Assembly (NCBI GenBank): GCA_007996965.1
Contig: BIMP01000001.1
Span: 1 to 64,000 of the forward strand
Direction: 5' to 3'
Source: a cyanobiont of Ornithocercus magnificus
GTDB lineage: Bacteria > Cyanobacteriota > Cyanobacteriia > PCC-6307 > Cyanobiaceae
Length of the DNA: 64,000 nt
In this document: positions 1-64,000 of the stretch, piece by piece
How the letters are laid out: the number at the start of each line of letters is the position of its first letter
Position numbering within the stretch: the stretch's first letter is position 1
Made by a program: the position numbers and the translations under genes
The notes under the pieces: generated by a model
Told to the model about the DNA's origin: nothing
Databases searched by the model: none
Seen by the model: only the letters and a program-made list of their open reading frames with translations

Positions 1-52
1 GTCTCGTGGGCTGAATGTCGGAACTCAGTTCTTTCACCCAGTCCAATAGCAT
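1..52 (-). CDS. N-terminal fragment of an unidentified gene (runs off the window)
   Basis: On the minus strand an ATG at 52 opens a frame reading MLLDWVKELSSDIQPTR that continues past the window edge. A good ribosome-binding site (AAGGGAAGGTG) lies a few bases upstream. The fragment is too short to name. It is divergent from the invertase gene, so 53-181 would hold both promoters. Confidence 0.35.
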   Translation of the reverse strand, partial: MLLDWVKELSSDIQPTR

Positions 53-181
53 AGTACACCTTCCCTTTTGTTGCAACCTCTAATTGCACTGCAGGCTTAG
101 GAGCAAGCTATCTCAAGACTTACTTCCACTGTTCAGACCACTTGCAATTATTAGGTTATTGGCAGTGTCAAGGTAGGGAGA

Positions 182-1642
182 ATGGCCGGTCCCTTTAGCC
201 AGCAGCACCAGCGGGTCAGACCCAGTTCACGAGAGAGACAAGTGGTCGAAAGAGCCCAAGAGCACTTTGAGCGCACGCTTGTAGAGGTAGGAGGTCACTT
301 AGCAGGCAGTGTCGCAGCACTCGAGCACCCACAAGAGAGCAAAGCCCTGAACTATGGCGAGATTTTCCTGCGTGACAACGTCCCGGTAATGATCTACCTG
401 TTGACACAAAGGCGCTATGGCATCATCCGGCAGTTTCTCACCGTCAATCTTGAGCTCCAGAGCACCTCATATCAGACACGAGGGGTCTTTCCCACAAGTT
501 TTGTGGAAGAACATGGCAGAGTAATAGCTGATTACGGACAGCGCTCGATTGGGCGCATTACGTCCGTGGATGCCAGCCTTTGGTGGCCTGTTCTCTGTTG
601 GCTATACGTCAAGCATAGTAGTGACGAGGCTTTTGGAGGTAGCCAGAAAGTACAGCGGGGCGTACAACTACTAATGGATCTCGTTCTACATCCCACATTT
701 GAAGGTACGCCAGTACTGTTTGTCCCAGACTGTGCTTTTATGATTGACCGTCCAATGGACGTCTGGGGAGCCCCTCTTGAGGTAGAAGTACTGCTGTTTG
801 CAGCCCTGCGTAGCTGCATTGAGCTAATGGAGTTGGGACGACGGCAGCATCAAAGCCGGTTACTAGATCAACGTTTGATTTTGACGAGACAGTGGATGCA
901 TGACCTACGCCGTTTTCTCCTCAAACATTATTGGGTGACTAGCAAAACGATGCAGGTTCTTAGGCGTCGGCCAACTGAGCAGTATGGTGATAACCAGCAT
1001 CAGAATGAATTCAATGTTCAACCTCAGGTAATACCTGACTGGCTGCAGGATTGGCTTGAGGACCGTGGCGGTTATCTAATAGGCAATATGCGCACAGGCC
1101 GTCCTGACTTCCGCTTCTATAGTCTGGGAAATTCACTGGCTTGCCTCTTCGGTCTGTTAGCAGCACCACAGCAAAGAGCACTTTTTCGCTTAGTACTCCA
1201 TAACCGTGTTCACTTAATGGCTCAGATGCCAATGAGGATTTGCCACCCTCCTATGGAGGGCCTAGAATGGCAGGCTAAGACAGGATCAGACCCGAAGAAT
1301 TGGCCCTGGAGTTATCACAATGGGGGACATTGGCCTAGCCTACTCTGGTTCTTTGGAGCCTCCATTCTTTTACACGAGCGAATGTATCCGCAGGCAGATG
1401 TACTACTAATGGGACAGATGCGAGCTGTACTAGAAGAATCATATTGGAGTCAACTCAACCAACTGCCGCGGCAGCAGTGGGCAGAGTACTTTGATGGTCC
1501 CACTGGTACATGGGTTGGTCAACAGTCACGTACCTATCAGACTTGGACGATAGTCTGCTTTTTGTTACTTTACCACTTTCTACGTGTTAAGCCAGACGAT
1601 ATACTAATGCTAAACTTGGAACCATCTTGCTTGCTATCTTAG
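182..1642 (+). CDS. Neutral/alkaline invertase (glycoside hydrolase family 100)
   Basis: This cytosolic enzyme hydrolyses sucrose to glucose and fructose. The 486-residue length and motifs fit cyanobacterial and plant GH100 enzymes. FLRDNVPV lies near residue 65. VDASLWWPVLCW, near residue 130, carries the aspartate expected to act as general acid. WAEYFDGPTG, near residue 434, carries the second catalytic glutamate. There is no signal peptide, as expected for the neutral class. The ATG has a purine-rich site (GGTAGGGAG) just upstream. It stands alone and converges on petD across a hairpin. In marine picocyanobacteria the family goes with sucrose used as compatible solute or carbon store. The family call is secure. 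Confidence 0.9.
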   Translation: MAGPFSQQHQRVRPSSRERQVVERAQEHFERTLVEVGGHLAGSVAALEHPQESKALNYGEIFLRDNVPVMIYLLTQRRYGIIRQFLTVNLELQSTSYQTRGVFPTSFVEEHGRVIADYGQRSIGRITSVDASLWWPVLCWLYVKHSSDEAFGGSQKVQRGVQLLMDLVLHPTFEGTPVLFVPDCAFMIDRPMDVWGAPLEVEVLLFAALRSCIELMELGRRQHQSRLLDQRLILTRQWMHDLRRFLLKHYWVTSKTMQVLRRRPTEQYGDNQHQNEFNVQPQVIPDWLQDWLEDRGGYLIGNMRTGRPDFRFYSLGNSLACLFGLLAAPQQRALFRLVLHNRVHLMAQMPMRICHPPMEGLEWQAKTGSDPKNWPWSYHNGGHWPSLLWFFGASILLHERMYPQADVLLMGQMRAVLEESYWSQLNQLPRQQWAEYFDGPTGTWVGQQSRTYQTWTIVCFLLLYHFLRVKPDDILMLNLEPSCLLS

Positions 1643-1694
1643 CGACTAGTGTAGCTCTACACTAAGAGCTGATATCCTTCAGGGGTCTAGGACT

Positions 1695-1736
1695 CAGCAC
1701 GACCATCTAGGCATATTTTGCTAGATGGCCATGCTG
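1695..1736. terminator. Stem-loop between convergent invertase gene and petD
   Basis: CCATCTAG (1703-1710) pairs with CTAGATGG (1721-1728) around a 10-base loop. An outer CAGCA/TGCTG pair sits at 1695-1699 and 1732-1736. It lies between two convergent genes. No strong T-run follows on either strand, so termination is inferred from position and shape. Confidence 0.4.
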
Positions 1737-1769
1737 ATAGAAGGCCAAAACTGCAGATATTTCTGAGGG

Positions 1770-2252
1770 CTAGAAAAGGCCCAAGGTTAAAGACTTGTCG
1801 ATAGGAAGAGCAGCACCTATGCCAAGGTATATAGTGGTGACTGTCCCAAATAAAAATACGACCATGGCCACTGGGCGACGGAAGGGGTTCTGGAATTTGT
1901 TAAAGCTTTCGATAAATGGTACAAGCATTAAGCCCAGAGGTATCAAAGTCTGTAGAGCAATTCCCAGAAGCTTGTTAGGAACAACACGGAGGATCTGAAA
2001 CACTGGATACAGATACCATTCAGGAAGAATTTCTAGTGGCGTAGCGAAAGGATCTGCCTTATCTCCAAGCATAGCCGGATCTAGAACAGCAAGCCCTACA
2101 ATACAAGCAATGGTTCCAAGAATCACTACTGGAAAGATATAGAGAAGATCATTAGGCCAGGCAGGCTCGCCATAATAATTGTGCCCCATGCCTTTGGCAA
2201 GCTTGGCGCGAAGCTTAGGATCAGCGAGGTCAGGCTTCTTTTGGATGTGCAT
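1770..2252 (-). CDS. petD: Cytochrome b6-f complex subunit IV
   Basis: Subunit IV is the thylakoid-membrane partner of cytochrome b6 and helps form the quinol-oxidation site linking photosystem II to photosystem I. The 160-residue length is standard. The start [20 protein letters not shown] is typical of the family. [20 protein letters not shown] contains the conserved PEWY quinol-site motif. Three hydrophobic helices follow the family pattern. It lies about 70 bases downstream of petB on the same strand, the usual petBD operon. Nothing is unusual in the sequence. Confidence 0.98.
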
Positions 2253-2322
2253 AGCTTTCCGATAATGTGCTTAAAATGGTTAGCCTACAGGGCAATTTAG
2301 TTGAGTAAGTGTCCTGATGATG

Positions 2323-2979
2323 TCATAGGGGTCCAGAAATACCCTGCTTACGAATCATCAGAAAGTGCATTAACATAAAGACTGCTAGCAGCCAGGGCAT
2401 TACAAAAGTATGCAGACTGTAAAAACGAGTGAGGGTAGATTGGCCAACACTCTCACCACCGCGTAGCAGTTCAACCATGAAATCTCCTACTACAGGTATT
2501 GCTGCTGGAACCCCAGAGACAATCTTCACAGCCCAATAGCCAACCTGATCCCAAGGGAGAGAGTAGCCAGTGACGCCAAAAGATACAGTTATTACTGCCA
2601 TAGTAACACCAGTTACCCAGGTGAGTTCCCGCGGGCGCTTGAAACCACCAGTGAGATAGACGCGGAACACATGGAGGATCAGCATCAGAACCATCATTGA
2701 GGCACTCCAACGATGTACTGAGCGGATTAACCAGCCGAAGCTGACGTCCGTCATCAAGTACTGGACTGAGCTATAGGCCTCCGCTACAGTTGGCTTATAG
2801 TAGAAGGTCATGGCAAAACCAGTAGCAAACTGGATCAAGAAGCAAACTAAGGTGATGCCGCCAAGACAATAAAAGATGTTGACGTGAGGAGGGACGTACT
2901 TTGAGCTGAAGTCATCAGCAATGTCTTGTATTTCTAGACGTTCCTGAAACCAGTCGTAGATGGGTGAGGAGTTCGCCAT
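2323..2979 (-). CDS. petB: Cytochrome b6
   Basis: This is the core haem-binding membrane subunit of the cytochrome b6-f complex. I start at the ATG at 2979 ([20 protein letters not shown]), giving 218 residues, because this N-terminus is conserved across cyanobacteria. An upstream in-frame ATG at 3036 would add 19 unconserved residues. Haem-ligand histidines lie in [17 protein letters not shown] and [10 protein letters not shown]. The covalently attached haem cysteine is expected at YCLGG. petD follows. The gene diverges from ctpA with only 63 bases between starts, so the two promoters must overlap or lie inside coding sequence. Confidence 0.98.
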
Positions 2980-3042
2980 ACATGCAGTCAGCTTTGTGTT
3001 GCGAGAGTCTACTGAAGAAAATGCATCAGATGACACGCCGGG

Positions 3043-4314
3043 ATGAGACCGATGTTTCCGACTGTTGAAGCTCGACGTGATTGCCTATGCCATTTGGCGT
3101 TTGTTCTGGGTACTTTGGCAATCCTACTCCTCGTACCAGTTCCTAGGGCTATTGCTCTTAATGATGCCCAGCAGTTAGTAGTAGAGAGCTGGAAGCTAGT
3201 GAATCAGAGCTTCCTTGACCCAGACCGTTTCAATGCTGTGCATTGGCGGCGGTTGCGCCAGAAAGCACTAGAGACATCCATCAATACAAGTGAAGATGCC
3301 TACAGTGCCATTGAGGCTATGTTAGCACCTCTTGGTGATCCCTACACGCGATTATTACGTCCTGAAGCCTACTCTATGATGCAAAGTAGTAACCGGGGAA
3401 ACATCCATGGTGTCGGTCTTCAACTAGCCCATCGACAGAAAGATAAGCAAATAGTAGTAATTTCTGCCCTTGATAGTTCTCCTGCAGCAGAGGCAGGCAT
3501 AGCCAGCGGTACTCTAGTGCTTGCTGTAGATGGGAAACTAGCCACTGATTTAGGTCTTGAAGGGACTGCAGAGCAACTTCGCGGCGACGTCGGAACACAA
3601 GTGCTGATTAGTCTTGAGGGGCCTGATGGCACTAAGCAGGATCTAACACTTGAACGCCGCAGTATCGATCTACGACCGGTGCGAACCCGGAGACTACGCG
3701 GTGATGTTCACACCCTCGGTTATCTACGCATCACTCAGTTCAGCGAAGGAGTTCCTGAGCAAGTCCGAGATGCTCTAGACGAACTCAAAAATCGCGAAGT
3801 GGAGGGACTTGTACTTGATCTGCGCAATAACTCTGGTGGCCTAGTTAGCTCAGGTCTTGCTGTGGCCGATATCTTTCTCGATGGTGGGACAATTGTGGAG
3901 ACAAGAAATCGGGAAGGAATTAGTGATGTTATTCCAGCTTTACCTCAAACACTCTATAATGGACCTATGGTTACTCTAGTAAATAGTGGAACTGCTAGTG
4001 CTGCTGAGATTTTAGCAGGGGCCTTACAAGATGAAGGTCGATCCCAACTTTTTGGTAGTCGTACCTTCGGCAAGGGCCTGATCCAGACACTTACTAACCT
4101 CAGTGACGGCAGTGGATTAGCGATTACAGTGTCAGCCTATGTGACGCCAAGTGGGCGTGACATTCAAGGTGAGGGCATTGTACCTGACCATGAGTTAGAC
4201 TTGCCAGAGCCACTCAACCCCGGTGGTGATAGTGACTACTGGCTAGATGATGCTGGACGTTGGATGGAGGCAAAACTAGATAGCCGGATTCAACCCAAGG
4301 TGCTAAACCCTTAA
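3043..4314 (+). CDS. ctpA: Carboxyl-terminal processing protease (S41 family)
   Basis: This is probably the lumenal or periplasmic protease that trims the C-terminus of the D1 photosystem II precursor. The 423-residue protein begins with a hydrophobic export signal ending near PVPRAIA. A PDZ domain covers roughly residues 105-190, and the S41 domain follows. The catalytic serine is in [12 protein letters not shown] (about residue 318) and the lysine in TFGKGLIQT (about residue 344). It is divergent from petB. Cyanobacteria carry CtpA, CtpB and CtpC paralogues. The place beside petBD and the length favour CtpA, but the exact paralogue is inferred. Confidence 0.88.
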
Positions 4315-4473
4315 ATCTGGCTGCTGTTGCACATTGCAGTCTTGCTTGACCTTGGCTACAAGTCTTGTAGAATACTGAAGTCACCTTTGCTATCACATTG
4401 TGACCAACCGAGTCTGACCAGTATTCATATCTGTACCTAGGTTTTAGTCTATCACTGGAGCTAAGCAAACCCA

Positions 4474-5124
4474 TTGACAAGCAACATCCCACTTTTGCAA
4501 TTGTCACCTGGTCCTACCGGGCATTGGGTAGACCAAATCCCAGCACTTCTTAGCGGAATTTCTAGGTGCAGTATTGAGCTTGATTGTGGAGCTCTGATAA
4601 TGGACAGTAAACAAATTCAGGTACTGCTGCGGGAACTTAGTGAGCGAAATCTTGACCCAGTGTCGCTGCAGAGTTGTAGCTCAGTTACAGTAATCAGCGC
4701 GGCAGCCCATGGCATACCTGCACGCCTTAATTGTTGCAGAACTATTGACGGTAGTGAGACAGCTGGTGAAACTAACTTACAAGTTCCAATACTGTTCCAT
4801 CAGGGTACTTTGCACGCTGGTGATCAACTAAGCGCGAGAGGAGATATACTGATTCTCGGAGATGTTAACCCAGGTGCCAGTGTACATGCTGGTGGTAACG
4901 TGATGGTTTGGGGTAGACTTCGTGGAGTCGCTCATGCTGGTCGGTATGGTGATACCTCTGCTCGGATTGTGGCACTACAGTTGCACCCACTACAACTGCG
5001 TATAGGCAATTCTATAGCTTGTGGCCCTGACGAATTACCACAGCCAGGGGTAGTAGAGGAGGCTATACTCAAGGAAGGAGTGATCCAAATCGAGGTTGCT
5101 CGAATGGGCGCCTCTCGCCACTAA
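4474..5124 (+). CDS. minC: Septum site-determining protein MinC
   Basis: MinC inhibits FtsZ ring assembly away from midcell and is recruited to the membrane by MinD. The start is TTG at 4474, giving 216 residues. The C-terminal half, roughly residues 100-205, is the right-handed beta-helix that binds MinD, seen in glycine-rich turns such as GDILILGDVNPGASVHAGG and VMVWGRLRGVAHAG. The N-terminal FtsZ-binding domain is weakly conserved, as usual. It is first in a minC-minD-minE operon. Confidence 0.92.
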   Translation: MTSNIPLLQLSPGPTGHWVDQIPALLSGISRCSIELDCGALIMDSKQIQVLLRELSERNLDPVSLQSCSSVTVISAAAHGIPARLNCCRTIDGSETAGETNLQVPILFHQGTLHAGDQLSARGDILILGDVNPGASVHAGGNVMVWGRLRGVAHAGRYGDTSARIVALQLHPLQLRIGNSIACGPDELPQPGVVEEAILKEGVIQIEVARMGASRH

Positions 5125-5186
5125 TTAATGTTTAACTACCTGTTACCTCAGTCATGCTTAGCGTGGCGCCACTTCGTAAGGAGACT

Positions 5187-6002
5187 GTGGCAACGACATC
5201 GCGCGTTATTCTGATCTGCTCAGGTAAGGGGGGAGTTGGCAAGACTACACTTACAGCAAATCTGGGCATTGCTCTTGCCAAGGAAGGACAACGAACTGTG
5301 GTTCTTGACGCAGATTTCGGACTGCGAAACTTAGACCTACTGTTAGGCCTTGAGAACCGTATTGTCTATACTATCCAAGAAGTGCTTACTGAAAACTGCC
5401 GGCTTGATCAAGCACTAGTGAAACACAAGCAAGAACCAAACCTTGTCTTGCTGCCTGCTGGCAATCCCCGCATGCTCGAATGGCTTAAGCCCAAGGATAT
5501 GCAGAGAGTTATAGCAATGCTATCTGAGTGCTTTAACTATGTGCTAATCGACTGTCCAGCAGGTATTGAAGATGGTTTCAAGAATGCAGCATCAGCAGCA
5601 CGCGAGGCAGTCATCGTGACTACACCAGAGATATCTGCAGTTCGTGATGCTGATAGAGTGGTAGGCCTACTGAATAGCTATGGCGTGAAACCAGTCCAGT
5701 TAGTGCTAAATAGGCTACGACCACGAATGATCGCCAGTCGAGATATGCTAACAGTGGATGACGTTATTGATATTCTGGCGCTACCATTACTTGGTCTAGT
5801 TCTTGAGGACGAGCAGGTCATCGTGAGCACTAATCGCGGCGAGCCAATAGCACTCAATGTTAAACTATCCTCAACAGCAAAGGCCTATTTAAACATTGCC
5901 CGTCGGCTACAAGGTGAGGAAGTACCACTAGTTAATCCTATTCATGGAGAGTATGGACTACGAGCAAAATTACTCCGATTAATGCAAACCAGGATTTTCT
6001 AA
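5187..6002 (+). CDS. minD: Septum site-determining ATPase MinD
   Basis: MinD is a membrane-cycling ATPase that carries MinC to the poles and is displaced by MinE. I choose the GTG at 5187 ([20 protein letters not shown]), giving 271 residues, the usual length. AAGGAG lies close upstream. An in-frame ATG at 5154 would add 11 unconserved residues. The deviant Walker A motif is GKGGVGKTT, and [12 protein letters not shown] is the Walker B region. The C-terminal [14 protein letters not shown] is the amphipathic membrane-targeting helix. minE starts 4 bases downstream. Confidence 0.95.
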
Positions 6003-6006
6003 AGCT

Positions 6007-6297
6007 ATGGTCTTGCGCACTCTCCTAGATAATATGTTGAGGCGACAACCGGCAAGTGCTGCTCGAGCTAGAGAACGTCTTCAGATTGTTTTAGCTTATG
6101 ACCGCAGTAATCTAGATCCTGAGCTACTTAATCAGATACGCCGAGAGATCTTTGAAGTAGTTGCTCGATACATAGAAGTTAATCCTGATGAAGGAGACGT
6201 AAGTCTAGAAACCGAGGATAATGTGACGGTACTTGTAGCTAATCTTCCCATACGACGTATGGTGCCAGCTATTTCTGCAGCACAAATACATAATTAA
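6007..6297 (+). CDS. minE: Cell division topological specificity factor MinE
   Basis: MinE stimulates MinD ATPase and gives the Min system its spatial pattern. The 96-residue protein has the anti-MinCD segment [20 protein letters not shown] and the dimerisation domain with [19 protein letters not shown]. It completes the minCDE operon. The C-terminal dozen residues are not conserved. Confidence 0.93.
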
Positions 6298-6616
6298 GGC
6301 AAAGCACAGCAGGGGTAAGAGATCTCAGTATAGTGACTCTGCAAGCTTGTATGATAGCTGTCAGCGACAGCAATTTCAAGACTCAGTGGCTTTCCTAACT
6401 CATCCTAAATATGTTTGAGGAGGCAGTGCAATCAACTTTAGACTCAAATCGCAGTTAGCTCCAACTTTAACGGAACCAAATATCACGAAAATGGACTTGG
6501 TCAGACTCGCCCGAGCTGGCTACTTGCCATATTTGCCCGGAGTTTGTATCTTAGGGTTCCTCGAATGTATTAGCAAGCCACTTATAGGGATATCATGAAC
6601 AGTAAAGCCAGAGTGT
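6298..6616. other. Intergenic stretch between minE and tRNA-Thr
   Basis: I see no convincing gene. A start-less open stretch of about 59 codons ends at 6598. Within it an ATG at 6491 could encode 35 residues (MDLVRLARAGYLPYLPGVCI...), but it lacks a ribosome-binding site and I cannot relate it to a family. It may be a gene remnant. Confidence 0.3.
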
Positions 6617-6688
6617 GCCGGCTTAGCTCAGTGGTAGAGCAGCGCTTTTGTAAAGCGAAGGTCATCGGTTCAAATCCGTTAGTCGGCT
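6617..6688 (+). tRNA. tRNA-Thr (anticodon TGT)
   Basis: This 72-nt cloverleaf has acceptor arms GCCGGCT/AGTCGGC, D-loop TTAGCTCAGTGGTAGAGC, anticodon loop TTTTGTA with anticodon TGT, and T-arm ATCGGTTCAAATCCGTT. The CCA end is not encoded. The anticodon reads ACA and other ACN threonine codons. Confidence 0.97.
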
Positions 6689-7214
6689 CTGCAAAGATTT
6701 TCAGACTCCTGTTGCATAGTTGATAGCAATATTGTTGATTTGGCTGCAGCCATAAGATAAAGCTTTAGCTTTTATTCCTGACTTAATTTAGGCTACGTAT
6801 CATGTTGCGGGGACGTGATTGTTTATGCTTATGAAGACTTAGATAGCCTTCTCGGCACGAGTATTAATTAAATAGGGACTAGGAATTAGCACCTTTCTCA
6901 GATAAGTATAATAAAATAACTTTTATTAGAAACTATTGTGTCCAGCTAACACTAGTTTTCTAACGTTAGCTCTAACACATTTAATGCCTTTGTCTGCTGT
7001 TATATCGTCCAAGAATTACATAATTTGTATATAGAGGTATGTATATTACTTATATCAGTTGCGGTCTTATCTCTAAGATATTACTAGGTTGGAAAGGCCA
7101 CAGTTATCCCAGTAAACATAGGAGAGTACTGCCGTGAAGCTGCAAGAAAGCTAGTGAGCTTTCTTGCTTAGAAAGACACGGCATGACATCTCCATATCCT
7201 CAGCTATCTACTAC
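6689..7214. other. AT-rich intergenic stretch
   Basis: These 526 bases are AT-rich with scattered stops in all frames. I see no gene, RNA or clear repeat. It probably represents eroded sequence. Confidence 0.4.
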
Positions 7215-7601
7215 TTATGATAAGGTTTCAAAATGAGGGGACGACTCAGGGGTCGTGCAGCAGCTGCCACTACCTAAGATGATGGTCGCAATTCCTGGAC
7301 TGTGATGTACACCGACTGGACTGCGGTCACTCTTCTTTTGTTCACTGCTGTTCCTCTCGCTGTGGTGGTGGGCACCGCGGCATTCTTCATCTGGCAGCAG
7401 AGACGGAAAATGTTCCGCTGAAATCACTGCTGTCTCAGCTTTGGAGACACTGGCCTTTTGAGCTGAAAAGCCTAAAAGGCCAGTGACGCCAGTTTCTGTT
7501 GAGACTATGTTCCCTTGTCCTAAGCAAGATAGGCAGGTTTTGAACCGCTGGTCGCCGATTCGCTGAATACCGCTTCCGCCGCAGTCGGCACAGATAGCCA
7601 T
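7215..7601 (-). CDS. Small protein with DnaJ-type CxxCxGxG zinc-finger repeats
   Basis: The N-terminal 35 residues contain two zinc-knuckle motifs, CADCGGSG and CLSCLGQG, like the central domain of DnaJ and plastid chaperone-like proteins. The conserved part (MAICADCGGSGIQRIGDQRF) resembles small cyanobacterial proteins of unassigned function. The remaining 80 or so residues are serine- and histidine-rich with no family resemblance. They may be a read-through tail after loss of the original stop codon. A zinc-dependent role in protein folding or photosystem assembly is plausible but not shown. The gene stands alone between long empty stretches. Confidence 0.6.
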   Translation of the reverse strand: MAICADCGGSGIQRIGDQRFKTCLSCLGQGNIVSTETGVTGLLGFSAQKASVSKAETAVISAEHFPSLLPDEECRGAHHHSERNSSEQKKSDRSPVGVHHSPGIATIILGSGSCCTTPESSPHFETLS

Positions 7602-8109
7602 GACGTCCTTGATGTTAGTGACTATCTAGTGTGGGATAAATTGACGTCTTTGATCCCGAAGGATTTCTGAAGAATGACTTGGCTATACCGCTGAGCAGTC
7701 ATCTCTAGTGTAAATACCTATGCCAGGGCTAGGGTAGATGCGAAAAGACATGTAGTGTGAAATTCAGGACACTGTGGGTAAACCTGGGCCAAGCAGGAAG
7801 CGGTTTCCACCTGGCTAGCATAGGTCACATCTAAGTAGTAGTAGCTCAATACCAGTTAGCACAAGATAGTCTTTGCAGGTCCACTAAAATCTTTAAATTG
7901 CGGGGGAGGAGTTGCCTGAAAAGATCTCTATAGGTACCTACTATTACTTAGTGTCTGTGAACTTATCTAGTGATTGAAGTTTAGAGTCAGGCTTTATAGC
8001 GTGTAGTAAGTTCACCTGGATGTGAAAACAACTAAGTTAAGGAGATACTCAAAAAAACGATTATGGTAGTCTAGCACTCTGTTGCAGCGCCTCTGAGCGA
8101 TCGTAGAGC
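7602..8109. other. Intergenic stretch downstream of HU
   Basis: I see no gene or recognisable RNA here. It lies between the upstream side of the zinc-finger gene and the large hairpin that follows HU, so it can hold the promoter of the zinc-finger gene. Confidence 0.4.
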
Positions 8110-8176
8110 GTATCTAGCCTGAGCTAGCTCAAAGGGGCAGAGAGAGTGCCCCTTTGAGCTAGCTCAGGCTAGATAC
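8110..8176. terminator. Perfect 30-bp inverted repeat hairpin after HU
   Basis: The arm 8110-8139 is the exact reverse complement of 8147-8176, with a 7-base loop (GAGAGAG). It begins 9 bases beyond the HU stop codon. The arm starts GTATCTAGCCTGAGC and its inner end AAAGGGGCA is GC-rich. Position suggests HU transcript termination or 3'-end protection. The stem is far longer than a usual rho-independent terminator and lacks a clear T-run. Confidence 0.6.
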
Positions 8177-8185
8177 CTAGGACAC

Positions 8186-8461
8186 TCAGCCCTGTACACG
8201 ATCCTTGAACATTTTGCCAGCAGTAAAAGCAGGGACACGCTTTGCAGGGATCTTGATCTTCTCACCCGTCTTGGGATTTAAGCCTTGGCGAGCAGATCGC
8301 TCACGAGGCTCAAAGGCACCGAAGCCCAGGATAGAGACCTTTTTGCCCTCAACGACAGAATCGATAATAGTCTCGATAGCAGCATCGACCACTAAGGAGA
8401 CGTCGGTTTTGGTCAACTCAGTCCGGGCAGCAACCAAGTTAACTAAATCAGCTTTGTTCAT
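8186..8461 (-). CDS. hup: DNA-binding protein HU
   Basis: HU is a small histone-like protein that bends and compacts DNA. I use the ATG at 8461 (MNKADLVNLVAARTELTKTD), giving 91 residues, the normal HU length. A longer frame starting at 8608 adds 49 unrelated residues. The conserved arm is GFGAFEPRERSARQGLNPKT, followed by IPAKRVPAFTAGKMFKD. It is transcribed alone and followed by the perfect hairpin at 8110-8176. Confidence 0.96.
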   Translation of the reverse strand: MNKADLVNLVAARTELTKTDVSLVVDAAIETIIDSVVEGKKVSILGFGAFEPRERSARQGLNPKTGEKIKIPAKRVPAFTAGKMFKDRVQG

Positions 8462-9418
8462 GGAATCAAGGGGATAGTGCGGGAGCATCAAGGAGAAACC
8501 ACGGAGGTCAGTATCCGCAATGGTTTCCCGGAGCGCCGCTAATCGTATGGATCCTGCTAGCCTCAGGCAACTCAAAGAGACTGTGGCGCAATGCTTGTCG
8601 GCAAGCAACCTTGGTTAGATGTCTTCTCAGACATTGTCAAGTTATGTTTGCCACGGTGCTAACAGCAATCTGTGCACACACCTCGTAAGTCCTAGAGCTA
8701 AGCGCAGGGGCTGCATTTGGAGACAGCTATTATCTAAAACTTAAGGGGGCTGAGCTCTGATGCAGCTGGCGGGTATTGTGTCAGCGGCTCTCACAACCCA
8801 AATATTCAGGGGCCACGACACAAAGGGAAGTGAGTCTGTGGAACGGCACACTCACACGTTTGGAAAAACAAGATTATGCACCTCCCAGATGTCGATCAAA
8901 AGTTGAGACTTGAACCGGGAGCCTCCTCATTGATTCATGATTATGATATCTTGGCTGCCCTTACTGGGATTCTAATTATACAAAAGTAAGCAGACTACCC
9001 TCAAAATCAGTGCAGACTGGCCTAAATTTTACCCATGAGTGTGCTAAGTGCTTGTATCTTTACTGGCCTCAGTAGATGCAAATATATCGGAATACTCTAG
9101 ACTAGTCGGGTAGGATTCTCAGTAAGTAGACTTCACTAAAAGGAACAGATCAGTATTGCTAGGCTATTACCAATTGAAAAATCATAACCTAACTATTAGT
9201 CCTACAATACTTTCTATAAGCATTGCTATTCTCAGAGCAATGCCGTCAAGCGTGATTAAGTTGACTGGCTAAGCGAAGCCCTGATCGACTTATTAGAGAG
9301 ATGGATTGAAGAGTGTGTCACGAGGCACAGAGAGTAAAAGGCTAAGACATGTCAATCACGATAGAGCACTACTTAAATTGAGACCAGGCTTTTCCATATA
9401 GCAAGACAGGCGACTACC
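8462..9418. other. Long intergenic stretch between HU and glgX
   Basis: These 957 bases contain no open frame I can relate to a family. A short hairpin (GCTTG/CAAGC, 8592-8605) lies in the HU leader. A tRNA-like word near 8910 does not fold into a cloverleaf. The rest appears to be eroded sequence plus the promoters of the two divergent genes. Confidence 0.4.
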
Positions 9419-11491
9419 TTGAGCAATACCTACCTTGGCAAACCTTTTCCCTTGGGCAGCAGCATCACTACAAGGGGTGTAAACTTCTCAGTGGCAGCGC
9501 CAGCTGCTAATAGGCTAGAGTTACTCCTATTTGACAATTCTACGGATAGCTGTCCTGAAAAAGTTATTGAGCTCACTAATGATCATAAGTCTGGAGATTA
9601 TTGGCACATAGAGGTGGAGGGTGTTGGTGAAGGCTGTTGCTATGGATACCGGGTTTTTCCTGCATCAAGATCTGAAGCTCACGATTTTTACTCCTCAAAA
9701 GTGTTGCTGGACCCCGCAGCTCGCGCCATTGGTGGTTGGGCTGTTTACAAACGTAGCCTGGCTACCGGATCATCACCGAACGCCCATGCTTGTCTTAAGG
9801 GTATAGTTACAGAGCGAAACCACTTCGACTTCGATGCCCACCCGCGCCCTCACCATCCGTGGAACCGGACGGTAATTTACGAGCTCCATGTAAGTAACTT
9901 TACCCAACAAGAGGCCTCTGGTGTACCAGACAGTTACAGGGGGACACTAGTTGGACTAATTTCGAAACTGCCCTATCTGCAAGACCTTGGCATCACTGCA
10001 GTTGAACTACTACCAGTATGTTGTTTTGACTCGAACGACGCTCCTCTAGGAAAAAAAAATGTCTGGGGTTACAGCCCTCTCAACTGGTTTACGCCGCACC
10101 CTAGCTATATTAGTGGTAACAACTTGTTAGCAGCCCGGCAACAAGTGCGTGACCTTGTAGCTGCCTGCCATGATAGTGGGCTAGAGATTTTTCTTGACGT
10201 AGTTTATAACCACACCACAGAAGGGGGTATTCATGGCCCGGTGCTCAGCTGGCGCGGCTTTGGTGAACAACTTTACTATCACCAAACCAATGAGGGTGAT
10301 TATCTAGATGTTAGTGGATGTGGTAACAGCATTGCCGCAAACCGCCCTTTGGTCCGCTACCTAATCCTAGAGTCCTTACGTTGTTGGGCTATTGAACTGG
10401 GAATTGATGGTTTCCGATTTGATTTGGGCGTTGCCCTCAGTCGTGGAGATGGACTGACTCCGCTAGACCAACCGCCACTATTCGAATCAATCGAGGCTGA
10501 TCCAGTATTAAGTGACCTGAAGTTTATGAGTGAACCTTGGGACTGTGGTGGTCTTTACCGACTTACCGATTTTCCCGCCCGTCGAATTGGCACTTGGAAC
10601 GGTAAATTCCGCGACACACTACGCAGATTCTGGAAAGGTGATGAGAATACCTCCTGGCAAATGGGTCAGCAACTGTGTGGCAGTCCTGATATTTATAAGG
10701 GTCAGCTGCCACCTCTAGGGAAAAATGTTAACTTCATCACGGCCCATGATGGGTTCTCACTCTATGACCTCGTTAGTTTCAACAATAAACATAACCTAGC
10801 TAATGGCGAGAGTAACTGTGACGGCGAGAGCCATAACTTTAGCTGGAACCATGGTATTGAAGGGCCGAGCAGTGACCCAGCGATATTGGCGCTGAGACAA
10901 AGACAGCAACGTAACCTAATCACTACGTTGCTCCTAGCTCGTGGAGTGCCAATGCTGTTAATGGGAGATGAGGTCGGACGTAGTCAGGGCGGCAATAACA
11001 ACTCCTGGTGTCAAGACAATGTGCTAAGCCAAATGATCTGGGATCCTAGCCAGTGTGACAACAATCTATATGCTTATGTCCGACGACTGCTAAAAGTGCG
11101 CTGTCAGTTAGCCGATCTACTTGTGCCCATGCAAAAGACTGACACTATATCTCTAGCACGGCAGGAAAATTATGATCTACGATGGCACGGTGTTGAACCT
11201 AACAAACCTGACTGGGCACACTGGTCACACTCTATAGCCTACAGCCTGAATCGAGGCAAACATGGTGCTATCCTATGGGTCGGTTGTAACGCTTACTTTA
11301 GAGCAATGCACTTTGGGCTGCCAAAGGCAGCTTCCCCATGGCATTGCCTAATTAATACGGCCTTACTACCCAGTATGGATTTTTCTAAGAAATTAAAGCC
11401 TTGGGCAAAAACTAGTGTCTTACTAGAAAACCGTAGTCTTGTTGTTATGCTTGCGCAAGAATATGCTGAGAAGCTTAATTGTTGTGCATAG
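9419..11491 (+). CDS. glgX: Glycogen debranching enzyme, isoamylase/GlgX type (GH13)
   Basis: This enzyme hydrolyses alpha-1,6 branches during glycogen turnover. The start is TTG at 9419 (MSNTYLGKPFPLGSSITTRG), giving 690 residues. An N-terminal CBM48-like domain (VNFSVAAPAANRLELLLFD) precedes the GH13 barrel. Barrel motifs are FLDVVYNHT, GFRFDLGVALS (nucleophile Asp), MSEPWDCGG (acid/base Glu) and FITAHDGFSLYD (third Asp). MGDEVGRSQGGNNNSW is typical of isoamylases. It stands alone. A degraded copy of its 3' end lies near 12575-12755. Family assignment is secure; GlgX versus TreX-like naming is convention. Confidence 0.93.
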   Translation: MSNTYLGKPFPLGSSITTRGVNFSVAAPAANRLELLLFDNSTDSCPEKVIELTNDHKSGDYWHIEVEGVGEGCCYGYRVFPASRSEAHDFYSSKVLLDPAARAIGGWAVYKRSLATGSSPNAHACLKGIVTERNHFDFDAHPRPHHPWNRTVIYELHVSNFTQQEASGVPDSYRGTLVGLISKLPYLQDLGITAVELLPVCCFDSNDAPLGKKNVWGYSPLNWFTPHPSYISGNNLLAARQQVRDLVAACHDSGLEIFLDVVYNHTTEGGIHGPVLSWRGFGEQLYYHQTNEGDYLDVSGCGNSIAANRPLVRYLILESLRCWAIELGIDGFRFDLGVALSRGDGLTPLDQPPLFESIEADPVLSDLKFMSEPWDCGGLYRLTDFPARRIGTWNGKFRDTLRRFWKGDENTSWQMGQQLCGSPDIYKGQLPPLGKNVNFITAHDGFSLYDLVSFNNKHNLANGESNCDGESHNFSWNHGIEGPSSDPAILALRQRQQRNLITTLLLARGVPMLLMGDEVGRSQGGNNNSWCQDNVLSQMIWDPSQCDNNLYAYVRRLLKVRCQLADLLVPMQKTDTISLARQENYDLRWHGVEPNKPDWAHWSHSIAYSLNRGKHGAILWVGCNAYFRAMHFGLPKAASPWHCLINTALLPSMDFSKKLKPWAKTSVLLENRSLVVMLAQEYAEKLNCCA

Positions 11492-11519
11492 TCATCCTCG
11501 CAACTCGTTTTGAGGATGA
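11492..11519 (+). terminator. Hairpin directly after glgX
   Basis: TCATCCTC (11492-11499) pairs with GAGGATGA (11512-11519), immediately after the stop codon. The loop is 12 bases and ends in TTTT. This is a plausible transcription terminator without a trailing T-run. Confidence 0.45.
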
Positions 11520-11619
11520 ACTGGGAGCGGGTACACTAGCTTCTCACCCGTACTTCATCTGTTAGTAAGTTTTAAGAGAAATCTAATAAAAGATTTGATG
11601 TACTAGACTAAACTAAGGA

Positions 11620-11690
<71 letters not shown>

Positions 11691-12574
11691 GAATTGCGCT
11701 TTAGTTTAGGACTATTGTTTAGGCAGCATAGCCAATAGTCTCTTGGTAACCAACATAACAGTAGGACTTACCTGCTCACTTGACCAGTTTCTTAGTCTTG
11801 TCAGGAGGCTCACACTAACTGATACTTTTATAAGGAATTGGCAATTTGGGTACAAGCTTAGAATTAACGCAACTCGGGTTTCATCCGCTCACATTCTTCG
11901 TGTGTACTGCAGTCATACCTATCTTTGCCGCTAGCTCAATTATGGTGGTGATCAAAATCTAGAACATCTTTACTGAGCTAGCGATAAACGAATTTATTTA
12001 CACTTGACCTGACAACATTCACTATCATACCAACTCTATCAGGTTTGAGTGGTCCTGCAGCAATAGTAATTTCTACTAGTACTAGATGCAGTAACCTAAA
12101 TGACTATACACTAATTAATGCTGCAGTTGCTATTACAAATACGCCAGTTTATTGTTAAAGTTTGGCTCCTTTGGTATGCAATGTGAATTGAACAACTACT
12201 CAACCCGGAGTAATAGATCACTGGCTTTGGCAATACTGCGCGGTCAATTATATCCTGTGTATGCTTAATCTTTACTTGCTATTTTGCTGTAATTTGTACC
12301 TAATATAACCTATTGCTTCAGTATATTTAGCACAATGGATACTAGCCTGCAAATTGGTACTAATGTTCCAGTATCTATCACAGACAAGTAGGTTGACAGA
12401 TTTTCTTACTACTCTCTGATACTTATAACTTGTGCCTACTAACTTTGGTCTCAGCAGCTGTACTGATAGCCTTTAGATACCTCACTGCCTAATTTGACTC
12501 CTTGGTAACTATTGCCAGGCGCAATTGATAGAGCATTACTTTTTCTTTCAGGATTTTGTTTAGCGCAAAGCAGG
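11691..12574. other. Intergenic stretch between tRNA-Gly and the glgX relic
   Basis: The sequence is AT-rich with no family-like open frame. A 63-codon frame at 11743-11934 has no ribosome-binding site or recognisable content. If the downstream relic is the end of a second glgX, this interval may be the eroded body of that copy, but I could not align it by eye. Confidence 0.35.
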
Positions 12575-12842
12575 CATGACATTGTCCTATTGGGTTGGTT
12601 GTAATGCTTGCTTTAGAGTAATGCACTCTAAACTGTCAAAGGTAACTCCCCTATGGTGTCACTTAATTAATACAGCCCACTACCCAGTATAGATCTTCCT
12701 GGGAAACTAATAGTTAAAGGCAACTACTTTCTCGAAGGAACTAGCATCAGTATTGATCATGACTCTGCTCCGTATAAGTCTAATACCAACTACACTTGTT
12801 ATTTTAGGGGTTGTACTGGCATGATCTAGTCTGAATATGCTG
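12575..12842 (+). pseudogene. Decayed copy of the glgX 3' end
   Basis: About 180 bases from 12575 align by eye to the last part of glgX near 11260-11440. GGTTGTAATGCTTGCTTTAG matches GGTTGTAACGCTTACTTTAG, TAGAGTAATGCACT matches TAGAGCAATGCACT, and ACTACCCAGTAT is identical at 12679 and 11365. The offset is 1314-1315 bases, so a small indel is present. A weaker match (GAATATGCTG at 12833) suggests it extends to the former stop codon after an indel of about 60 bases. Stops interrupt every frame. It abuts the permease gene and is best read as the remnant of a tandem duplication. Confidence 0.65.
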
Positions 12843-12865
12843 TCCGTCACTAGGTGATTAGTTTA

Positions 12866-13612
12866 ATGAAGCCTCCGCGCTTTGTGAGAAGACTGGGCAG
12901 TAGCTTATTAATAGGTGGCCAGGCTATTACTGCAGTTGTACGTGGCGATGTTAACACCACAGATCTAATAGATCAGATGATGGATGCTGGTCCAAGTAGC
13001 CTAATTGTTGTGATGATTACTGCAGCAGCAGCAGGGTCAGTATTCAATATACAAGTCACCTCTCAGTTGATTCAACAGGGTGCGGGGTCGGCTGTGGGTG
13101 GTATCCTCGCTGTAGGCCTTGCGCGAGAATTTGCGCCGCTCTTAACTGTTATACTGCTTACTGGTAAAGTAGCAACTGCATATGCCGCTCAGCTCGGGAC
13201 CATGAAAGTTACTGAGCAGGTTGATGCAATCACGATGCTGAGCACTGATCCTGTGGAGTATCTAGTAGTGCCACGATTGCTTGCAATGGTAGTGATGGCT
13301 CCTGTGCAATGCCTAGTATTTTTCGGAATCGCCATCTGGGCTGGACAAGTCACCAGCACTAAGCTGTATCAGATTCCTTCAGCAGTGTTTTGGACCTCAG
13401 TACGTACTTGGCTGCTTCCGAACGACTTACTGTTTATGCTAATCAAGGCGTTAGTATTTGGTTTACAGATCTCTATCCTCTCATGTGGTTGGGGACTGAC
13501 CACAACTGGTGGGCCAAAGGAGGTAGGCACTAGTACCACCGGCGCAGTGGTGATAATCCTGGTGACAGTAGCGCTAACAGATCTTGCGCTCACCCGGGCT
13601 TTCTTCGGTTGA
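12866..13612 (+). CDS. MlaE/TGD1-type ABC transporter permease
   Basis: This membrane permease is of the MlaE family, which moves phospholipids between membranes in Gram-negative bacteria and acts as TGD1 in plastids. I use the ATG at 12866 with AGGTGA 8 bases upstream, giving 248 residues. An in-frame GTG at 12854 is the alternative. Family features are GSVFNIQVTSQLIQQGAG, the EFAPLLTVILLTGKVATAY segment and KVTEQVDAITMLSTDPVEYL. Five to six hydrophobic helices are visible. No ATPase or MCE substrate-binding gene is adjacent. DUF3119 follows immediately, the usual order in cyanobacteria. Confidence 0.9.
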   Translation: MKPPRFVRRLGSSLLIGGQAITAVVRGDVNTTDLIDQMMDAGPSSLIVVMITAAAAGSVFNIQVTSQLIQQGAGSAVGGILAVGLAREFAPLLTVILLTGKVATAYAAQLGTMKVTEQVDAITMLSTDPVEYLVVPRLLAMVVMAPVQCLVFFGIAIWAGQVTSTKLYQIPSAVFWTSVRTWLLPNDLLFMLIKALVFGLQISILSCGWGLTTTGGPKEVGTSTTGAVVIILVTVALTDLALTRAFFG

Positions 13613-13638
13613 CCATTACTAAATTTTTTCTGTTTGCC

Positions 13639-14058
13639 ATGACCAAAACCTCCAAGACTGGATCTGTTGTACTTGCTCCTAGCCCTCGCGTCCCGTTATT
13701 AATTCTATTACTAGGCCCAGTACTGTTACTATTGCCTTATCGTCCTTGGCCAAGCTTACTAAATAGCCTGGTTGGCCTGGTGTTGTTATTACAGACCTAT
13801 AGCCTACAGCTAGAATTTGACAATAGTGCGTTAGTTGTATGGCGTGGCCAGCGGGAACTGCGCCGCTTCCCTTATAAAGACTGGATTAGCTGGCGTTTGT
13901 TCTGGCAAGGCTTTGACTGTTTGCTCTATTTCCGGGAGCAAAAAACTCCTCACTTGCTCCCAGTACTATTTGATGCTGTTGAGCTTAGAGCACAACTGCG
14001 TAAGCATGCAGGCAACTTAGAGCGACCAGTACCGGGGTCCACCGTAATAACTTCATAG
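13639..14058 (+). CDS. DUF3119 family membrane protein
   Basis: This conserved cyanobacterial protein has no known function. It has two adjacent hydrophobic helices near the N-terminus (PLLILLLGPVLLLLPYRPW and LLNSLVGLVLLLQTY) and a cytosolic tail with ALVVWRGQRELRRFPYKDW. I use the ATG at 13639, giving 139 residues. A TTG at 13609 overlapping the permease stop codon would add 10 residues and is possible. The tight spacing with the upstream permease and the downstream DUF3086 gene suggests one transcript, perhaps linked to membrane lipids because plsY follows. Confidence 0.8.
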   Translation: MTKTSKTGSVVLAPSPRVPLLILLLGPVLLLLPYRPWPSLLNSLVGLVLLLQTYSLQLEFDNSALVVWRGQRELRRFPYKDWISWRLFWQGFDCLLYFREQKTPHLLPVLFDAVELRAQLRKHAGNLERPVPGSTVITS

Positions 14059-14071
14059 AGGAGGACCTTAT

Positions 14072-15031
14072 ATGGCTGACACTACAGTTACTGATGAACT
14101 CCAAGTATTAGATGCTGAAGCACAAACCCCAGAACTACCTAGACCTAATGCTGTAGAGATTGGTCAAGAAAGAGCCCAACTACTGGACCTTGCAACCTAC
14201 GAGCTTCGTGAGCGACGCGATGCATTACAAAGAGAGATCAATGAGCTTGGGTGTCGCAAGCAGCAACTCGAGAAAGAAATGTACAGCAACTTTGCCGGGC
14301 AGTCAGATGCCATTGTGAGGCATGTAAAGGGGTTTCAAGAATATCTTAGTGGGTCACTGCGTGGTTTAGCACAGACGGTAGAGCAATTAGAGTTAGTATC
14401 TCAGCCTTTACGAGTTCAGCGTTCGCCATTAGACCAGGAACAAGATAATATAGAAAAGAGCACAACAAACATATTACCAGCCATATCTGAAATCTTTCGT
14501 CCTGACGAGGCACTTATTCGCTCCTGCCTACAGCAGTTTCTCGGTCAACCCGATTTCTATGCTGATCCTTGGAAACTGCGGCGCAGTCTTGAGCAAGCCG
14601 ACATCACACTTTTGGAGGATTGGTTCTTTAACCAAGGAGGACGTGGAGCTCAGTTCAGTCGTGGTCTACGAGTTCATAATATTCTCGTGAGTGCAGCTGC
14701 CATCACTGTGCTTGGAAAACTTTATGGTGATCGTTTCCAGTGTCTCATATTAGCAGGAGAACCAGAGCACCTGGGTGAGTGGCGACGGGGTTTGCAGGAC
14801 TCTCTTGGCCTTGGCCGCGAAGACTTTGGTCCTAACAGTGGCATAGTATTATTTGACCGTTGTGAGGCGCTAGTAGAGAGAGCAGACCGACTTGAGGATC
14901 AGGGTGAGTTGCCACTAATTCTTGTCGATTCTAGCGAGCGTAGTGTCGATATAGCACTACTCCAGTTCCCACTCTGGTTAGCCTTTGCAACTAGGCCAGG
15001 CAAACAGTATGAGGATGATGATCTACTTTGA
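14072..15031 (+). CDS. DUF3086 family protein
   Basis: This 319-residue soluble protein is conserved in cyanobacteria, function unknown. Residues 40-75 form a charged coiled coil (ATYELRERRDALQREINELG). The C-terminal half (about 150-305) is the conserved domain, with EDWFFNQGGRGAQFSRGLRV and DRFQCLILAGEPEHLGEWRR. A strong ribosome-binding site (GAGGAGG) precedes the ATG. It lies 13 bases after DUF3119 and just before plsY. A link to envelope or lipid work is only suggested by neighbours. Confidence 0.85.
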   Translation: MADTTVTDELQVLDAEAQTPELPRPNAVEIGQERAQLLDLATYELRERRDALQREINELGCRKQQLEKEMYSNFAGQSDAIVRHVKGFQEYLSGSLRGLAQTVEQLELVSQPLRVQRSPLDQEQDNIEKSTTNILPAISEIFRPDEALIRSCLQQFLGQPDFYADPWKLRRSLEQADITLLEDWFFNQGGRGAQFSRGLRVHNILVSAAAITVLGKLYGDRFQCLILAGEPEHLGEWRRGLQDSLGLGREDFGPNSGIVLFDRCEALVERADRLEDQGELPLILVDSSERSVDIALLQFPLWLAFATRPGKQYEDDDLL

Positions 15032-15056
15032 ATTATGAGTGCTGAAGATTCTCTCT

Positions 15057-15668
15057 ATGGCACCTACTATTCTTCCTCTTACTGTCTTGCTGCTGAGCTA
15101 CATAATTGGCTCCATCCCTAGTGGCTGGTTAGCTGGCCACTGGCTAAAAGGCGTTGATTTGCGCAAACTAGGTTCGGGTTCTACTGGAGCTACTAATGTG
15201 CTTAGGCAAGTAGGCCCCGCAGCAGCGCTGGTAGTATTCATAGTTGATGTAGGTAAAGGTACCGCGGCAGTGCTACTAGCACAATCTATACAGTTACAGG
15301 AAGATTGGCATGTACTGGCTGGTCTAGCAGCACTTGTCGGCCACATCTGGCCAATATGGCTTGGCTGGAAGGGTGGCAAGGCAGTTGCCACCGGCTTTGG
15401 GATGTTCTTGGGTCTTTGTTGGCCAGCAGGATTAGCTTGCTTTGGAATATTTCTAGCAGTAGTTAGTCTTAGTAAGATTGTTTCTCTTGCTAGTGTGATT
15501 GCTGCTCTTAGTTTGCCGATTCTAGTAATACTTAGCTCCCGTGAAATTGTGAGGCCAGCTTATCTAGCTATATCTCTGATAGCGACTGCTCTAGTGCTCT
15601 GGCGCCATCGCGCTAATATCCGGCGTCTAATGGCTGGCACTGAACCAAGATTGGGTCAGAATTCCTGA
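15057..15668 (+). CDS. plsY: Acyl-phosphate:glycerol-3-phosphate acyltransferase PlsY
   Basis: PlsY makes lysophosphatidic acid from acyl-phosphate and glycerol-3-phosphate, the first step of membrane lipid synthesis. The protein has five hydrophobic helices and the three PlsY motifs: GSIPSGWLAGHW, GSGSTGATNVLR and GHIWPIWLGWKGGKAVATG. I use ATG 15057 (203 residues). A GTG at 15039 would add six residues. The stop codon is immediately followed by the end of pyrF on the other strand. Confidence 0.95.
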   Translation: MAPTILPLTVLLLSYIIGSIPSGWLAGHWLKGVDLRKLGSGSTGATNVLRQVGPAAALVVFIVDVGKGTAAVLLAQSIQLQEDWHVLAGLAALVGHIWPIWLGWKGGKAVATGFGMFLGLCWPAGLACFGIFLAVVSLSKIVSLASVIAALSLPILVILSSREIVRPAYLAISLIATALVLWRHRANIRRLMAGTEPRLGQNS

Positions 15669-16397
15669 TTAGTGATTAGTATCTATCTCCCTACAGTATG
15701 CAGTGAAGGTTGCTGCTGGTGCTTCGCAGCTGGTGATCGGTCGACCGATCACCAGCTGCGAAGCACCAGCAGCAACCGCCTGGGCCGGACCCATCACCCT
15801 AAATTGGTCACTGGAAGTATTGTTAGATAAGCGTATGGCAGGTGTTACCAAAACAAACGGCTCTGGATACTGTGTGCGCAAGTTCTGCACTTCCAGAGGC
15901 GAACATACACAGCCACCAATACCAGCTGATACGGCTAGGTGAGCCAACGACAAAACTCGATCTTTGATAGTCTGACCAAGCATTAAGTCTCTTTGTAAGG
16001 TACTCTCCTGCCAACTAGTAAGTATTGTCACTGCCAGAAGCTTTGGTACAGGTAGACCTGCTGCTGCCGCACTTTCTATTGCGGCTAACTGGGAACTAGC
16101 TAATGCTGCATAGCCAGCGCAAGCATGCACCGTGATTAGCTCCGCGCCGATGGCGGCTGCATGCCAGCATGCAGCCGCCATCGTTGTAGGAATATCATGA
16201 AACTTGAGATCAAGAAATACTCGCAGACCATAATGCCTTAGCGCCAGGACAATATCTGGTCCGGACTCGGTAAATAGCTCAGATCCTACTTTTACCCAGC
16301 GTAGTTCAGGGATACGCCGTACAAAAGATAAAGCTTGCTCACCCCTCATACCGTCGAGAGCAACAATAATTCGGTCAGCACCAAGAGTAGTCATCAC
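15669..16397 (-). CDS. pyrF: Orotidine 5'-phosphate decarboxylase
   Basis: PyrF converts OMP to UMP, the last step of de novo pyrimidine synthesis. The 242-residue frame is intact. It has IIVALD near the start, the catalytic FLDLKFHDIPTT (Asp-Lys-Asp), ITVHACAG, and the phosphate-binding GASQLVIGRP near the C-terminus. Two large perfect palindromes lie inside the gene: 15708-15777, spanning the phosphate-binding loop and beyond, and 16148-16183, just after the catalytic motif. The residues they encode (ITSCEAPAAT and AAACWHAAAIG) look altered relative to typical PyrF. Activity is likely but the tail is unusual. Confidence 0.95.
   Translation of the reverse strand: MMTTLGADRIIVALDGMRGEQALSFVRRIPELRWVKVGSELFTESGPDIVLALRHYGLRVFLDLKFHDIPTTMAAACWHAAAIGAELITVHACAGYAALASSQLAAIESAAAAGLPVPKLLAVTILTSWQESTLQRDLMLGQTIKDRVLSLAHLAVSAGIGGCVCSPLEVQNLRTQYPEPFVLVTPAIRLSNNTSSDQFRVMGPAQAVAAGASQLVIGRPITSCEAPAATFTAYCREIDTNH
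15708..15777. repeat. Perfect 70-bp palindrome inside pyrF
   Basis: 15708-15742 is the exact reverse complement of 15743-15777, with no spacer. The centre is GGTCGACC. On the pyrF strand the first arm encodes AAGASQLVIGRP and the second continues ITSCEAPAA. A 35-bp perfect arm with no loop inside an essential gene is exceptional. Confidence 0.95.
16148..16183. repeat. Perfect 17-bp inverted repeat inside pyrF
   Basis: 16148-16164 (CGATGGCGGCTGCATGC) pairs perfectly with 16167-16183 around a 2-base centre. It is the second large palindrome in the same gene and encodes the segment after the catalytic motif. Confidence 0.95.
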
Positions 16398-16724
16398 AAT
16401 GTCAGAGACTTGTACTTATTTCTAAGAGGGTTATGCTATTGAGAGGTACTAATACTTTCAGTCCCCCTTCTATACTTGCAAGTCTGCGCATAGCACTTTA
16501 AGTTCATTGCCATATGTATGCTCGCTATTACATTTATAGTTCTCATGACAGTTATTCAGGACTACGCTGCTTCAGTTAGCTTAGAGCAGGAAGAGTCAGA
16601 ACCTTATGGCAGATCATTTTAAAAATTTTCATGTTTCTGATAATCTTAGAGTCTAGTCATTTTAGAAGTCTGCAGCTCCCCTAATATATTTCCTCGTAAG
16701 GGCGTGTCAAGTTGATAGCTTTGC
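16398..16724. other. Intergenic stretch between pyrF and tyrS
   Basis: No open frame or RNA is recognised in these 327 bases. Both flanking genes are on the minus strand, so it holds the end of tyrS and the pyrF promoter. Confidence 0.4.
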
Positions 16725-17972
16725 TTATGATGTTGTAGTGAAGCGACGGAAGGTCTTCTTGCCTAGCTGTAGGATCTTGCCCTCTAAATCTGCTGGGTTG
16801 GCAAACTCATGATTTGGATCGGTGATTCTCTCTCCTGCTAGACGTACAGCACCACCTTGAATATAGCGGCGAGCTTCGCTGCTACTAGCACAGATACCAA
16901 CAGCACTGAGCAAGTAAAAGGCTCTAGCTGGAAAACCCACCTTTGCTAGCGAGACTTTAGGCACTTCCACAGTTGCTTCACTAGCACCAGGACCAGATAC
17001 CAATTTGGCAGCATCTACTTGTGCTCGCTCAGCAGCTTCTACACCATGAAGCTCAGCAGTTACCGCAAGGGCCATTGCCCTCTGCCGCTCACGTGGGGCT
17101 TGGGAGAACTTTGCTAAGTCTATATTAGTAAGTAAAGTAACGTAGTCATTAACCACTGAATCAGGCACTTTCTCGAGTTTAGAGTACATTGAGATTGGGT
17201 CTTCCTCAAGTCCCACGGTGTTCCCGAGACTTTTGCTCATCTTTTGCACTCCATCTAACCCCACCAAGATTGGCAACAGCAAGCCAAACTGAGTAGCCTG
17301 GCCAAGGCGCCGCTGTAAGTCACGACCCATAGCTATGTTGAATTTCTGGTCAGTGCCACCAAGCTCAACATCAGCATTAACCATCACTGAATCATAGCCT
17401 TGTAGTAATGGGTACAGGAATTCATGCAGGGCAATCGGCATATTGTTGCTATAGCGCTTGGCAAAGCCCTCTTTAGCTAACATTTGCCCTACTGTTGTTG
17501 TACCTAGCAAGTTGATTACCTGTGATAGGTCTAATCCTGCCAACCACTCACTGTTACAACGCACTTCTAGCCGACCAGGTGTCTGGAAGTCCAACAATGC
17601 TCGCTCAGGCGACTTCCCCTGTCCAAGCTGTGCTAGATAAGTTGCTGAGTTTGCTGCTACTACTTCAGCGCTAAGTTGCGTACGAGTTGCACTTTTACCA
17701 CTAGGATCACCAATGCGCGCAGTAAAGTCACCGATAATTAGCACAGCTGTGTGGCCAGCATTTTGAAATGCCCGCAATTTGCGGAACAAGATGACGTGTC
17801 CAAGATGAATATCTTTACCAGTAGGATCAATGCCAAGCTTGACTCGCAGTGGTCGATCCTGCTTACGTGCCCAAGCTAAGCGGTTGGTAAGTGTCTGCTC
17901 AGTATCTGCATGATGGCTAGCTGGAAACAGATCGGATACACCACGCTCAAGCCAGCTTGGTAGGGACATCAC
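16725..17972 (-). CDS. tyrS: Tyrosyl-tRNA synthetase
   Basis: TyrS charges tRNA-Tyr with tyrosine. The 415-residue protein is a class I synthetase with [11 protein letters not shown] (HIGH-like) near residue 57 and KMSKSLGN near residue 245. A C-terminal S4 RNA-binding domain contains [15 protein letters not shown]. Length and the [12 protein letters not shown]-terminus fit the bacterial TyrZ-like type seen in cyanobacteria. It lies about 60 bases downstream of the DUF1825 gene on the same strand and may share its transcript. Confidence 0.96.
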
Positions 17973-18033
17973 CTGTTCTGGATATAGGTAGAAGTCAATG
18001 TATATGTTGAAAGCTATACAGGCTACTGCAAGT

Positions 18034-18360
18034 CTATAGCAAAGGCTCGTCGATTTGGCCTTTCATACGTTGAAGTGTCTGATTCATTTGCTCAAACATT
18101 TGCTCAGGGGTAATGCCAAATTGGGCCAACTGGGTACGTAGTTGCTCAACAGTGAGTTTGGCTTGAAAATCTTCTGAGAGCTCGAATCGCTTCATGAATA
18201 CGCGGTAGCGATCCATTAAAGTCTCCATCATCTCAATAAACTTTTTCTTCCCTTCACGATCGAATTTGCCATAGTCTCCACCTAGCTGCATCAGCTGTTG
18301 ATAGTCGCCGAACAGCCTCTTAGCCTCTTCCTGCACAATATCAGAGTCAAAGAAGGCCAT
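18034..18360 (-). CDS. DUF1825 family protein
   Basis: This short, mostly helical protein is conserved in nearly all cyanobacteria, function unknown. The 108 residues include [20 protein letters not shown], the phenylalanine- and methionine-rich middle [17 protein letters not shown], and a C-terminal amphipathic helix [19 protein letters not shown]. It starts at ATG 18360 upstream of tyrS. Confidence 0.88.
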
Positions 18361-19341
18361 AGCTGTACCTTTTATTCAGTCCCCTTGCTAGTAACAATTC
18401 TAGTACAGTAGGCGAGCAATGGGGATATCAAGTTCACTTGGACTTTAATCAGGTCTCGCCTTAGGACAGAATTGACGTCTTGGCGTTGGGGTTGGTTGAT
18501 GGTTTCAAGTAATTCTGGCTAAGGTCCTGAGATAGGAAAGGGTGGGAACCCGCCCAGCAGAGGATCAGATTGACTAGCAGTATCATCTGTACTTACCCAA
18601 GGAACCTAAGTGGGCAAAGCTAAAGTCTAGTCTACAGAGCGCTAGCTTGAGGTATAGAAAGTGTCTCTGTCTAACTCATCCTATGGCGGTAACACCTCAA
18701 AAGTCCTGCTAATAGAATGAGGACTATCTAATAGAATGAGGACTATGCTAAAGCGTAGCGAGTTACATAAGACAAGACTATAGTTCGATCTAGTCTGAGA
18801 GACTGGTCAGCGTACTCCCACCTGCTATTTTTAAGTCAATATTACCTCAGAAGCTAAATTTAAGTCAGCAAATATGGAAACACTGCTCACGATCCATCTT
18901 CAAACCATGTACTTGGATCTATCTAGTCAGTAAGTCCGCGCTTACTAGCAAATAACATTCCGACATGCTTCAGCTAGTTGTTTAAGGAATTCAGTGAGAA
19001 TATCCCGTACTTAGTTTACTCGCTTAGACAAAGGTCTTGGCGCTACCTAAGCCAACAGTTGCAACAATTCCCCAGCAAATTCTCTGATCATTGAATTGGG
19101 GTTGGGTCGGGACTCGTGAAAATCGGCTTCCTCATATATATTTTTGATTGAGTTAAAGAGGATCATTGACCTATGCTAACCTAGAGATATTCAAGTCTTG
19201 AACACAGAGCAAAGCAGTCTGTCTGCGCCAGCCTAACTTAAATTACTATATCCGAATCCTGATTTCGCGATAAGGCAGGGACCCATTCAATACAGGAGCT
19301 CACTCTATGAATTAGGCTTATTGTAAGTTTATTGCCCTGCC
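18361..19341. other. Long intergenic stretch (981 bases)
   Basis: I recognise no protein gene. A tandem 19-base repeat lies at 18709-18746. The segment 18470-18600 is GC-richer, with short complementary words (GGGTGGGAACCCGCCC near 18541), and could be a structured RNA, but I cannot match it to 6S, tmRNA or RNase P RNA. Confidence 0.35.
18709..18746. repeat. Two tandem copies of a 19-base unit
   Basis: CTAATAGAATGAGGACTAT occurs twice head to tail (18709-18727 and 18728-18746) with no mismatch. It is noncoding, and the duplication is probably recent. Confidence 0.9.
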
Positions 19342-19878
19342 ATGACCCAGGGTCACTGGTTGGATCCTCTGGCACGGCAGCTCCTAAGGAGCTTCGGTCA
19401 GCTGCCAAAATCACTAGAACCAGCATTCTACATCGATGTCAACCGTGCTAGCGCTGATGACTGGCGCCGCTTGCCTTCATGTAATGAGACTATGATCAAC
19501 TTATTACTACGCCTGCAACGCGGCGGTGTACAGTTTAGCCATGCTGAAGATTTATTCCTTTTACTAGACCTGCCGCAAGACCTATCCTCACGCTGGCGTC
19601 CTCATCTAGTCTTTCGTTGGTATAGTGAAGAGTCAACGCTACTTACACCAGGGCCTCTGGATTTAAACCGGGCTGATGCAGACACACTACAGCAGCGACT
19701 GGACTGGCCTGCAAAACGCTTAGAGAAGCTATTACAGGAGCGATCTCGCCGGTGCTTTGAGGATTTGGCTGATCTGCAAGAGCGTCTTAGTTTGCCAGCA
19801 GCAGTTGTTGAGACGTTGATCGGGAATGTTCGTTTCGGTAAGCGCCCTGCCGGGCCATCTTTGCCACCGCGAGGATAG
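19342..19878 (+). CDS. Helix-hairpin-helix (ComEA-like) protein
   Basis: This 178-residue protein has two helix-hairpin-helix repeats of the ComEA type. FYIDVNRASADDWRRLPSCN begins around residue 27, and LDLNRADADTLQQRLDWPAK around residue 103. Such repeats bind DNA backbones without sequence preference. No signal peptide or membrane anchor is visible, unlike true ComEA, so an intracellular role is more likely. The GIY-YIG gene starts 4 bases after its stop codon. Confidence 0.75.
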   Translation: MTQGHWLDPLARQLLRSFGQLPKSLEPAFYIDVNRASADDWRRLPSCNETMINLLLRLQRGGVQFSHAEDLFLLLDLPQDLSSRWRPHLVFRWYSEESTLLTPGPLDLNRADADTLQQRLDWPAKRLEKLLQERSRRCFEDLADLQERLSLPAAVVETLIGNVRFGKRPAGPSLPPRG

Positions 19879-19882
19879 TAGC

Positions 19883-20512
19883 ATGTTATCAACTTCACAG
19901 CAGCGCAGCCTGCTACCTACCACTTGGACAACGACAAACCTGAGTAGCGCACCTAGCTCGGCGATACCACAGCTAACCCAGGCTTTTCTAGAGAATTGGC
20001 AACGCCGGCTAGCAAATCACCAAGCACCACTATTCCGGAATGAAGCCAGTGAATATAGACAAGGTGTGTTATTGCCAATAGCTGAAGATGTTCTGGCAGA
20101 ACAACTTCAACCGCTGCAGTTGGAGCCATTGCGGTTGGACTTTTGGTCCTGGCCTAGCAAGCCCTACACGGGCCCTGCAATTTATTTAGTAACAGATCAA
20201 CCTGCAACTCTGCGTGAGTCCTTATTACTGTACATAGGTGAAACAGGTGCAGCAGAGAAGCGATGGAAGGGATCTCATGACTGTAAAGATTACCTGTCTG
20301 CATACAGCGAAGCTCTGCACGCAGCCGGGCTACAACCACAACTGAGTATTCGCTTCTGGATGGATGTGCCGGCACTAGCGAATGCTCGCCGTCAACTAGA
20401 GCAGAGCCTGATTCGTCGCTGGCTACCCCCCTTTAACAAGGAAGCACGCCGACATTGGAGTACTCCCTTCACCACTGACTCTGTTGCTGGCTACCTCGGA
20501 AAACAGCACTAG
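19883..20512 (+). CDS. GIY-YIG nuclease-like protein
   Basis: The central part matches the GIY-YIG nuclease fold. AIYLV stands for GIY, LLYIGET for YIG, RWKGSHDCKDYL gives the conserved Arg, and RRQLEQSLIRRWLPPFNKE gives the metal-binding Glu and terminal Asn. I start at ATG 19883, right after the HHH gene stop, giving 209 residues. The 80-residue N-terminal region is cyanobacterium-specific. All catalytic positions look intact, so DNA cleavage is possible but the substrate is unknown. It overlaps no other gene when pepA is started at 20538. Confidence 0.75.
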   Translation: MLSTSQQRSLLPTTWTTTNLSSAPSSAIPQLTQAFLENWQRRLANHQAPLFRNEASEYRQGVLLPIAEDVLAEQLQPLQLEPLRLDFWSWPSKPYTGPAIYLVTDQPATLRESLLLYIGETGAAEKRWKGSHDCKDYLSAYSEALHAAGLQPQLSIRFWMDVPALANARRQLEQSLIRRWLPPFNKEARRHWSTPFTTDSVAGYLGKQH

Positions 20513-20537
20513 CATCAGGCCACTGCTGCCTGAATCC

Positions 20538-22025
20538 ATGAAGATCTCGACCAATCAGGCCACCCTGGTCGACTGGTCCGGGGAGTTTCTGGCCGTGGGC
20601 GTACCGGCTGGCGATCATCACGGACTTCTTGAAGCACTTTACTCACGCTTTGGCGATGGCTTGAGGCGTCAGCTTGAAGTTCAGAACTTTTCGGGCAAGC
20701 AATCAGAGCTTGTAGCATTTTCATTGTTGGATATTGCCCCCCAACTACTGCTGCTTATAGGCCTTGGCGAAGCTGCACATCTAGATCTCAATGGACTTCG
20801 TCAGGCTGCAGTGAAGGTAGCGGCAGCCTGCCGTGGCCGCAGTGGAAGGCTAGGTCTGCAGCTCCCTTGGGAGACATTTTCTCCCCAAACAGCTACGTAT
20901 GCTGCTGCAGAGGCAATCTGTCTCTCTTATTACAATGACCAGCGATTCCGCAGTGAGTCAGACATAAGTGCACGACCCGATGAGCTCATTCTGCTTGGCT
21001 TAACGGCAGAAGCAATTCCCAACTTGATGGATGTACATTCAGTTTGTGCAGGGGTAAACTTAGCTCGCGACCTAGTAAATGCTCCAGCGAACAGTCTGAC
21101 GCCAGACGAGATGGCGAAGACTGCGCAATGCCTAGCAGAAGATTATGGTCTTGAACTCACAGTGCTGGACCGTGAAAAGTGTGCTGAGAAAGGCATGGGC
21201 GCCTATCTCGCAGTCAGTCAGGGTTCTGCTCTCAATCCCTGCTTCATCCACCTGACCTATCGTCCACCAGGTTCTGCTAGTCACCGGCTTTGTCTTGTAG
21301 GTAAAGGTCTAACATTTGATTCTGGTGGTTACAACCTCAAGGTTGGAGCAGCACAGATCGATATGATGAAATATGATATGGGGGGGAGCGCGGCTGTACT
21401 AGGAGCCATGCGTAGCTTAGCTGAGCTACAACCGCGTGGTGTAGAAATTCATGCAATTATTGCAGCCTGTGAGAATATGATTAATGGCAGAGCTATTCAT
21501 CCGGGAGACATTGTGCGTGCCTCTAATGGAATCACTATCGAGATCAACAATACTGATGCTGAAGGCCGCCTTACTCTAGCTGATGCTTTAATCTATGCTG
21601 GTGAATTGAATCCTGACGCCATTGTTGATTTGGCAACCCTAACCGGTGCTTGCCTTATTGCCCTTGGTGACGAGATCGCTGGTCTTTGGTCCCCAAACGA
21701 TACCTTAGCAGAGGGAATTAGGGTTGCTGCGGAAAGAGCTGGTGAGGGAGTTTGGCGGATGCCGCTACCAGCTTCTTACCGCGAGGGTCTAAAATCAAAG
21801 CTAGCCGATCTACGCAACACTGGCCCTCGACTGGGTGGTTCAATTACAGCTGCATTGTTTCTCAAGGAGTTCGTAAGTCAGGATATTCCCTGGGCACACT
21901 TAGATATTGCTGGAACTGTATGGACAGATAAGGATCGTGGTATTGATCCAGCCGGAGCTACTGGCTTTGGTGTTCGCACCTTAATTAACTGGGTACTCGA
22001 TCAGTCTGACCAGATTGATGCCTAG
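20538..22025 (+). CDS. pepA: Leucyl aminopeptidase (M17 family)
   Basis: This cytosolic metallo-aminopeptidase recycles peptides and can also bind DNA in some bacteria. I use ATG 20538 (MKISTNQATLVDWSGEFLAV), 495 residues. An upstream in-frame ATG at 20484 overlaps the GIY-YIG gene. The zinc and catalytic motifs are GKGLTFDSGGYNLK and NTDAEGRLTLADALIYA. The N-terminal macro-like domain covers roughly residues 1-165. It is the third gene of a co-directional set. Confidence 0.95.
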   Translation: MKISTNQATLVDWSGEFLAVGVPAGDHHGLLEALYSRFGDGLRRQLEVQNFSGKQSELVAFSLLDIAPQLLLLIGLGEAAHLDLNGLRQAAVKVAAACRGRSGRLGLQLPWETFSPQTATYAAAEAICLSYYNDQRFRSESDISARPDELILLGLTAEAIPNLMDVHSVCAGVNLARDLVNAPANSLTPDEMAKTAQCLAEDYGLELTVLDREKCAEKGMGAYLAVSQGSALNPCFIHLTYRPPGSASHRLCLVGKGLTFDSGGYNLKVGAAQIDMMKYDMGGSAAVLGAMRSLAELQPRGVEIHAIIAACENMINGRAIHPGDIVRASNGITIEINNTDAEGRLTLADALIYAGELNPDAIVDLATLTGACLIALGDEIAGLWSPNDTLAEGIRVAAERAGEGVWRMPLPASYREGLKSKLADLRNTGPRLGGSITAALFLKEFVSQDIPWAHLDIAGTVWTDKDRGIDPAGATGFGVRTLINWVLDQSDQIDA

Positions 22026-22037
22026 ATTTCCCTAATC

Positions 22038-22277
22038 ATGAGACGCGCACTCAGTTGGTATCTGCGAGCACAGCTTGGTGTGTTGCTTCTACCCCTAGGA
22101 CTTTGCTTATTTGGAGAGGCAGTAAGCCGGCGTGTGCAGCAGCAACTCGGTCTAGATGGTGGTCCCTGGTTTTGGTACGGTACGATGAGCTTGATTGTAA
22201 TCAATACTGGTATTGGTCTGATGGTAGAGAGCGGACTATTACGTGGCTATCCTGTCCCACGAAAGCAGAAAAGCTGA
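22038..22277 (+). CDS. Small two-helix membrane protein
   Basis: This 79-residue protein starts 12 bases after pepA. Hydrophobic helices lie at about residues 11-28 (AQLGVLLLPLGLCLFGEA) and 45-66 (WYGTMSLIVINTGIGLMVES). Short conserved-looking hypothetical proteins follow pepA in related genomes as I recall. Function is unknown. Confidence 0.6.
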   Translation: MRRALSWYLRAQLGVLLLPLGLCLFGEAVSRRVQQQLGLDGGPWFWYGTMSLIVINTGIGLMVESGLLRGYPVPRKQKS

Positions 22278-22566
22278 GTTTTCAGAGCTTCCTTATTGTT
22301 ACCAAAAACTCATTAACCAAGACAGGGCTAGCAAGACTCTTAAGTATCTGAATTGTTTCCATATCAATAAACTCTGGAAGAAACACAGATGGAGCACTAA
22401 GGCCCAACTTTCTTACCCAAGAGTACGTAACCCGTGCTGAAAGAGCAACTGGGGACAGTAATAGTAGAATAGAGAAAGATTAGATCGTAGCTGGACTTGT
22501 AGTAATCCTGGCAACATCACCCCCAACTTTTCAGCAGAGCGATTTTTTTAAGTGTCTGAATGAGGA

Positions 22567-23190
22567 CTACTGGGTGCTAGCCCCACTACCCCAAACCTGC
22601 TCTAGTCGGCGATCCCGCCCGCAAGTATATCGGTAAAAGTTGTACTTTAGGGCGTTTCGCTCAGCAAAATTCTGGTGGTATTCTTCAGCAGGCCAGAAAG
22701 TTGAAGCCGGCTCAATGCGGACCTTAATCTGTGACGGTGATGTGTTCAGTTTATCTATTGCCCATTCAATGCTGCGGTAGCCTTCTTGAGATTGGAGTTC
22801 ACCACGAGTAAAAATAACTGCCTGGTAAGAGTCACCTTTATCACAAAACTGACCATTAGGATCGAAGGGATCGATGTTCTGCCAGTAGTAGTGTAGTAGC
22901 TGCCTGTAGCTAATGCGGTCTAAGTCGAATCTGACTTCTACAGACTCTTGATGGCCTGTAGTTTCTGCAGTAACCTGACTGTAAGTTGGGTTTTTCACTG
23001 TACCTCCAGTATAGCCGGACTTAACTGAGATGACACCTGGAATCTGACCAAGATCATGTTCCAAGCACCAGAAACAACCCCCAGCAAACACAGCAGTTTC
23101 AACATTAGTAGCGAAAACGAGGGCCGGCGAGCTCAGGTAGACCAGTAGAACCAACAGGACTAGCCAGGAATGGACCGAAGCTGGTTTCAC
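22567..23190 (-). CDS. msrA: Peptide methionine sulfoxide reductase MsrA, probably exported
   Basis: MsrA reduces methionine-S-sulfoxide in oxidised proteins. The catalytic GGCFWC lies near residue 37. [18 protein letters not shown] and [16 protein letters not shown] follow the family. The N-terminus ([20 protein letters not shown]...PALVFA) is a clear hydrophobic export signal, so the enzyme probably acts in the periplasm or thylakoid lumen. Its ATG overlaps the lpxB stop by 4 bases, placing it last in the lipid A operon. Confidence 0.93.
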
Positions 23191-24377
23191 TCCAATGGAG
23201 AGACAATCTGGTTAAGTATGGTAGCAGCAGCGCGGTCAGTGACCCCTGGCACGCCAAGAAGTTTTTTTAAGCGCACATACCCGTCGAGCATATGCTGGCG
23301 TCTATCTTCATCCTCAAGTAGCGGCACTGCTTGCTCAACTAAGGCTTCGGATGTAAATTTACTCTGAAGTAGCTCTGGAACTAGCCTCTCCCTAAGAAGT
23401 AAGTTCACCGGAGAGATGTGTTCCACGCGGAAGCGCAGTATATAACGTGCAATGAAAGCAGTGATTTTGCTAACACGGTAGCCAACTACCTGCGGCACTC
23501 CCTGCAGCGCCAGTTCAAGATTAACAGTGCCTGACTTTCCTAAAGCAAGATCAGCTGCAGCAATAAGATAGGGTTTGAGCTCATCAACTTGAGAGGCAGC
23601 AATTACTCGTCCCCGCACCTTGGCATTGCTTAGAGCTCGCCGTAGGAACTTATCGAAGCTAGGCAAACTGGCTAGAACTAACACGTGCAGGGAGGGATTC
23701 CGCCGCTGTAACTCAGCGGCGGCTTGAACTAACACTGGCATCAAATAACGGAGTTCTTGCGGTCTGGATGCTGGTAAAAGCAGTAGCTGCTGCTCACTAG
23801 CTGCAAGTCCGAGATACTGCCGGGAGGAATTGCGATCTGGTGCCTCACGCGAGCCAATGTCAAGGAGCGGGTGACCAACCCAAGTAACCTTAGCACCCTC
23901 ACGAGCATAAAATGCGGCTTCTTCAGGAAAGATTGCAATTATGCGATTTGTGAAACTTAGTAGGTGAGTTGTTCTACCTCTCCCAAAGCGCCAAGCCCAT
24001 TCCTGCGGGGCGATGTAGTAAATAATTGGTACTTGCGGCAACAACCGTTTCAACCTGCGGCCAAGTCGTACATTTGCTCCCATATAGTCAATTAGCACTA
24101 TCCCATCTGGTGGCTTCTGCTTAAGGACGGCACCAACACGACGCTGTAGCCTAAGTGTTGGCAATATCAGAAATAGAGGTTCCCAAAAACCGATAGCACC
24201 CATCGAAGTGGTGTCAGCCAACAACTCAGCACCAGCATTCCTCATACGGTGCCCCCCAATTGCTAGTAGCTCTAGAAGCAGATTACGGCGCTGAGCTTCA
24301 CGGTACAAAGCTTGGATTAGTAAGCCACCTTGCAGATCACCTGAGACCTCACCAGTGCTAATTAGCAAGCGAATCAT
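23187..24377 (-). CDS. lpxB: Lipid-A-disaccharide synthase
   Basis: LpxB joins UDP-2,3-diacylglucosamine and lipid X to form the lipid A disaccharide on the inner membrane. The 396-residue GT19 protein has [18 protein letters not shown] at the start, [31 protein letters not shown]-like sequence and [16 protein letters not shown]. The start overlaps the lpxA stop by one base. The order lpxA-lpxB and the tight packing support one transcript. Confidence 0.95.
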
Positions 24378-25213
24378 CAGTTAAGTTCACATGTAGCTGG
24401 CATTGGCCCTCGCCGGCCTCGCTTCATAGAAGCCTCAAGGAAAGAGCAGAGATGGTCAGCAGCTGGTAATAGTAGTTGCTGACGTGCTAGTCGCAATCCG
24501 TCAGCGATGACGTGATTCGAGCGATATAATAGTGACCAGATTTCTTGTAGCTGCTTCAACTCCTTCCCGTCATGATTGCTGGCCATACCACTACGTCGCA
24601 GACCCACTCTGTTAAGACCACGTACCCGCCCAGGATGACCTTCTACCAAGCAATATGGGGGCACGTCGCGGTCAATGCGGGACATACCTCCAACCATAGC
24701 CATACCACCAATGTGAACAAACTGGTGGATGCCAAGGCAGCCTCCGATCACAGCTCTATCTTCAATCCGAACATGACCTGCCACCTGAATGGCATTAGAC
24801 ATGATAATATCACTACCTAGGTTACAGTTGTGACCGAGATGACAATATGCCATCAGTAAGTTGCGGTCTCCTATACAGGTCTGCTCACCCTCATTAGTAG
24901 CGCGATTAATCGTGACATATTCCCGTATTATATTTTTATCCCCAATCACCATTTCAGTTGGGGCTCCACGATATTTGAGATCCTGGGGTTCTAAACCCAA
25001 GCATGTACCTGGAAAGATCCGGTTGCCATAACCAAGTGATAGTGAACCGTCGAGAACAACATTAGGACCAATCCAACAGTTGGGACCGACACGCACACCA
25101 GGGCCAATAACTGCACCAGGGCCAATAATCACACCCTCAGCTAACTCAGCTCCAGCATCAACTGAAGCAAGAGGATGAATCTGCACAGAGCTGTTCTCGG
25201 GCATAGACCTCAT
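24377..25213 (-). CDS. lpxA: UDP-N-acetylglucosamine acyltransferase
   Basis: LpxA adds the first 3-hydroxyacyl chain to UDP-GlcNAc. The left-handed beta-helix is visible as hexapeptide repeats through residues 15-190. Catalytic histidine context is [14 protein letters not shown], and [20 protein letters not shown] follows. Length is 278 from ATG 25213; an ATG at 25204 is an alternative start. It lies 11 bases after fabZ. Confidence 0.95.
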
Positions 25214-25224
25214 TCATCCCATCA

Positions 25225-25686
25225 TTAAATTAGTAGTGAGAACATCAGGTTGCCAGAGCAGACTTCTTTGTCGTCAACACAAGCTTTGGCATACACCTTG
25301 CCTATAGTATTATTGCGCTTGAGGCTGAGTGTCTTGCAATGGATACGCAGCTGGTCGCCTGGTACGACAGGACGCCTGAAGCGAACACCATCAATACCAG
25401 TGAAGACAAAGAGCCCATCAGGAGTATCAGGCATCTGGGTAATAATCAGACCGGCAACTTGGGCCATAGCCTCCACGATCAGTACACCAGGCATCAAAGG
25501 ACGTCCGGGAAAGTGCCCTGGGAAGTGGGGCTCGTTAAGAGTGACATTCTTGATTGCCTCAGCGCTGACACCAGGCTCACAAGCCACCAAGCGGTCTACC
25601 AAAGCGAAGGGATAACGATGAGGCAGCAAGCCCATGATCTGCTCGCTATTGAGCACAGCGGCATTCTTGGTGGCGGAGTTGGTCAA
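25225..25686 (-). CDS. fabZ: 3-hydroxyacyl-ACP dehydratase FabZ
   Basis: FabZ dehydrates 3-hydroxyacyl-ACP in fatty-acid elongation and competes with LpxA for the same substrate, hence its place in lipid A operons. The 153-residue hot-dog fold has [13 protein letters not shown] and the catalytic [20 protein letters not shown]. Its ATG overlaps the lpxC stop by 4 bases. Confidence 0.97.
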
Positions 25687-26546
25687 GGTGATAGACGAGG
25701 GTAGAGATTTAGAAGAGCGGACGCGAGGTCGATGTGAAGGCCATGAGATCCTCGGTAAACCAAGATCTGGGCTATAGGGAAGGGTAAGCCTACTAGGGCT
25801 AGATCACCCAACAAATCCAAAAGCTTATGACGCACCGGCTCGTCAGCAAACCGCAGCGGCGGATTTAGCCAACTGTCACCGTTGCAGACCAGAGCGTTGT
25901 CAAGGTTTCCACCACGGATCAGTCCAGCCTGACGTAGCTGTTCAACCTGATCACTGAAGCCAAAGGTCCTGGCCGGTGCAATCTCATTTACAAACCGCTC
26001 GGGAGTTAGCTCAATGGTAAGTATCTGCTGGCCAATGGCAGTCTGAGGAAAGTCAATGATCCCTACCAAAGTAAGGCTCTGAGCAGGTGTGGCCGTAATT
26101 ACACTGTGGCCACGCTGACACACTAGGGGCTTTTGAAGCCTTGGTGCAGGCCGTGGCGCTGTCGCTGCTGGCACCAGGCCCGCCCTAGCAATAGCATCGA
26201 CCCAAACTTGAGCTGAACCATCGAGCAGGGGAACTTCAGGACCGCTGACCTCCAACTCGATGTGCGTCAAGCCACAGCCCGCAATAGCCCCCAGTAGATG
26301 TTCTACTGTCGCAAGGCGCCGCCCATCCAGCTCAAGTGTTGTGCACAAGCGGCTCTCACGTACTTTGTCCAAAGCTACTGGTGCTGCTGGCCCACCATCA
26401 GACCACCGGATCTGAACCCCAGCTGTATGGCTGGGATGTAAGCGCACAAAGGCTTCTTCACCGCAATGAAGACCAATTCCACGGAGTTCAGTAACTTCGC
26501 CAAGTGTCCAGGCCTTATTATAATCTAAGGGCCATAATAATCCCAT
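25683..26546 (-). CDS. lpxC: UDP-3-O-acyl-N-acetylglucosamine deacetylase
   Basis: LpxC is the zinc deacetylase that commits precursors to lipid A. I start at ATG 26546 ([20 protein letters not shown]), 287 residues, because this base overlaps the bamA stop codon (TGATG). An upstream start at 26582 would lie inside bamA. Zinc and catalytic positions are in [13 protein letters not shown] and [28 protein letters not shown] is the typical N-terminal motif. Confidence 0.95.
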
Positions 26547-28744
26547 CAAAACTTCCAGCCGACACCGAGATTGAAACGCCACTCATCGACGAAGTCTTGG
26601 CTAGCTACCTCCAATCGCAAGGGCCCAACAGGTGTTGTAATAATCATGCCTGCACCTACGGAGAAACCGTCACCAGCTTTGTCAAGCAGCTCACCAGGGT
26701 TGCCAGGCACATCAGTTTGTGAACCGAAGGATGTTCCTGCATCTACAAAGAGCTCACCTGAGAAGATACTTATGATTGGGAAGCGATACTCAATGGTTGT
26801 CTCACCGAAACTGCGGCTGACTGCTAAATTACAACTATACCAACCTCGCACTGAGTTAGAGCCTCCCAGACAGAAAGCCTCATACGGAGGCAACTGACCA
26901 AGTATGGCTCCTGCCTTAATCTGGATACCAATGGTCTGTGAACAATTTCTCTGCTGCCTAGCTTGTGATCGGCAGGCTTTTGGAAGTTTTAGCCAATTGA
27001 CAGGGACAAAATGGGTATAGCTAGCACGTAGCCGATTAAAGCTTGGTGAGCCTGTACCAATCGAGATATGCTGCTCAGTACCGAAGCTGAAGAAGTTGCC
27101 TGATGTAGGGTTGCGAGGGCTATTGAGTTTATTATAAGTAGCAGCAAGGCGGACGCTTACTAAATTGTTCTCACTTGCACAATTGAAGGCAACACAAATA
27201 ACTCTATCTTTAGGCGTTCTCCCTTTGCGAATATCTCTATAGCTGACTCCATACAAACGAGGGCTCCCAGCAAAATTGATCGGTCTCACATTCTGAAGCT
27301 TAAGACCAAAAAGTATGCTCCAAGGAACAGCCTTAAAAGGATTTCCATTATTTAGTGGCCTACTAAGAATAATGTCGCCACCTGCCCGCTGCAAAGCTGC
27401 AGAGCCACCTTCATAGTCGAACCAGCTCAATTCGGGAAATTGAGTTTCCGCAACAGTTATGTTATCTAGCCTACTGCCAACTAAATCTTTGCTGTTGTCA
27501 ATCTCATAAGTGTAACTACTCGCAGCATTGGCGTAGTCACCCACAGTACTGATATTGCCACTGTTCTGGCTCTGAAAAACCTGTGGTACTTCGCGACTGA
27601 AGAACAGAGATGTACGAGAAGATGTGCGGTAACGATCCCCACGTATCCAAGGATCAGTAAGAGTAAAGCTCGCCAAACCACCATATTGGCCGTACGTTAA
27701 ACTGAGCGCTAGGTTCCAAGACCGGCCAAGCAGACTGCTGCTTTGATATTGTGCTTGCCCGAATACACCCTGATTCTGGGTATAACCAAGGCCACCTGAG
27801 AGAGAACTGTTTGTCTGTTCAACAATTCCTAGGACAACTGTGATCTTGCCAAGTTTGCCTGGCACAGGTTTGAGGGTAACTTTGATGTCGCTGAACAGTC
27901 CGGTTCTGTATAAGCGTTTAATATCATCTTCAAGCTGAACACGATTAAAAGGCTTGCCTGACTTAGTCGAAACCTCACGATTTATAACCCAGAGTTGTGT
28001 ATTACCACGAATTAGCTTTCCCTGGCCATCATTTGTTTCTCCGTCACGATCGAGAAATTGGACGTCCACACTTGCAACTGTACCTACCAAAACCTTTAAG
28101 TTTATGATGCCATCTAAGTTAATGTAGGTGGGGCCACTCACGCGCGCCAAAGAATAACCTCGGTCAAAATAAAGCTGTTGCAGATTTTTGACATAGGCCT
28201 GCAGCTTATTCAGATTTAGTGTCTTGCCATAGTCCAAACCGAAGATTTTTTCCACAACTCCTTCAGGTAAAATATCATCCTCTGTCTCTAGTGTCACTCC
28301 TGTTAGTACAGGATTAGGTTTTACCTGCACAATCAATTTGACACCAAGTATGCTTCTAACTGGTTTAATGAGCACCTCAGAGAACCAGCCAGAGGCGTAG
28401 ATAGCTTTAAGATTACGCTGGAGGTCGAAGCGGTTTACACGATCACCTCGCCGAATAGTCATCGCACCATATACCTCGAGCTCCAAGTATTTTTGTTCAG
28501 GATGATTACCTATGCCCTCAACTACGACTTCTGAGATAGGTATACGATTGTCTTGCTTCTCTAGCTCCGTTGGGGTTTTCTCAAATAGACCATCAGATTC
28601 AAGCCGGGCAAATGAGGGGGCGGCTAGAAGAGGTATTAACAAAAAGACTGAACCCAGAGTTACACTCCAACGGACAGGTGTTGGAGTGTTAAGCAAAAAG
28701 AGCCCGGCCATCGCAAGAAGTAATCCGGCGGACATATTGCACAA
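26546..28744 (-). CDS. bamA: Outer membrane assembly protein, Omp85/BamA family
   Basis: This protein folds beta-barrels into the outer membrane and is the cyanobacterial relative of chloroplast Toc75. The 732-residue protein has a signal anchor (about residues 28-46). Three POTRA domains lie between about 65 and 330 (ISEVVVEGIGNHPEQKYLEL and KLQAYVKNLQQLYFDRGYSL). The C-terminal barrel has the VRGW loop motif in GGSNSVRGWYSCNLAV and ends WRFNLGVGWKF with a terminal phenylalanine. An ATG at 28735 is an alternative start. It is 12 bases after purC and overlaps lpxC by one base. Confidence 0.95.
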   Translation of the reverse strand: MCNMSAGLLLAMAGLFLLNTPTPVRWSVTLGSVFLLIPLLAAPSFARLESDGLFEKTPTELEKQDNRIPISEVVVEGIGNHPEQKYLELEVYGAMTIRRGDRVNRFDLQRNLKAIYASGWFSEVLIKPVRSILGVKLIVQVKPNPVLTGVTLETEDDILPEGVVEKIFGLDYGKTLNLNKLQAYVKNLQQLYFDRGYSLARVSGPTYINLDGIINLKVLVGTVASVDVQFLDRDGETNDGQGKLIRGNTQLWVINREVSTKSGKPFNRVQLEDDIKRLYRTGLFSDIKVTLKPVPGKLGKITVVLGIVEQTNSSLSGGLGYTQNQGVFGQAQYQSSSLLGRSWNLALSLTYGQYGGLASFTLTDPWIRGDRYRTSSRTSLFFSREVPQVFQSQNSGNISTVGDYANAASSYTYEIDNSKDLVGSRLDNITVAETQFPELSWFDYEGGSAALQRAGGDIILSRPLNNGNPFKAVPWSILFGLKLQNVRPINFAGSPRLYGVSYRDIRKGRTPKDRVICVAFNCASENNLVSVRLAATYNKLNSPRNPTSGNFFSFGTEQHISIGTGSPSFNRLRASYTHFVPVNWLKLPKACRSQARQQRNCSQTIGIQIKAGAILGQLPPYEAFCLGGSNSVRGWYSCNLAVSRSFGETTIEYRFPIISIFSGELFVDAGTSFGSQTDVPGNPGELLDKAGDGFSVGAGMIITTPVGPLRLEVASQDFVDEWRFNLGVGWKF

Positions 28745-28756
28745 CGCTCACTAAAA

Positions 28757-29509
28757 CTACAAATAATCTCGGGGCTTAGGACAGACCTGCTGGACACGTC
28801 CGAGAATTTCTCCGTATGCTTCAATTACACCGCCTAGGTCATACCGGAACCGATCTTTGTCAAGAATTCTGTCGTAAATTCCGTCTCGCTGTTGATCCCA
28901 AAGTCGACAAGTATCTGGACTAATCTCATCAGCAACTACTAAAGTACCTTCAGAGTTAATTCCAAATTCGAGCTTAAAATCAACTAAGGTTAGGCCTAGT
29001 CTAGAAAATAGCATCACAAGACATTCATTTACTTGATACGTCAGCATCTCCATAGCTACACGGTGTTTAGGATCTACAAAGTCGAGTAGCTTAAGCCGCG
29101 CTTCTGTGAGTAATGGGTCGCCAAGATGGTCATCTTTGAGATAGAAATCAAGCAAAGCTGGTGTCAATACGGTGCCTAAAGCAATAGGCGTCTGACGACA
29201 GATTGAGCCTGCAGCGACATTACGCAGTACCACCTCGAGCGGAATTATGTCGGCACGTTGCACAACCATCCACGCATCACTGGCCAATCCGAGAAAGTGA
29301 GTAGGTATTCCTATATGTTCCAGTGCTTCGAAAAGCCGTGCCGAAATCTGGCAGTTCAACAATCCTTTCTTGTGCAGATACGTCTTCTTTTGAGCATTAA
29401 AAGCAGTCGTGTCGTTTTTAAACTCGACAAGGACTATGTCAGGTTCGGCGCCAGCAAATATTCTTTTTGCCTTGCCTTCGTAAAGCAGTAGACCATGATC
29501 AGGCATCAT
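28757..29509 (-). CDS. purC: Phosphoribosylaminoimidazole-succinocarboxamide synthase
   Basis: PurC is the SAICAR synthase of purine synthesis. The 250-residue length is usual. Motifs are [37 protein letters not shown] and [15 protein letters not shown]. It heads the seven-gene minus-strand set that runs into bamA and the lipid A genes. purD lies divergently about 860 bases away across a broken gene. Confidence 0.97.
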
Positions 29510-29639
29510 AGGTCGAGGTGCATCGCTTCTGAAGCATGGTCTCCTAACTGCTGTGGTGGTCTCAGACGTCGCTTGAGATCTACTGTACCTTTGCTATAGT
29601 GTGGGTCGCTAGACCAGAATGGCCACAAGCTGTGATCAA

Positions 29640-30271
29640 CTGTCATGGCTGTTTCGTAAGAGTGTCGTTAACGACCTCCACTTTATTATCAGCCGTTGCT
29701 TGCTCTAGTGCCGTGTCAGGTGATCTGTTGGCTCTACCAGTATCTATTGATGTCAATAGTTCAGCTATTTGTTCTAGTAGGTCGATCACTTGCTGGGTAA
29801 GTGCAACCTCATGTTTTGCTAAAAGATCTAGATCTAATTATCTTAGCAGCGTGACATCCGCACACTCGCCAATCTCTAGAAATAGTTCATCGAAGTGAGC
29901 CGAGTCTATGGCAGCAAGACAACGCAGTATCAATACTGCATACCAGTGCTTCAGGGTGGCATTAGCAGGCTTATCCAGTAACAGGTAGCAGTATTAGTCT
30001 TCGCCAAGCGTAGAGTTGATATGAAAATCCTTCACTCCAAAAGGGCTTTAGTGCCAGTCTAACTATATTCAAATGGCTGTAGAGCTGGTACCACGAGCAT
30101 CAAACCTTCCTTTGGCTGATGCAAGCGCTTTCTAAGAGAAAAGCAGTGAGATTCCTCACACGCTTGCCGAAGTACAGTCGCCGTGCTGAAGCAACTTTCA
30201 AACTGCACTACATCTATTGGAGGCGGCGCTGACTCGATAAAAATAGATAGAGATAGGGCCTGAAAACCCAT
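29640..30271 (-). pseudogene. Broken conserved gene between purC and purD
   Basis: On the minus strand the first part is an open frame from an ATG at 30271 to 30059, including SLRKRLHQPKEGLMLVVPAL. The next coherent stretch is in another frame (ALKPFWSEGFSYQLYAWRRL) and ends at a stop near 29986. A third frame then reads LLLDKPANATLKHWYAVLIL and FDELFLEIGECADVTLLR, is broken by one in-frame TAA near 29836, and continues LDLDLLAKHEVALTQQVIDL to a stop near 29645. Two frame changes plus one nonsense codon in protein-like sequence indicate a recently disabled gene of about 210 codons. The family is not recognised. Confidence 0.6.
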
Positions 30272-30370
30272 GGGTTTGCCATCTTAAGAAAGTGGATGTA
30301 GGCACAGCAGTCTTTGGTAGTTAGATATTTAGCTAGTTAGGCCTAATTCATTTCTCTCCCCCTTAAAGTC

Positions 30371-31696
30371 ATGTCTTTATCCAGCCCATGTCAACACTCA
30401 TTGCCTCCACTCAGAAGACTACTCGTAGTTGGTAGTGGTGGTAGGGAGAATTCCTTGGCTTGGGCACTGCAACACGACAGAGAAATTGAACAGGTTTGGG
30501 TTAGCCCTGGAAACGGCGGTACAAATCTTATACCAGGTTGTAGGCAGCTCGCTATTGCTGAGACAGATGCTGTAAGCCTAGCTAGGGCATGTCAGCAGCG
30601 TAGTATTGATCTTGTCATAATCGGCCCTGAAGTTTCACTGGCTGCCGGGATTGCTGACGTCTTGCGTGCTGAAGGGCTAGCTGTGTTTGGTCCTGGAGCT
30701 GATGGTGCTCGCTTAGAAACTAGCAAAACTTGGGCTAAAGAGCTTATGAAAGAAGCTGGAGTACCAACAGCCAAGTACTGGTCTGTTCTATCTTTCAAGG
30801 AAGCTATGAATGTCCTCCATAGCCAGGGACATGCCTTGGTTGTGAAAGCTGACGGACTTGCATCTGGCAAGGGAGTAGTAGTGGCACGAACAATTAAAGA
30901 AACAGAAGAAGCAATCCGTGCGGCCTTTACTGGCCGCTTCGGCAATCCTACCTCTCGACTGGTACTGGAGGAGCGGCTGTGGGGACCAGAAGTATCAGTG
31001 TTCGCACTGTGCGATGGGGAACGGATGATGTTGTTACCCCCAGTGCAAGATCATAAACGCTTGAAGGATGGTGACCAGGGTCCTAACACTGGTGGTATGG
31101 GCGCCTATACACCAGCAAGGTTACTGAACTCTTCTACACTTGAAAATGTACGCGAGACTATTTTAGAGCCAACGCTTACTGCTCTGAGACAGCGACAGAT
31201 TAACTACCGAGGTGTTATCTATGCGGGACTTATGCTTACAGCTGATGGTCCTAGGGTGATTGAGTTCAACTGTCGCTTTGGAGACCCTGAATGTCAGGCA
31301 TTAATGCCTTTACTTGGGGAACAATTAGCACGTGTTTTGCAGTGTTGTGCTTTAGGGACTCTTGACCATGCTCCTAAGTTGACAATTTTCGAGCGCTGTA
31401 GTGCTTGTGTAGTCGCAGCTGCTGCCGGTTACCCAGGAGCACCACGGAAGGGTACCCCGATGAAAATTGGCTTACAGCCAAATGCATCCCTACAAATATT
31501 CTACGCAGGTACCTGTAATGACGGCAAAGGTGGCTTGGTGACTTGCGGCGGGCGGGTGCTCGCTGTAGTCGCACAGGGGGAGAACTTTAACGAAGCTTTC
31601 ACAGCAGCATATACAGGAATAAGCAGTATCGAGTTCCAAGGTATGCAGTACCGGCGCGATATTGGATATCAGGTGAGGACTGAACCAAAGCTTTAA
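30371..31696 (+). CDS. purD: Phosphoribosylamine-glycine ligase
   Basis: PurD makes glycinamide ribonucleotide, the second purine step. The 441-residue ATP-grasp protein has LLVVGSGGRENSLAWAL at the N-terminus, ALVVKADGLASGKGVVVA, HKRLKDGDQGPNTGGMGAY and VIEFNCRFGDPECQALMPLL. All core motifs are intact. It diverges from the broken gene and purC. Confidence 0.97.
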   Translation: MSLSSPCQHSLPPLRRLLVVGSGGRENSLAWALQHDREIEQVWVSPGNGGTNLIPGCRQLAIAETDAVSLARACQQRSIDLVIIGPEVSLAAGIADVLRAEGLAVFGPGADGARLETSKTWAKELMKEAGVPTAKYWSVLSFKEAMNVLHSQGHALVVKADGLASGKGVVVARTIKETEEAIRAAFTGRFGNPTSRLVLEERLWGPEVSVFALCDGERMMLLPPVQDHKRLKDGDQGPNTGGMGAYTPARLLNSSTLENVRETILEPTLTALRQRQINYRGVIYAGLMLTADGPRVIEFNCRFGDPECQALMPLLGEQLARVLQCCALGTLDHAPKLTIFERCSACVVAAAAGYPGAPRKGTPMKIGLQPNASLQIFYAGTCNDGKGGLVTCGGRVLAVVAQGENFNEAFTAAYTGISSIEFQGMQYRRDIGYQVRTEPKL

Positions 31697-31878
31697 ATCA
31701 TTATATCTTGCCAGGTGAATTGAGACACATCTTTAGGCGGAGCTGAAGATTACCAAAGATTGAGTTCATAATAAGAGCGTTACATATAAAGCTAACTGAG
31801 TAAGTAAGCAGTTTGACTCACTGTTACTTTGAGAAACTGGTACTATGTGTAAGCTTAGGCTTACAATTGGACATAAGC

Positions 31879-33282
31879 ATGTTAGAAGACCTACGCGAAG
31901 AATATGATAGCTTTGGAGTCGTGCAAGTTCCTGCAAGGAGACTTTGGGGTGCTCAAACGCAACGATCACTGCAATATTTTAATATTGGAGATGACCTGAT
32001 CCCAAAGGAAATGGTCCCCGCTTATGCTATCCTAAAAAAGGCAGCAGCAAAGGTTAATTATATATCAGGCAGCATTACAAATGAACAAGCTAAGCTGATT
32101 GGACTAGCATGCGACGAGATTATAAGAGGTCAACACACAAATGAGTTCCCACTCCATGTCTGGATGACAGGAAGTGGCACGCAATTCAACATGAATATAA
32201 ATGAAGTAATAGCAAACCGTTGTTCACAGTTAGTAAACCAACCCTTAGGAAGCAAGAGACCAGTACATCCTAATGATCATGTTAATATGTCTCAATCATC
32301 TAATGATTCTTTTCCTTCAGCAATGAATATTGCTGCTTGCATTAGCCTACACAGCAATCTTTTCCCAAAGGTCAAGGCTCTCAGGGAGGCATTAGATGCC
32401 AAATCTTCTGCGTGGTCTGACATTGTCAAGATAGGAAGAACGCACTTACAAGATGCTACGCCACTAACATTGGGCCAAGAATTCTCAGGATATGTAGGAA
32501 TGCTTGATGATAACCTATCTCGGCTTAAGTATTGTCTTAAGGGACTTTATCGCCTGGCTCTTGGTGGCACTGCTGTAGGCACTGGTATTAACACCAACAG
32601 AAGGTTCGATGAAAAAGTCGCTGTAGAGATTAGTAAATTGACTGGACTCCCATTTGCTACAGCCAAGAACAAGTTCGCTATCCAGGGTGCCCATGATGAT
32701 CTTGTCCACCTTAGCGCTTCTCTAAGAACTCTTGCAATCTCACTATATAAGATTGCTAATGATATTCGTCTGATGTCATGTGGACCCCGGGCAGGATTCA
32801 ATGAACTATCAATCCCTTCCAACGAACCGGGTTCATCAATTATGCCAGGTAAAGTTAACCCAACCCAATGTGAGGCGCTTACCATGATAGCTGCTCAGGT
32901 TATGGCTAATGATACAGCGGTGATGTTAGGTGGTGCTGGAGGACAACTCGAGATGAATGTTTACAAACCCCTGCTAATTTTTAACATCATGCAGTCTATT
33001 CGGATCATTAGTGATGGCTGTGAGAATTTTCGGCTTTTTCTCGTCGAAGGGATCGAGCCAAACCATAAACAACTGAAAAGCTTTGTTGATCGATCCCTGA
33101 TGCTTGTTACAGCTCTTAGTCCCATCATTGGCTATGATAAAGCATCTAAGATTGCTCGCTATGCACTTGATCACGATATAACACTGAGACAAGCAGCCTT
33201 ACAGCTTGAATTTATCTCTGAGGAGGAATTTGATAGAATTGTTGATCCTAAGAAAATGATCTGTCCCTATACACCCAGATAA
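31879..33282 (+). CDS. fumC: Fumarate hydratase class II (FumC type), AT-rich
   Basis: FumC interconverts fumarate and malate without an iron-sulfur cluster. I use ATG 31879 ([20 protein letters not shown]), 467 residues. Motifs are [41 protein letters not shown] and the signature [11 protein letters not shown]. By hand count 32041-32400 is about 41% GC, against about 48% in purD (30601-30840). It sits between purD and nblS, where I do not expect fumC in related genomes. Both points suggest horizontal gain or replacement, which only phylogeny could settle. The enzyme itself looks complete. Confidence 0.94.
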
Positions 33283-33500
33283 AGTAAAAGTATAAGCACT
33301 TGAAGATCACTGACTAATTGGAAAATACCAAGTACTTAAAGCGAGACATAATCAAACTGTCATTTGTCTATGTCTATTACGATGTGCAAGTATATTCTGG
33401 TGCAAGCTACTAAGACTTCTAGTTAAACCTGGCAAGCCCTATAAGCTGAAACAACTCAGTTAGCGACTTCAGATCTAGGCTGGAGAACCGTTGGACATGC

Positions 33501-35570
33501 ATGATGGTCAGCGACTCCGTCTCTAAGGTGGCTGACTGGGCCTCTGATTCTGGGCCTAAGTCGCCGCAGCCACCTGGCTGGCGTCAACACCTACGTGCTT
33601 GGTGGGCAGAATTCAGCCTCCAGACGAAGCTTTTGGCCGTAGCGACTTTGGTGGTGAGCCTGACGATGACAGGCATAACCTTCTTTGCTCTTAACGGTAT
33701 TCAGCGAGATGCAGGCATGAATGACACCCGTTACGCTCGTGACCTTGGTTTACTGCTAGCGGGAAATGTCACCGAGATGGTTGCCGAAGGGCGAGATCAT
33801 GAACTAGCTAATGTAGCAGAGCGGTTTTGGCGGTCAAGCCGCAGCATACGCTATATCTTCTTCGCTGATCCTGATGGAGTTATCTACCTAGGAATCCCGA
33901 TCAGTGCTTCACCGTCCAGTAGCGACTCCCTGCGGTTGAGCCGCCGCTTGGAACTTCCTGCTGATTTGCAGCGGCGCCCTCAAAACCCCCTAGTACGTCA
34001 GCACTTAACTCCTCAAGGTCTTGTCACAGATGTCTTTGTCCCATTGATGCGGAATGGTCAAGAGTTAGGCGTACTTGGACTTGGAGTCAACCCTAACGAG
34101 ACAGCTTTGGCCAGCGCAGCTTTAACTCGGGAAGTTACAGTAGCTGTGTTCATCTCAATCTGGGTTCTAGTGATACTTGGTGCCGTGTTTAATGCTCTCA
34201 CAATCACTCAGCCAGTGAAAGAGTTGCTACGCGGCGTCCGCGATATTGCTGCTGGCAGATTTGATGCACGCATTGCTACTCCAGTGGATGGAGAGCTGGG
34301 GGAACTACTAGCTGGTTTCAATGCAATGGCCTCTCAGCTCCAAGTTTATGATGCCGCCAATATTGAAGAGCTTAAAGCAGCACAGGCTAAGCAACAGTCT
34401 CTGATTGCCACTATGGCTGACGGCGCTATCCTGTTAGACGCTGAGGGCTATATCGTACTTGCCAACCCAACAGCACGACGACTATTTCGGTGGGAAGGCC
34501 GCAATCTAGAAGGCTGTAGCCTTCTAGAAGAACTTCCTGACCTTCTCAGTGTAGAGCTGAGTAGTGCACTCGATAGTTTACTGACAAACCACTCTGACAG
34601 CAGTGACTTACGCAGCCGGATTGATGACCCACCTCGGACATTCCGAATCGTCTTGCAATCTGTCCGGGATCCAAATGCAGAGATGCTAAGAGGTATCGCG
34701 GTTACAGTCCAAGACTTAACCCGAGAAGTAGAATTAAACGCTGCACAAAGCCGCTTTATCAGTAATGTCTCCCACGAGTTACGCACACCATTATTCAATA
34801 TCAAGAGCTATGTGGAAACATTATATGACCTTGGCGACCATTTAAGTGAGGAGGAAAAACATGAATTCCTTGGTGTTGCTAATGCCGAGACTGATCGACT
34901 CACAAGATTAGTAAATGATGTTCTTGACCTTTCAAGACTTGAGTCAGAGCAAACTATGCAGTTCAAGCCGATGTGCTTGCGACCAGCTATGGAGCAGACA
35001 TTACGCAATTACCGACTCAACGCTGAAGAAAAACAAGTTTACCTGGAACTTGATGTAGAGGAAGCTACACCAGAGATCATTGGGAACTGGGATCTACTAC
35101 TACAAGTCTTAGACAACCTAGTCGGAAATGCCTTAAAATTTAGCAGACCAGGTAGCATCTTAATGCTAAGAGCTTATACTTGGCCAGATATCTGTCCGAT
35201 GTCAGATAGTCTACCGTTGGTAACAACTGAGGCAGCGCCCTACTGCACCTTGATTACACCACTACCTAGACTGCGTGTGGAGGTAGCTGATAGTGGTTGT
35301 GGTATTAGTGTGGAAGATCAGCAAAGAATTTTTGACCGTTTTTACCGAGTTGAGAATGCAGTGCACACAGAGGTAGGAACAGGATTGGGGCTATCAATCG
35401 TACGAGGTATTCTTGAAAAACATGGTAGCCGAATCAACTTGGCTAGTGAGCTTGGGGTAGGCACTACCTTCTGGTTTGATTTACCTCTTGGTCAATCGGA
35501 TTTTGAAGAGATGCAGGTTCAGGCAGAGCTTCAGGAGAACTTATCTTTAAAGAACCAATCAATCATCTGA
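33501..35570 (+). CDS. nblS: Sensor histidine kinase NblS (Hik33 family)
   Basis: NblS/Hik33 is the conserved cyanobacterial sensor for high light, nutrient and cold stress. The 689-residue protein has a first membrane helix near residues 42-65, a periplasmic region and a second helix near 212-235. A HAMP domain (TITQPVKELLRGVRDIAAGR), a PAS domain (SLIATMADGAILLDAEGYIV) and HisKA with the phospho-histidine in FISNVSHELRTPLFN (about residue 425) follow. The HATPase domain has NLVGNALKFS, VADSGCGIS and GTGLGLSIVRG. Its 3' end overlaps kaiC by 12 bases, tail to tail. Confidence 0.95.
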   Translation: MMVSDSVSKVADWASDSGPKSPQPPGWRQHLRAWWAEFSLQTKLLAVATLVVSLTMTGITFFALNGIQRDAGMNDTRYARDLGLLLAGNVTEMVAEGRDHELANVAERFWRSSRSIRYIFFADPDGVIYLGIPISASPSSSDSLRLSRRLELPADLQRRPQNPLVRQHLTPQGLVTDVFVPLMRNGQELGVLGLGVNPNETALASAALTREVTVAVFISIWVLVILGAVFNALTITQPVKELLRGVRDIAAGRFDARIATPVDGELGELLAGFNAMASQLQVYDAANIEELKAAQAKQQSLIATMADGAILLDAEGYIVLANPTARRLFRWEGRNLEGCSLLEELPDLLSVELSSALDSLLTNHSDSSDLRSRIDDPPRTFRIVLQSVRDPNAEMLRGIAVTVQDLTREVELNAAQSRFISNVSHELRTPLFNIKSYVETLYDLGDHLSEEEKHEFLGVANAETDRLTRLVNDVLDLSRLESEQTMQFKPMCLRPAMEQTLRNYRLNAEEKQVYLELDVEEATPEIIGNWDLLLQVLDNLVGNALKFSRPGSILMLRAYTWPDICPMSDSLPLVTTEAAPYCTLITPLPRLRVEVADSGCGISVEDQQRIFDRFYRVENAVHTEVGTGLGLSIVRGILEKHGSRINLASELGVGTTFWFDLPLGQSDFEEMQVQAELQENLSLKNQSII
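34505..34528. repeat. Perfect 11-bp inverted repeat inside nblS
   Basis: TCTAGAAGGCT (34505-34515) and AGCCTTCTAGA (34518-34528) are exact reverse complements around a 2-base centre. They lie in the PAS domain coding region (LEGCSLLEE). Confidence 0.9.
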
Positions 35571-37097
35571 GGCAAAGCCTCGCACAATCCTTGACAGTTC
35601 ACTACGCTCGTCGTTGGTGACACGGTGTGGCACGCCGCTGATAATTCTTTCAAAGTTGGAGAAAGAGTCCCTAACTTGCGGACCGTTACCTGTTATCACG
35701 AATTCGCGAATTCCCTTATCATGCCAAGAACCACGCATCTTGAAAACATTGAGTGCTCGGGCCATTGCACCACGAATCTCAACATACTGTAATAGTAGGA
35801 TTGTATCAGTGATTGTAGAAATGTGAGAGTCAGTGATTGAGTGACTTCCCATGAATTCCTCAGCGGTGTTAGTAAAGAAGCCAGCAATTTCTTCTTGCTT
35901 GGCAAAGCCTGTTACACCTATGACAAACTGCCTGAAAGCATTGCGGCTAACGCCACGTGCGAGAGCAGAAAGAGAGTCGATTGCCATCCGAGATGGTTTG
36001 AACTGGCTGATCTCAGTTTTAATGATCTGCAGGTGATCCTCAAGCCCAGTAGACTCAGGATACGCACAGATAATTTTGAGAAGTGTGTCCTGTTCCATTT
36101 GCTCGAAATCAATGCCCCAGCTAGTTGCATTGCGCAGAAGTTGGGCCCGGGATTCCTCATAAGCGAACAAGATAGCACGCTCCTTGTTACGACAGGCATC
36201 TTCAATAAACTTAGAAACTAGCAGAGTCTTACCAGTTCCAGTAGCACCAGTGGCCAAGATAATTGAGTCTTTGAAGAAGCCACCACCACACATCTCGTCG
36301 AGGTGGGGAACACCAGAACTAACCCGCACATTTGATGACCTTTGTGTAAGGCGCATGGCTCCCAGCGGAAAGATATTAATACCATGGGTACCCATTGTAA
36401 AAGGGAATTCACCTTTCATATGTGTCGTACCACGAAGCTTGAGAATTTCGACTGTTCGGCGGCGACGTTCCCCTTCCAGCACGTTGCGAAGAATAACTAC
36501 GTTATCAGAGACAAATTCTTCGACGCCATAGCGTGCAATTGGGCCGTATTCATCGATACGTTCAGTAGTCATTACCGTGGTAACACCAATTTCTTTAAGA
36601 CGCGCGATAAGTCGAAAAATCTCGCGGCGAAGGACAGAGACGGCATCATACTGCTGAAACACAGCTGTAATCGAGTCAATTGCAACGCGCTTCGCTTTGT
36701 ACTTGCGGATGGCGTAGTTTATGCGCTCAATCAGTCCAGACAGATCAAAACTGCCAGCAACATCCTGTCCGTCAGGATCCGGAGATGCATCTAGGATAAA
36801 TAACTTGTCTTGTTCGACTAGCTCCTGTAGATTCCAGCCAAAACTTGCAGCATTCCTCAAAATATCAAGCGGTGATTCTTCAAATGTGATAAAGATACCA
36901 GGTTCATCAAAATGGGCAATGCCGTTGTGGAGGAAGTGTAGTGAGAAAACTGTCTTGCCAGTTCCCGAAGTACCACTAATTAAGGTACTGCGACCAACTG
37001 GTAGCCCACCTTGACAGATATCATCAAAACCCTCAATACCAGTCGGCAACTTCTGCACTTGCATTTGTGGAGGAGCGCTGGGGCTAGGGATTGGCAT
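35559..37097 (-). CDS. kaiC: Circadian clock ATPase KaiC
   Basis: KaiC is the central clock protein, a double-domain RecA-like ATPase with autokinase and autophosphatase cycles. The 512-residue length is standard. CI has GTSGTGKTVFS and CII has GATGTGKTLLVSKF. The phosphorylation site SHISTITDTILLLQY contains the adjacent Ser-Thr pair (S431/T432 by S. elongatus numbering). Catalytic glutamate pairs appear in ITFEES and FAYEES. The gene is last in kaiA-kaiB-kaiC and overlaps the end of nblS by 12 bases on the opposite strand. Confidence 0.98.
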   Translation of the reverse strand: MPIPSPSAPPQMQVQKLPTGIEGFDDICQGGLPVGRSTLISGTSGTGKTVFSLHFLHNGIAHFDEPGIFITFEESPLDILRNAASFGWNLQELVEQDKLFILDASPDPDGQDVAGSFDLSGLIERINYAIRKYKAKRVAIDSITAVFQQYDAVSVLRREIFRLIARLKEIGVTTVMTTERIDEYGPIARYGVEEFVSDNVVILRNVLEGERRRRTVEILKLRGTTHMKGEFPFTMGTHGINIFPLGAMRLTQRSSNVRVSSGVPHLDEMCGGGFFKDSIILATGATGTGKTLLVSKFIEDACRNKERAILFAYEESRAQLLRNATSWGIDFEQMEQDTLLKIICAYPESTGLEDHLQIIKTEISQFKPSRMAIDSLSALARGVSRNAFRQFVIGVTGFAKQEEIAGFFTNTAEEFMGSHSITDSHISTITDTILLLQYVEIRGAMARALNVFKMRGSWHDKGIREFVITGNGPQVRDSFSNFERIISGVPHRVTNDERSELSRIVRGFASDD

Positions 37098-37164
37098 AGC
37101 AACCGCTGTCTAGAAAGAAGCTAGAGATGGAGTAAGTTAAATAGGAGTAGACATACATCTAGAA

Positions 37165-37530
37165 CTAGGGATCTGTAGAATCAGCAGCGTCATCTGTCAA
37201 TTTGTCTAGAAGCTCAGCGGAGGAGGCACCATCCGCATCCAAAAGTTCGTCGTAAAGTAGATCAAGGCCGATTAACACGCGCTCACGATCAGACAAGTCG
37301 CCAATAATGCGTCGTACTGGTGGTGGAAGGATCTTAGAAAGGGTTGGTGTAGCTAGGATCTTGTCCTCCTCAGCTAATTGTGGATTCTTAAAAACATCAA
37401 TCACTTTCAGTGCATAGACGCCCTGAAATTCTGTCTCCAGAATGTCGCGGAGTGCCTTGAGAGCCCTCATAGAATTCGGTGTGTTGCCAGCAACATAAAG
37501 CTTGAGGATGTAAGTCTTGCGCAGTCTCAT
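37165..37530 (-). CDS. kaiB: Circadian clock protein KaiB
   Basis: KaiB binds phosphorylated KaiC at night and sequesters KaiA. I start at ATG 37530 ([20 protein letters not shown]), 121 residues. A TTG at 37545 would overlap the kaiA stop and add five residues. The thioredoxin-like core includes [20 protein letters not shown] and [20 protein letters not shown]. The acidic tail ([15 protein letters not shown]) is usual for marine Synechococcus types. It is tightly packed between kaiA and kaiC. Confidence 0.97.
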
Positions 37531-37541
37531 GACGCCTGATT

Positions 37542-38411
37542 TCAACTGGATAAGTGGCGTAGGCTAGATCCAAGCCCTAATGGGAGATCTGCCGGCATAG
37601 AGCGGCGGTACATCTCACAAAGATGTGCTACCACATCTAGAAGCATCAGTCTATAGTCCTGTAAGAAGTTATCCTTATGTCCCTCAAGGCTAAGTTGCTT
37701 GTGAAATTCGTCAATGAGGTCGACGTGAATCTCCACTATGCGTGTAATTGGCAGATTCCCAAAAAATGATGTGTTGACAAAGCTCTCCAGCGCCTGATTA
37801 GCGGCGGCGGGATCGTGGAAATAACTGATTAGCAGATTATGGTAGGTGCGTTTAAGCGACTGCAGAAGCTCGCACTGCTCATCTGGTGCTAAGTTAATTA
37901 AGAATCGAGCTGGATCACGTTTGTAAAAGACTCCGAGACAGCCAAGCCGCTCCTGCAGACGATTTGCAAGGTGCCAAGTCTCTGACCGAACAAGACTATT
38001 CTCACTGCAGGGCTTATTACTCCCACAACGTCCTTCTTTCTGACCATGGCGCAGGAAGCAAGAAATAGCAGCATCAACATTGTATCCAAGTTGCTCAAGT
38101 TGATCAACTGGTAGGTGCACTTCTTCTGAATGATAATCTACCCTCCCTATCAAATCCCCCACTACAACAGCAGGGAACAAAAGTCCTTCATGCTGTAAGT
38201 CATCCCGTGCTCTGTTATCTAGTAGCGAAGGATCGACAACAATGGCGTCTACAGCCTCACGCTGGCTTGCCAAGACTTTTACAAGATTGCCTTTATTTAC
38301 CCCTGGCAATTCAACAAGTCGGTAGCGATTAGAGGGAAGCCAGTGGCGGCAAACTGCTATAAGCTCATCTGATCTTAGTAACAAGGCAATGGTCAGTGCC
38401 GGCTTGACCAT
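37542..38411 (-). CDS. kaiA: Circadian clock protein KaiA, full length
   Basis: KaiA stimulates KaiC autophosphorylation by holding its A-loop exposed. The 289-residue length covers both domains: an N-terminal pseudo-receiver (about 1-135, [20 protein letters not shown]) and the C-terminal four-helix dimer domain (about 185-285, [20 protein letters not shown] and [20 protein letters not shown]). The frame is intact. Prochlorococcus lacks functional kaiA, so this marks a Synechococcus-type clock able to oscillate. It is first in the kaiABC set and divergent from rplU. Confidence 0.96.
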
Positions 38412-38446
38412 GATGAGCGGACACTGTCTGGATTAATTGGCAAGTC

Positions 38447-38474
38447 TTGACGAGAGATGCTGAAAGGGTAAAAT
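38447..38474 (+). promoter_or_regulatory. Predicted sigma-70 type promoter of rplU-rpmA
   Basis: TTGACG (38447-38452) and TAAAAT (38469-38474) are separated by 16 bases, close to the housekeeping consensus. They lie about 110 bases upstream of rplU and downstream of no other plus-strand gene, leaving a leader of roughly 100 bases. Confidence 0.55.
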
Positions 38475-38581
38475 CTGTGTACAATTTTCTGATTGAGTCT
38501 CAAGCTGAACTTGATAGGGAGGCATGAGTTACTCCAGTCTCGTGCTTTTCTTCCAAGCTTATACGCGTCCTTAAATGCCCC

Positions 38582-38953
38582 ATGGTTGAACTTGCCAAGC
38601 CAACTGTCGAACCAGACCCAGGTACTTATGCAATTGTCGACGCTTCTGGACAGCAATTCTGGCTGCAACCTAGCCGCTACTATGACATTGACAGACTTCA
38701 TGCAGACATTGACTCTACCGTGACCTTTGATAATGTCCTACTGATTAGGGACAAAAACGGTACCACCCTTGGTAAGCCTTATGTGAAAGATGCTAAGGTT
38801 GAGCTAAAGGTAATGGCACACCGCCGTGGTCCTAAAATTGTCGTCTACAAGATGCGTCCGAAGAAGAAGACACGACGTAAGAACGGCCATAGGCAAGAAC
38901 TGACACGAGTAATGGTTCAGTCCATATCTGTTGATGGTAAAGCTCTCGCCTAG
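38582..38953 (+). CDS. rplU: 50S ribosomal protein L21
   Basis: L21 is a large-subunit protein. The 123-residue sequence has YAIVDASGQQFWLQPSRYYD at the N-terminus and the basic stretch KIVVYKMRPKKKTRRKNGHR. It forms the usual pair with rpmA, 50 bases downstream. Confidence 0.97.
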   Translation: MVELAKPTVEPDPGTYAIVDASGQQFWLQPSRYYDIDRLHADIDSTVTFDNVLLIRDKNGTTLGKPYVKDAKVELKVMAHRRGPKIVVYKMRPKKKTRRKNGHRQELTRVMVQSISVDGKALA

Positions 38954-39003
38954 ATCCTAAGAATTTAGGCTGTCTCACATTGCACTCTCAACCTTAATCT
39001 TCC

Positions 39004-39267
39004 ATGGCTCACAAGAAAGGTACAGGATCTACCAGGAATGGCCGTGACTCAAACGCTAAACGTCTTGGCGTCAAAGCTTATGGTGGGGAGTCAGTCACGG
39101 CTGGCGCTATCCTTATTCGTCAGCGTGGCACACCTGTCCTTCCCGGCTCGAATGTTGGGCAAGGTAAGGACAACACCCTATTTGCTCTCAGCAGTGGTGT
39201 GGTTAGTTTTGAGACTATTCATCGTGGTCTACGTAGGCGCAAGCGGATTAGTGTCTTGGTTAGCTGA
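39004..39267 (+). CDS. rpmA: 50S ribosomal protein L27
   Basis: L27 lies near the peptidyl-transferase centre. The 87 residues begin [20 protein letters not shown] and include [20 protein letters not shown] and [20 protein letters not shown]. There is no cleaved N-terminal extension of the Firmicutes type. Confidence 0.98.
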
Positions 39268-39269
39268 AA

Positions 39270-39663
39270 GGTCTTTATCAACGGCCTCACAAACATGGTG
39301 CCGGAATTCAAGCAACTGAGCAGGCAGACTAGGCAAATACTCTAGTAAATCAAAACATATGACTGAATCAAACCGCATATCTACAGCGATTGTAGGGTCT
39401 CCATAGGTAGATAACCTATTATATAAGTCAAGCTTTTCGGTATATTAGCTCACAGAGTCACAATTATTAAGACTCAAGTAACAGGGTATGGGTGTCAATA
39501 ACACTACTGGGTTCGAGATCTGCTCCTGCACAAACCACTGCTGCAATCCCAAGGTGTTAGCAACATAATCTGAGCCACTTAGATGCCAAATGACCAATTC
39601 TAAGAGGTAATCTATTCTAAATTTTATAGAAAGAGATACCACCTTTCTAGGGGAAGCTGCCAA
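39270..39663 (-). pseudogene. Remnant of a methyltransferase-like gene
   Basis: On the minus strand an open frame (39663-39445) includes LELVIWHLSGSDYVANTLGL and PVVLLTPIPCYLSL. After one in-frame TAA the same frame continues YTEKLDLYNRLSTYGDPTIA and FDSVICFDLLEYLPSLPAQL down to the end of rpmA. The last segment resembles the post-motif region of class I SAM-dependent methyltransferases (fDvvicfdvLEHlp). The N-terminal SAM-binding glycine motif is not visible, so the gene is truncated as well as interrupted. Identity as a methyltransferase is tentative. Confidence 0.45.
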
Positions 39664-39864
39664 GATTCAATGTAGCCAGACCAGTTATACTACTTGACAA
39701 TTACTTTCTGGACCCTTGCAGTGACAAATTTAGACAACTAGAGAGATGTGGCTGTGGATCAAGGCTAGTTTTAAAAAAGGCCCTAATATTAACCTGGACA
39801 GATTCATGCATCTGCCATATAGAATAGCAACTCTAGCATAGTTAACCTAAATCTCACGGCCCCG

Positions 39865-40824
39865 ATGCCAGATGTCACATTCGCGATGTCTCAAGCATGT
39901 AAAGTCTTGACAGAAGTAGTTCCCGGCTTCCTAGTTATTGACAAACCTACTGGTCTCACTTCCCATGACTGCGTTAGACGAATCCGGCAGGTTTGTAAAA
40001 TTAGACGAGTAGGTCATGGCGGCACCCTTGATCCTGCAGCAACTGGTGTGCTACCTATTGCGCTAGGGTCAGCAGCACGTCTACTGCGCTTTCTACCTGG
40101 AGACAAAATATATAAAGCCGTAATCCAGCTCGGGTTGCATACAAGCACTAATGATTTACATGGAGAGATACTGATACGCCAGGGCTGGTCTCAAGAATAT
40201 AAAGATACTACCATAATGCATGCCTTAGCGCATTTCCAAGGTACAATACAACAACGCCCACCACAAGTATCTGCTATCCATATCGATGGCGAGAGAGCCT
40301 ACAAAAAGGTCCGACGCGGTGAAGCAGTAAATCTATCCCCTCGTCTAGTTACTTTACACCGCCTAACCTTATTGGAATGGGATCCTGATAATGGGCAACT
40401 GCAAGTGGAAATCCACTGTTCTCCTGGCACCTATATACGTTCACTCGCACGAGATCTGGGTGAGTTGCTGGGTTGTGGTGCTTGTCTAGCAGGGCTGCAG
40501 CGTACTGAAGCCGCAGGCTTCGGTTTGGCGCAGGCAATACCCCTACCAAATATCGACGCGATGCCACTTCAACCCCTATCTATACTTAGCGGGCTCAGCC
40601 ATATGCCACGTCTTTGCCTTCAAGAATCTGAGCAGAAGTGCTGGTGCCATGGACATCACCTAACATTGCAGATGAGTCGAATAGAGTGTCCTTCGACTTC
40701 ACTCAACGAAACCTCGCCTAATTCTGTGGTAGCTCTTACTGAAGATGGTCGAGTGCTTGGGATTGGCCTACTAGCTCCTGATTGGGTTCTGCACCCAAAG
40801 GTGGTGCTCAATGCTACTGACTAG
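39865..40824 (+). CDS. truB: tRNA pseudouridine-55 synthase
   Basis: TruB makes pseudouridine 55 in the T-loop of tRNAs. The 319-residue protein has VIDKPTGLTSHDCVRRIRQ, the catalytic aspartate in GHGGTLDPAATGVLPIALG, and YKAVIQLGLHTSTNDLHGEI. The C-terminal 90 residues are diverged. An ATG at 39886 is an alternative start. In related genomes truB follows rpmA directly; here the broken gene lies between them. Confidence 0.95.
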   Translation: MPDVTFAMSQACKVLTEVVPGFLVIDKPTGLTSHDCVRRIRQVCKIRRVGHGGTLDPAATGVLPIALGSAARLLRFLPGDKIYKAVIQLGLHTSTNDLHGEILIRQGWSQEYKDTTIMHALAHFQGTIQQRPPQVSAIHIDGERAYKKVRRGEAVNLSPRLVTLHRLTLLEWDPDNGQLQVEIHCSPGTYIRSLARDLGELLGCGACLAGLQRTEAAGFGLAQAIPLPNIDAMPLQPLSILSGLSHMPRLCLQESEQKCWCHGHHLTLQMSRIECPSTSLNETSPNSVVALTEDGRVLGIGLLAPDWVLHPKVVLNATD

Positions 40825-40899
40825 AAGCTTGTACTGCTCTAATTACAGGGGTTATCGCTCTCGTACTTTCAGCTAGACATGTGAATATAGCAACAGCGC

Positions 40900-41655
40900 A
40901 TGGCCGGTCATAGTAAATGGTCTAAGATCAAACGCACAAAGGCAGCACTAGACATAAAGAAGGGAGCTGTATTTACGCGTCTTGGACAAGAGATCAGCAC
41001 AGCTGCAAAAGCCGGGTCAGACCCGGCTAGGAACTTTCAGCTACGGACCGCTATCAGTAAAGCTAAGGCTTCTGGAGTACCAGCTGTAAATATTGAGAGG
41101 GCAATCACTAAGGGATCTAGTAGACAAAGTGAGGGCGAAGCGGGGCTCAAAGCCATCTGCTACGAAGGTTATGGTCCTGGTAGTGTAGCTATCTTAGTAG
41201 AGGCTCTAACAGATAATCGTAACCGTACTGCTGCAGATTTGCGTCTCGCTTTCAGTAAGTACGGCGGTAGCCTTGGCGAGTCAGGATGCGCAGCCTATCT
41301 ATTCGAACAGCGCAGCGAGGTATGTTTACAGGCAATGCCGCCGGTTAAATCTGCAGCTTCTTCTCCTGAGGAGATACTTTTAGAATCCTTGGTTGAACTG
41401 GAAAGTGCCCAAGATTACATCCTAGGTGTAGATGGTATTGTCCGCGTACAAGGACCTTTTGCAGCACTTGAAGAATTACATAGCGGACTTCAAAAGCAAG
41501 GATGGCAGCTACTAAGTTGGGGTCGTTGTTGGATACCACTAACGGTAATATGTCCTGAGGAAAAACTAGTTGAGCGTTGCTTGGCATTATTAACTGCAAT
41601 CAATCTTTTAGATGATGTTCAATTAGTAGTCTCAAATCTTAATCTTGATGTCTGA
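40900..41655 (+). CDS. YebC/PmpR family protein (DUF28)
   Basis: The family includes transcriptional regulators and, from recent work, translation factors that relieve ribosome stalling. The 251 residues begin [20 protein letters not shown], the family signature, and include [20 protein letters not shown] and [21 protein letters not shown] small perfect palindrome lies in the gene at 41010-41028. A hairpin follows the stop codon. Confidence 0.95.
41010..41028. repeat. 9-bp perfect inverted repeat inside the yebC-family gene
   Basis: AGCCGGGTC (41010-41018) and GACCCGGCT (41020-41028) are exact reverse complements around one base. They encode part of AKAGSDPAR. Confidence 0.85.
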
Positions 41656-41690
41656 GAGTCAAGCTCGGCTTAAGGAATCAAGCTTTTAGT

Positions 41691-41738
41691 CTCTAGCCCA
41701 AGCTAGAGCTGCTACATGGTTCATATCCCTAGGGATAT
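41691..41738 (+). terminator. Hairpin and palindrome after the yebC-family gene
   Basis: CTCTAGC (41691-41697) pairs with GCTAGAG (41702-41708) around CCAA. A 16-base perfect palindrome, ATATCCCTAGGGATAT, follows at 41723-41738. Position suggests termination; no T-run follows. Confidence 0.4.
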
Positions 41739-41947
41739 ACTGGTTACTGGTGGGCATGCAGGCCTAGGATTTAGCTGAAAATCTTCTATTCAACGATCCC
41801 TGCAAAGTAAACATAAGACTAGCTGGTATAGGAAGTTTTTAAACAAAATTGACTACAGTTCACTCTCTAAATCGGCAAATAATGTATCAGTAACTAACGC
41901 CTCACTTATTTAGTTTAGGCTATAAATACAAGCTCAAACCACTTTCA

Positions 41948-43339
41948 CTACAATGCAGGTAAAGAATCAAGAGAGTTTTGATAGGGAATAATCTCAACTC
42001 CTCTATAGTAGTGGCGCAAAATCTGGCGGAAGTTAGCCCCGCGCATAGCTAGGCCATATGCTCCCCACTGACTCATTCCAACACCGTGGCCGTGTCCCCC
42101 ACCTGTGATAAGTAGAGCAGGATGGGCTTTATTAGTTGACAGTGGGGTTGACCTGAGAATTGATAAGGGGAGGGGGGGTGAAGCAGGTATATGCCATGAC
42201 TGTCGTCTTCGCACATTCTTTCTTTTTTCTTCCTGACTCGAAGACATTCCCACCTTACCAAATTGGGGACTGGTAAGCAGTGGGACAGGCTTGTGATGTT
42301 GGCTCAACTTGACCCACTTAGAAGATGGATTGTTTGATAGAAGGTTAAGACTTACTAGTGTGCTCTTTAGGCCTAGCCGCTGACGTAACTTGCGCCCAGA
42401 GAGGATAAAGCTGCTGTACTTTCCATAGACTCTCACGGAGCGAATGCGTCCTGATGGAGAAGCCTCTAGCACTTCAATAGACTTGAGTCCGGCAGTCTCT
42501 CTAAATAGCTTTTGCATTCGTTCTGCACTGAATAGTGCGCTCCACCGATGCATAGGGCTGTGTTGATCATGGTCAAGGACACTAATGAGGTAGGGCAGCT
42601 CTCTAGACCAAACTTGTCCAGACGTCTCAGTGCGGCCACCAGAGCTGCTATGAAAAACTGCATTAATTAAACGCCCACTGTGAACAAGCACTAGCGACTT
42701 TGTCGTTGCCACTGCCTTTTGTGCACTCAAGGCCTCAGTCTTTACTCCCTTATAAATCTGGCTAGCTATAGTTGCTTTCACATCATAGTGGCTAGCATCT
42801 GCGTCACGGTGGTACAAAGCATAGGTACGTGCAGCAATCGCTTGAGCCTGTAAAGCAGCCAAGGGCCAGTTTAAAGGCATCTCGCCTCCTACAACACTGG
42901 CAAGATAGGCTTCAACTGGAACATGGTTCACTACCTGGATACCTGTTGAAGACCGCTGAAGATAAAACTCGCCTCGGTAAAGTTGCTTGCCGAGCCAGAT
43001 ACCCTGCTGGTTGTCGCAGCGTAGCCTGAGGGCTACGCTGCGGTTTAGGCGTGCACGTGTCAGATATCCATCAGCATCCTCGAGCTCTAAGACAATGCCA
43101 TTCTGAACGGCCAGGGCTCGGATTTTCCAGGCCCGCTTTGGCAGCCATAATGGCCCCCCACTCAGCCGGATTGGCTCAGGTTTATAGGAGCGAAAGCTCT
43201 GCACAGAACTCTCGCCCAACAACACACGCACTACAGGTTCTGTAGTTGTGTAAGGGAGGCCAGAAAAGCTTAGTGCAAGAGCTGTATTGACTAGCCCTAG
43301 TCCAGCTAACCAAATTGACAGCAGAGGCAACGCCAACAT
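41948..43339 (-). CDS. SpoIID/LytB domain protein
   Basis: SpoIID-domain proteins act on peptidoglycan; in cyanobacteria the exact target is unknown. The 463-residue protein has a signal-like hydrophobic N-terminus. The SpoIID domain begins around residue 120: VPVEAYLASVVGGEMPLNWP, ALQAQAIAARTYALY and HSSSGGRTETSGQVW. It ends with GHGHGVGMSQWGAYGLAMRG, the most conserved family motif. A 60-residue basic low-complexity insert precedes that last motif. A 12-bp perfect inverted repeat lies within it at 43015-43042. Confidence 0.88.
   Translation of the reverse strand: MLALPLLSIWLAGLGLVNTALALSFSGLPYTTTEPVVRVLLGESSVQSFRSYKPEPIRLSGGPLWLPKRAWKIRALAVQNGIVLELEDADGYLTRARLNRSVALRLRCDNQQGIWLGKQLYRGEFYLQRSSTGIQVVNHVPVEAYLASVVGGEMPLNWPLAALQAQAIAARTYALYHRDADASHYDVKATIASQIYKGVKTEALSAQKAVATTKSLVLVHSGRLINAVFHSSSGGRTETSGQVWSRELPYLISVLDHDQHSPMHRWSALFSAERMQKLFRETAGLKSIEVLEASPSGRIRSVRVYGKYSSFILSGRKLRQRLGLKSTLVSLNLLSNNPSSKWVKLSQHHKPVPLLTSPQFGKVGMSSSQEEKRKNVRRRQSWHIPASPPLPLSILRSTPLSTNKAHPALLITGGGHGHGVGMSQWGAYGLAMRGANFRQILRHYYRGVEIIPYQNSLDSLPAL
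43015..43042. repeat. Perfect 12-bp inverted repeat inside the SpoIID-like gene
   Basis: CGCAGCGTAGCC (43015-43026) pairs perfectly with GGCTACGCTGCG (43031-43042) around TGAG. On the gene strand it encodes RSVALRLRC. Confidence 0.9.
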
Positions 43340-43438
43340 GGTGCCTGGAATATGCTCGCCATGCCCTAATCTTTAGACGAATTACCTGGAACATGCATCT
43401 TTCTCATGAGACCATGCCTTCGTGAGTGAAGGCGGAGT

Positions 43439-44395
43439 GTGCAGGTCACCTTTCTGGGAACTAGTTCTGGCGTCCCGACCCGTGCTCGTAATGTTTCCGC
43501 TGTAGCAGTGCGATTGTCACAGCGCTCGGATCTATGGCTGTTTGACTGTGGTGAAGGTACCCAACATCAGTTCTTGCGAAGTGAGCTAAGGCTCTCGCAG
43601 CTGCGTCGCGTTTTCATCACCCACATGCACGGCGATCATGTCTTTGGATTGCCAGGTCTTTTGGCAAGTCTGGGTTTGGCTGGAAGCAGTGACGGCGTCA
43701 GCTTATATGGCCCTGATCCACTACAGAACTACCTACAGACTACCCTCAAAGCTAGTTCCACTAGAATTGCTTTCCCGCTAGCTATTCACCGGGTACGCGA
43801 TGTTGCTGAGCGTGGCTCAATACTTCTTGAGGACAAACACACTGTAGTGCGCTGCACGCCGCTAAAGCATCGCATACCTGCCTATGCATACCGTATAGAT
43901 GAAAAGCCACGTGCAGGGCGCTTCAACGTTAAGCAGGCACAAGCACTTGGCATCTCACCAGGGCCTATCTACAGTAAGCTAAAGAGAGGAGATCAAGTAA
44001 CCCTAGAGGATGGCCGTTGTATCGATGGCAGCTTGCTTTGTGGGCCTGAGCAGCCAGGTTGCAGTATCGTATATTGTACAGACACGGTATTTTCGCAAGC
44101 AGCTGTGGAGTTAGCCCGAGGTGCTGACTTGTTAATACATGAAGCAACTTTCTCCCACACTGAGGCCAAGATGGCATTCCAGCGACAGCACTCTACAAGT
44201 ATAATGGCAGCACAAACGGCTGCTAAGGCTGGTGTCAGGCGGCTGGCACTGACTCATCTCAGCCCACGCTATGCCCCCGGTAATACAACTACTCCTGAGG
44301 ATTTACTGGCTGAAGCCCGTGCAATCTTCCCTGAGACAGTGCTGGCACGAGATTTTCTCAGCCTTGACGTGCGCTCTCACTGCAACAGTTTGTGA
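43439..44395 (+). CDS. rnz: Ribonuclease Z
   Basis: RNase Z cuts the 3' trailer of tRNA precursors, needed here because the tRNAs seen in this window do not encode CCA. The GTG at 43439 follows AAGGCGGAG and opens [20 protein letters not shown], 318 residues. The metallo-beta-lactamase zinc motif is [35 protein letters not shown] and [10 protein letters not shown] carry further ligands. The gene is divergent from the SpoIID-like gene. Confidence 0.96.
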
Positions 44396-44466
44396 TCTCG
44401 CCCCGGTGAGGATACCGCCCGTGATACAAAAGTTCTGTGCAGTTTTCTGTAGTCATCGGCATCTCT

Positions 44467-44979
44467 ATGTTCTCGCTTCTCTCTTCTCTGCAGTTGTTGC
44501 TGCGTCGCCTGCTGCCAGTGACTACAATATTGATCGTACTGACTATCTGCACCCCTGTTCGAGCTGCCCAGTGGGATACCGAAACGCTGACAGTTCTTAG
44601 CGATCCAGGTGGAGAGCTTGTGACTTTCAGTGAACAAGAAATTAAGTCAGGTCGTAAGGTGTTCAATACTAGTTGTGGCACCTGTCACGCTGGTGGTATC
44701 ACCAAAACTAACCAGAATGTTGGTCTCGACCCTGAGACTCTTGCACTTGCAACGCCTGCTCGAGACAATGTCGATGCATTAGTTGACTATATGAAAGATC
44801 CCACCTCTTATGATGGAGAGTACAGTATTGCCGATGTCCACCCCAGTTTACGCAGCAGTGACTTATTTGTACAGATGCGTGACCTTACTGATGATGATCT
44901 GCGACTGATTGCTGGATACATCTTAGTGGCACCTAGAGTTCAGGGGCAACAATGGGGTGGTGGCAAAGTCTATTTTTGA
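44467..44979 (+). CDS. psbV: Photosystem II cytochrome c-550
   Basis: PsbV is a lumenal extrinsic subunit that stabilises the oxygen-evolving cluster. I use ATG 44467, 170 residues; a GTG at 44437 is a longer alternative. The signal peptide (about residues 1-33) ends PVRA-AQW. The haem site is CGTCH (C70-H74) in NTSCGTCHAGGITKTNQNVG. The second axial histidine is expected in IADVHPSLRSSD. The C-terminus QGQQWGGGKVYF is characteristic. Confidence 0.97.
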   Translation: MFSLLSSLQLLLRRLLPVTTILIVLTICTPVRAAQWDTETLTVLSDPGGELVTFSEQEIKSGRKVFNTSCGTCHAGGITKTNQNVGLDPETLALATPARDNVDALVDYMKDPTSYDGEYSIADVHPSLRSSDLFVQMRDLTDDDLRLIAGYILVAPRVQGQQWGGGKVYF

Positions 44980-45340
44980 GCTAAGAACTGGGTTTGCCTC
45001 CTAAGAACTTCGCGCCGTAGTCCGTTAGTTGTAGACACTGCCAAGCAAGAATTTCGCTGATTGCCCTTAAGGCCTGTAATCTTAGCATCAAGGTATCTGA
45101 ACAGCAACGCACTCCATTTGTATCTCTAACAGCTACACTCTCTAGAGAGAATTGGCACCATGCTAATAATCATCCCTAGCTTACTTTAGTATGTAATCAA
45201 TTTAAGGGCTTGATTACTTAAGTTGTCTCGGGATTTTGCCAGAAGAGGCACAGTTTTTGTACCAACTACGACTAATTACCTGTAAATCAACGCGCCTGCA
45301 CTACATTAGTCGTTAGGGTCATTTTTTGCCATCGTCGGTG
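44980..45340. other. Intergenic stretch between psbV and the DoxX gene
   Basis: No open frame or RNA is recognised in 361 bases. It should hold the DoxX promoter and the psbV terminator, neither of which I can pinpoint. Confidence 0.35.
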
Positions 45341-45808
45341 ATGAGCCAACTTATGTCACCCCTGTCCGGAACACTCTTCTTTGTCCGAGTAAGCCTCGGG
45401 TTACTGATGTTACACCATGGGCTTGAGAAGTTTGCCGACCCTGTTGGTTTCTCCGAATTTATTGTTGCAAAGTATTTTCCATTTCTTCCCTTTAGCCCAA
45501 TGGTTTGGACACTCTTGGCAGCGGCAGCTCAAGTTGGTGGTTCAGTAGGTTTCATGCTGGGACTTCTTACCAGGCCATCTGCGTTAGCCATTTCTGGGAC
45601 AATGGTATTTGCCATGGCGTTTCACTTGATGGACACCGGCCTTGAAGGATTTCCCGTCGCCGTGGTGCCAGCGCACAACTACCAGTTTGAGACTTCCGCA
45701 CTCTATCTGATCGGCAGCATTGGACTCCTAGCTGCAGGACCTGGGCAGCTCTCACTCTCAAGCATGGTCAAAGATCGCTTTTCCAGCAGGGTTGCTGCCT
45801 GGATCTAA
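45341..45808 (+). CDS. DoxX family membrane protein
   Basis: DoxX-like proteins are four-helix membrane proteins, some linked to quinone redox or oxidative stress responses. I use ATG 45341, 155 residues; a TTG at 45326 is possible. Motifs are FFVRVSLGLLMLHHGLEKFA and QVGGSVGFMLGLLTRPSALA. NYQFETSALYLIGSIGLLAA is the last helix. The function in cyanobacteria is unknown. It stands alone. Confidence 0.85.
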   Translation: MSQLMSPLSGTLFFVRVSLGLLMLHHGLEKFADPVGFSEFIVAKYFPFLPFSPMVWTLLAAAAQVGGSVGFMLGLLTRPSALAISGTMVFAMAFHLMDTGLEGFPVAVVPAHNYQFETSALYLIGSIGLLAAGPGQLSLSSMVKDRFSSRVAAWI

Positions 45809-45948
45809 AGTTCAAAGCTATAGCACAACATTATCTACTGCTAAGAGGTTCTTTATTGTCTGGGCACATTGAGCAGGGATAGCGACTGTACCACCACTCT
45901 TGCAAGCTGGGACTAAAACGAGACGAGAAAAGAGTTAGCAGTGTCACA

Positions 45949-46290
45949 ATGGAACGCGAGCCTGGCTGTAACATCTCCACTACATACGATGGGCAACGCC
46001 GGGCCGCTAAGTCTGGAACGAAGCGTCTACCTACTCTTCGCCAGCTCGGCTCTTTACTACGCCAGGCCATCCGACAGCAAGGCCAAGGGAGCTCCTCCCT
46101 ATCAAAGAGGCGGCAGCATGGGCCAATCACACGGAAGCTATACTGGCCTCCTGGACTTGTATGGACGCTGCCACTTGCAAGAAGTTCATCCACCATGACA
46201 GAAGAGTTGGTCACAAGTAGACAAGAGGTTCTGAAGACCAACTTGAAGCGAAAAGCCACCCAGTGGGTGGCCGTGGATGGCCGGCCCTAA
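45949..46290 (+). CDS. Uncertain small open frame between DoxX and petF
   Basis: This 113-codon frame is arginine- and lysine-rich and ends TNLKRKATQWVAVDGRP, which reads like real protein. A minus-strand frame (46259-45831) covers the same DNA and ends SLQEWWYSRYPCSMCPDNKE, also plausible because of its paired cysteines. I cannot decide which, if either, is expressed, and recognise no family for either. Confidence 0.3.
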   Translation: MEREPGCNISTTYDGQRRAAKSGTKRLPTLRQLGSLLRQAIRQQGQGSSSLSKRRQHGPITRKLYWPPGLVWTLPLARSSSTMTEELVTSRQEVLKTNLKRKATQWVAVDGRP

Positions 46291-46330
46291 AGACCAAACC
46301 TGACAGAGACCACTGTAGTAAGTGGAGAGT

Positions 46331-46630
46331 TCAATACAACTCCTCCTCAGCATGGGTCTTGATTGTGCAGTCGGATGTGGGATAAGCAACACAAGTCAGC
46401 ACAAAACCGCCTTCGATCTGGTCATCATCGAGGAAGCTTTGGTCAGACTGGTCGACTGTGCCAGTAGTCAGCTTTCCAGCACAAGTGGAGCAAGCACCTG
46501 CACGGCAGGAGTAGGGAAGATCAATCCCGCGCTCCTCGGCGACGTCGAGGATGTATTGATCATCAGGAACCTCAATAGTCTGGTTCAAGTTCTCACTCTC
46601 GTTGATCAGGGTGACTTTGTAAGAAGCCAT
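46331..46630 (-). CDS. petF: Plant-type [2Fe-2S] ferredoxin
   Basis: This ferredoxin accepts electrons from photosystem I and feeds FNR and other enzymes. The 99 residues are typical: [20 protein letters not shown], the cluster-binding [15 protein letters not shown] and a fourth cysteine in [11 protein letters not shown]. The acidic C-terminus (THAEEELY) is usual. It lies upstream of serA's 3' side with a 470-base gap. Confidence 0.98.
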
Positions 46631-47102
46631 GGAATAGAAGGGTACGCACGGTGCCCAAGAATCTGGGCAGGGTTTGGACGAGACCTTCCTACATCGGCAA
46701 TACCCCAGGCAGCTGGATCAGTTTGGTTCCAGCAGGGCAAGCCCAATCGAATCTACGACATAAATAAGACAAATTTATCATTCTAGTTACCCGAGTCTCA
46801 AGTCCAACTGCCTACTTGTGACCTGAGATATTACTTGCTAGTTAAAGATAGTAATAAAAGGTTCTTTTTAGTTTCTAACAAGCTGCCGTGACATATCTAG
46901 TCCCTAGAGTTATTAAGTACAACTATGAGAATTCATGTTGGTTTGCTGGCTGCGGCCCTATCGACTATAAATTCATGTCTTGAGGCCATAGACTATGAGC
47001 AAGATCCGATCTTACAAAGCTATTTATACTTCACATTAAAGACCAGCTCAGTCTAGCAGAAAGCAGACAGTGTCATTAAGGTAAGTCTGGAAACAGGAAA
47101 GT
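46631..47102. other. Intergenic stretch between petF and serA
   Basis: No gene is recognised in 472 bases. I recall prmA lying between petF and serA in related picocyanobacteria; if so it is absent here, but I found no alignable remnant. The part nearest petF must hold its promoter. Confidence 0.3.
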
Positions 47103-48689
47103 TCAAAGCGTTACAGGATGTGCTTCCCGGATGCCATCAATGTTATGGATCGCTGCTAGCAAGCCTGGCAAAATTGGATCGTCAATGCTGAGGACCATGA
47201 CGGCATCACCGCGCACAATGCGGCGGCCTACTTGCATTGATGCAATATTAATGTTGTGCTTTCCGAGCAAGGATCCAAGGCAACCAATAATTCCAGGCAT
47301 ATCACGGTGACGAGTAAACAGCATATGATGGCTTGGCGGAACATTTACGGGAAATTCATTTATACTTGTTATACGAAGTTCTCCGTCGCCGAACACAGCA
47401 CCTGTAACACTGTGTACTTTCTGTCCGCTATAAGTGGAGAGCTGAAGTGAGCCACTAGTAAAATCACGGCTAGCGTCATCCTTTACCTGCAATACATGAA
47501 TACCACGGCCCTTGGCCTCCAATAAAGCATTAACGTAGTTAATACTGTCACCCAGCGCGGAGGTAAGCAAACCTTTAAGCGCAGCTACCAGCAGAGGCTG
47601 ACTTGGATATTTGGAAAACTCACCTTGCAGGCGCACTTCAAGCTCTTGTACCTGACCACCTGACAATTGACTGACAAGTAAACCTAGAGTCTCAGCTAGG
47701 TGAAGGTGAGGCTTGAGCTGTTCCATAATTTCGGCATTTAGCCCGGGAATGTTGACAGCGCTACGAGCTGGTAAACCAAGTAAGACATCGCGGATTTGCT
47801 CTGCAACATCGATCGCCACGCTCTCTTGTGCCTCCTCTGTTGATGCACCAAGGTGTGGTGTTAAGATCAGATGTTCCTTTACTAACCTGAGTGGTGAGTC
47901 GAGAGCAAGTGGCTCAGAAGCATAAACATCAAGACCAGCACCAGCTATTACCCCAGTTTTTAAAGCTTCAGCAAGAGCTACTTCATCAATGATACCTCCA
48001 CGGGCACAGTTTACGATCCGCGCAGCTGGCTTCATCAGCTTTAATAGTCTAGAATTTACCAGATTTTCTGTGTCTGGAGTGCGAGGAATATGCAATGTAA
48101 TGTAGTCGGCCTGCTGGAAAAGCGTCTCAATCTGGCTGAGGCGAACTTGCATCTGCTGAGCACGGTTACCAGAGATAAAAGGATCGTGGGCAATGACCTC
48201 CATTCCCATTGCTTTAGCTACCCGGGCAACATGAGAACCAATCTTTCCAAGGCCAACGATACCAAGTACTTTCTTATAGAGTTCGTTACCAACATATTTT
48301 TTTCTATCCCATCTACCTTTTGCGATGCTGGCATGGGCGTGGGGTACATGCCGGGATAGCGAGAGAAGAAGGGCTAGTGTGTGTTCAGCAGCAGCAATTG
48401 TGTTTCCCTCTGGAGAATTAACAACAAGCACTCCGCGGCGGGTAGCAGCAGGAACATCGACATTGTCTACACCAACACCGGCTCGACCAATTATCCGTAG
48501 TCGTCCTGCAGCCTCGATCACCTCAGCGGTAACTTGGGTGCTAGAGCGAATCATCAGTGCGTCATAGTCACCAATAACAGTGATCAACTCCTGAGCGGAT
48601 AGACCAGTGCGCTGATCGACATGCGCGACCTGGATAAGAATCTCAATTCCCGCTGGATCGATGAGATCAGAAACCAAAACTTTTGTCAT
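47103..48689 (-). CDS. serA: D-3-phosphoglycerate dehydrogenase
   Basis: SerA catalyses the first step of serine synthesis from 3-phosphoglycerate. I start at ATG 48689 (MTKVLVSDLIDPAGIEILIQ), 528 residues, the normal length. The open frame extends 75 codons upstream but that part is unlike any SerA and overlaps the divergent gene. NAD-binding GLGKIGSHVARVAKAMGMEV, catalytic VNCARGGIIDEVAL and the His in LTPHLGASTEEAQ are present. An ASB domain and a C-terminal ACT domain (RDMPGIIGCLGSLLGKHNIN) complete the long form. Confidence 0.96.
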   Translation of the reverse strand: MTKVLVSDLIDPAGIEILIQVAHVDQRTGLSAQELITVIGDYDALMIRSSTQVTAEVIEAAGRLRIIGRAGVGVDNVDVPAATRRGVLVVNSPEGNTIAAAEHTLALLLSLSRHVPHAHASIAKGRWDRKKYVGNELYKKVLGIVGLGKIGSHVARVAKAMGMEVIAHDPFISGNRAQQMQVRLSQIETLFQQADYITLHIPRTPDTENLVNSRLLKLMKPAARIVNCARGGIIDEVALAEALKTGVIAGAGLDVYASEPLALDSPLRLVKEHLILTPHLGASTEEAQESVAIDVAEQIRDVLLGLPARSAVNIPGLNAEIMEQLKPHLHLAETLGLLVSQLSGGQVQELEVRLQGEFSKYPSQPLLVAALKGLLTSALGDSINYVNALLEAKGRGIHVLQVKDDASRDFTSGSLQLSTYSGQKVHSVTGAVFGDGELRITSINEFPVNVPPSHHMLFTRHRDMPGIIGCLGSLLGKHNINIASMQVGRRIVRGDAVMVLSIDDPILPGLLAAIHNIDGIREAHPVTL

Positions 48690-48795
48690 GAGCTGCTGCG
48701 GTAGTGCCGCGGCACTGTAAAGATCAACATGTCGCATCCCGTATAGCGGGCACAGAACAGTAATCAGAGTCGATGTCCCTGTATTTGAGGGGTTT

Positions 48796-49329
48796 ATGCC
48801 AGTCTGCGTCGTCGTTTTGCCTGATTCCACCTCTGCGCGGGCTCTGCGCAGCGAGTTGCTCAAGACGGCTGTGCCACTTATCCGCTGTGAACTCGTGGCT
48901 CCGTCAGGTAGCACTCACAGATCAGTTAACCCTAGTGAGGATGTCAACATCGACATGGTTGATCTCCTCAACCCAGATCTCGTACGGCGACGCCGTCAGC
49001 GCAGTATGGCATTCTGGCTGATGCCTTTCGGATTTCTAGCAGGGTTGGTTTTTACTCAGATCACTAATCTTCAAACATTCTCAGCTCTTGGAATCTGGGC
49101 TGAGCCCATATTGGGAGGAGTGCTTGGCATGGGATCGGGGTTGATGGGTAGTTACGCTGCTGCTGCTAGCGTCACATCGAACAACGAAGACCAAATCAGG
49201 ATTTTACGTAATCGAAGCACAGATGGCAACTGGCTACTACTCCTTGAAACACCAATTAGCGTTGAAATTCCCTGGCAGCCTGTACAGCGAAGCAAGCCGC
49301 AACAAGTGGTACGCCTAAGCGAGTTGTGA
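48796..49329 (+). CDS. Conserved cyanobacterial membrane protein, function unknown
   Basis: This 177-residue protein has a soluble N-terminal half (MPVCVVVLPDSTSARALRSE), a basic stretch RRRRQRSMAFW and two hydrophobic segments (WLMPFGFLAGLVFTQITN and ILGGVLGMGSGLMGSYAAAA). The glycine-rich second segment resembles membrane-inserting helices. The C-terminal 45 residues (LLLLETPISVEIPWQPVQRS) are soluble. Its stop codon overlaps the GTG of the S4 protein, so they are cotranscribed. No family function is known to me. Confidence 0.75.
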   Translation: MPVCVVVLPDSTSARALRSELLKTAVPLIRCELVAPSGSTHRSVNPSEDVNIDMVDLLNPDLVRRRRQRSMAFWLMPFGFLAGLVFTQITNLQTFSALGIWAEPILGGVLGMGSGLMGSYAAAASVTSNNEDQIRILRNRSTDGNWLLLLETPISVEIPWQPVQRSKPQQVVRLSEL

Positions 49330-50108
49330 ACCTACCGCATCGAGAATTACTCTTGGGGAGCCGCCGGGCCAGTCAACTATCGCTAGTCGTGAAGTTGGCT
49401 GAGAGAGTCTTGAAAACTTGGCAACCAGCCTGGACGCCTTTCCTAGATGCACCACTTCTAGAGGAAGCCCTTCACCGTCTTAGCTCATTGGCAGAGTTGT
49501 CCTGGCATACTGAGGGAGGTTATGAAAGTGCTGAACGCCGCCGTTTGCTCTGCTGCTGCCGACACGAGACAGAGGCCCACGGCACTCCACCGATAAAGGG
49601 ACTAAGGATCGAGGGCAACTTCTTGTTTGATCCTGTTACGCCTGACGACTTGCGCGCCGCTTTGATCGAGATGGGTTTGGAAGCTGGTGATATTGGAGAT
49701 TTATGGGTTTGTGGAGATCGTGGAGGCCAAGGTGTACTAACTTCTGAAAGAGTTAATGAGCTGCATGGGCGACGTGCCCGCATACGTGAAGCAGAGATTC
49801 TTTGTGAGGCTGCAGAGCTACAGGATTTGCGACTCCCAGCCCAGCGTCTTCCACGGCATCTAACTACCGTGGAAGCATCACGACGTCTAGACGCAATAGC
49901 ATCGGCAGGTTTCAAAGTCTCCCGCTCAAAAGCTGTAGCCCTGATCAAGAAAGGTTGCCTACGTCTGAACTGGGGGCTAGTGGGCCAGGTCAGCCACGAG
50001 CTTAAGGTTGGAGATCGTATGCAGTTACGTAATCAAGGCACCCTAGAGGTACTAGCGATTGAGCGCACTAAGCGTGACCGATGGCGCTTTGAGCTACTGC
50101 GCAGCTAA
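49326..50108 (+). CDS. Photosystem II S4 domain protein (YlmH-like)
   Basis: This cyanobacterial and plastid protein family carries a C-terminal S4 RNA-binding domain. The GTG at 49326 overlaps the upstream stop by 4 bases. The 260 residues include FDPVTPDDLRAALIEMGLEA, LGDIGDLWVCGDRG-type sequence (EAGDIGDLWVCGDRGGQGVL) and the S4 core ASAGFKVSRSKAVALIKKGC with LKVGDRMQLRNQGTLEVLAI. The relation to photosystem II is by family name; Firmicutes YlmH acts on ribosome quality control or division. Confidence 0.88.
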   Translation: MNLPHRELLLGSRRASQLSLVVKLAERVLKTWQPAWTPFLDAPLLEEALHRLSSLAELSWHTEGGYESAERRRLLCCCRHETEAHGTPPIKGLRIEGNFLFDPVTPDDLRAALIEMGLEAGDIGDLWVCGDRGGQGVLTSERVNELHGRRARIREAEILCEAAELQDLRLPAQRLPRHLTTVEASRRLDAIASAGFKVSRSKAVALIKKGCLRLNWGLVGQVSHELKVGDRMQLRNQGTLEVLAIERTKRDRWRFELLRS

Positions 50109-50197
50109 AAGCTGAGGGCTTAAGGGTGCTAACATTATTGACAGGTCAGGAGGCTAATGAGCACGCTTGCTAAAGAGGACCTTCTAGCAACAGTAAC

Positions 50198-50269
50198 GGG
50201 CGATTAGCTCAGAGGTAGAGCACTACCTTGACACGGTAGGAGTCACTGGTTCGATTCCAGTATCGCCCA
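50198..50269 (+). tRNA. tRNA-Val (anticodon GAC)
   Basis: The 72-nt cloverleaf has acceptor arms GGGCGAT/ATCGCCC, a D-arm TAGCTCAGAGGTAGAGC, anticodon stem CTACC/GGTAG with loop TTGACAC (anticodon GAC), and T-arm ACTGGTTCGATTCCAGT. CCA is not encoded. Confidence 0.97.
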
Positions 50270-50883
50270 TTGTACTGAAAGGACGGTAAACCTAACTTAA
50301 AGACCAGGAGATGTCTATCAAGTGTCTGGCTAAGCTTTCTCGGCCCAAAGTTCTAAAGCAGGGCAAAGATCAAGTTTTACAGATAAACCTCCACTCTGAT
50401 ACACTTATAGTATAGATTAAACACTAGAATATTTCAGCTCTTGATTATGAAAACATGACTACGAGGCCATAGACTCATAGGTACATTTTCAAAACCTTGA
50501 AGCATATTTTGGTAGTGGTAGAACTAGACCAAGTTTTAACTTGAGCATACCTCTATCCAGGGCTAAACAGCTCACTTTGTTAATTTCTAAGACCCAAGAG
50601 AGAAAGAAGAATATGCACTACCTAGCATTTAATCACTCTAGTAATTTTAGAGCTCTAGCAAGGTGGATAAATCTACATTGCATACATTGTTGCAGCACAG
50701 TTCACACGGTATTGATCTTTGCCCCTAGCACTAATACAATGCCGAGTGGAGTGGGGCTGGTTTAGTTAACATAAAGAAAAGAGGTATAACTGATTCTATA
50801 CAAGGTCATCTAAACAAGATAGCTAGTAGGAAATAAAAATCTTACCATCTCCCACTACTTAATATGTTCAGGAACGGCAAGCT
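50270..50883. other. AT-rich intergenic stretch before murD
   Basis: These 614 bases hold no family-like frame. A 74-codon frame at 50541-50765 has no ribosome-binding site or recognisable content. The 13-base word GAGGCCATAGACT occurs here near 50463 and again near 46983, probably by chance. Confidence 0.35.
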
Positions 50884-52260
50884 ATGGCATCAATTGTTGT
50901 TGTAGGTCTCGGGTATTCCGGCTGTAGTGCAGCGCGCATACTGCGGCAGGATTGCCATTCAGTCACAGTGATCGAGTCTAAAAACGACTCACTACGAGAA
51001 AAGAGGGCGGACAAACTACGAAGCCTAGGCATCACAGTAAAGCTTGGAACTCCACTAAATTTGGAAGCCTTCAAAAACGTCCAAGGCCTAAAAACTGTAG
51101 TGGTCAGTCCTGGAATTGCCTGGGATCATCCTACCCTACAAGCATTGAGGAACTGTGGGGTCCAGGTTCAGGGTGAGATGGCAGTAGCCTGGTCACATTT
51201 ACGCCACTGTCCTTGGGTTGGGGTTACCGGAACTAATGGCAAGACTACAGTGGCCCACTTACTCAACCATGTGCTTGAGAGCGCGGGTTTGCATGCTCCC
51301 ATGGGAGGTAATGTCGGTGCTGCTGCAACCGAACTAGCCTTGCGATGGCCTGCCAAGTCCGAAAATACTCCAGACTGGTTTGTAATAGAGTTAAGCAGTT
51401 ACCAAATTGAGGCAGCACCTGAGGTTGCTCCAGCTATTGGCATTTGGACTACTCTTACCTCCGATCATCTGGAGCGACATGGCACACTGTCAGCTTACCG
51501 ATCGATCAAACGGGGACTACTTGAGCGTTCGAGTATTCCAATCCTCAATGCTGATGATCCTGATCTAAGTCAGCAACGCCCGAGCTGGAGACGTGGGATG
51601 TGGGTAAGTACTAGCGGACCTGGAACGGCACTGGCACCACATCATCTTTGGATTGATGCCAAGGACCAACTTTGCAACTTAAAAGGCCCACTCTTTCAAG
51701 CTAGTGTACTAAGAAGGATGATAGGTGAGCATAATCGTCAGAATCTTTTGCTAGCAACTGCAGCAGCGCTCCAAATTGGCCTATCACCTAATAGTATCGT
51801 TCAAGGATTACAAAGCTTCCCTGGCCTGCCTCATCGCCTTGAGCTAATAGGATATCTGCATGATATTAAAATATTCAACGACAGTAAGGCTACTAACTAT
51901 GCTGCATCTGCAGCTGGTCTCCGGTCTGTACCGGTGCCAACAGTTGTGCTTGCCGGTGGTGAAATCAAGCAAGGCGATGTAACTGACTGGCTCCATCTAA
52001 TGCATAGCTGTGTTATTGGTGTGGTTCTATTTGGCGCCGGTGCTAAATGGCTACAAAACTTACTGTACTCTAACAAATATCCTGGGCACTTGAAAATCTG
52101 TAATGGCTTAGAAGAAGCAGTACCACTCGCTCTTAAGCTTGCAATCAACTTGAAGGCTTGCTCTTTGCTGCTGTCACCAGCTTGCGCTAGCTTCGATCAA
52201 TATCCCAACTTTGAAGCCCGGGGTGAACACTTCCGTAGTATTATTCATTCCCTAAGCTGA
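50884..52260 (+). CDS. murD: UDP-N-acetylmuramoylalanine-D-glutamate ligase
   Basis: MurD adds D-glutamate to UDP-MurNAc-L-alanine in peptidoglycan synthesis. The 458-residue protein has VVVGLGYSGCSAARIL (substrate domain), the ATP loop WVGVTGTNGKTTVAHLL, NADDPDL and FNDSKATNYAASAAGL in the C-terminal domain. SPACASFDQYPNFEARGEHF is the conserved end motif. It stands alone between long gaps. Confidence 0.97.
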   Translation: MASIVVVGLGYSGCSAARILRQDCHSVTVIESKNDSLREKRADKLRSLGITVKLGTPLNLEAFKNVQGLKTVVVSPGIAWDHPTLQALRNCGVQVQGEMAVAWSHLRHCPWVGVTGTNGKTTVAHLLNHVLESAGLHAPMGGNVGAAATELALRWPAKSENTPDWFVIELSSYQIEAAPEVAPAIGIWTTLTSDHLERHGTLSAYRSIKRGLLERSSIPILNADDPDLSQQRPSWRRGMWVSTSGPGTALAPHHLWIDAKDQLCNLKGPLFQASVLRRMIGEHNRQNLLLATAAALQIGLSPNSIVQGLQSFPGLPHRLELIGYLHDIKIFNDSKATNYAASAAGLRSVPVPTVVLAGGEIKQGDVTDWLHLMHSCVIGVVLFGAGAKWLQNLLYSNKYPGHLKICNGLEEAVPLALKLAINLKACSLLLSPACASFDQYPNFEARGEHFRSIIHSLS

Positions 52261-52760
52261 AATTAGTCTGTCTATGTTTAAGCAAAGTAGGAGTGAGGCA
52301 CAGCTTTCTAAGTAGAGAATAGTAAATTTGTTCCTGATTCAAGCTACAATTGCTCTCTCACTTATCTATTGACCAGCTAGATAGACCATGCTTGAAGCTT
52401 AATCCTGATCTTTATAATATTAAACACCAGAGTCTCGTCATTAAGAATAAGTTTTACCTGGCTTCTTCGCTATTTAAGTTATAACTATTGATGTATTTAG
52501 GTAGGTATAGAACTGTTGCCCATCCATTTTGCTAATTTGTAGGCCTACTGCTAGATAGTCATTTTAGCTAGCAGTCTCAAGTCTGCTGAGCAGTAGTCTT
52601 CTAACGAGATACACCAACCATGCAGGGATAAGAGATTTAGGTGTCAATGTGCACTTTATTACATAAGTAGCCTAGCTAGTGCCGGTTGAAGTGGACGAAT
52701 TCGGCTCTAAAAAATCTACAAGCCCACAGTAAAAAAATTAATGATGAAGTGGAACTGAGA
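52261..52760. other. Intergenic stretch after murD
   Basis: These 500 bases are AT-rich and stop-dense. I see no gene or RNA. It separates two convergent units (murD and rpoZ-DUF1818), so it should hold their terminators. Confidence 0.4.
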
Positions 52761-53150
52761 TTAGTGTGTCTGATAGTTTTCCAGGTCCCAGGCTGTTCTC
52801 ATAGCCGCGACTATCGCTGCCGCCGCCGGCGATGGCCAGTGAGCTTCCATACTGCGCTGCGCACTGGCCTCTCCGTTCAGGATTAATTTTAGATTCCAGT
52901 GGTGGCAGTCTCCATCCATACAGCCCCACCAAACACCACGCTCCATTTCTAATTCAATCACTTCTTCAAGCATGAGTTGACCTTGGAGTTCCGCGTGTTG
53001 GCTCTCAAGCGCAAGTACGAGAATAGCCAGTTCCTGCCATTCAGATTCGGTTATCTCGAAAGCCCAAGTTTCTCCACCAATTAGAGCTGAGAACGGTGTA
53101 CCTTCGCGGCCGACAGCAAGACGCCAGCCAACTCCTTCGTAGCAAAGCAA
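52761..53150 (-). CDS. DUF1818 family protein
   Basis: This cyanobacterium-specific protein has no known function. I propose the TTG at 53150 as start, just after the rpoZ stop, with AAGGT upstream, giving 129 residues (MLCYEGVGWRLAVGREG...). A longer frame from 53195 overlaps rpoZ. Features are FSALIGGETWAFEITESEWQ and the tryptophan-rich RGVWWGCMDGDCHHWNLKLI. The partner rpoZ is conserved in related genomes. The fold is known structurally, but not the role. Confidence 0.85.
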   Translation of the reverse strand: MLCYEGVGWRLAVGREGTPFSALIGGETWAFEITESEWQELAILVLALESQHAELQGQLMLEEVIELEMERGVWWGCMDGDCHHWNLKLILNGEASAQRSMEAHWPSPAAAAIVAAMRTAWDLENYQTH

Positions 53151-53157
53151 GGCTACC

Positions 53158-53379
53158 TTAGCTAGGAAGTAAGTCTGGTTGGTCTTGCTCGTCACTAAGT
53201 TCGACTATAGCTCTTTGAACCGGCTTCACACTGGATTCTTCTAGTAGTCCATCAAAGTCGTCAAAGCGACGCTGCTTGGCTCGGAAGGCAATTCGTACAG
53301 TAGTGAGATAGCGGTTACTGGAGTGCCGGATCAAGCTCTCTCCTCGCTTTGCAAGCTCTTGGGCATTGACACCGTTCAC
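53158..53379 (-). CDS. rpoZ: RNA polymerase omega subunit
   Basis: Omega assists assembly of the RNA polymerase beta-prime subunit. The 73 residues match the cyanobacterial form: [36 protein letters not shown] and [23 protein letters not shown]1818 follows on the same transcript. Confidence 0.96.
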
Positions 53380-53566
53380 AGGCGTTAGATTATGGGAAAA
53401 GTCGCTAAACTTTAGCAGTCTGTTCGGAGCTTTGTAGCATTAGACTCATAGTGTCTGTCATGGAGATACATGGTTTGAGTTAAATAACACCAGTGATAAA
53501 AATATGATCTCAACTATTGAACCTCAATAGTGGATTTACCCCTTTCCTTATAACTCTGTATCTGCC

Positions 53567-55177
53567 ATGACTACCCCTGGCTCTAAGAAGGACGGAAAAA
53601 GATCTCGGTACCCCAAACAGCTAGGTACCTTATCTATTGATTTAGGTAGTACCACAACAGTTCTTGCCTTCCAGGCGCAAGGCAGCACAGATCTCCAGAT
53701 GGTCAATCTTGGTTTAATCGAACGTGCGCCTGGCCAAGTACCTTCCATGCTATGGTGCCGGTCTGCTAAAGATCCAGCACTACTTTTAGGACAGCAGGTC
53801 ATTGATGCTGGACGAGCTAGTAGTGATGATCCAAGGTTGGTCCGCGATTTCAAGCGCTGGATTGGAAGGGATGCGCCAGTGAACTGGAGTTGCTGCCTAA
53901 CACCTGAAGAAGCAGGAGAACTTTTGCTTGGAGGAATTTGGCAACAGCTGCCTGAGTGTTTAGAAGTACAGCGCCTTGTAATTACAGCACCTATTGAGCA
54001 TTACCGTCACTATAGAAGCTGGCTGCAAAATGCATGTGGAATTTTGCCTGTAGCAGAGATTGCACTGATTGATGAGCCAACAGCTGCAGCTCTTGGAGCT
54101 GGTCTTCCTTGCGGCGCTAAGCTTCTCGTAGTTGATCTGGGAGGTAGTACTCTCGACCTTGCACTTGTACATCTTGAGGGAGGTGAGGGACGACCTGCAC
54201 CAATTGCACAGCTAATGCGCTTCCGTGGCCAGGATCTTTCAGGCAGAAGCTGCCAAACACTTCGGTGTGCCAAAGTACTGGGAAAAGCTGGAATGCAGCT
54301 GGGTGGCAGGGACTTAGATCACTGGATTGCTGATACTTTACTCCCTAATGATTCTAGGACACCAGCTATACTTGCAGCAGCTGAACGCTTGAAGTGCCGT
54401 CTGAGTAGTGCAGAGCTGGATCCCGATCAGATTCTGACAGAAATGGTAGACAATTATTCCCTGCAACTATCGCAGCGACAATTGGAAGATTTACTAACTC
54501 GATACGGTTTCTTCAAAAGCCTTGAAGCTCTTCTGGAGAAGACACTTGCCGGAGGGCGTCAATATGGCTGCTCGCTCAGAGATCTCCAAGGCGTGGTAGC
54601 TGTTGGTGGAGGTGCGCAAATTCCACTATTCCAACGCTGGCTAAGTAAGCATACATCACCTGCCCCCTTACTAACGCCGCCACCGGTAGAGGCTGTTGTC
54701 CGAGGTGCACTACAACTCACGCCAGCTGTGCAAATTCGTGATGTTCTAAATCGTGGTGTCTCTTTACGCTATTGGGATCAGCGCAGCAATCGACATAATT
54801 GGCATCCTTTATTCTTGGCCGGTCAGCATTGGCCCACAACTAGCCCACTAGAGCTGACCTTGGCTGCTAGCCAGAACAATCAAAGTAGTATCGAGTTGGT
54901 ATTGGGAGAACCAAGATCCCAAAGTTTGCGGGAGATCATATTTATTAACGGCTTGCCCAGACTAAGTCAGGGGAGCGAGACAAGCGATAACGACCCGATA
55001 CCTGAACCTTGGCCTGGCGATGCTCCAGTAATTTTTCTTAGCCCATTAGGTCAGCCTGCTGAGAATGTAGTACGCCTTCGATTTTGGATTGATGGTGTGG
55101 GAAAACTTATGTGTAATGGAGAAGATCTGCGCACAGGCCAACAGCTTGAGGAGTTAGATCTTGGACCTGTAAGATGA
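53567..55177 (+). CDS. Hsp70 (DnaK)-like protein with a shortened C-terminal part
   Basis: The N-terminal two thirds is an actin-like Hsp70 ATPase: LSIDLGSTTTVLAFQ (phosphate 1), LVITAPIEHYRHYRSWL, IDEPTAAALGAG (connect), KLLVVDLGGSTLDLALVHL (phosphate 2) and VVAVGGGAQIPLFQRWLSKH (adenosine). Length is 536, about 100 shorter than DnaK. The C-terminal region (about 385-536) keeps a beta-rich SBD-like part (RDVLNRGVSLRYWDQRS) but lacks a helical lid. It is therefore a divergent Hsp70, not the housekeeping DnaK. A membrane protein gene follows 25 bases later. Confidence 0.88.
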   Translation: MTTPGSKKDGKRSRYPKQLGTLSIDLGSTTTVLAFQAQGSTDLQMVNLGLIERAPGQVPSMLWCRSAKDPALLLGQQVIDAGRASSDDPRLVRDFKRWIGRDAPVNWSCCLTPEEAGELLLGGIWQQLPECLEVQRLVITAPIEHYRHYRSWLQNACGILPVAEIALIDEPTAAALGAGLPCGAKLLVVDLGGSTLDLALVHLEGGEGRPAPIAQLMRFRGQDLSGRSCQTLRCAKVLGKAGMQLGGRDLDHWIADTLLPNDSRTPAILAAAERLKCRLSSAELDPDQILTEMVDNYSLQLSQRQLEDLLTRYGFFKSLEALLEKTLAGGRQYGCSLRDLQGVVAVGGGAQIPLFQRWLSKHTSPAPLLTPPPVEAVVRGALQLTPAVQIRDVLNRGVSLRYWDQRSNRHNWHPLFLAGQHWPTTSPLELTLAASQNNQSSIELVLGEPRSQSLREIIFINGLPRLSQGSETSDNDPIPEPWPGDAPVIFLSPLGQPAENVVRLRFWIDGVGKLMCNGEDLRTGQQLEELDLGPVR

Positions 55178-55202
55178 ATAGATTAGCAACCTTGGCAAGT
55201 AT

Positions 55203-56000
55203 GTGAAGGCCAACTTTAGGCTGAAACTGCCAAGATATCAAATCTTAGAGGTCTGTCAATTTGTGTTGAGCCGTAACCATCTATTTCCTTTCTGGCTTGG
55301 TCTTACTCTAGGTTATGTGACAATAGGAGTTACGGTGGCCTGCTCATGGTACCGTCAGCTACCAGACATGTTTGGCCAAGCTATAGCTGAGAAAAACTCT
55401 CTGGCGTGTTTTCGCCATAGCGAACAGCTAGCCAAATTTCACTCGCTCAACAGCGATAGCTTGAGGAAACAGGCAGTTTGTCGTCGTCACCTAGCTGAAT
55501 TAGCTTGGCAGAGGGAAAACTATCGTGAGGCTTTAATGCTGCAGAAGCAGCTAGTGAATTCACGATCTGGTAGTCGCGAGAGGCAGCTTCTCAATCGCCT
55601 GCGTTTATTAGAGTGGAGTGGTCAACTCTGGAGCCAAGCGCTAACTGACTTTAAAACCGAAGACCTTAAAAAACTGACATTTTCCCTAAATCCTTTGGGC
55701 TGGTTAGATAATGGTTTCAGCAATAGACTTAATTATGCTCCTTGGTGGCAGCAAGCGCCCAATATACAGCGCCAACTTTTCTCGGCTAACATTGCGAGAA
55801 ACATAGATTATGTAGAGCGTTATGTAGAGCGACATGGTCATAATTTTGGATCAGAACACACAATACCTGTAAAAGCCTTGGATTGGGTAGTAACTAGGCA
55901 GCTACAGCAGGGTATGGATACTTGGCAAGCCTTCGAGTTTTCTTGCCGCGATCTTGGGGGTTACTTAATAGAAAGAGGTCCAGAGACTCTCTGCTGGTAA
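55203..56000 (+). CDS. Single-helix membrane protein, function unknown
   Basis: This 265-residue protein has a GTG start. A hydrophobic helix lies at about residues 27-48 (HLFPFWLGLTLGYVTIGVTV). The remaining residues are helical and tryptophan-rich, with ELAWQRENYREALMLQKQLV resembling a TPR-like repeat. It follows the Hsp70-like gene and probably shares its transcript. I do not recognise the family. A chaperone partner role is only suggested by position. Confidence 0.65.
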   Translation: MKANFRLKLPRYQILEVCQFVLSRNHLFPFWLGLTLGYVTIGVTVACSWYRQLPDMFGQAIAEKNSLACFRHSEQLAKFHSLNSDSLRKQAVCRRHLAELAWQRENYREALMLQKQLVNSRSGSRERQLLNRLRLLEWSGQLWSQALTDFKTEDLKKLTFSLNPLGWLDNGFSNRLNYAPWWQQAPNIQRQLFSANIARNIDYVERYVERHGHNFGSEHTIPVKALDWVVTRQLQQGMDTWQAFEFSCRDLGGYLIERGPETLCW

Positions 56001-56018
56001 AAGCATCAGCATAGGCTA

Positions 56019-56567
56019 TCAGTTTTGTACGGTACTGAGAAATATACCTTCTTCTCCGTCTAATTTGTTCAGCCGCAATTGAATTGCTTCTGTACGACGA
56101 GTAGGTACATTGCGACCGCAAAAATCAGGCTGGATCGGTAATTCACGATGGCCACGATCAACCATCACTAGCAACATAACACGCTGTGGACGACCCCATG
56201 TCTGCAAAGCCTCAAGCGCAGCACGCACAGTACGACCGGTGAATATCACATCATCCACAAGTACTACCTGGCGTCCCTCAGGGCTTATTGGCAGCGTAGT
56301 CGCCTCAGCGAGGCGGGTGCCTACCCGCTCGAGATCATCGCGGTGAAAAGTGGGATCAAGAGTGCCCTGTGCAATTTTTGCTCCTGCTATTGCCTCTAGC
56401 TGCTGTGCTAGCACACGCGCTAGATAAACACCACGAGTAGGAATACCAAGTAGTACAAGCTGATCAGGGTCTTGTACCAGTTCCATTACTTGAGAGGCCA
56501 AGCGGCGGAGGGTGCGCCGCAGCTCATCAGCTGACAGTATCTCAATTCTGTGCTGCGCTAAAGCCAC
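56019..56567 (-). CDS. pyrR: Pyrimidine operon regulator / uracil phosphoribosyltransferase
   Basis: PyrR converts uracil and PRPP to UMP and, in Gram-positives, attenuates pyr mRNA. The 182-residue protein has RTLRRLASQVMELV at the N-terminus, LGIPTRGVYLARVLAQQLEA and the PRPP loop VVLVDDVIFTGRTVRAALEA. The C-terminal REL-PIQPDFCGRNVPT motif is present. An RNA-binding role in cyanobacteria is unproven. Confidence 0.94.
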   Translation of the reverse strand: MALAQHRIEILSADELRRTLRRLASQVMELVQDPDQLVLLGIPTRGVYLARVLAQQLEAIAGAKIAQGTLDPTFHRDDLERVGTRLAEATTLPISPEGRQVVLVDDVIFTGRTVRAALEALQTWGRPQRVMLLVMVDRGHRELPIQPDFCGRNVPTRRTEAIQLRLNKLDGEEGIFLSTVQN

Positions 56568-56727
56568 TGCCCAAGCGTTGGGGTCTCACTGTATGGGACA
56601 GGACCTTTGATCCCCATCTAAGTGCTCGTAAGCTGACTTCGGTAGTTTTGGGCTACTGCGTTTGACTAAGCTGACACTAGCCTAAAGTATTGAGGAGTCC
56701 TTAAGAACGGATCCTCCTGGAGTGAAC

Positions 56728-58356
56728 GTGTCGAGCAGTGCTGCAGGAAAACACCGAGATTCCGGAAGGCCGGTAGCACCTGTTGTCCTAGCCATCCTCG
56801 ATGGTTGGGGGCATCGAGATAGTGACGATCACAACGCTATCCGCAGTGCTTCAACACCAGTGATGGATAGTCTCTGGCAAGCCTACCCACATACCCTAAT
56901 TGAAGCTAGTGGAAGCCACGTTGGCCTTCCAGAGGGTCAAATGGGTAACTCAGAGGTCGGCCATCTCACTATCGGTGCTGGTCGGATCATTCGCCAAGAG
57001 CTTGTGCGAATTGGTGACACAGTTCGTATGAAACGTCTTGGCAAGATTGAGGCACTTGCCGGCCTACTTAATCGTCTTTGTGTGAGTGGTAGAACTCTGC
57101 ACTTAATTGGTCTTGTTTCCGATGGTGGCGTCCATAGTCATATAGATCATCTCGAGGGACTAATCCGCTGGGCTGCTGCCGCTGGAGCGCCAAGATTGGC
57201 AATCCATGCCATTACCGATGGACGAGATACTCCCCCAAGAAGCGGACCATATTTCCTGGAGCGGGTGCAGCGTGTAATTGCTGAGACTGCTGGTGAGCTA
57301 GCTAGCCTATGTGGACGTTACTGGGCTATGGATCGTGACCAGCGCTGGGAACGTACGTCACGTGCGTACGACCTGTACACTGACCCTAATTTGCCTATCG
57401 ATAGTCGTGATGCGGTCACTGTAATTAACGATAGTTATGCTTGTGGAACGAATGATGAATTTCTCGAGCCCACACGTCTTACTGACACTATCTTTAGAGA
57501 TGGTGATGGCCTCTTGCTATTCAACTTCAGACCTGATAGAGCTCGACAAATTATTCAGGCTTTGACATTACGAGAGTTTGAAGGCTTCCCTAGAAGCTAT
57601 TACGTCCACTTAGATGCAGTCACATTCACTCAGGTTGAGCCCAATCTACCTGTTAAGGTTGCTTTTCCTCCCGAATCTCTTAATCAGTTCCTTGGTGAGG
57701 TGGTCTCTGCCAGTGGTCTTCGTCAGTATCGCACAGCGGAGACCGAAAAGTACCCGCATGTCACCTACTTCCTGAATGGTGGAGTTGAGCATCCATTACC
57801 GGGCGAAGATCGACATCTTGTGCCTTCCCCTCGAGTAGCTACCTATGACCTTTCCCCTGCTATGGCTGCCGAAGCCCTCACCGATTCCTGTATAGATGCG
57901 ATTAAGCGGGGCATTTATACGCTCGTAATAATCAATTATGCCAATCCTGATATGGTAGGGCATACGGGAGTGATGAGTGCAGCTACAGAAGCTATAGGCA
58001 CTGTGGACCACTGCATTGGCCGGCTACTAGATGCTGTTGGCCAGATGGGAGGCAGTATCCTAATCACTGCTGATCACGGCAATGCTGAAACCATGCTGGG
58101 TCCAGATGGACAACCATGGACTGCGCATACTACTAACCCAGTTCCAATAATTTTGATAGAGGGCGAGGGTCATAAACTGGCAGGGTACGGCAATGCCCTG
58201 CGTCTTCGCGATGGTGGGGGCTTAGCTGACATCGCGCCAACCCTGCTTCAGCTACTAAGCCTGCCGAAGCCAGAGGTAATGACAGGAGCCTCACTCATCG
58301 AGTCTATAGGTCAGGAAGGCTGTGTACCTCCTGTCTGCTTACCAAAAACAGCTTGA
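56728..58356 (+). CDS. gpmI: 2,3-bisphosphoglycerate-independent phosphoglycerate mutase
   Basis: GpmI interconverts 2- and 3-phosphoglycerate using two manganese ions. I favour GTG 56728, with GGAG five bases upstream, giving 542 residues; a GTG at 56722 is also possible. Motifs are [19 protein letters not shown], the catalytic serine in [36 protein letters not shown] and [11 protein letters not shown]. secG follows 18 bases downstream. Confidence 0.96.
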
Positions 58357-58374
58357 GGAGATGAGTGCCTGAAC

Positions 58375-58602
58375 ATGGTCTACTTCACAATTTCCTGGAT
58401 CTGGATTGGCACAGGAGTAATGCTAATATTGCTAGTGCTGTTGCATAGTCCAAAAGGTGATGGTATAGGAGGTCTTGCCGCCAGCGGCAGTTCAATGTTT
58501 AGCAGTGCGAGCAGTGCAGAAGCAACGCTAAACCGAATTACATGGGCTTGTCTAGCTATCTTTCTCACCCTGACGGTTATCCTCAGTGCGGGCTGGTCAT
58601 AA
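58375..58602 (+). CDS. secG: Preprotein translocase subunit SecG
   Basis: SecG is the small auxiliary subunit of the SecYEG channel. The 75-residue protein has two membrane helices (ISWIWIGTGVMLILLVLLHS and ITWACLAIFLTLTVILSAGW) joined by the conserved SPKGDGIGGLAASGSSMFSS loop. It follows gpmI and ends before the groEL terminator. Confidence 0.95.
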   Translation: MVYFTISWIWIGTGVMLILLVLLHSPKGDGIGGLAASGSSMFSSASSAEATLNRITWACLAIFLTLTVILSAGWS

Positions 58603-58638
58603 CCAGCAGTAGCCCCTATTGGGCCGAAGCATGAATAA

Positions 58639-58658
58639 AGCGCCCCAAGGGGGGCGCT
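58639..58658 (-). terminator. Rho-independent terminator of groEL
   Basis: AGCGCCCC (58639-58646) and GGGGCGCT (58651-58658) form a perfect GC-rich 8-bp stem with a 4-base loop. On the minus strand it is followed by TTTATTC, a short T-run, so it probably ends the groES-groEL transcript and may also stop secG. Confidence 0.75.
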
Positions 58659-58714
58659 ACAGTTAAACTTGGAAAAATTGTTAGTAAATTATTCAGAGAT
58701 TTCTGGTTAAGATC

Positions 58715-60352
58715 CTAGTAGTCGAAATCACCTCCCATACCACCGGCTCCACCAGCAGGGGCAGCCTCTTTCTTCTCAGGAAGATCAGCAACGATACACT
58801 CAGTCGTCAGAACCATACCAGCTATGGATGCAGCATTCTGTAAGCCAGACCGAGTTACTTTGGCAGGGTCAACGATACCAGCACCCAGCATGTCTACATA
58901 ATCACCTGTAGCAGCATTGTAACCCTCGCTAAAAGGCTTAGCCTTCACATTCTCGGCTACAACAGCACCATTAGCACCAGCATTCTCAGCAATGCGCATT
59001 AGTGGTGCGGTGAGAGCTGCAGCTACGATGCCAGCGCCGATGAGTTCTTCACCAGAGAGATTAACGCTAGACCACTCTTCAAGGGAAGGTGCAAGGTGTG
59101 CAAGTGTAGTGCCGCCTCCGGGAACAATGCCCTCTTCAACAGCTGCCTTAGTAGCGTTAATTGCATCTTCGAGACGGAGCTTCTTATCCTTCATCTCAGT
59201 CTCAGTAGCTGCGCCAACTTTGACTACAGCAACGCCACCAGCAAGTTTGGCAAGTCGCTCCTGTAGCTTCTCTTTATCGTACGTGGAATCAGTTTCATCC
59301 ATTTGCTTCTTAATTTGTTCACAGCGTGCCTTTACAGCTGTCTCGTTACCCTCAGCCACAATGGTAGTGGTGTCTTTATTAATGGTAACGCGGCGGGCTT
59401 TGCCTAACATCTCAACCTTGGCGTTCTCGAGCTTGAGACCGGCATCCTCAGTGATCAATTGACCGTTAGTTAAGACAGCCATATCCTCGAGCATAGCCTT
59501 ACGCCGATCGCCAAAGCCGGGAGCCTTAACAGCAGCAACATTAAGTACACCGCGAAGACGGTTAACCACTAGTGTGGCAAGAGCCTCCTTCTCAATGTCT
59601 TCAGCAATAATCAAGAGAGGCTTACCGGTACGAGCAATTTGCTCGAGTACAGGTACTAAATCTTGTACTAAGCCTATCTTCTTATCAGTGAGCAAGATAT
59701 AAGGCTCATCAAGGGCAGCCTCCATCCGCTCGGTATCTGTCGCGAAGTATGGGGAGATGTAACCCTTGTCGAAGCGCATGCCTTCAGTGACTTCCAGCTC
59801 GGTAGTCATCGACTTACCTTCCTCTAAAGAGATTACTCCCTCTTTGCCAACTTTGTCCATAGCGTCGGCAATCATGCGGCCGACTTCTTCATCATTACCG
59901 GCAGAGATAGTGCCAACTTGAGTAATGGCGTTGCTGTCACTAATCGGTTTGGCATTCTCCTCAATCTTCTTAACGAGGAAATCAGTAGCCTTATCGATAC
60001 CTTTCTTAAGGGTAATAGCGTTAGCCCCAGCAGCAACATTGCGGAGACCAGCTTTGACCATAGCGTGGGCTAATACTGTGGCAGTTGTTGTACCATCGCC
60101 AGCAGTATCGTTAGTTTTGGATGCAGCTTGACGTATCAAGGCAACACCAGTGTTTTCAATGTGGTCCTCAAGTTCGATCTCTTTAGCAATGGTGACACCA
60201 TCATTAATAATTTGGGGGGCGCCAAATTTTTTCTCGAGCACTACATTGCGACCCTTAGGGCCAAGGGTAACAGCAACAGACTCAGCTAGTATATCAATGC
60301 CTTTCTCAATTGCACGACGGGCGTTCTCGTTATAGATGATGCGCTTGGCCAT
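58715..60352 (-). CDS. groL: Chaperonin GroEL
   Basis: GroEL forms the ring-shaped ATP-driven folding chamber. The 545-residue protein has [20 protein letters not shown], the ATP site [35 protein letters not shown] and [20 protein letters not shown]. The C-terminus ends [12 protein letters not shown]. It sits 90 bases after groES in one operon, so it is the groES-linked copy. Cyanobacteria usually carry a second, unlinked groEL. Confidence 0.98.
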
Positions 60353-60442
60353 AAGTAAGCGTTTGGAGTGAAATTAGGGAAAGAAACTTTAGAATCGAGG
60401 CTAGGAATTTAATGATGTCATCTAATGATGTCGCTAGATAGG

Positions 60443-60754
60443 TCAGTTGACAACAGCGAGAATGTCTTTCTCAGAGAGAAGTACATACTCATCACCGCCA
60501 AGCTTGATATCTGTGCCAGCGTATTTGCTGTAGAGAACTTTGTCACCAACACTAACTTCAGGAGCTTGGCAGGAGCCATCATCGTTGCGCTTGCCAGGTC
60601 CAACCTGTGCTACCTCACCTACCTGAGGCTTCTCCTTAGCAGTGTCGGGCAGAAGGATGCCACCAGCAGTCTTTTCCTCGGATTCGGAAACCTTTATGAA
60701 CACTCGGTCTCCGAGAGGCTTGACGGTAGAGACGCTGAGAGAAACAGCAGCCAT
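60443..60754 (-). CDS. groS: Co-chaperonin GroES
   Basis: GroES caps the GroEL chamber. The 103-residue protein has [20 protein letters not shown], the mobile loop [20 protein letters not shown] and [19 protein letters not shown]. It heads the groES-groEL operon, preceded by a CIRCE element. Confidence 0.98.
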
Positions 60755-60806
60755 GGTGATTGCATTGGCAGGATTTAAGGCGCTTCAGCGCCACGGAGCG
60801 ACCCTG

Positions 60807-60837
60807 AGTTGGCACTCAAGACCGACGAGTGCCAACT
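60807..60837 (-). promoter_or_regulatory. CIRCE operator of groES-groEL
   Basis: AGTTGGCACTC (60807-60817), a 9-base spacer, and GAGTGCCAACT (60827-60837) form a perfect 11-bp inverted repeat. This matches the CIRCE consensus (TTAGCACTC-N9-GAGTGCTAA) apart from one G/C change per arm. It lies about 53 bases upstream of the groES ATG. By family knowledge it is the binding site of the repressor HrcA, which is not in this window. Confidence 0.92.
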
Positions 60838-60918
60838 TATGTGCCTGTCCTGCTCCCTCACTAGGGCTGGCCTGTGCGGTTGACCGAACCGCCTAGTTGT
60901 TGGGCATGACAGTGGTAG

Positions 60919-62445
<1,527 letters not shown>

Positions 62446-62530
62446 TGACTCCAGCAAACATCATAGATCCATCGATATCTGCTGGCTTTTCTCCAAACCC
62501 GATACATCTTAATCTCTCATTTCCATACTT

Positions 62531-62941
62531 ATGTCTCTTAAGCTCCGAGTGCTGACACCTGACCAGAGTATCTTTGACGGCAGTATCAATGAGGCGATAC
62601 TGCCAAGTACTACTGGTCAACTCGGCATCCTTCCAGGCCATGTTTCTCTTTTGGCAGCTCTTGATGTAGGAGTTTTACGGGTTCGTTGCAGTAGTGAGTG
62701 GAGTTCTATTGCCTTGATGGGTGGCTTTGCAGAGGTCGAATCTAATAGCATTACTGTCCTAGTCAATGCAGCTGAGCTGGGCAGTAGTATTAGTACCGTG
62801 GCAGCAGAGTCTGAGCTTGAACTGGCTCGTCTTGAGGTAAGCCGTCTTGAAAACCAAGCTACCTCGCCAGAGAAAATCAAAGCTAGGCGATCTCTTAACA
62901 TAGCTAGAGCGCGCCTGCAAGCTAGTCGTAATAGTGTCTAG
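62531..62941 (+). CDS. atpC: ATP synthase F1 subunit epsilon
   Basis: Epsilon is the rotor subunit that couples and inhibits F1. The 136-residue protein has SLKLRVLTPDQSIFDG at the N-terminus, the beta-sandwich GQLGILPGHVSLLAALDVGV and a C-terminal helical hairpin ESELELARLEVSRLE. A 9-bp perfect inverted repeat (GGCAGTATC/GATACTGCC, 62579-62604) lies in the 5' part of the gene. Confidence 0.96.
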   Translation: MSLKLRVLTPDQSIFDGSINEAILPSTTGQLGILPGHVSLLAALDVGVLRVRCSSEWSSIALMGGFAEVESNSITVLVNAAELGSSISTVAAESELELARLEVSRLENQATSPEKIKARRSLNIARARLQASRNSV

Positions 62942-63259
62942 AAAAGAGGATCTCAACGTCTACCATTCTACATATCATCAATCAAGAGTAGAACTTCCAC
63001 TATAATCTATGGCTACGCAAACCATAATAACTTGGAGGCAGTACTGTCCTGCTCTATCCCTTGAACTATCCTGATTAGTTTGTTGGTCTTAGACTGAGCA
63101 ATCACGCTGTAAGTCTCTTGGGGCGGTAGATTAAAGTGGGTTTAAACTTACACCACTTAGATTAAGCCACCTAGTAATAAGCTGGAGTACCACTACCGAT
63201 TCTTCGGTAGTGGTACTCCATAGAATTTGACAAGTGCAATCTTCCGATTTGATGAATAA
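62942..63259. other. Intergenic stretch between convergent atpC and PSRP-3
   Basis: No gene is seen. A perfect 17-bp-stem hairpin lies at 63183-63220 and is annotated separately. Confidence 0.5.
63183..63220. terminator. Perfect 17-bp hairpin between atpC and PSRP-3
   Basis: TGGAGTACCACTACCGA (63183-63199) is the exact reverse complement of 63204-63220, with a TTCT loop. It lies 39 bases beyond the PSRP-3 stop and about 240 beyond atpC. It likely terminates one or both convergent transcripts, though no T-run of note follows. Confidence 0.65.

Positions 63260-64000
<741 letters not shown>

Follow-up and report, generated by a model that had tools for sequence, protein, structure and literature searches.

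The endonucleases of the GIY-YIG fold are defined by the tyrosine of the GIY motif, the Tyr-x-Gly of the YIG motif, an arginine, a histidine or tyrosine, a glutamate, and an asparagine. In UvrC one half of the protein is of this fold, while the other half is RNase H-like plus HhH2. The closest described relatives of the nuclease-like gene considered here (gene B) are the N-terminal domain of UvrC, T4 EndoII, and R.Eco29kI, which have the same kind of catalytic residues and a similar predicted fold. Gene B is unlike these enzymes in that it has its own invariant RW.G.HDCK and PFN blocks, N-terminal peptides of the clamp type, and no counterpart of the UvrC C-terminal half. A second comparison is with NucS/EndoMS, the nuclease fold of which differs from GIY-YIG. 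These enzymes are found in other lineages than B, and a mismatch activity is known for NucS/EndoMS and not for B. Their endonuclease activity is described as enhanced by the sliding clamp (PMC8228993), and B would work alike.

The consensus given for partners of the bacterial beta clamp is QL[S/D]LF (PMC9690074, PMC3716654). The first of these sources puts the bacterial clamp motifs at the C-terminus; according to the second, internal motifs are less common but known, and the clamp motif of E. coli UmuC is QLNLF at residues 357–361. A pentapeptide of this type, QLNLF in UmuC and QLGLF in Pol II as these clients are described, is shared with B, which differs from the known clamp clients in being a GIY-YIG protein and in carrying its two or three motifs towards the N-terminus. 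No published GIY-YIG clamp client, and no account of B itself, was found in the literature searched, which was mostly open-access and partly titles and abstracts. The HhH2 domains of the gene adjoining B (gene A) are in common with ComEA and type II secretion protein K (T2SK), from which A is distinguished by its tandem pair of domains, by the full hairpin glycines being seldom kept, and by there being no membrane anchor seen by eye in the copy described here.

The window, by which is meant the whole stretch of 64,000 nucleotides that was analysed, is part of a 1.88 Mb genome in 16 contigs that is 95.6% complete. The 4 base spacing between genes A and B that was reported in the original prediction is correct, both being on the + strand (Table 1). 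Upstream are two genes in the opposite orientation, one that we take to be tyrS and one for a protein of 108 aa that is presumably DUF1825-like. Downstream of B the open frame of the aminopeptidase overlaps the end of B, although an ATG at 20538 is the likelier start of this gene. In the Cyanobiaceae the arrangement around B is tyrS-DUF1825-(A)-B-pepA, with or without A. The two upstream genes are present in 63 of 63 Cyanobiaceae loci with enough flanking sequence and the aminopeptidase gene follows B in 75 of 77. The approximately 980 bases between the 108-aa gene and A (18361–19341) have no likely gene, and no Rfam match was found in this stretch or near the A-B pair; the comparable gap between open frames ranges from -109 to 2912 among the relatives.

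Table 1. Positions of genes A and B, their domains and motifs, and their neighbours within the window
Feature	Position	Strand	Basis
Gene A, ComEA/T2SK-like, two HhH2 domains, 178 aa	19342..19878	+	ORF (start ATG to end of stop) and translation, family profile, AlphaFold2
A, first HhH2 domain, residues 30-92	19429..19617	+	Model; ComEA 8dss Z 9.6, rmsd 2.0, 65 aligned
A, second HhH2 domain, residues 104-165	19651..19836	+	Model; T2SK 6utu Z 7.5, rmsd 2.1, 60 aligned
Gene B, GIY-YIG nuclease-like with N-terminal clamp-type motifs, 209 aa	19883..20512	+	ORF (start ATG to end of stop) and translation
B, residues 7-11 QRSLL, site of the first clamp motif (most homologues have Q-x-x-L-F)	19901..19915	+	
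B, residues 47-51 QAPLF, middle motif, Cyanobiaceae-specific	20021..20035	+	
B, residues 60-64 QGVLL, site of the last clamp motif (many homologues have QGSLF)	20060..20074	+	
B, GIY-YIG domain, residues 98-187, invariant RW.G.HDCK and PFN blocks	20174..20443	+	Alignment; AlphaFold2 block means 87-97
Leucyl aminopeptidase-like gene (pepA), downstream of B	20484..22025	+	ORF; identity recognised from sequence
Conserved 108-aa protein gene, upstream neighbour (presumably DUF1825-like)	18034..18360	-	ORF, synteny
Conserved upstream neighbour, presumably tyrS	16725-17972	-	ORF, synteny

That the GIY-YIG site of B is apparently complete, as had been proposed, is supported by the alignments. The residues Y101, Y117, G119, R127, H132, E173, and N185 are all present and are invariant in 93 of 93 aligned homologues, as they are in the 42 sequences of alignment A1. 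Loss of catalytic residues in relatives, which the original prediction had named as counting against it, was looked for and not seen in these 93. Also invariant in the 93 are E120, T121, W128, G130, D133, C134, and K135. The window copy has A-I-Y instead of G-I-Y as its first motif.

Matches to the profile libraries are weak. The GIY-YIG family PF01541 scores 17.1 bits against the window copy, below the cut-off of 22.6, and matches 35 of 42 members of the B family at E ≤ 1, the best being 5.8e-6. There is no NCBIfam match of weight among the 42 members, and no PHROG match to the window copy, and when PDB sequences were searched with the profile of B the outcome was one chance match only. The AlphaFold2 model has a mean pLDDT of 83.8, with residues 1–30 at 52–59. 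In VIA its fold matches T4 EndoII (2wsh, Z 7.1), Eco29kI (3nic, Z 6.4), and the UvrC N-domain (1yd5, Z 5.9); the ten best rows are all EndoII, Eco29kI, and UvrC N-domains with Z of 5.5–7.1, all less than 8. The top six Foldseek matches are to Eco29kI, the best with E of 0.17 and none under 0.1. We read B as a core endonuclease with a GIY-YIG-like fold, predicted to cut DNA.

The N-terminal part of B, with its Q-x-x-L-F motifs, was overlooked in the original prediction. Over the first 75 residues conservation is poor save for the Q-x-x-L-F sites and single residues such as W39. In an alignment of 42 rows, Q7 and L10 are invariant and Q60, L63, and F64 are conserved at 90% or more. The pentapeptides of this region in the family are QLSLF, QPSLF, and QGSLF, with the first motif mostly QLSLF, QPSLF, or QLNLF. 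The window carries weak copies, QRSLL, QAPLF, and QGVLL, three of three of which fit the loose pattern and one of three the strict pattern.

The motifs came to notice in the first 93 sequences, and 50 held-out loci then served to test them, nearly all from new genera (L226 and L153 both belong to genus g52, and a few of the held-out loci are congeneric). L205, L239, and L241 were excluded, giving 47 with a readable N-terminus; of any N-terminus exceeding 90 residues only the final 75 were kept. A strict QxxLF is present at least once in 46 of these 47 and in two copies in 30, with two copies of the loose pattern in 41; across 1000 residue shuffles, which ignore relatedness, the means for the strict motif are 1.9 sequences with at least one copy and 0.04 with two. 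The third residue of the first motif is S in 26 of the 47 and N in 10, which resembles the published QL[S/D]LF consensus. Within the first 25 residues, QxxLF occurs in none of the 943 other ORFs of the checked loci, these being mechanical ORFs that were unchecked as genes. The loose form of motif 1 is general, present in 80/81 Cyanobiaceae and in 58/59 other B sequences, while the middle motif is found in 78/81 Cyanobiaceae versus 1/59 elsewhere, and all three motifs together, in the loose form, in 76/81 versus 1/59.

In the AlphaFold2 model, motif 1 is within a low-confidence tail (pLDDT of about 55), and its spacing from W39 ranges from 6 to 39 residues in 137 of 139 sequences. The variable spacing and the disordered tail mean that motif 1 behaves as would be expected of a docking peptide. 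The last motif is in a loop between short helices (pLDDT of about 80). The middle motif forms the end of helix 33–51, which is modelled with confidence (pLDDT of 96 for block 41–50), and may therefore be structural.

Y-family polymerases and, as a second positive control, clamp-loader delta subunits gave a mixed outcome; L250, L251, and L272 were left out of these reads and those of DnaN, and L247 and L266 were in the wrong frame. Three of six Y-family polymerase genes of these genomes have QQSLF, QQDLF, or QGELF near residue 350, not far from the QLNLF of E. coli UmuC, and the other three are without a strict motif. The strict Q-x-x-L-F is in none of eight delta subunit reads, one of which was in the wrong frame, with two more delta loci left out, and three delta proteins carry Q-x-x-x-L-L at residue 292. 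DnaN ends with YL(V/I/A)MP(V/I)Q in seven of eight reads, the eighth being in the wrong frame and a ninth locus left out. Separately, no Y-family polymerase (PF00817) was found in the genome of the window, at 95.6% completeness, or in genomes G233, G215, and G351.

Our preferred reading, to which we give a probability of roughly 0.57, is that B is a putative clamp-tethered repair endonuclease, which its Q-x-x-L-F peptides would bring to the beta sliding clamp (DnaN); both the nuclease and the binding are predicted from sequence. In favour of it are the motif conservation, the tail position of motif 1, the peptides of three Y-family polymerases, the DnaN ending, the invariant catalytic residues, and the presence of B in all 88 Cyanobiaceae in one arrangement. 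It is weakened by the N-terminal position of the motifs, the helix that ends in the middle one, the weak motifs of the window copy, the three Y-family genes and the delta reads without a strict motif, the 107 other genomes that lack B, and fold matches below Z 8. B would dock on DnaN by a peptide in the flexible N-terminal tail and another in the loop before the catalytic domain, with a possible third docking peptide between these in the Cyanobiaceae only. Two or more peptides per B could occupy both clefts of the dimeric clamp. By way of the clamp, B would be parked on replicating or freshly replicated DNA, where the GIY-YIG site of the clamp-held protein would nick a lesion or structure. A may assist B, the substrate and the contact between A and B both being conjectural.

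Gene A had been described as carrying two ComEA-type DNA-binding repeats. Two ComEA-like domains are present, the AlphaFold2 model having two four-helix HhH2 domains with a mean pLDDT of 88 and pTM of 0.48, but DNA-binding by A is not established. The full pair of glycines, the GhG hairpin, is typical of HhH motifs that bind DNA, and it is complete in only one of 24 A members at hairpin 1 (L055) and one of 24 at hairpin 2 (L057). Hairpin 1 keeps its first glycine in 20 of the 24; the window copy reads LPSC, with the glycines lost. All 24 aligned members are matched by HHH_3 at E ≤ 1, and the window copy reaches 16.9 bits, below the Pfam cut-off of 27. The A family profile matches the HhH parts of EEPD1 (9yi2, E 2.4e-9) and ComEA (8dss, E 4.2e-5). 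No signal peptide or membrane segment was seen by eye in A of the window. Two A relatives outside the Cyanobiaceae (L139 and L140) have an N-terminal stretch that, by eye, resembles a TM2-type membrane domain.

Searches covered the cyanobacterial class, with one scan of genome contigs beyond it. An initial sample of 60 genomes had B relatives in 46; class-wide (completeness ≥ 90%) they are present in 281 of 388 cyanobacterial genomes, these being all 88 Cyanobiaceae, with the genome of the window counted, and 193 of 300 others, the remaining 107 being without B. Gene A is in 309 genomes, 51 of the 88 Cyanobiaceae and 258 of the 300 others. Outside the Cyanobiaceae, 159 genomes have both genes, 99 have A only, 34 have B only, and 8 have neither; if anything this association leans negative (odds ratio 0.38, p 0.015, without correction for relatedness). 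The presence lists behind these figures were transcribed manually, and their totals of 281 and 309 match the tallies. The original prediction had treated A and B as a joint module and had itself stated that independent distribution of the two genes would speak against this. The 99 A-only and 34 B-only genomes are such a distribution, and an obligate A-B module is ruled out. What stands of the suggested DNA repair or recombination module is a plausible repair role for the nuclease.

The observation of an HhH protein adjoining an intact GIY-YIG protein does hold, and in the Cyanobiaceae the two are closely coupled. A adjoins B in 48 of 80 named loci, these being the best 80 of 338, biased to close relatives and with one strain represented twice (L065, L095). 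The A-B gap in the Cyanobiaceae is between -4 and +9 bases in 42 of the 46 loci measured, out of 48 linked, where the use of the start codon nearest to the A stop favours small gaps. A and B of the Cyanobiaceae are probably made from one message. Because 37 of 88 Cyanobiaceae retain B without A, including the 1.6–1.7 Mb genomes of genus g18, A is not required by B, and most simply the gene arrangement is a fixed one from which A was lost. A would be a ComEA-like HhH accessory, translationally coupled and dispensable to B, which it may assist.

Beyond this family the close coupling does not extend, A and B being unlinked in most genomes with comparable positions, and no conserved neighbourhood of B was seen by eye in 11 loci outside the Cyanobiaceae with two genes considered on each side. 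In family f11 (G046 and G065) A and B are on the same strand, 0.5–0.7 kb apart, with a gene in G046 between the two that by eye is acetyltransferase-like. In G040 (L152:5025-7050) a gene that by eye is photolyase-like is 8 bases from B on the same strand. Two large genomes of family f32 (G361 and G325) have B as several fragments or partial copies. A contig labelled as a Rubrivirga sp. MAG (L091) bears a cyanobacterial A-B locus, which is probably a binning error.

The coupling of a GIY-YIG gene to an HhH gene was the basis for the proposal that they represent UvrC split into its two functional halves, forming a nucleotide-excision module. This proposal is contradicted on four counts and may be taken as ruled out, its remaining probability being negligible. 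The separate uvrC that the original prediction had asked about is present in full in the same genome (contig C1 near 1377666, TIGR00194 E 4.1e-178), no RNase H-like domain was found by Pfam in A or B at E ≤ 10, A is ComEA-like with the UvrC C-terminal half matching its structure at Z 2.4 only, and A and B are distributed independently. The closest solved relatives of A include ComEA proteins, and competence genes including comEA are reported to matter in S. elongatus (PMC7125226), which would be consistent with a pair that processes incoming transformation DNA, with A as a ComEA-like receptor and B as a nuclease making single strands. This is improbable, given that all 37 Cyanobiaceae without A keep B, the 1.6–1.7 Mb genomes of g18 among them, that the window copy of A has no visible means of export or anchoring, and that the clamp-type motifs of B point to the cytoplasmic replication machinery. 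That T4 EndoII and Eco29kI, a restriction enzyme, are among the fold neighbours of B could suggest a defence, homing, or otherwise mobile nuclease, which is very improbable for a gene with so fixed a chromosomal place in the Cyanobiaceae. Searches of viral contigs and of phage records gave no relative of B, and there was no match to the defence models of PADLOC.

An alternative closer to the preferred reading, unlikely though deserving of attention, is that the Q-x-x-L-F peptides serve in docking to something other than the clamp or have a structural role, B then being a GIY-YIG repair nuclease that is recruited by other means. The high-confidence helix that ends in the middle motif and the loop (pLDDT of about 80) that contains the last one would both be compatible with this, the N-terminal placement is unusual for clamp motifs as these are described in PMC9690074, and the delta subunits of the control reads lack the strict motif. 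Against this, the motifs of B fit the published clamp consensus, motif 1 is in a tail at a variable distance from W39, and peptides of this type, as described in PMC3716654, are present in half of the Y-family polymerases of the control.

A more specific role for a clamp-tethered B is suggested by the mismatch repair genes of the Cyanobiaceae. MutS (MutS_I) is found in 379 of 388 genomes and, as all nine misses are outside the family, in 88 of 88 Cyanobiaceae. MutL is matched at E ≤ 0.001 in 315 of the 388 genomes and over the 180-bit cut-off in 293, which, as judged by E-values, are none of the 88 Cyanobiaceae versus 293 of the 300 others. Eighteen Cyanobiaceae have MutL matches with E from 1.6e-7 to 8e-4 only and were scored as without MutL, since such E-values should not be able to reach 180 bits. 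MutL_C is not matched in the genome of the window or in G034 and is matched in six other genomes of the same test. Outside the family, three genomes have no MutL match, G056 and G342, where B is present, and G165, where it is absent. Where an endonuclease-type MutL usually has DQHA, the cyanobacterial protein has EQHxAHER. This endonuclease-type C-terminus, with ACR and CPHGRP kept, is present in six of six MutL sequences read from outside the Cyanobiaceae (L258–L263). Several P. marinus strains are reported to lack mutL, and all cyanobacteria to have mutS (PMC5101192).

B is present in all 88 genomes of a family in which MutS occurs without MutL, although one clade counts as one event. The coincidence in a single clade of the middle motif, the lack of MutL, and universal B is suggestive, B itself being older than the clade. 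It could be that in picocyanobacteria B makes the incision in a mismatch repair that does without MutL, where MutS would find the mismatch and the clamp-held B would nick the new strand, the orientation of the clamp being the strand signal. The third peptide would have arisen in the lineage that lacks MutL, and elsewhere a two-peptide B would work beside an endonuclease-type MutL. We offer this more specific scheme as a speculative and improbable extension. B as the simple opposite of MutL, or as an ancestral replacement for it, is rejected; B is also in many cyanobacteria that have MutL, so its ancestral role was not MutL replacement.

B is universal in the tested Cyanobiaceae (88/88), the family of Prochlorococcus and marine Synechococcus, yet in the libraries searched it has no model beyond a weak GIY-YIG match. 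If B does bind the clamp, a class of nuclease is added to the bacterial clamp partners. A clamp-bound B would also make testable how the picocyanobacteria, which have MutS and no recognisable MutL, correct their replication errors.
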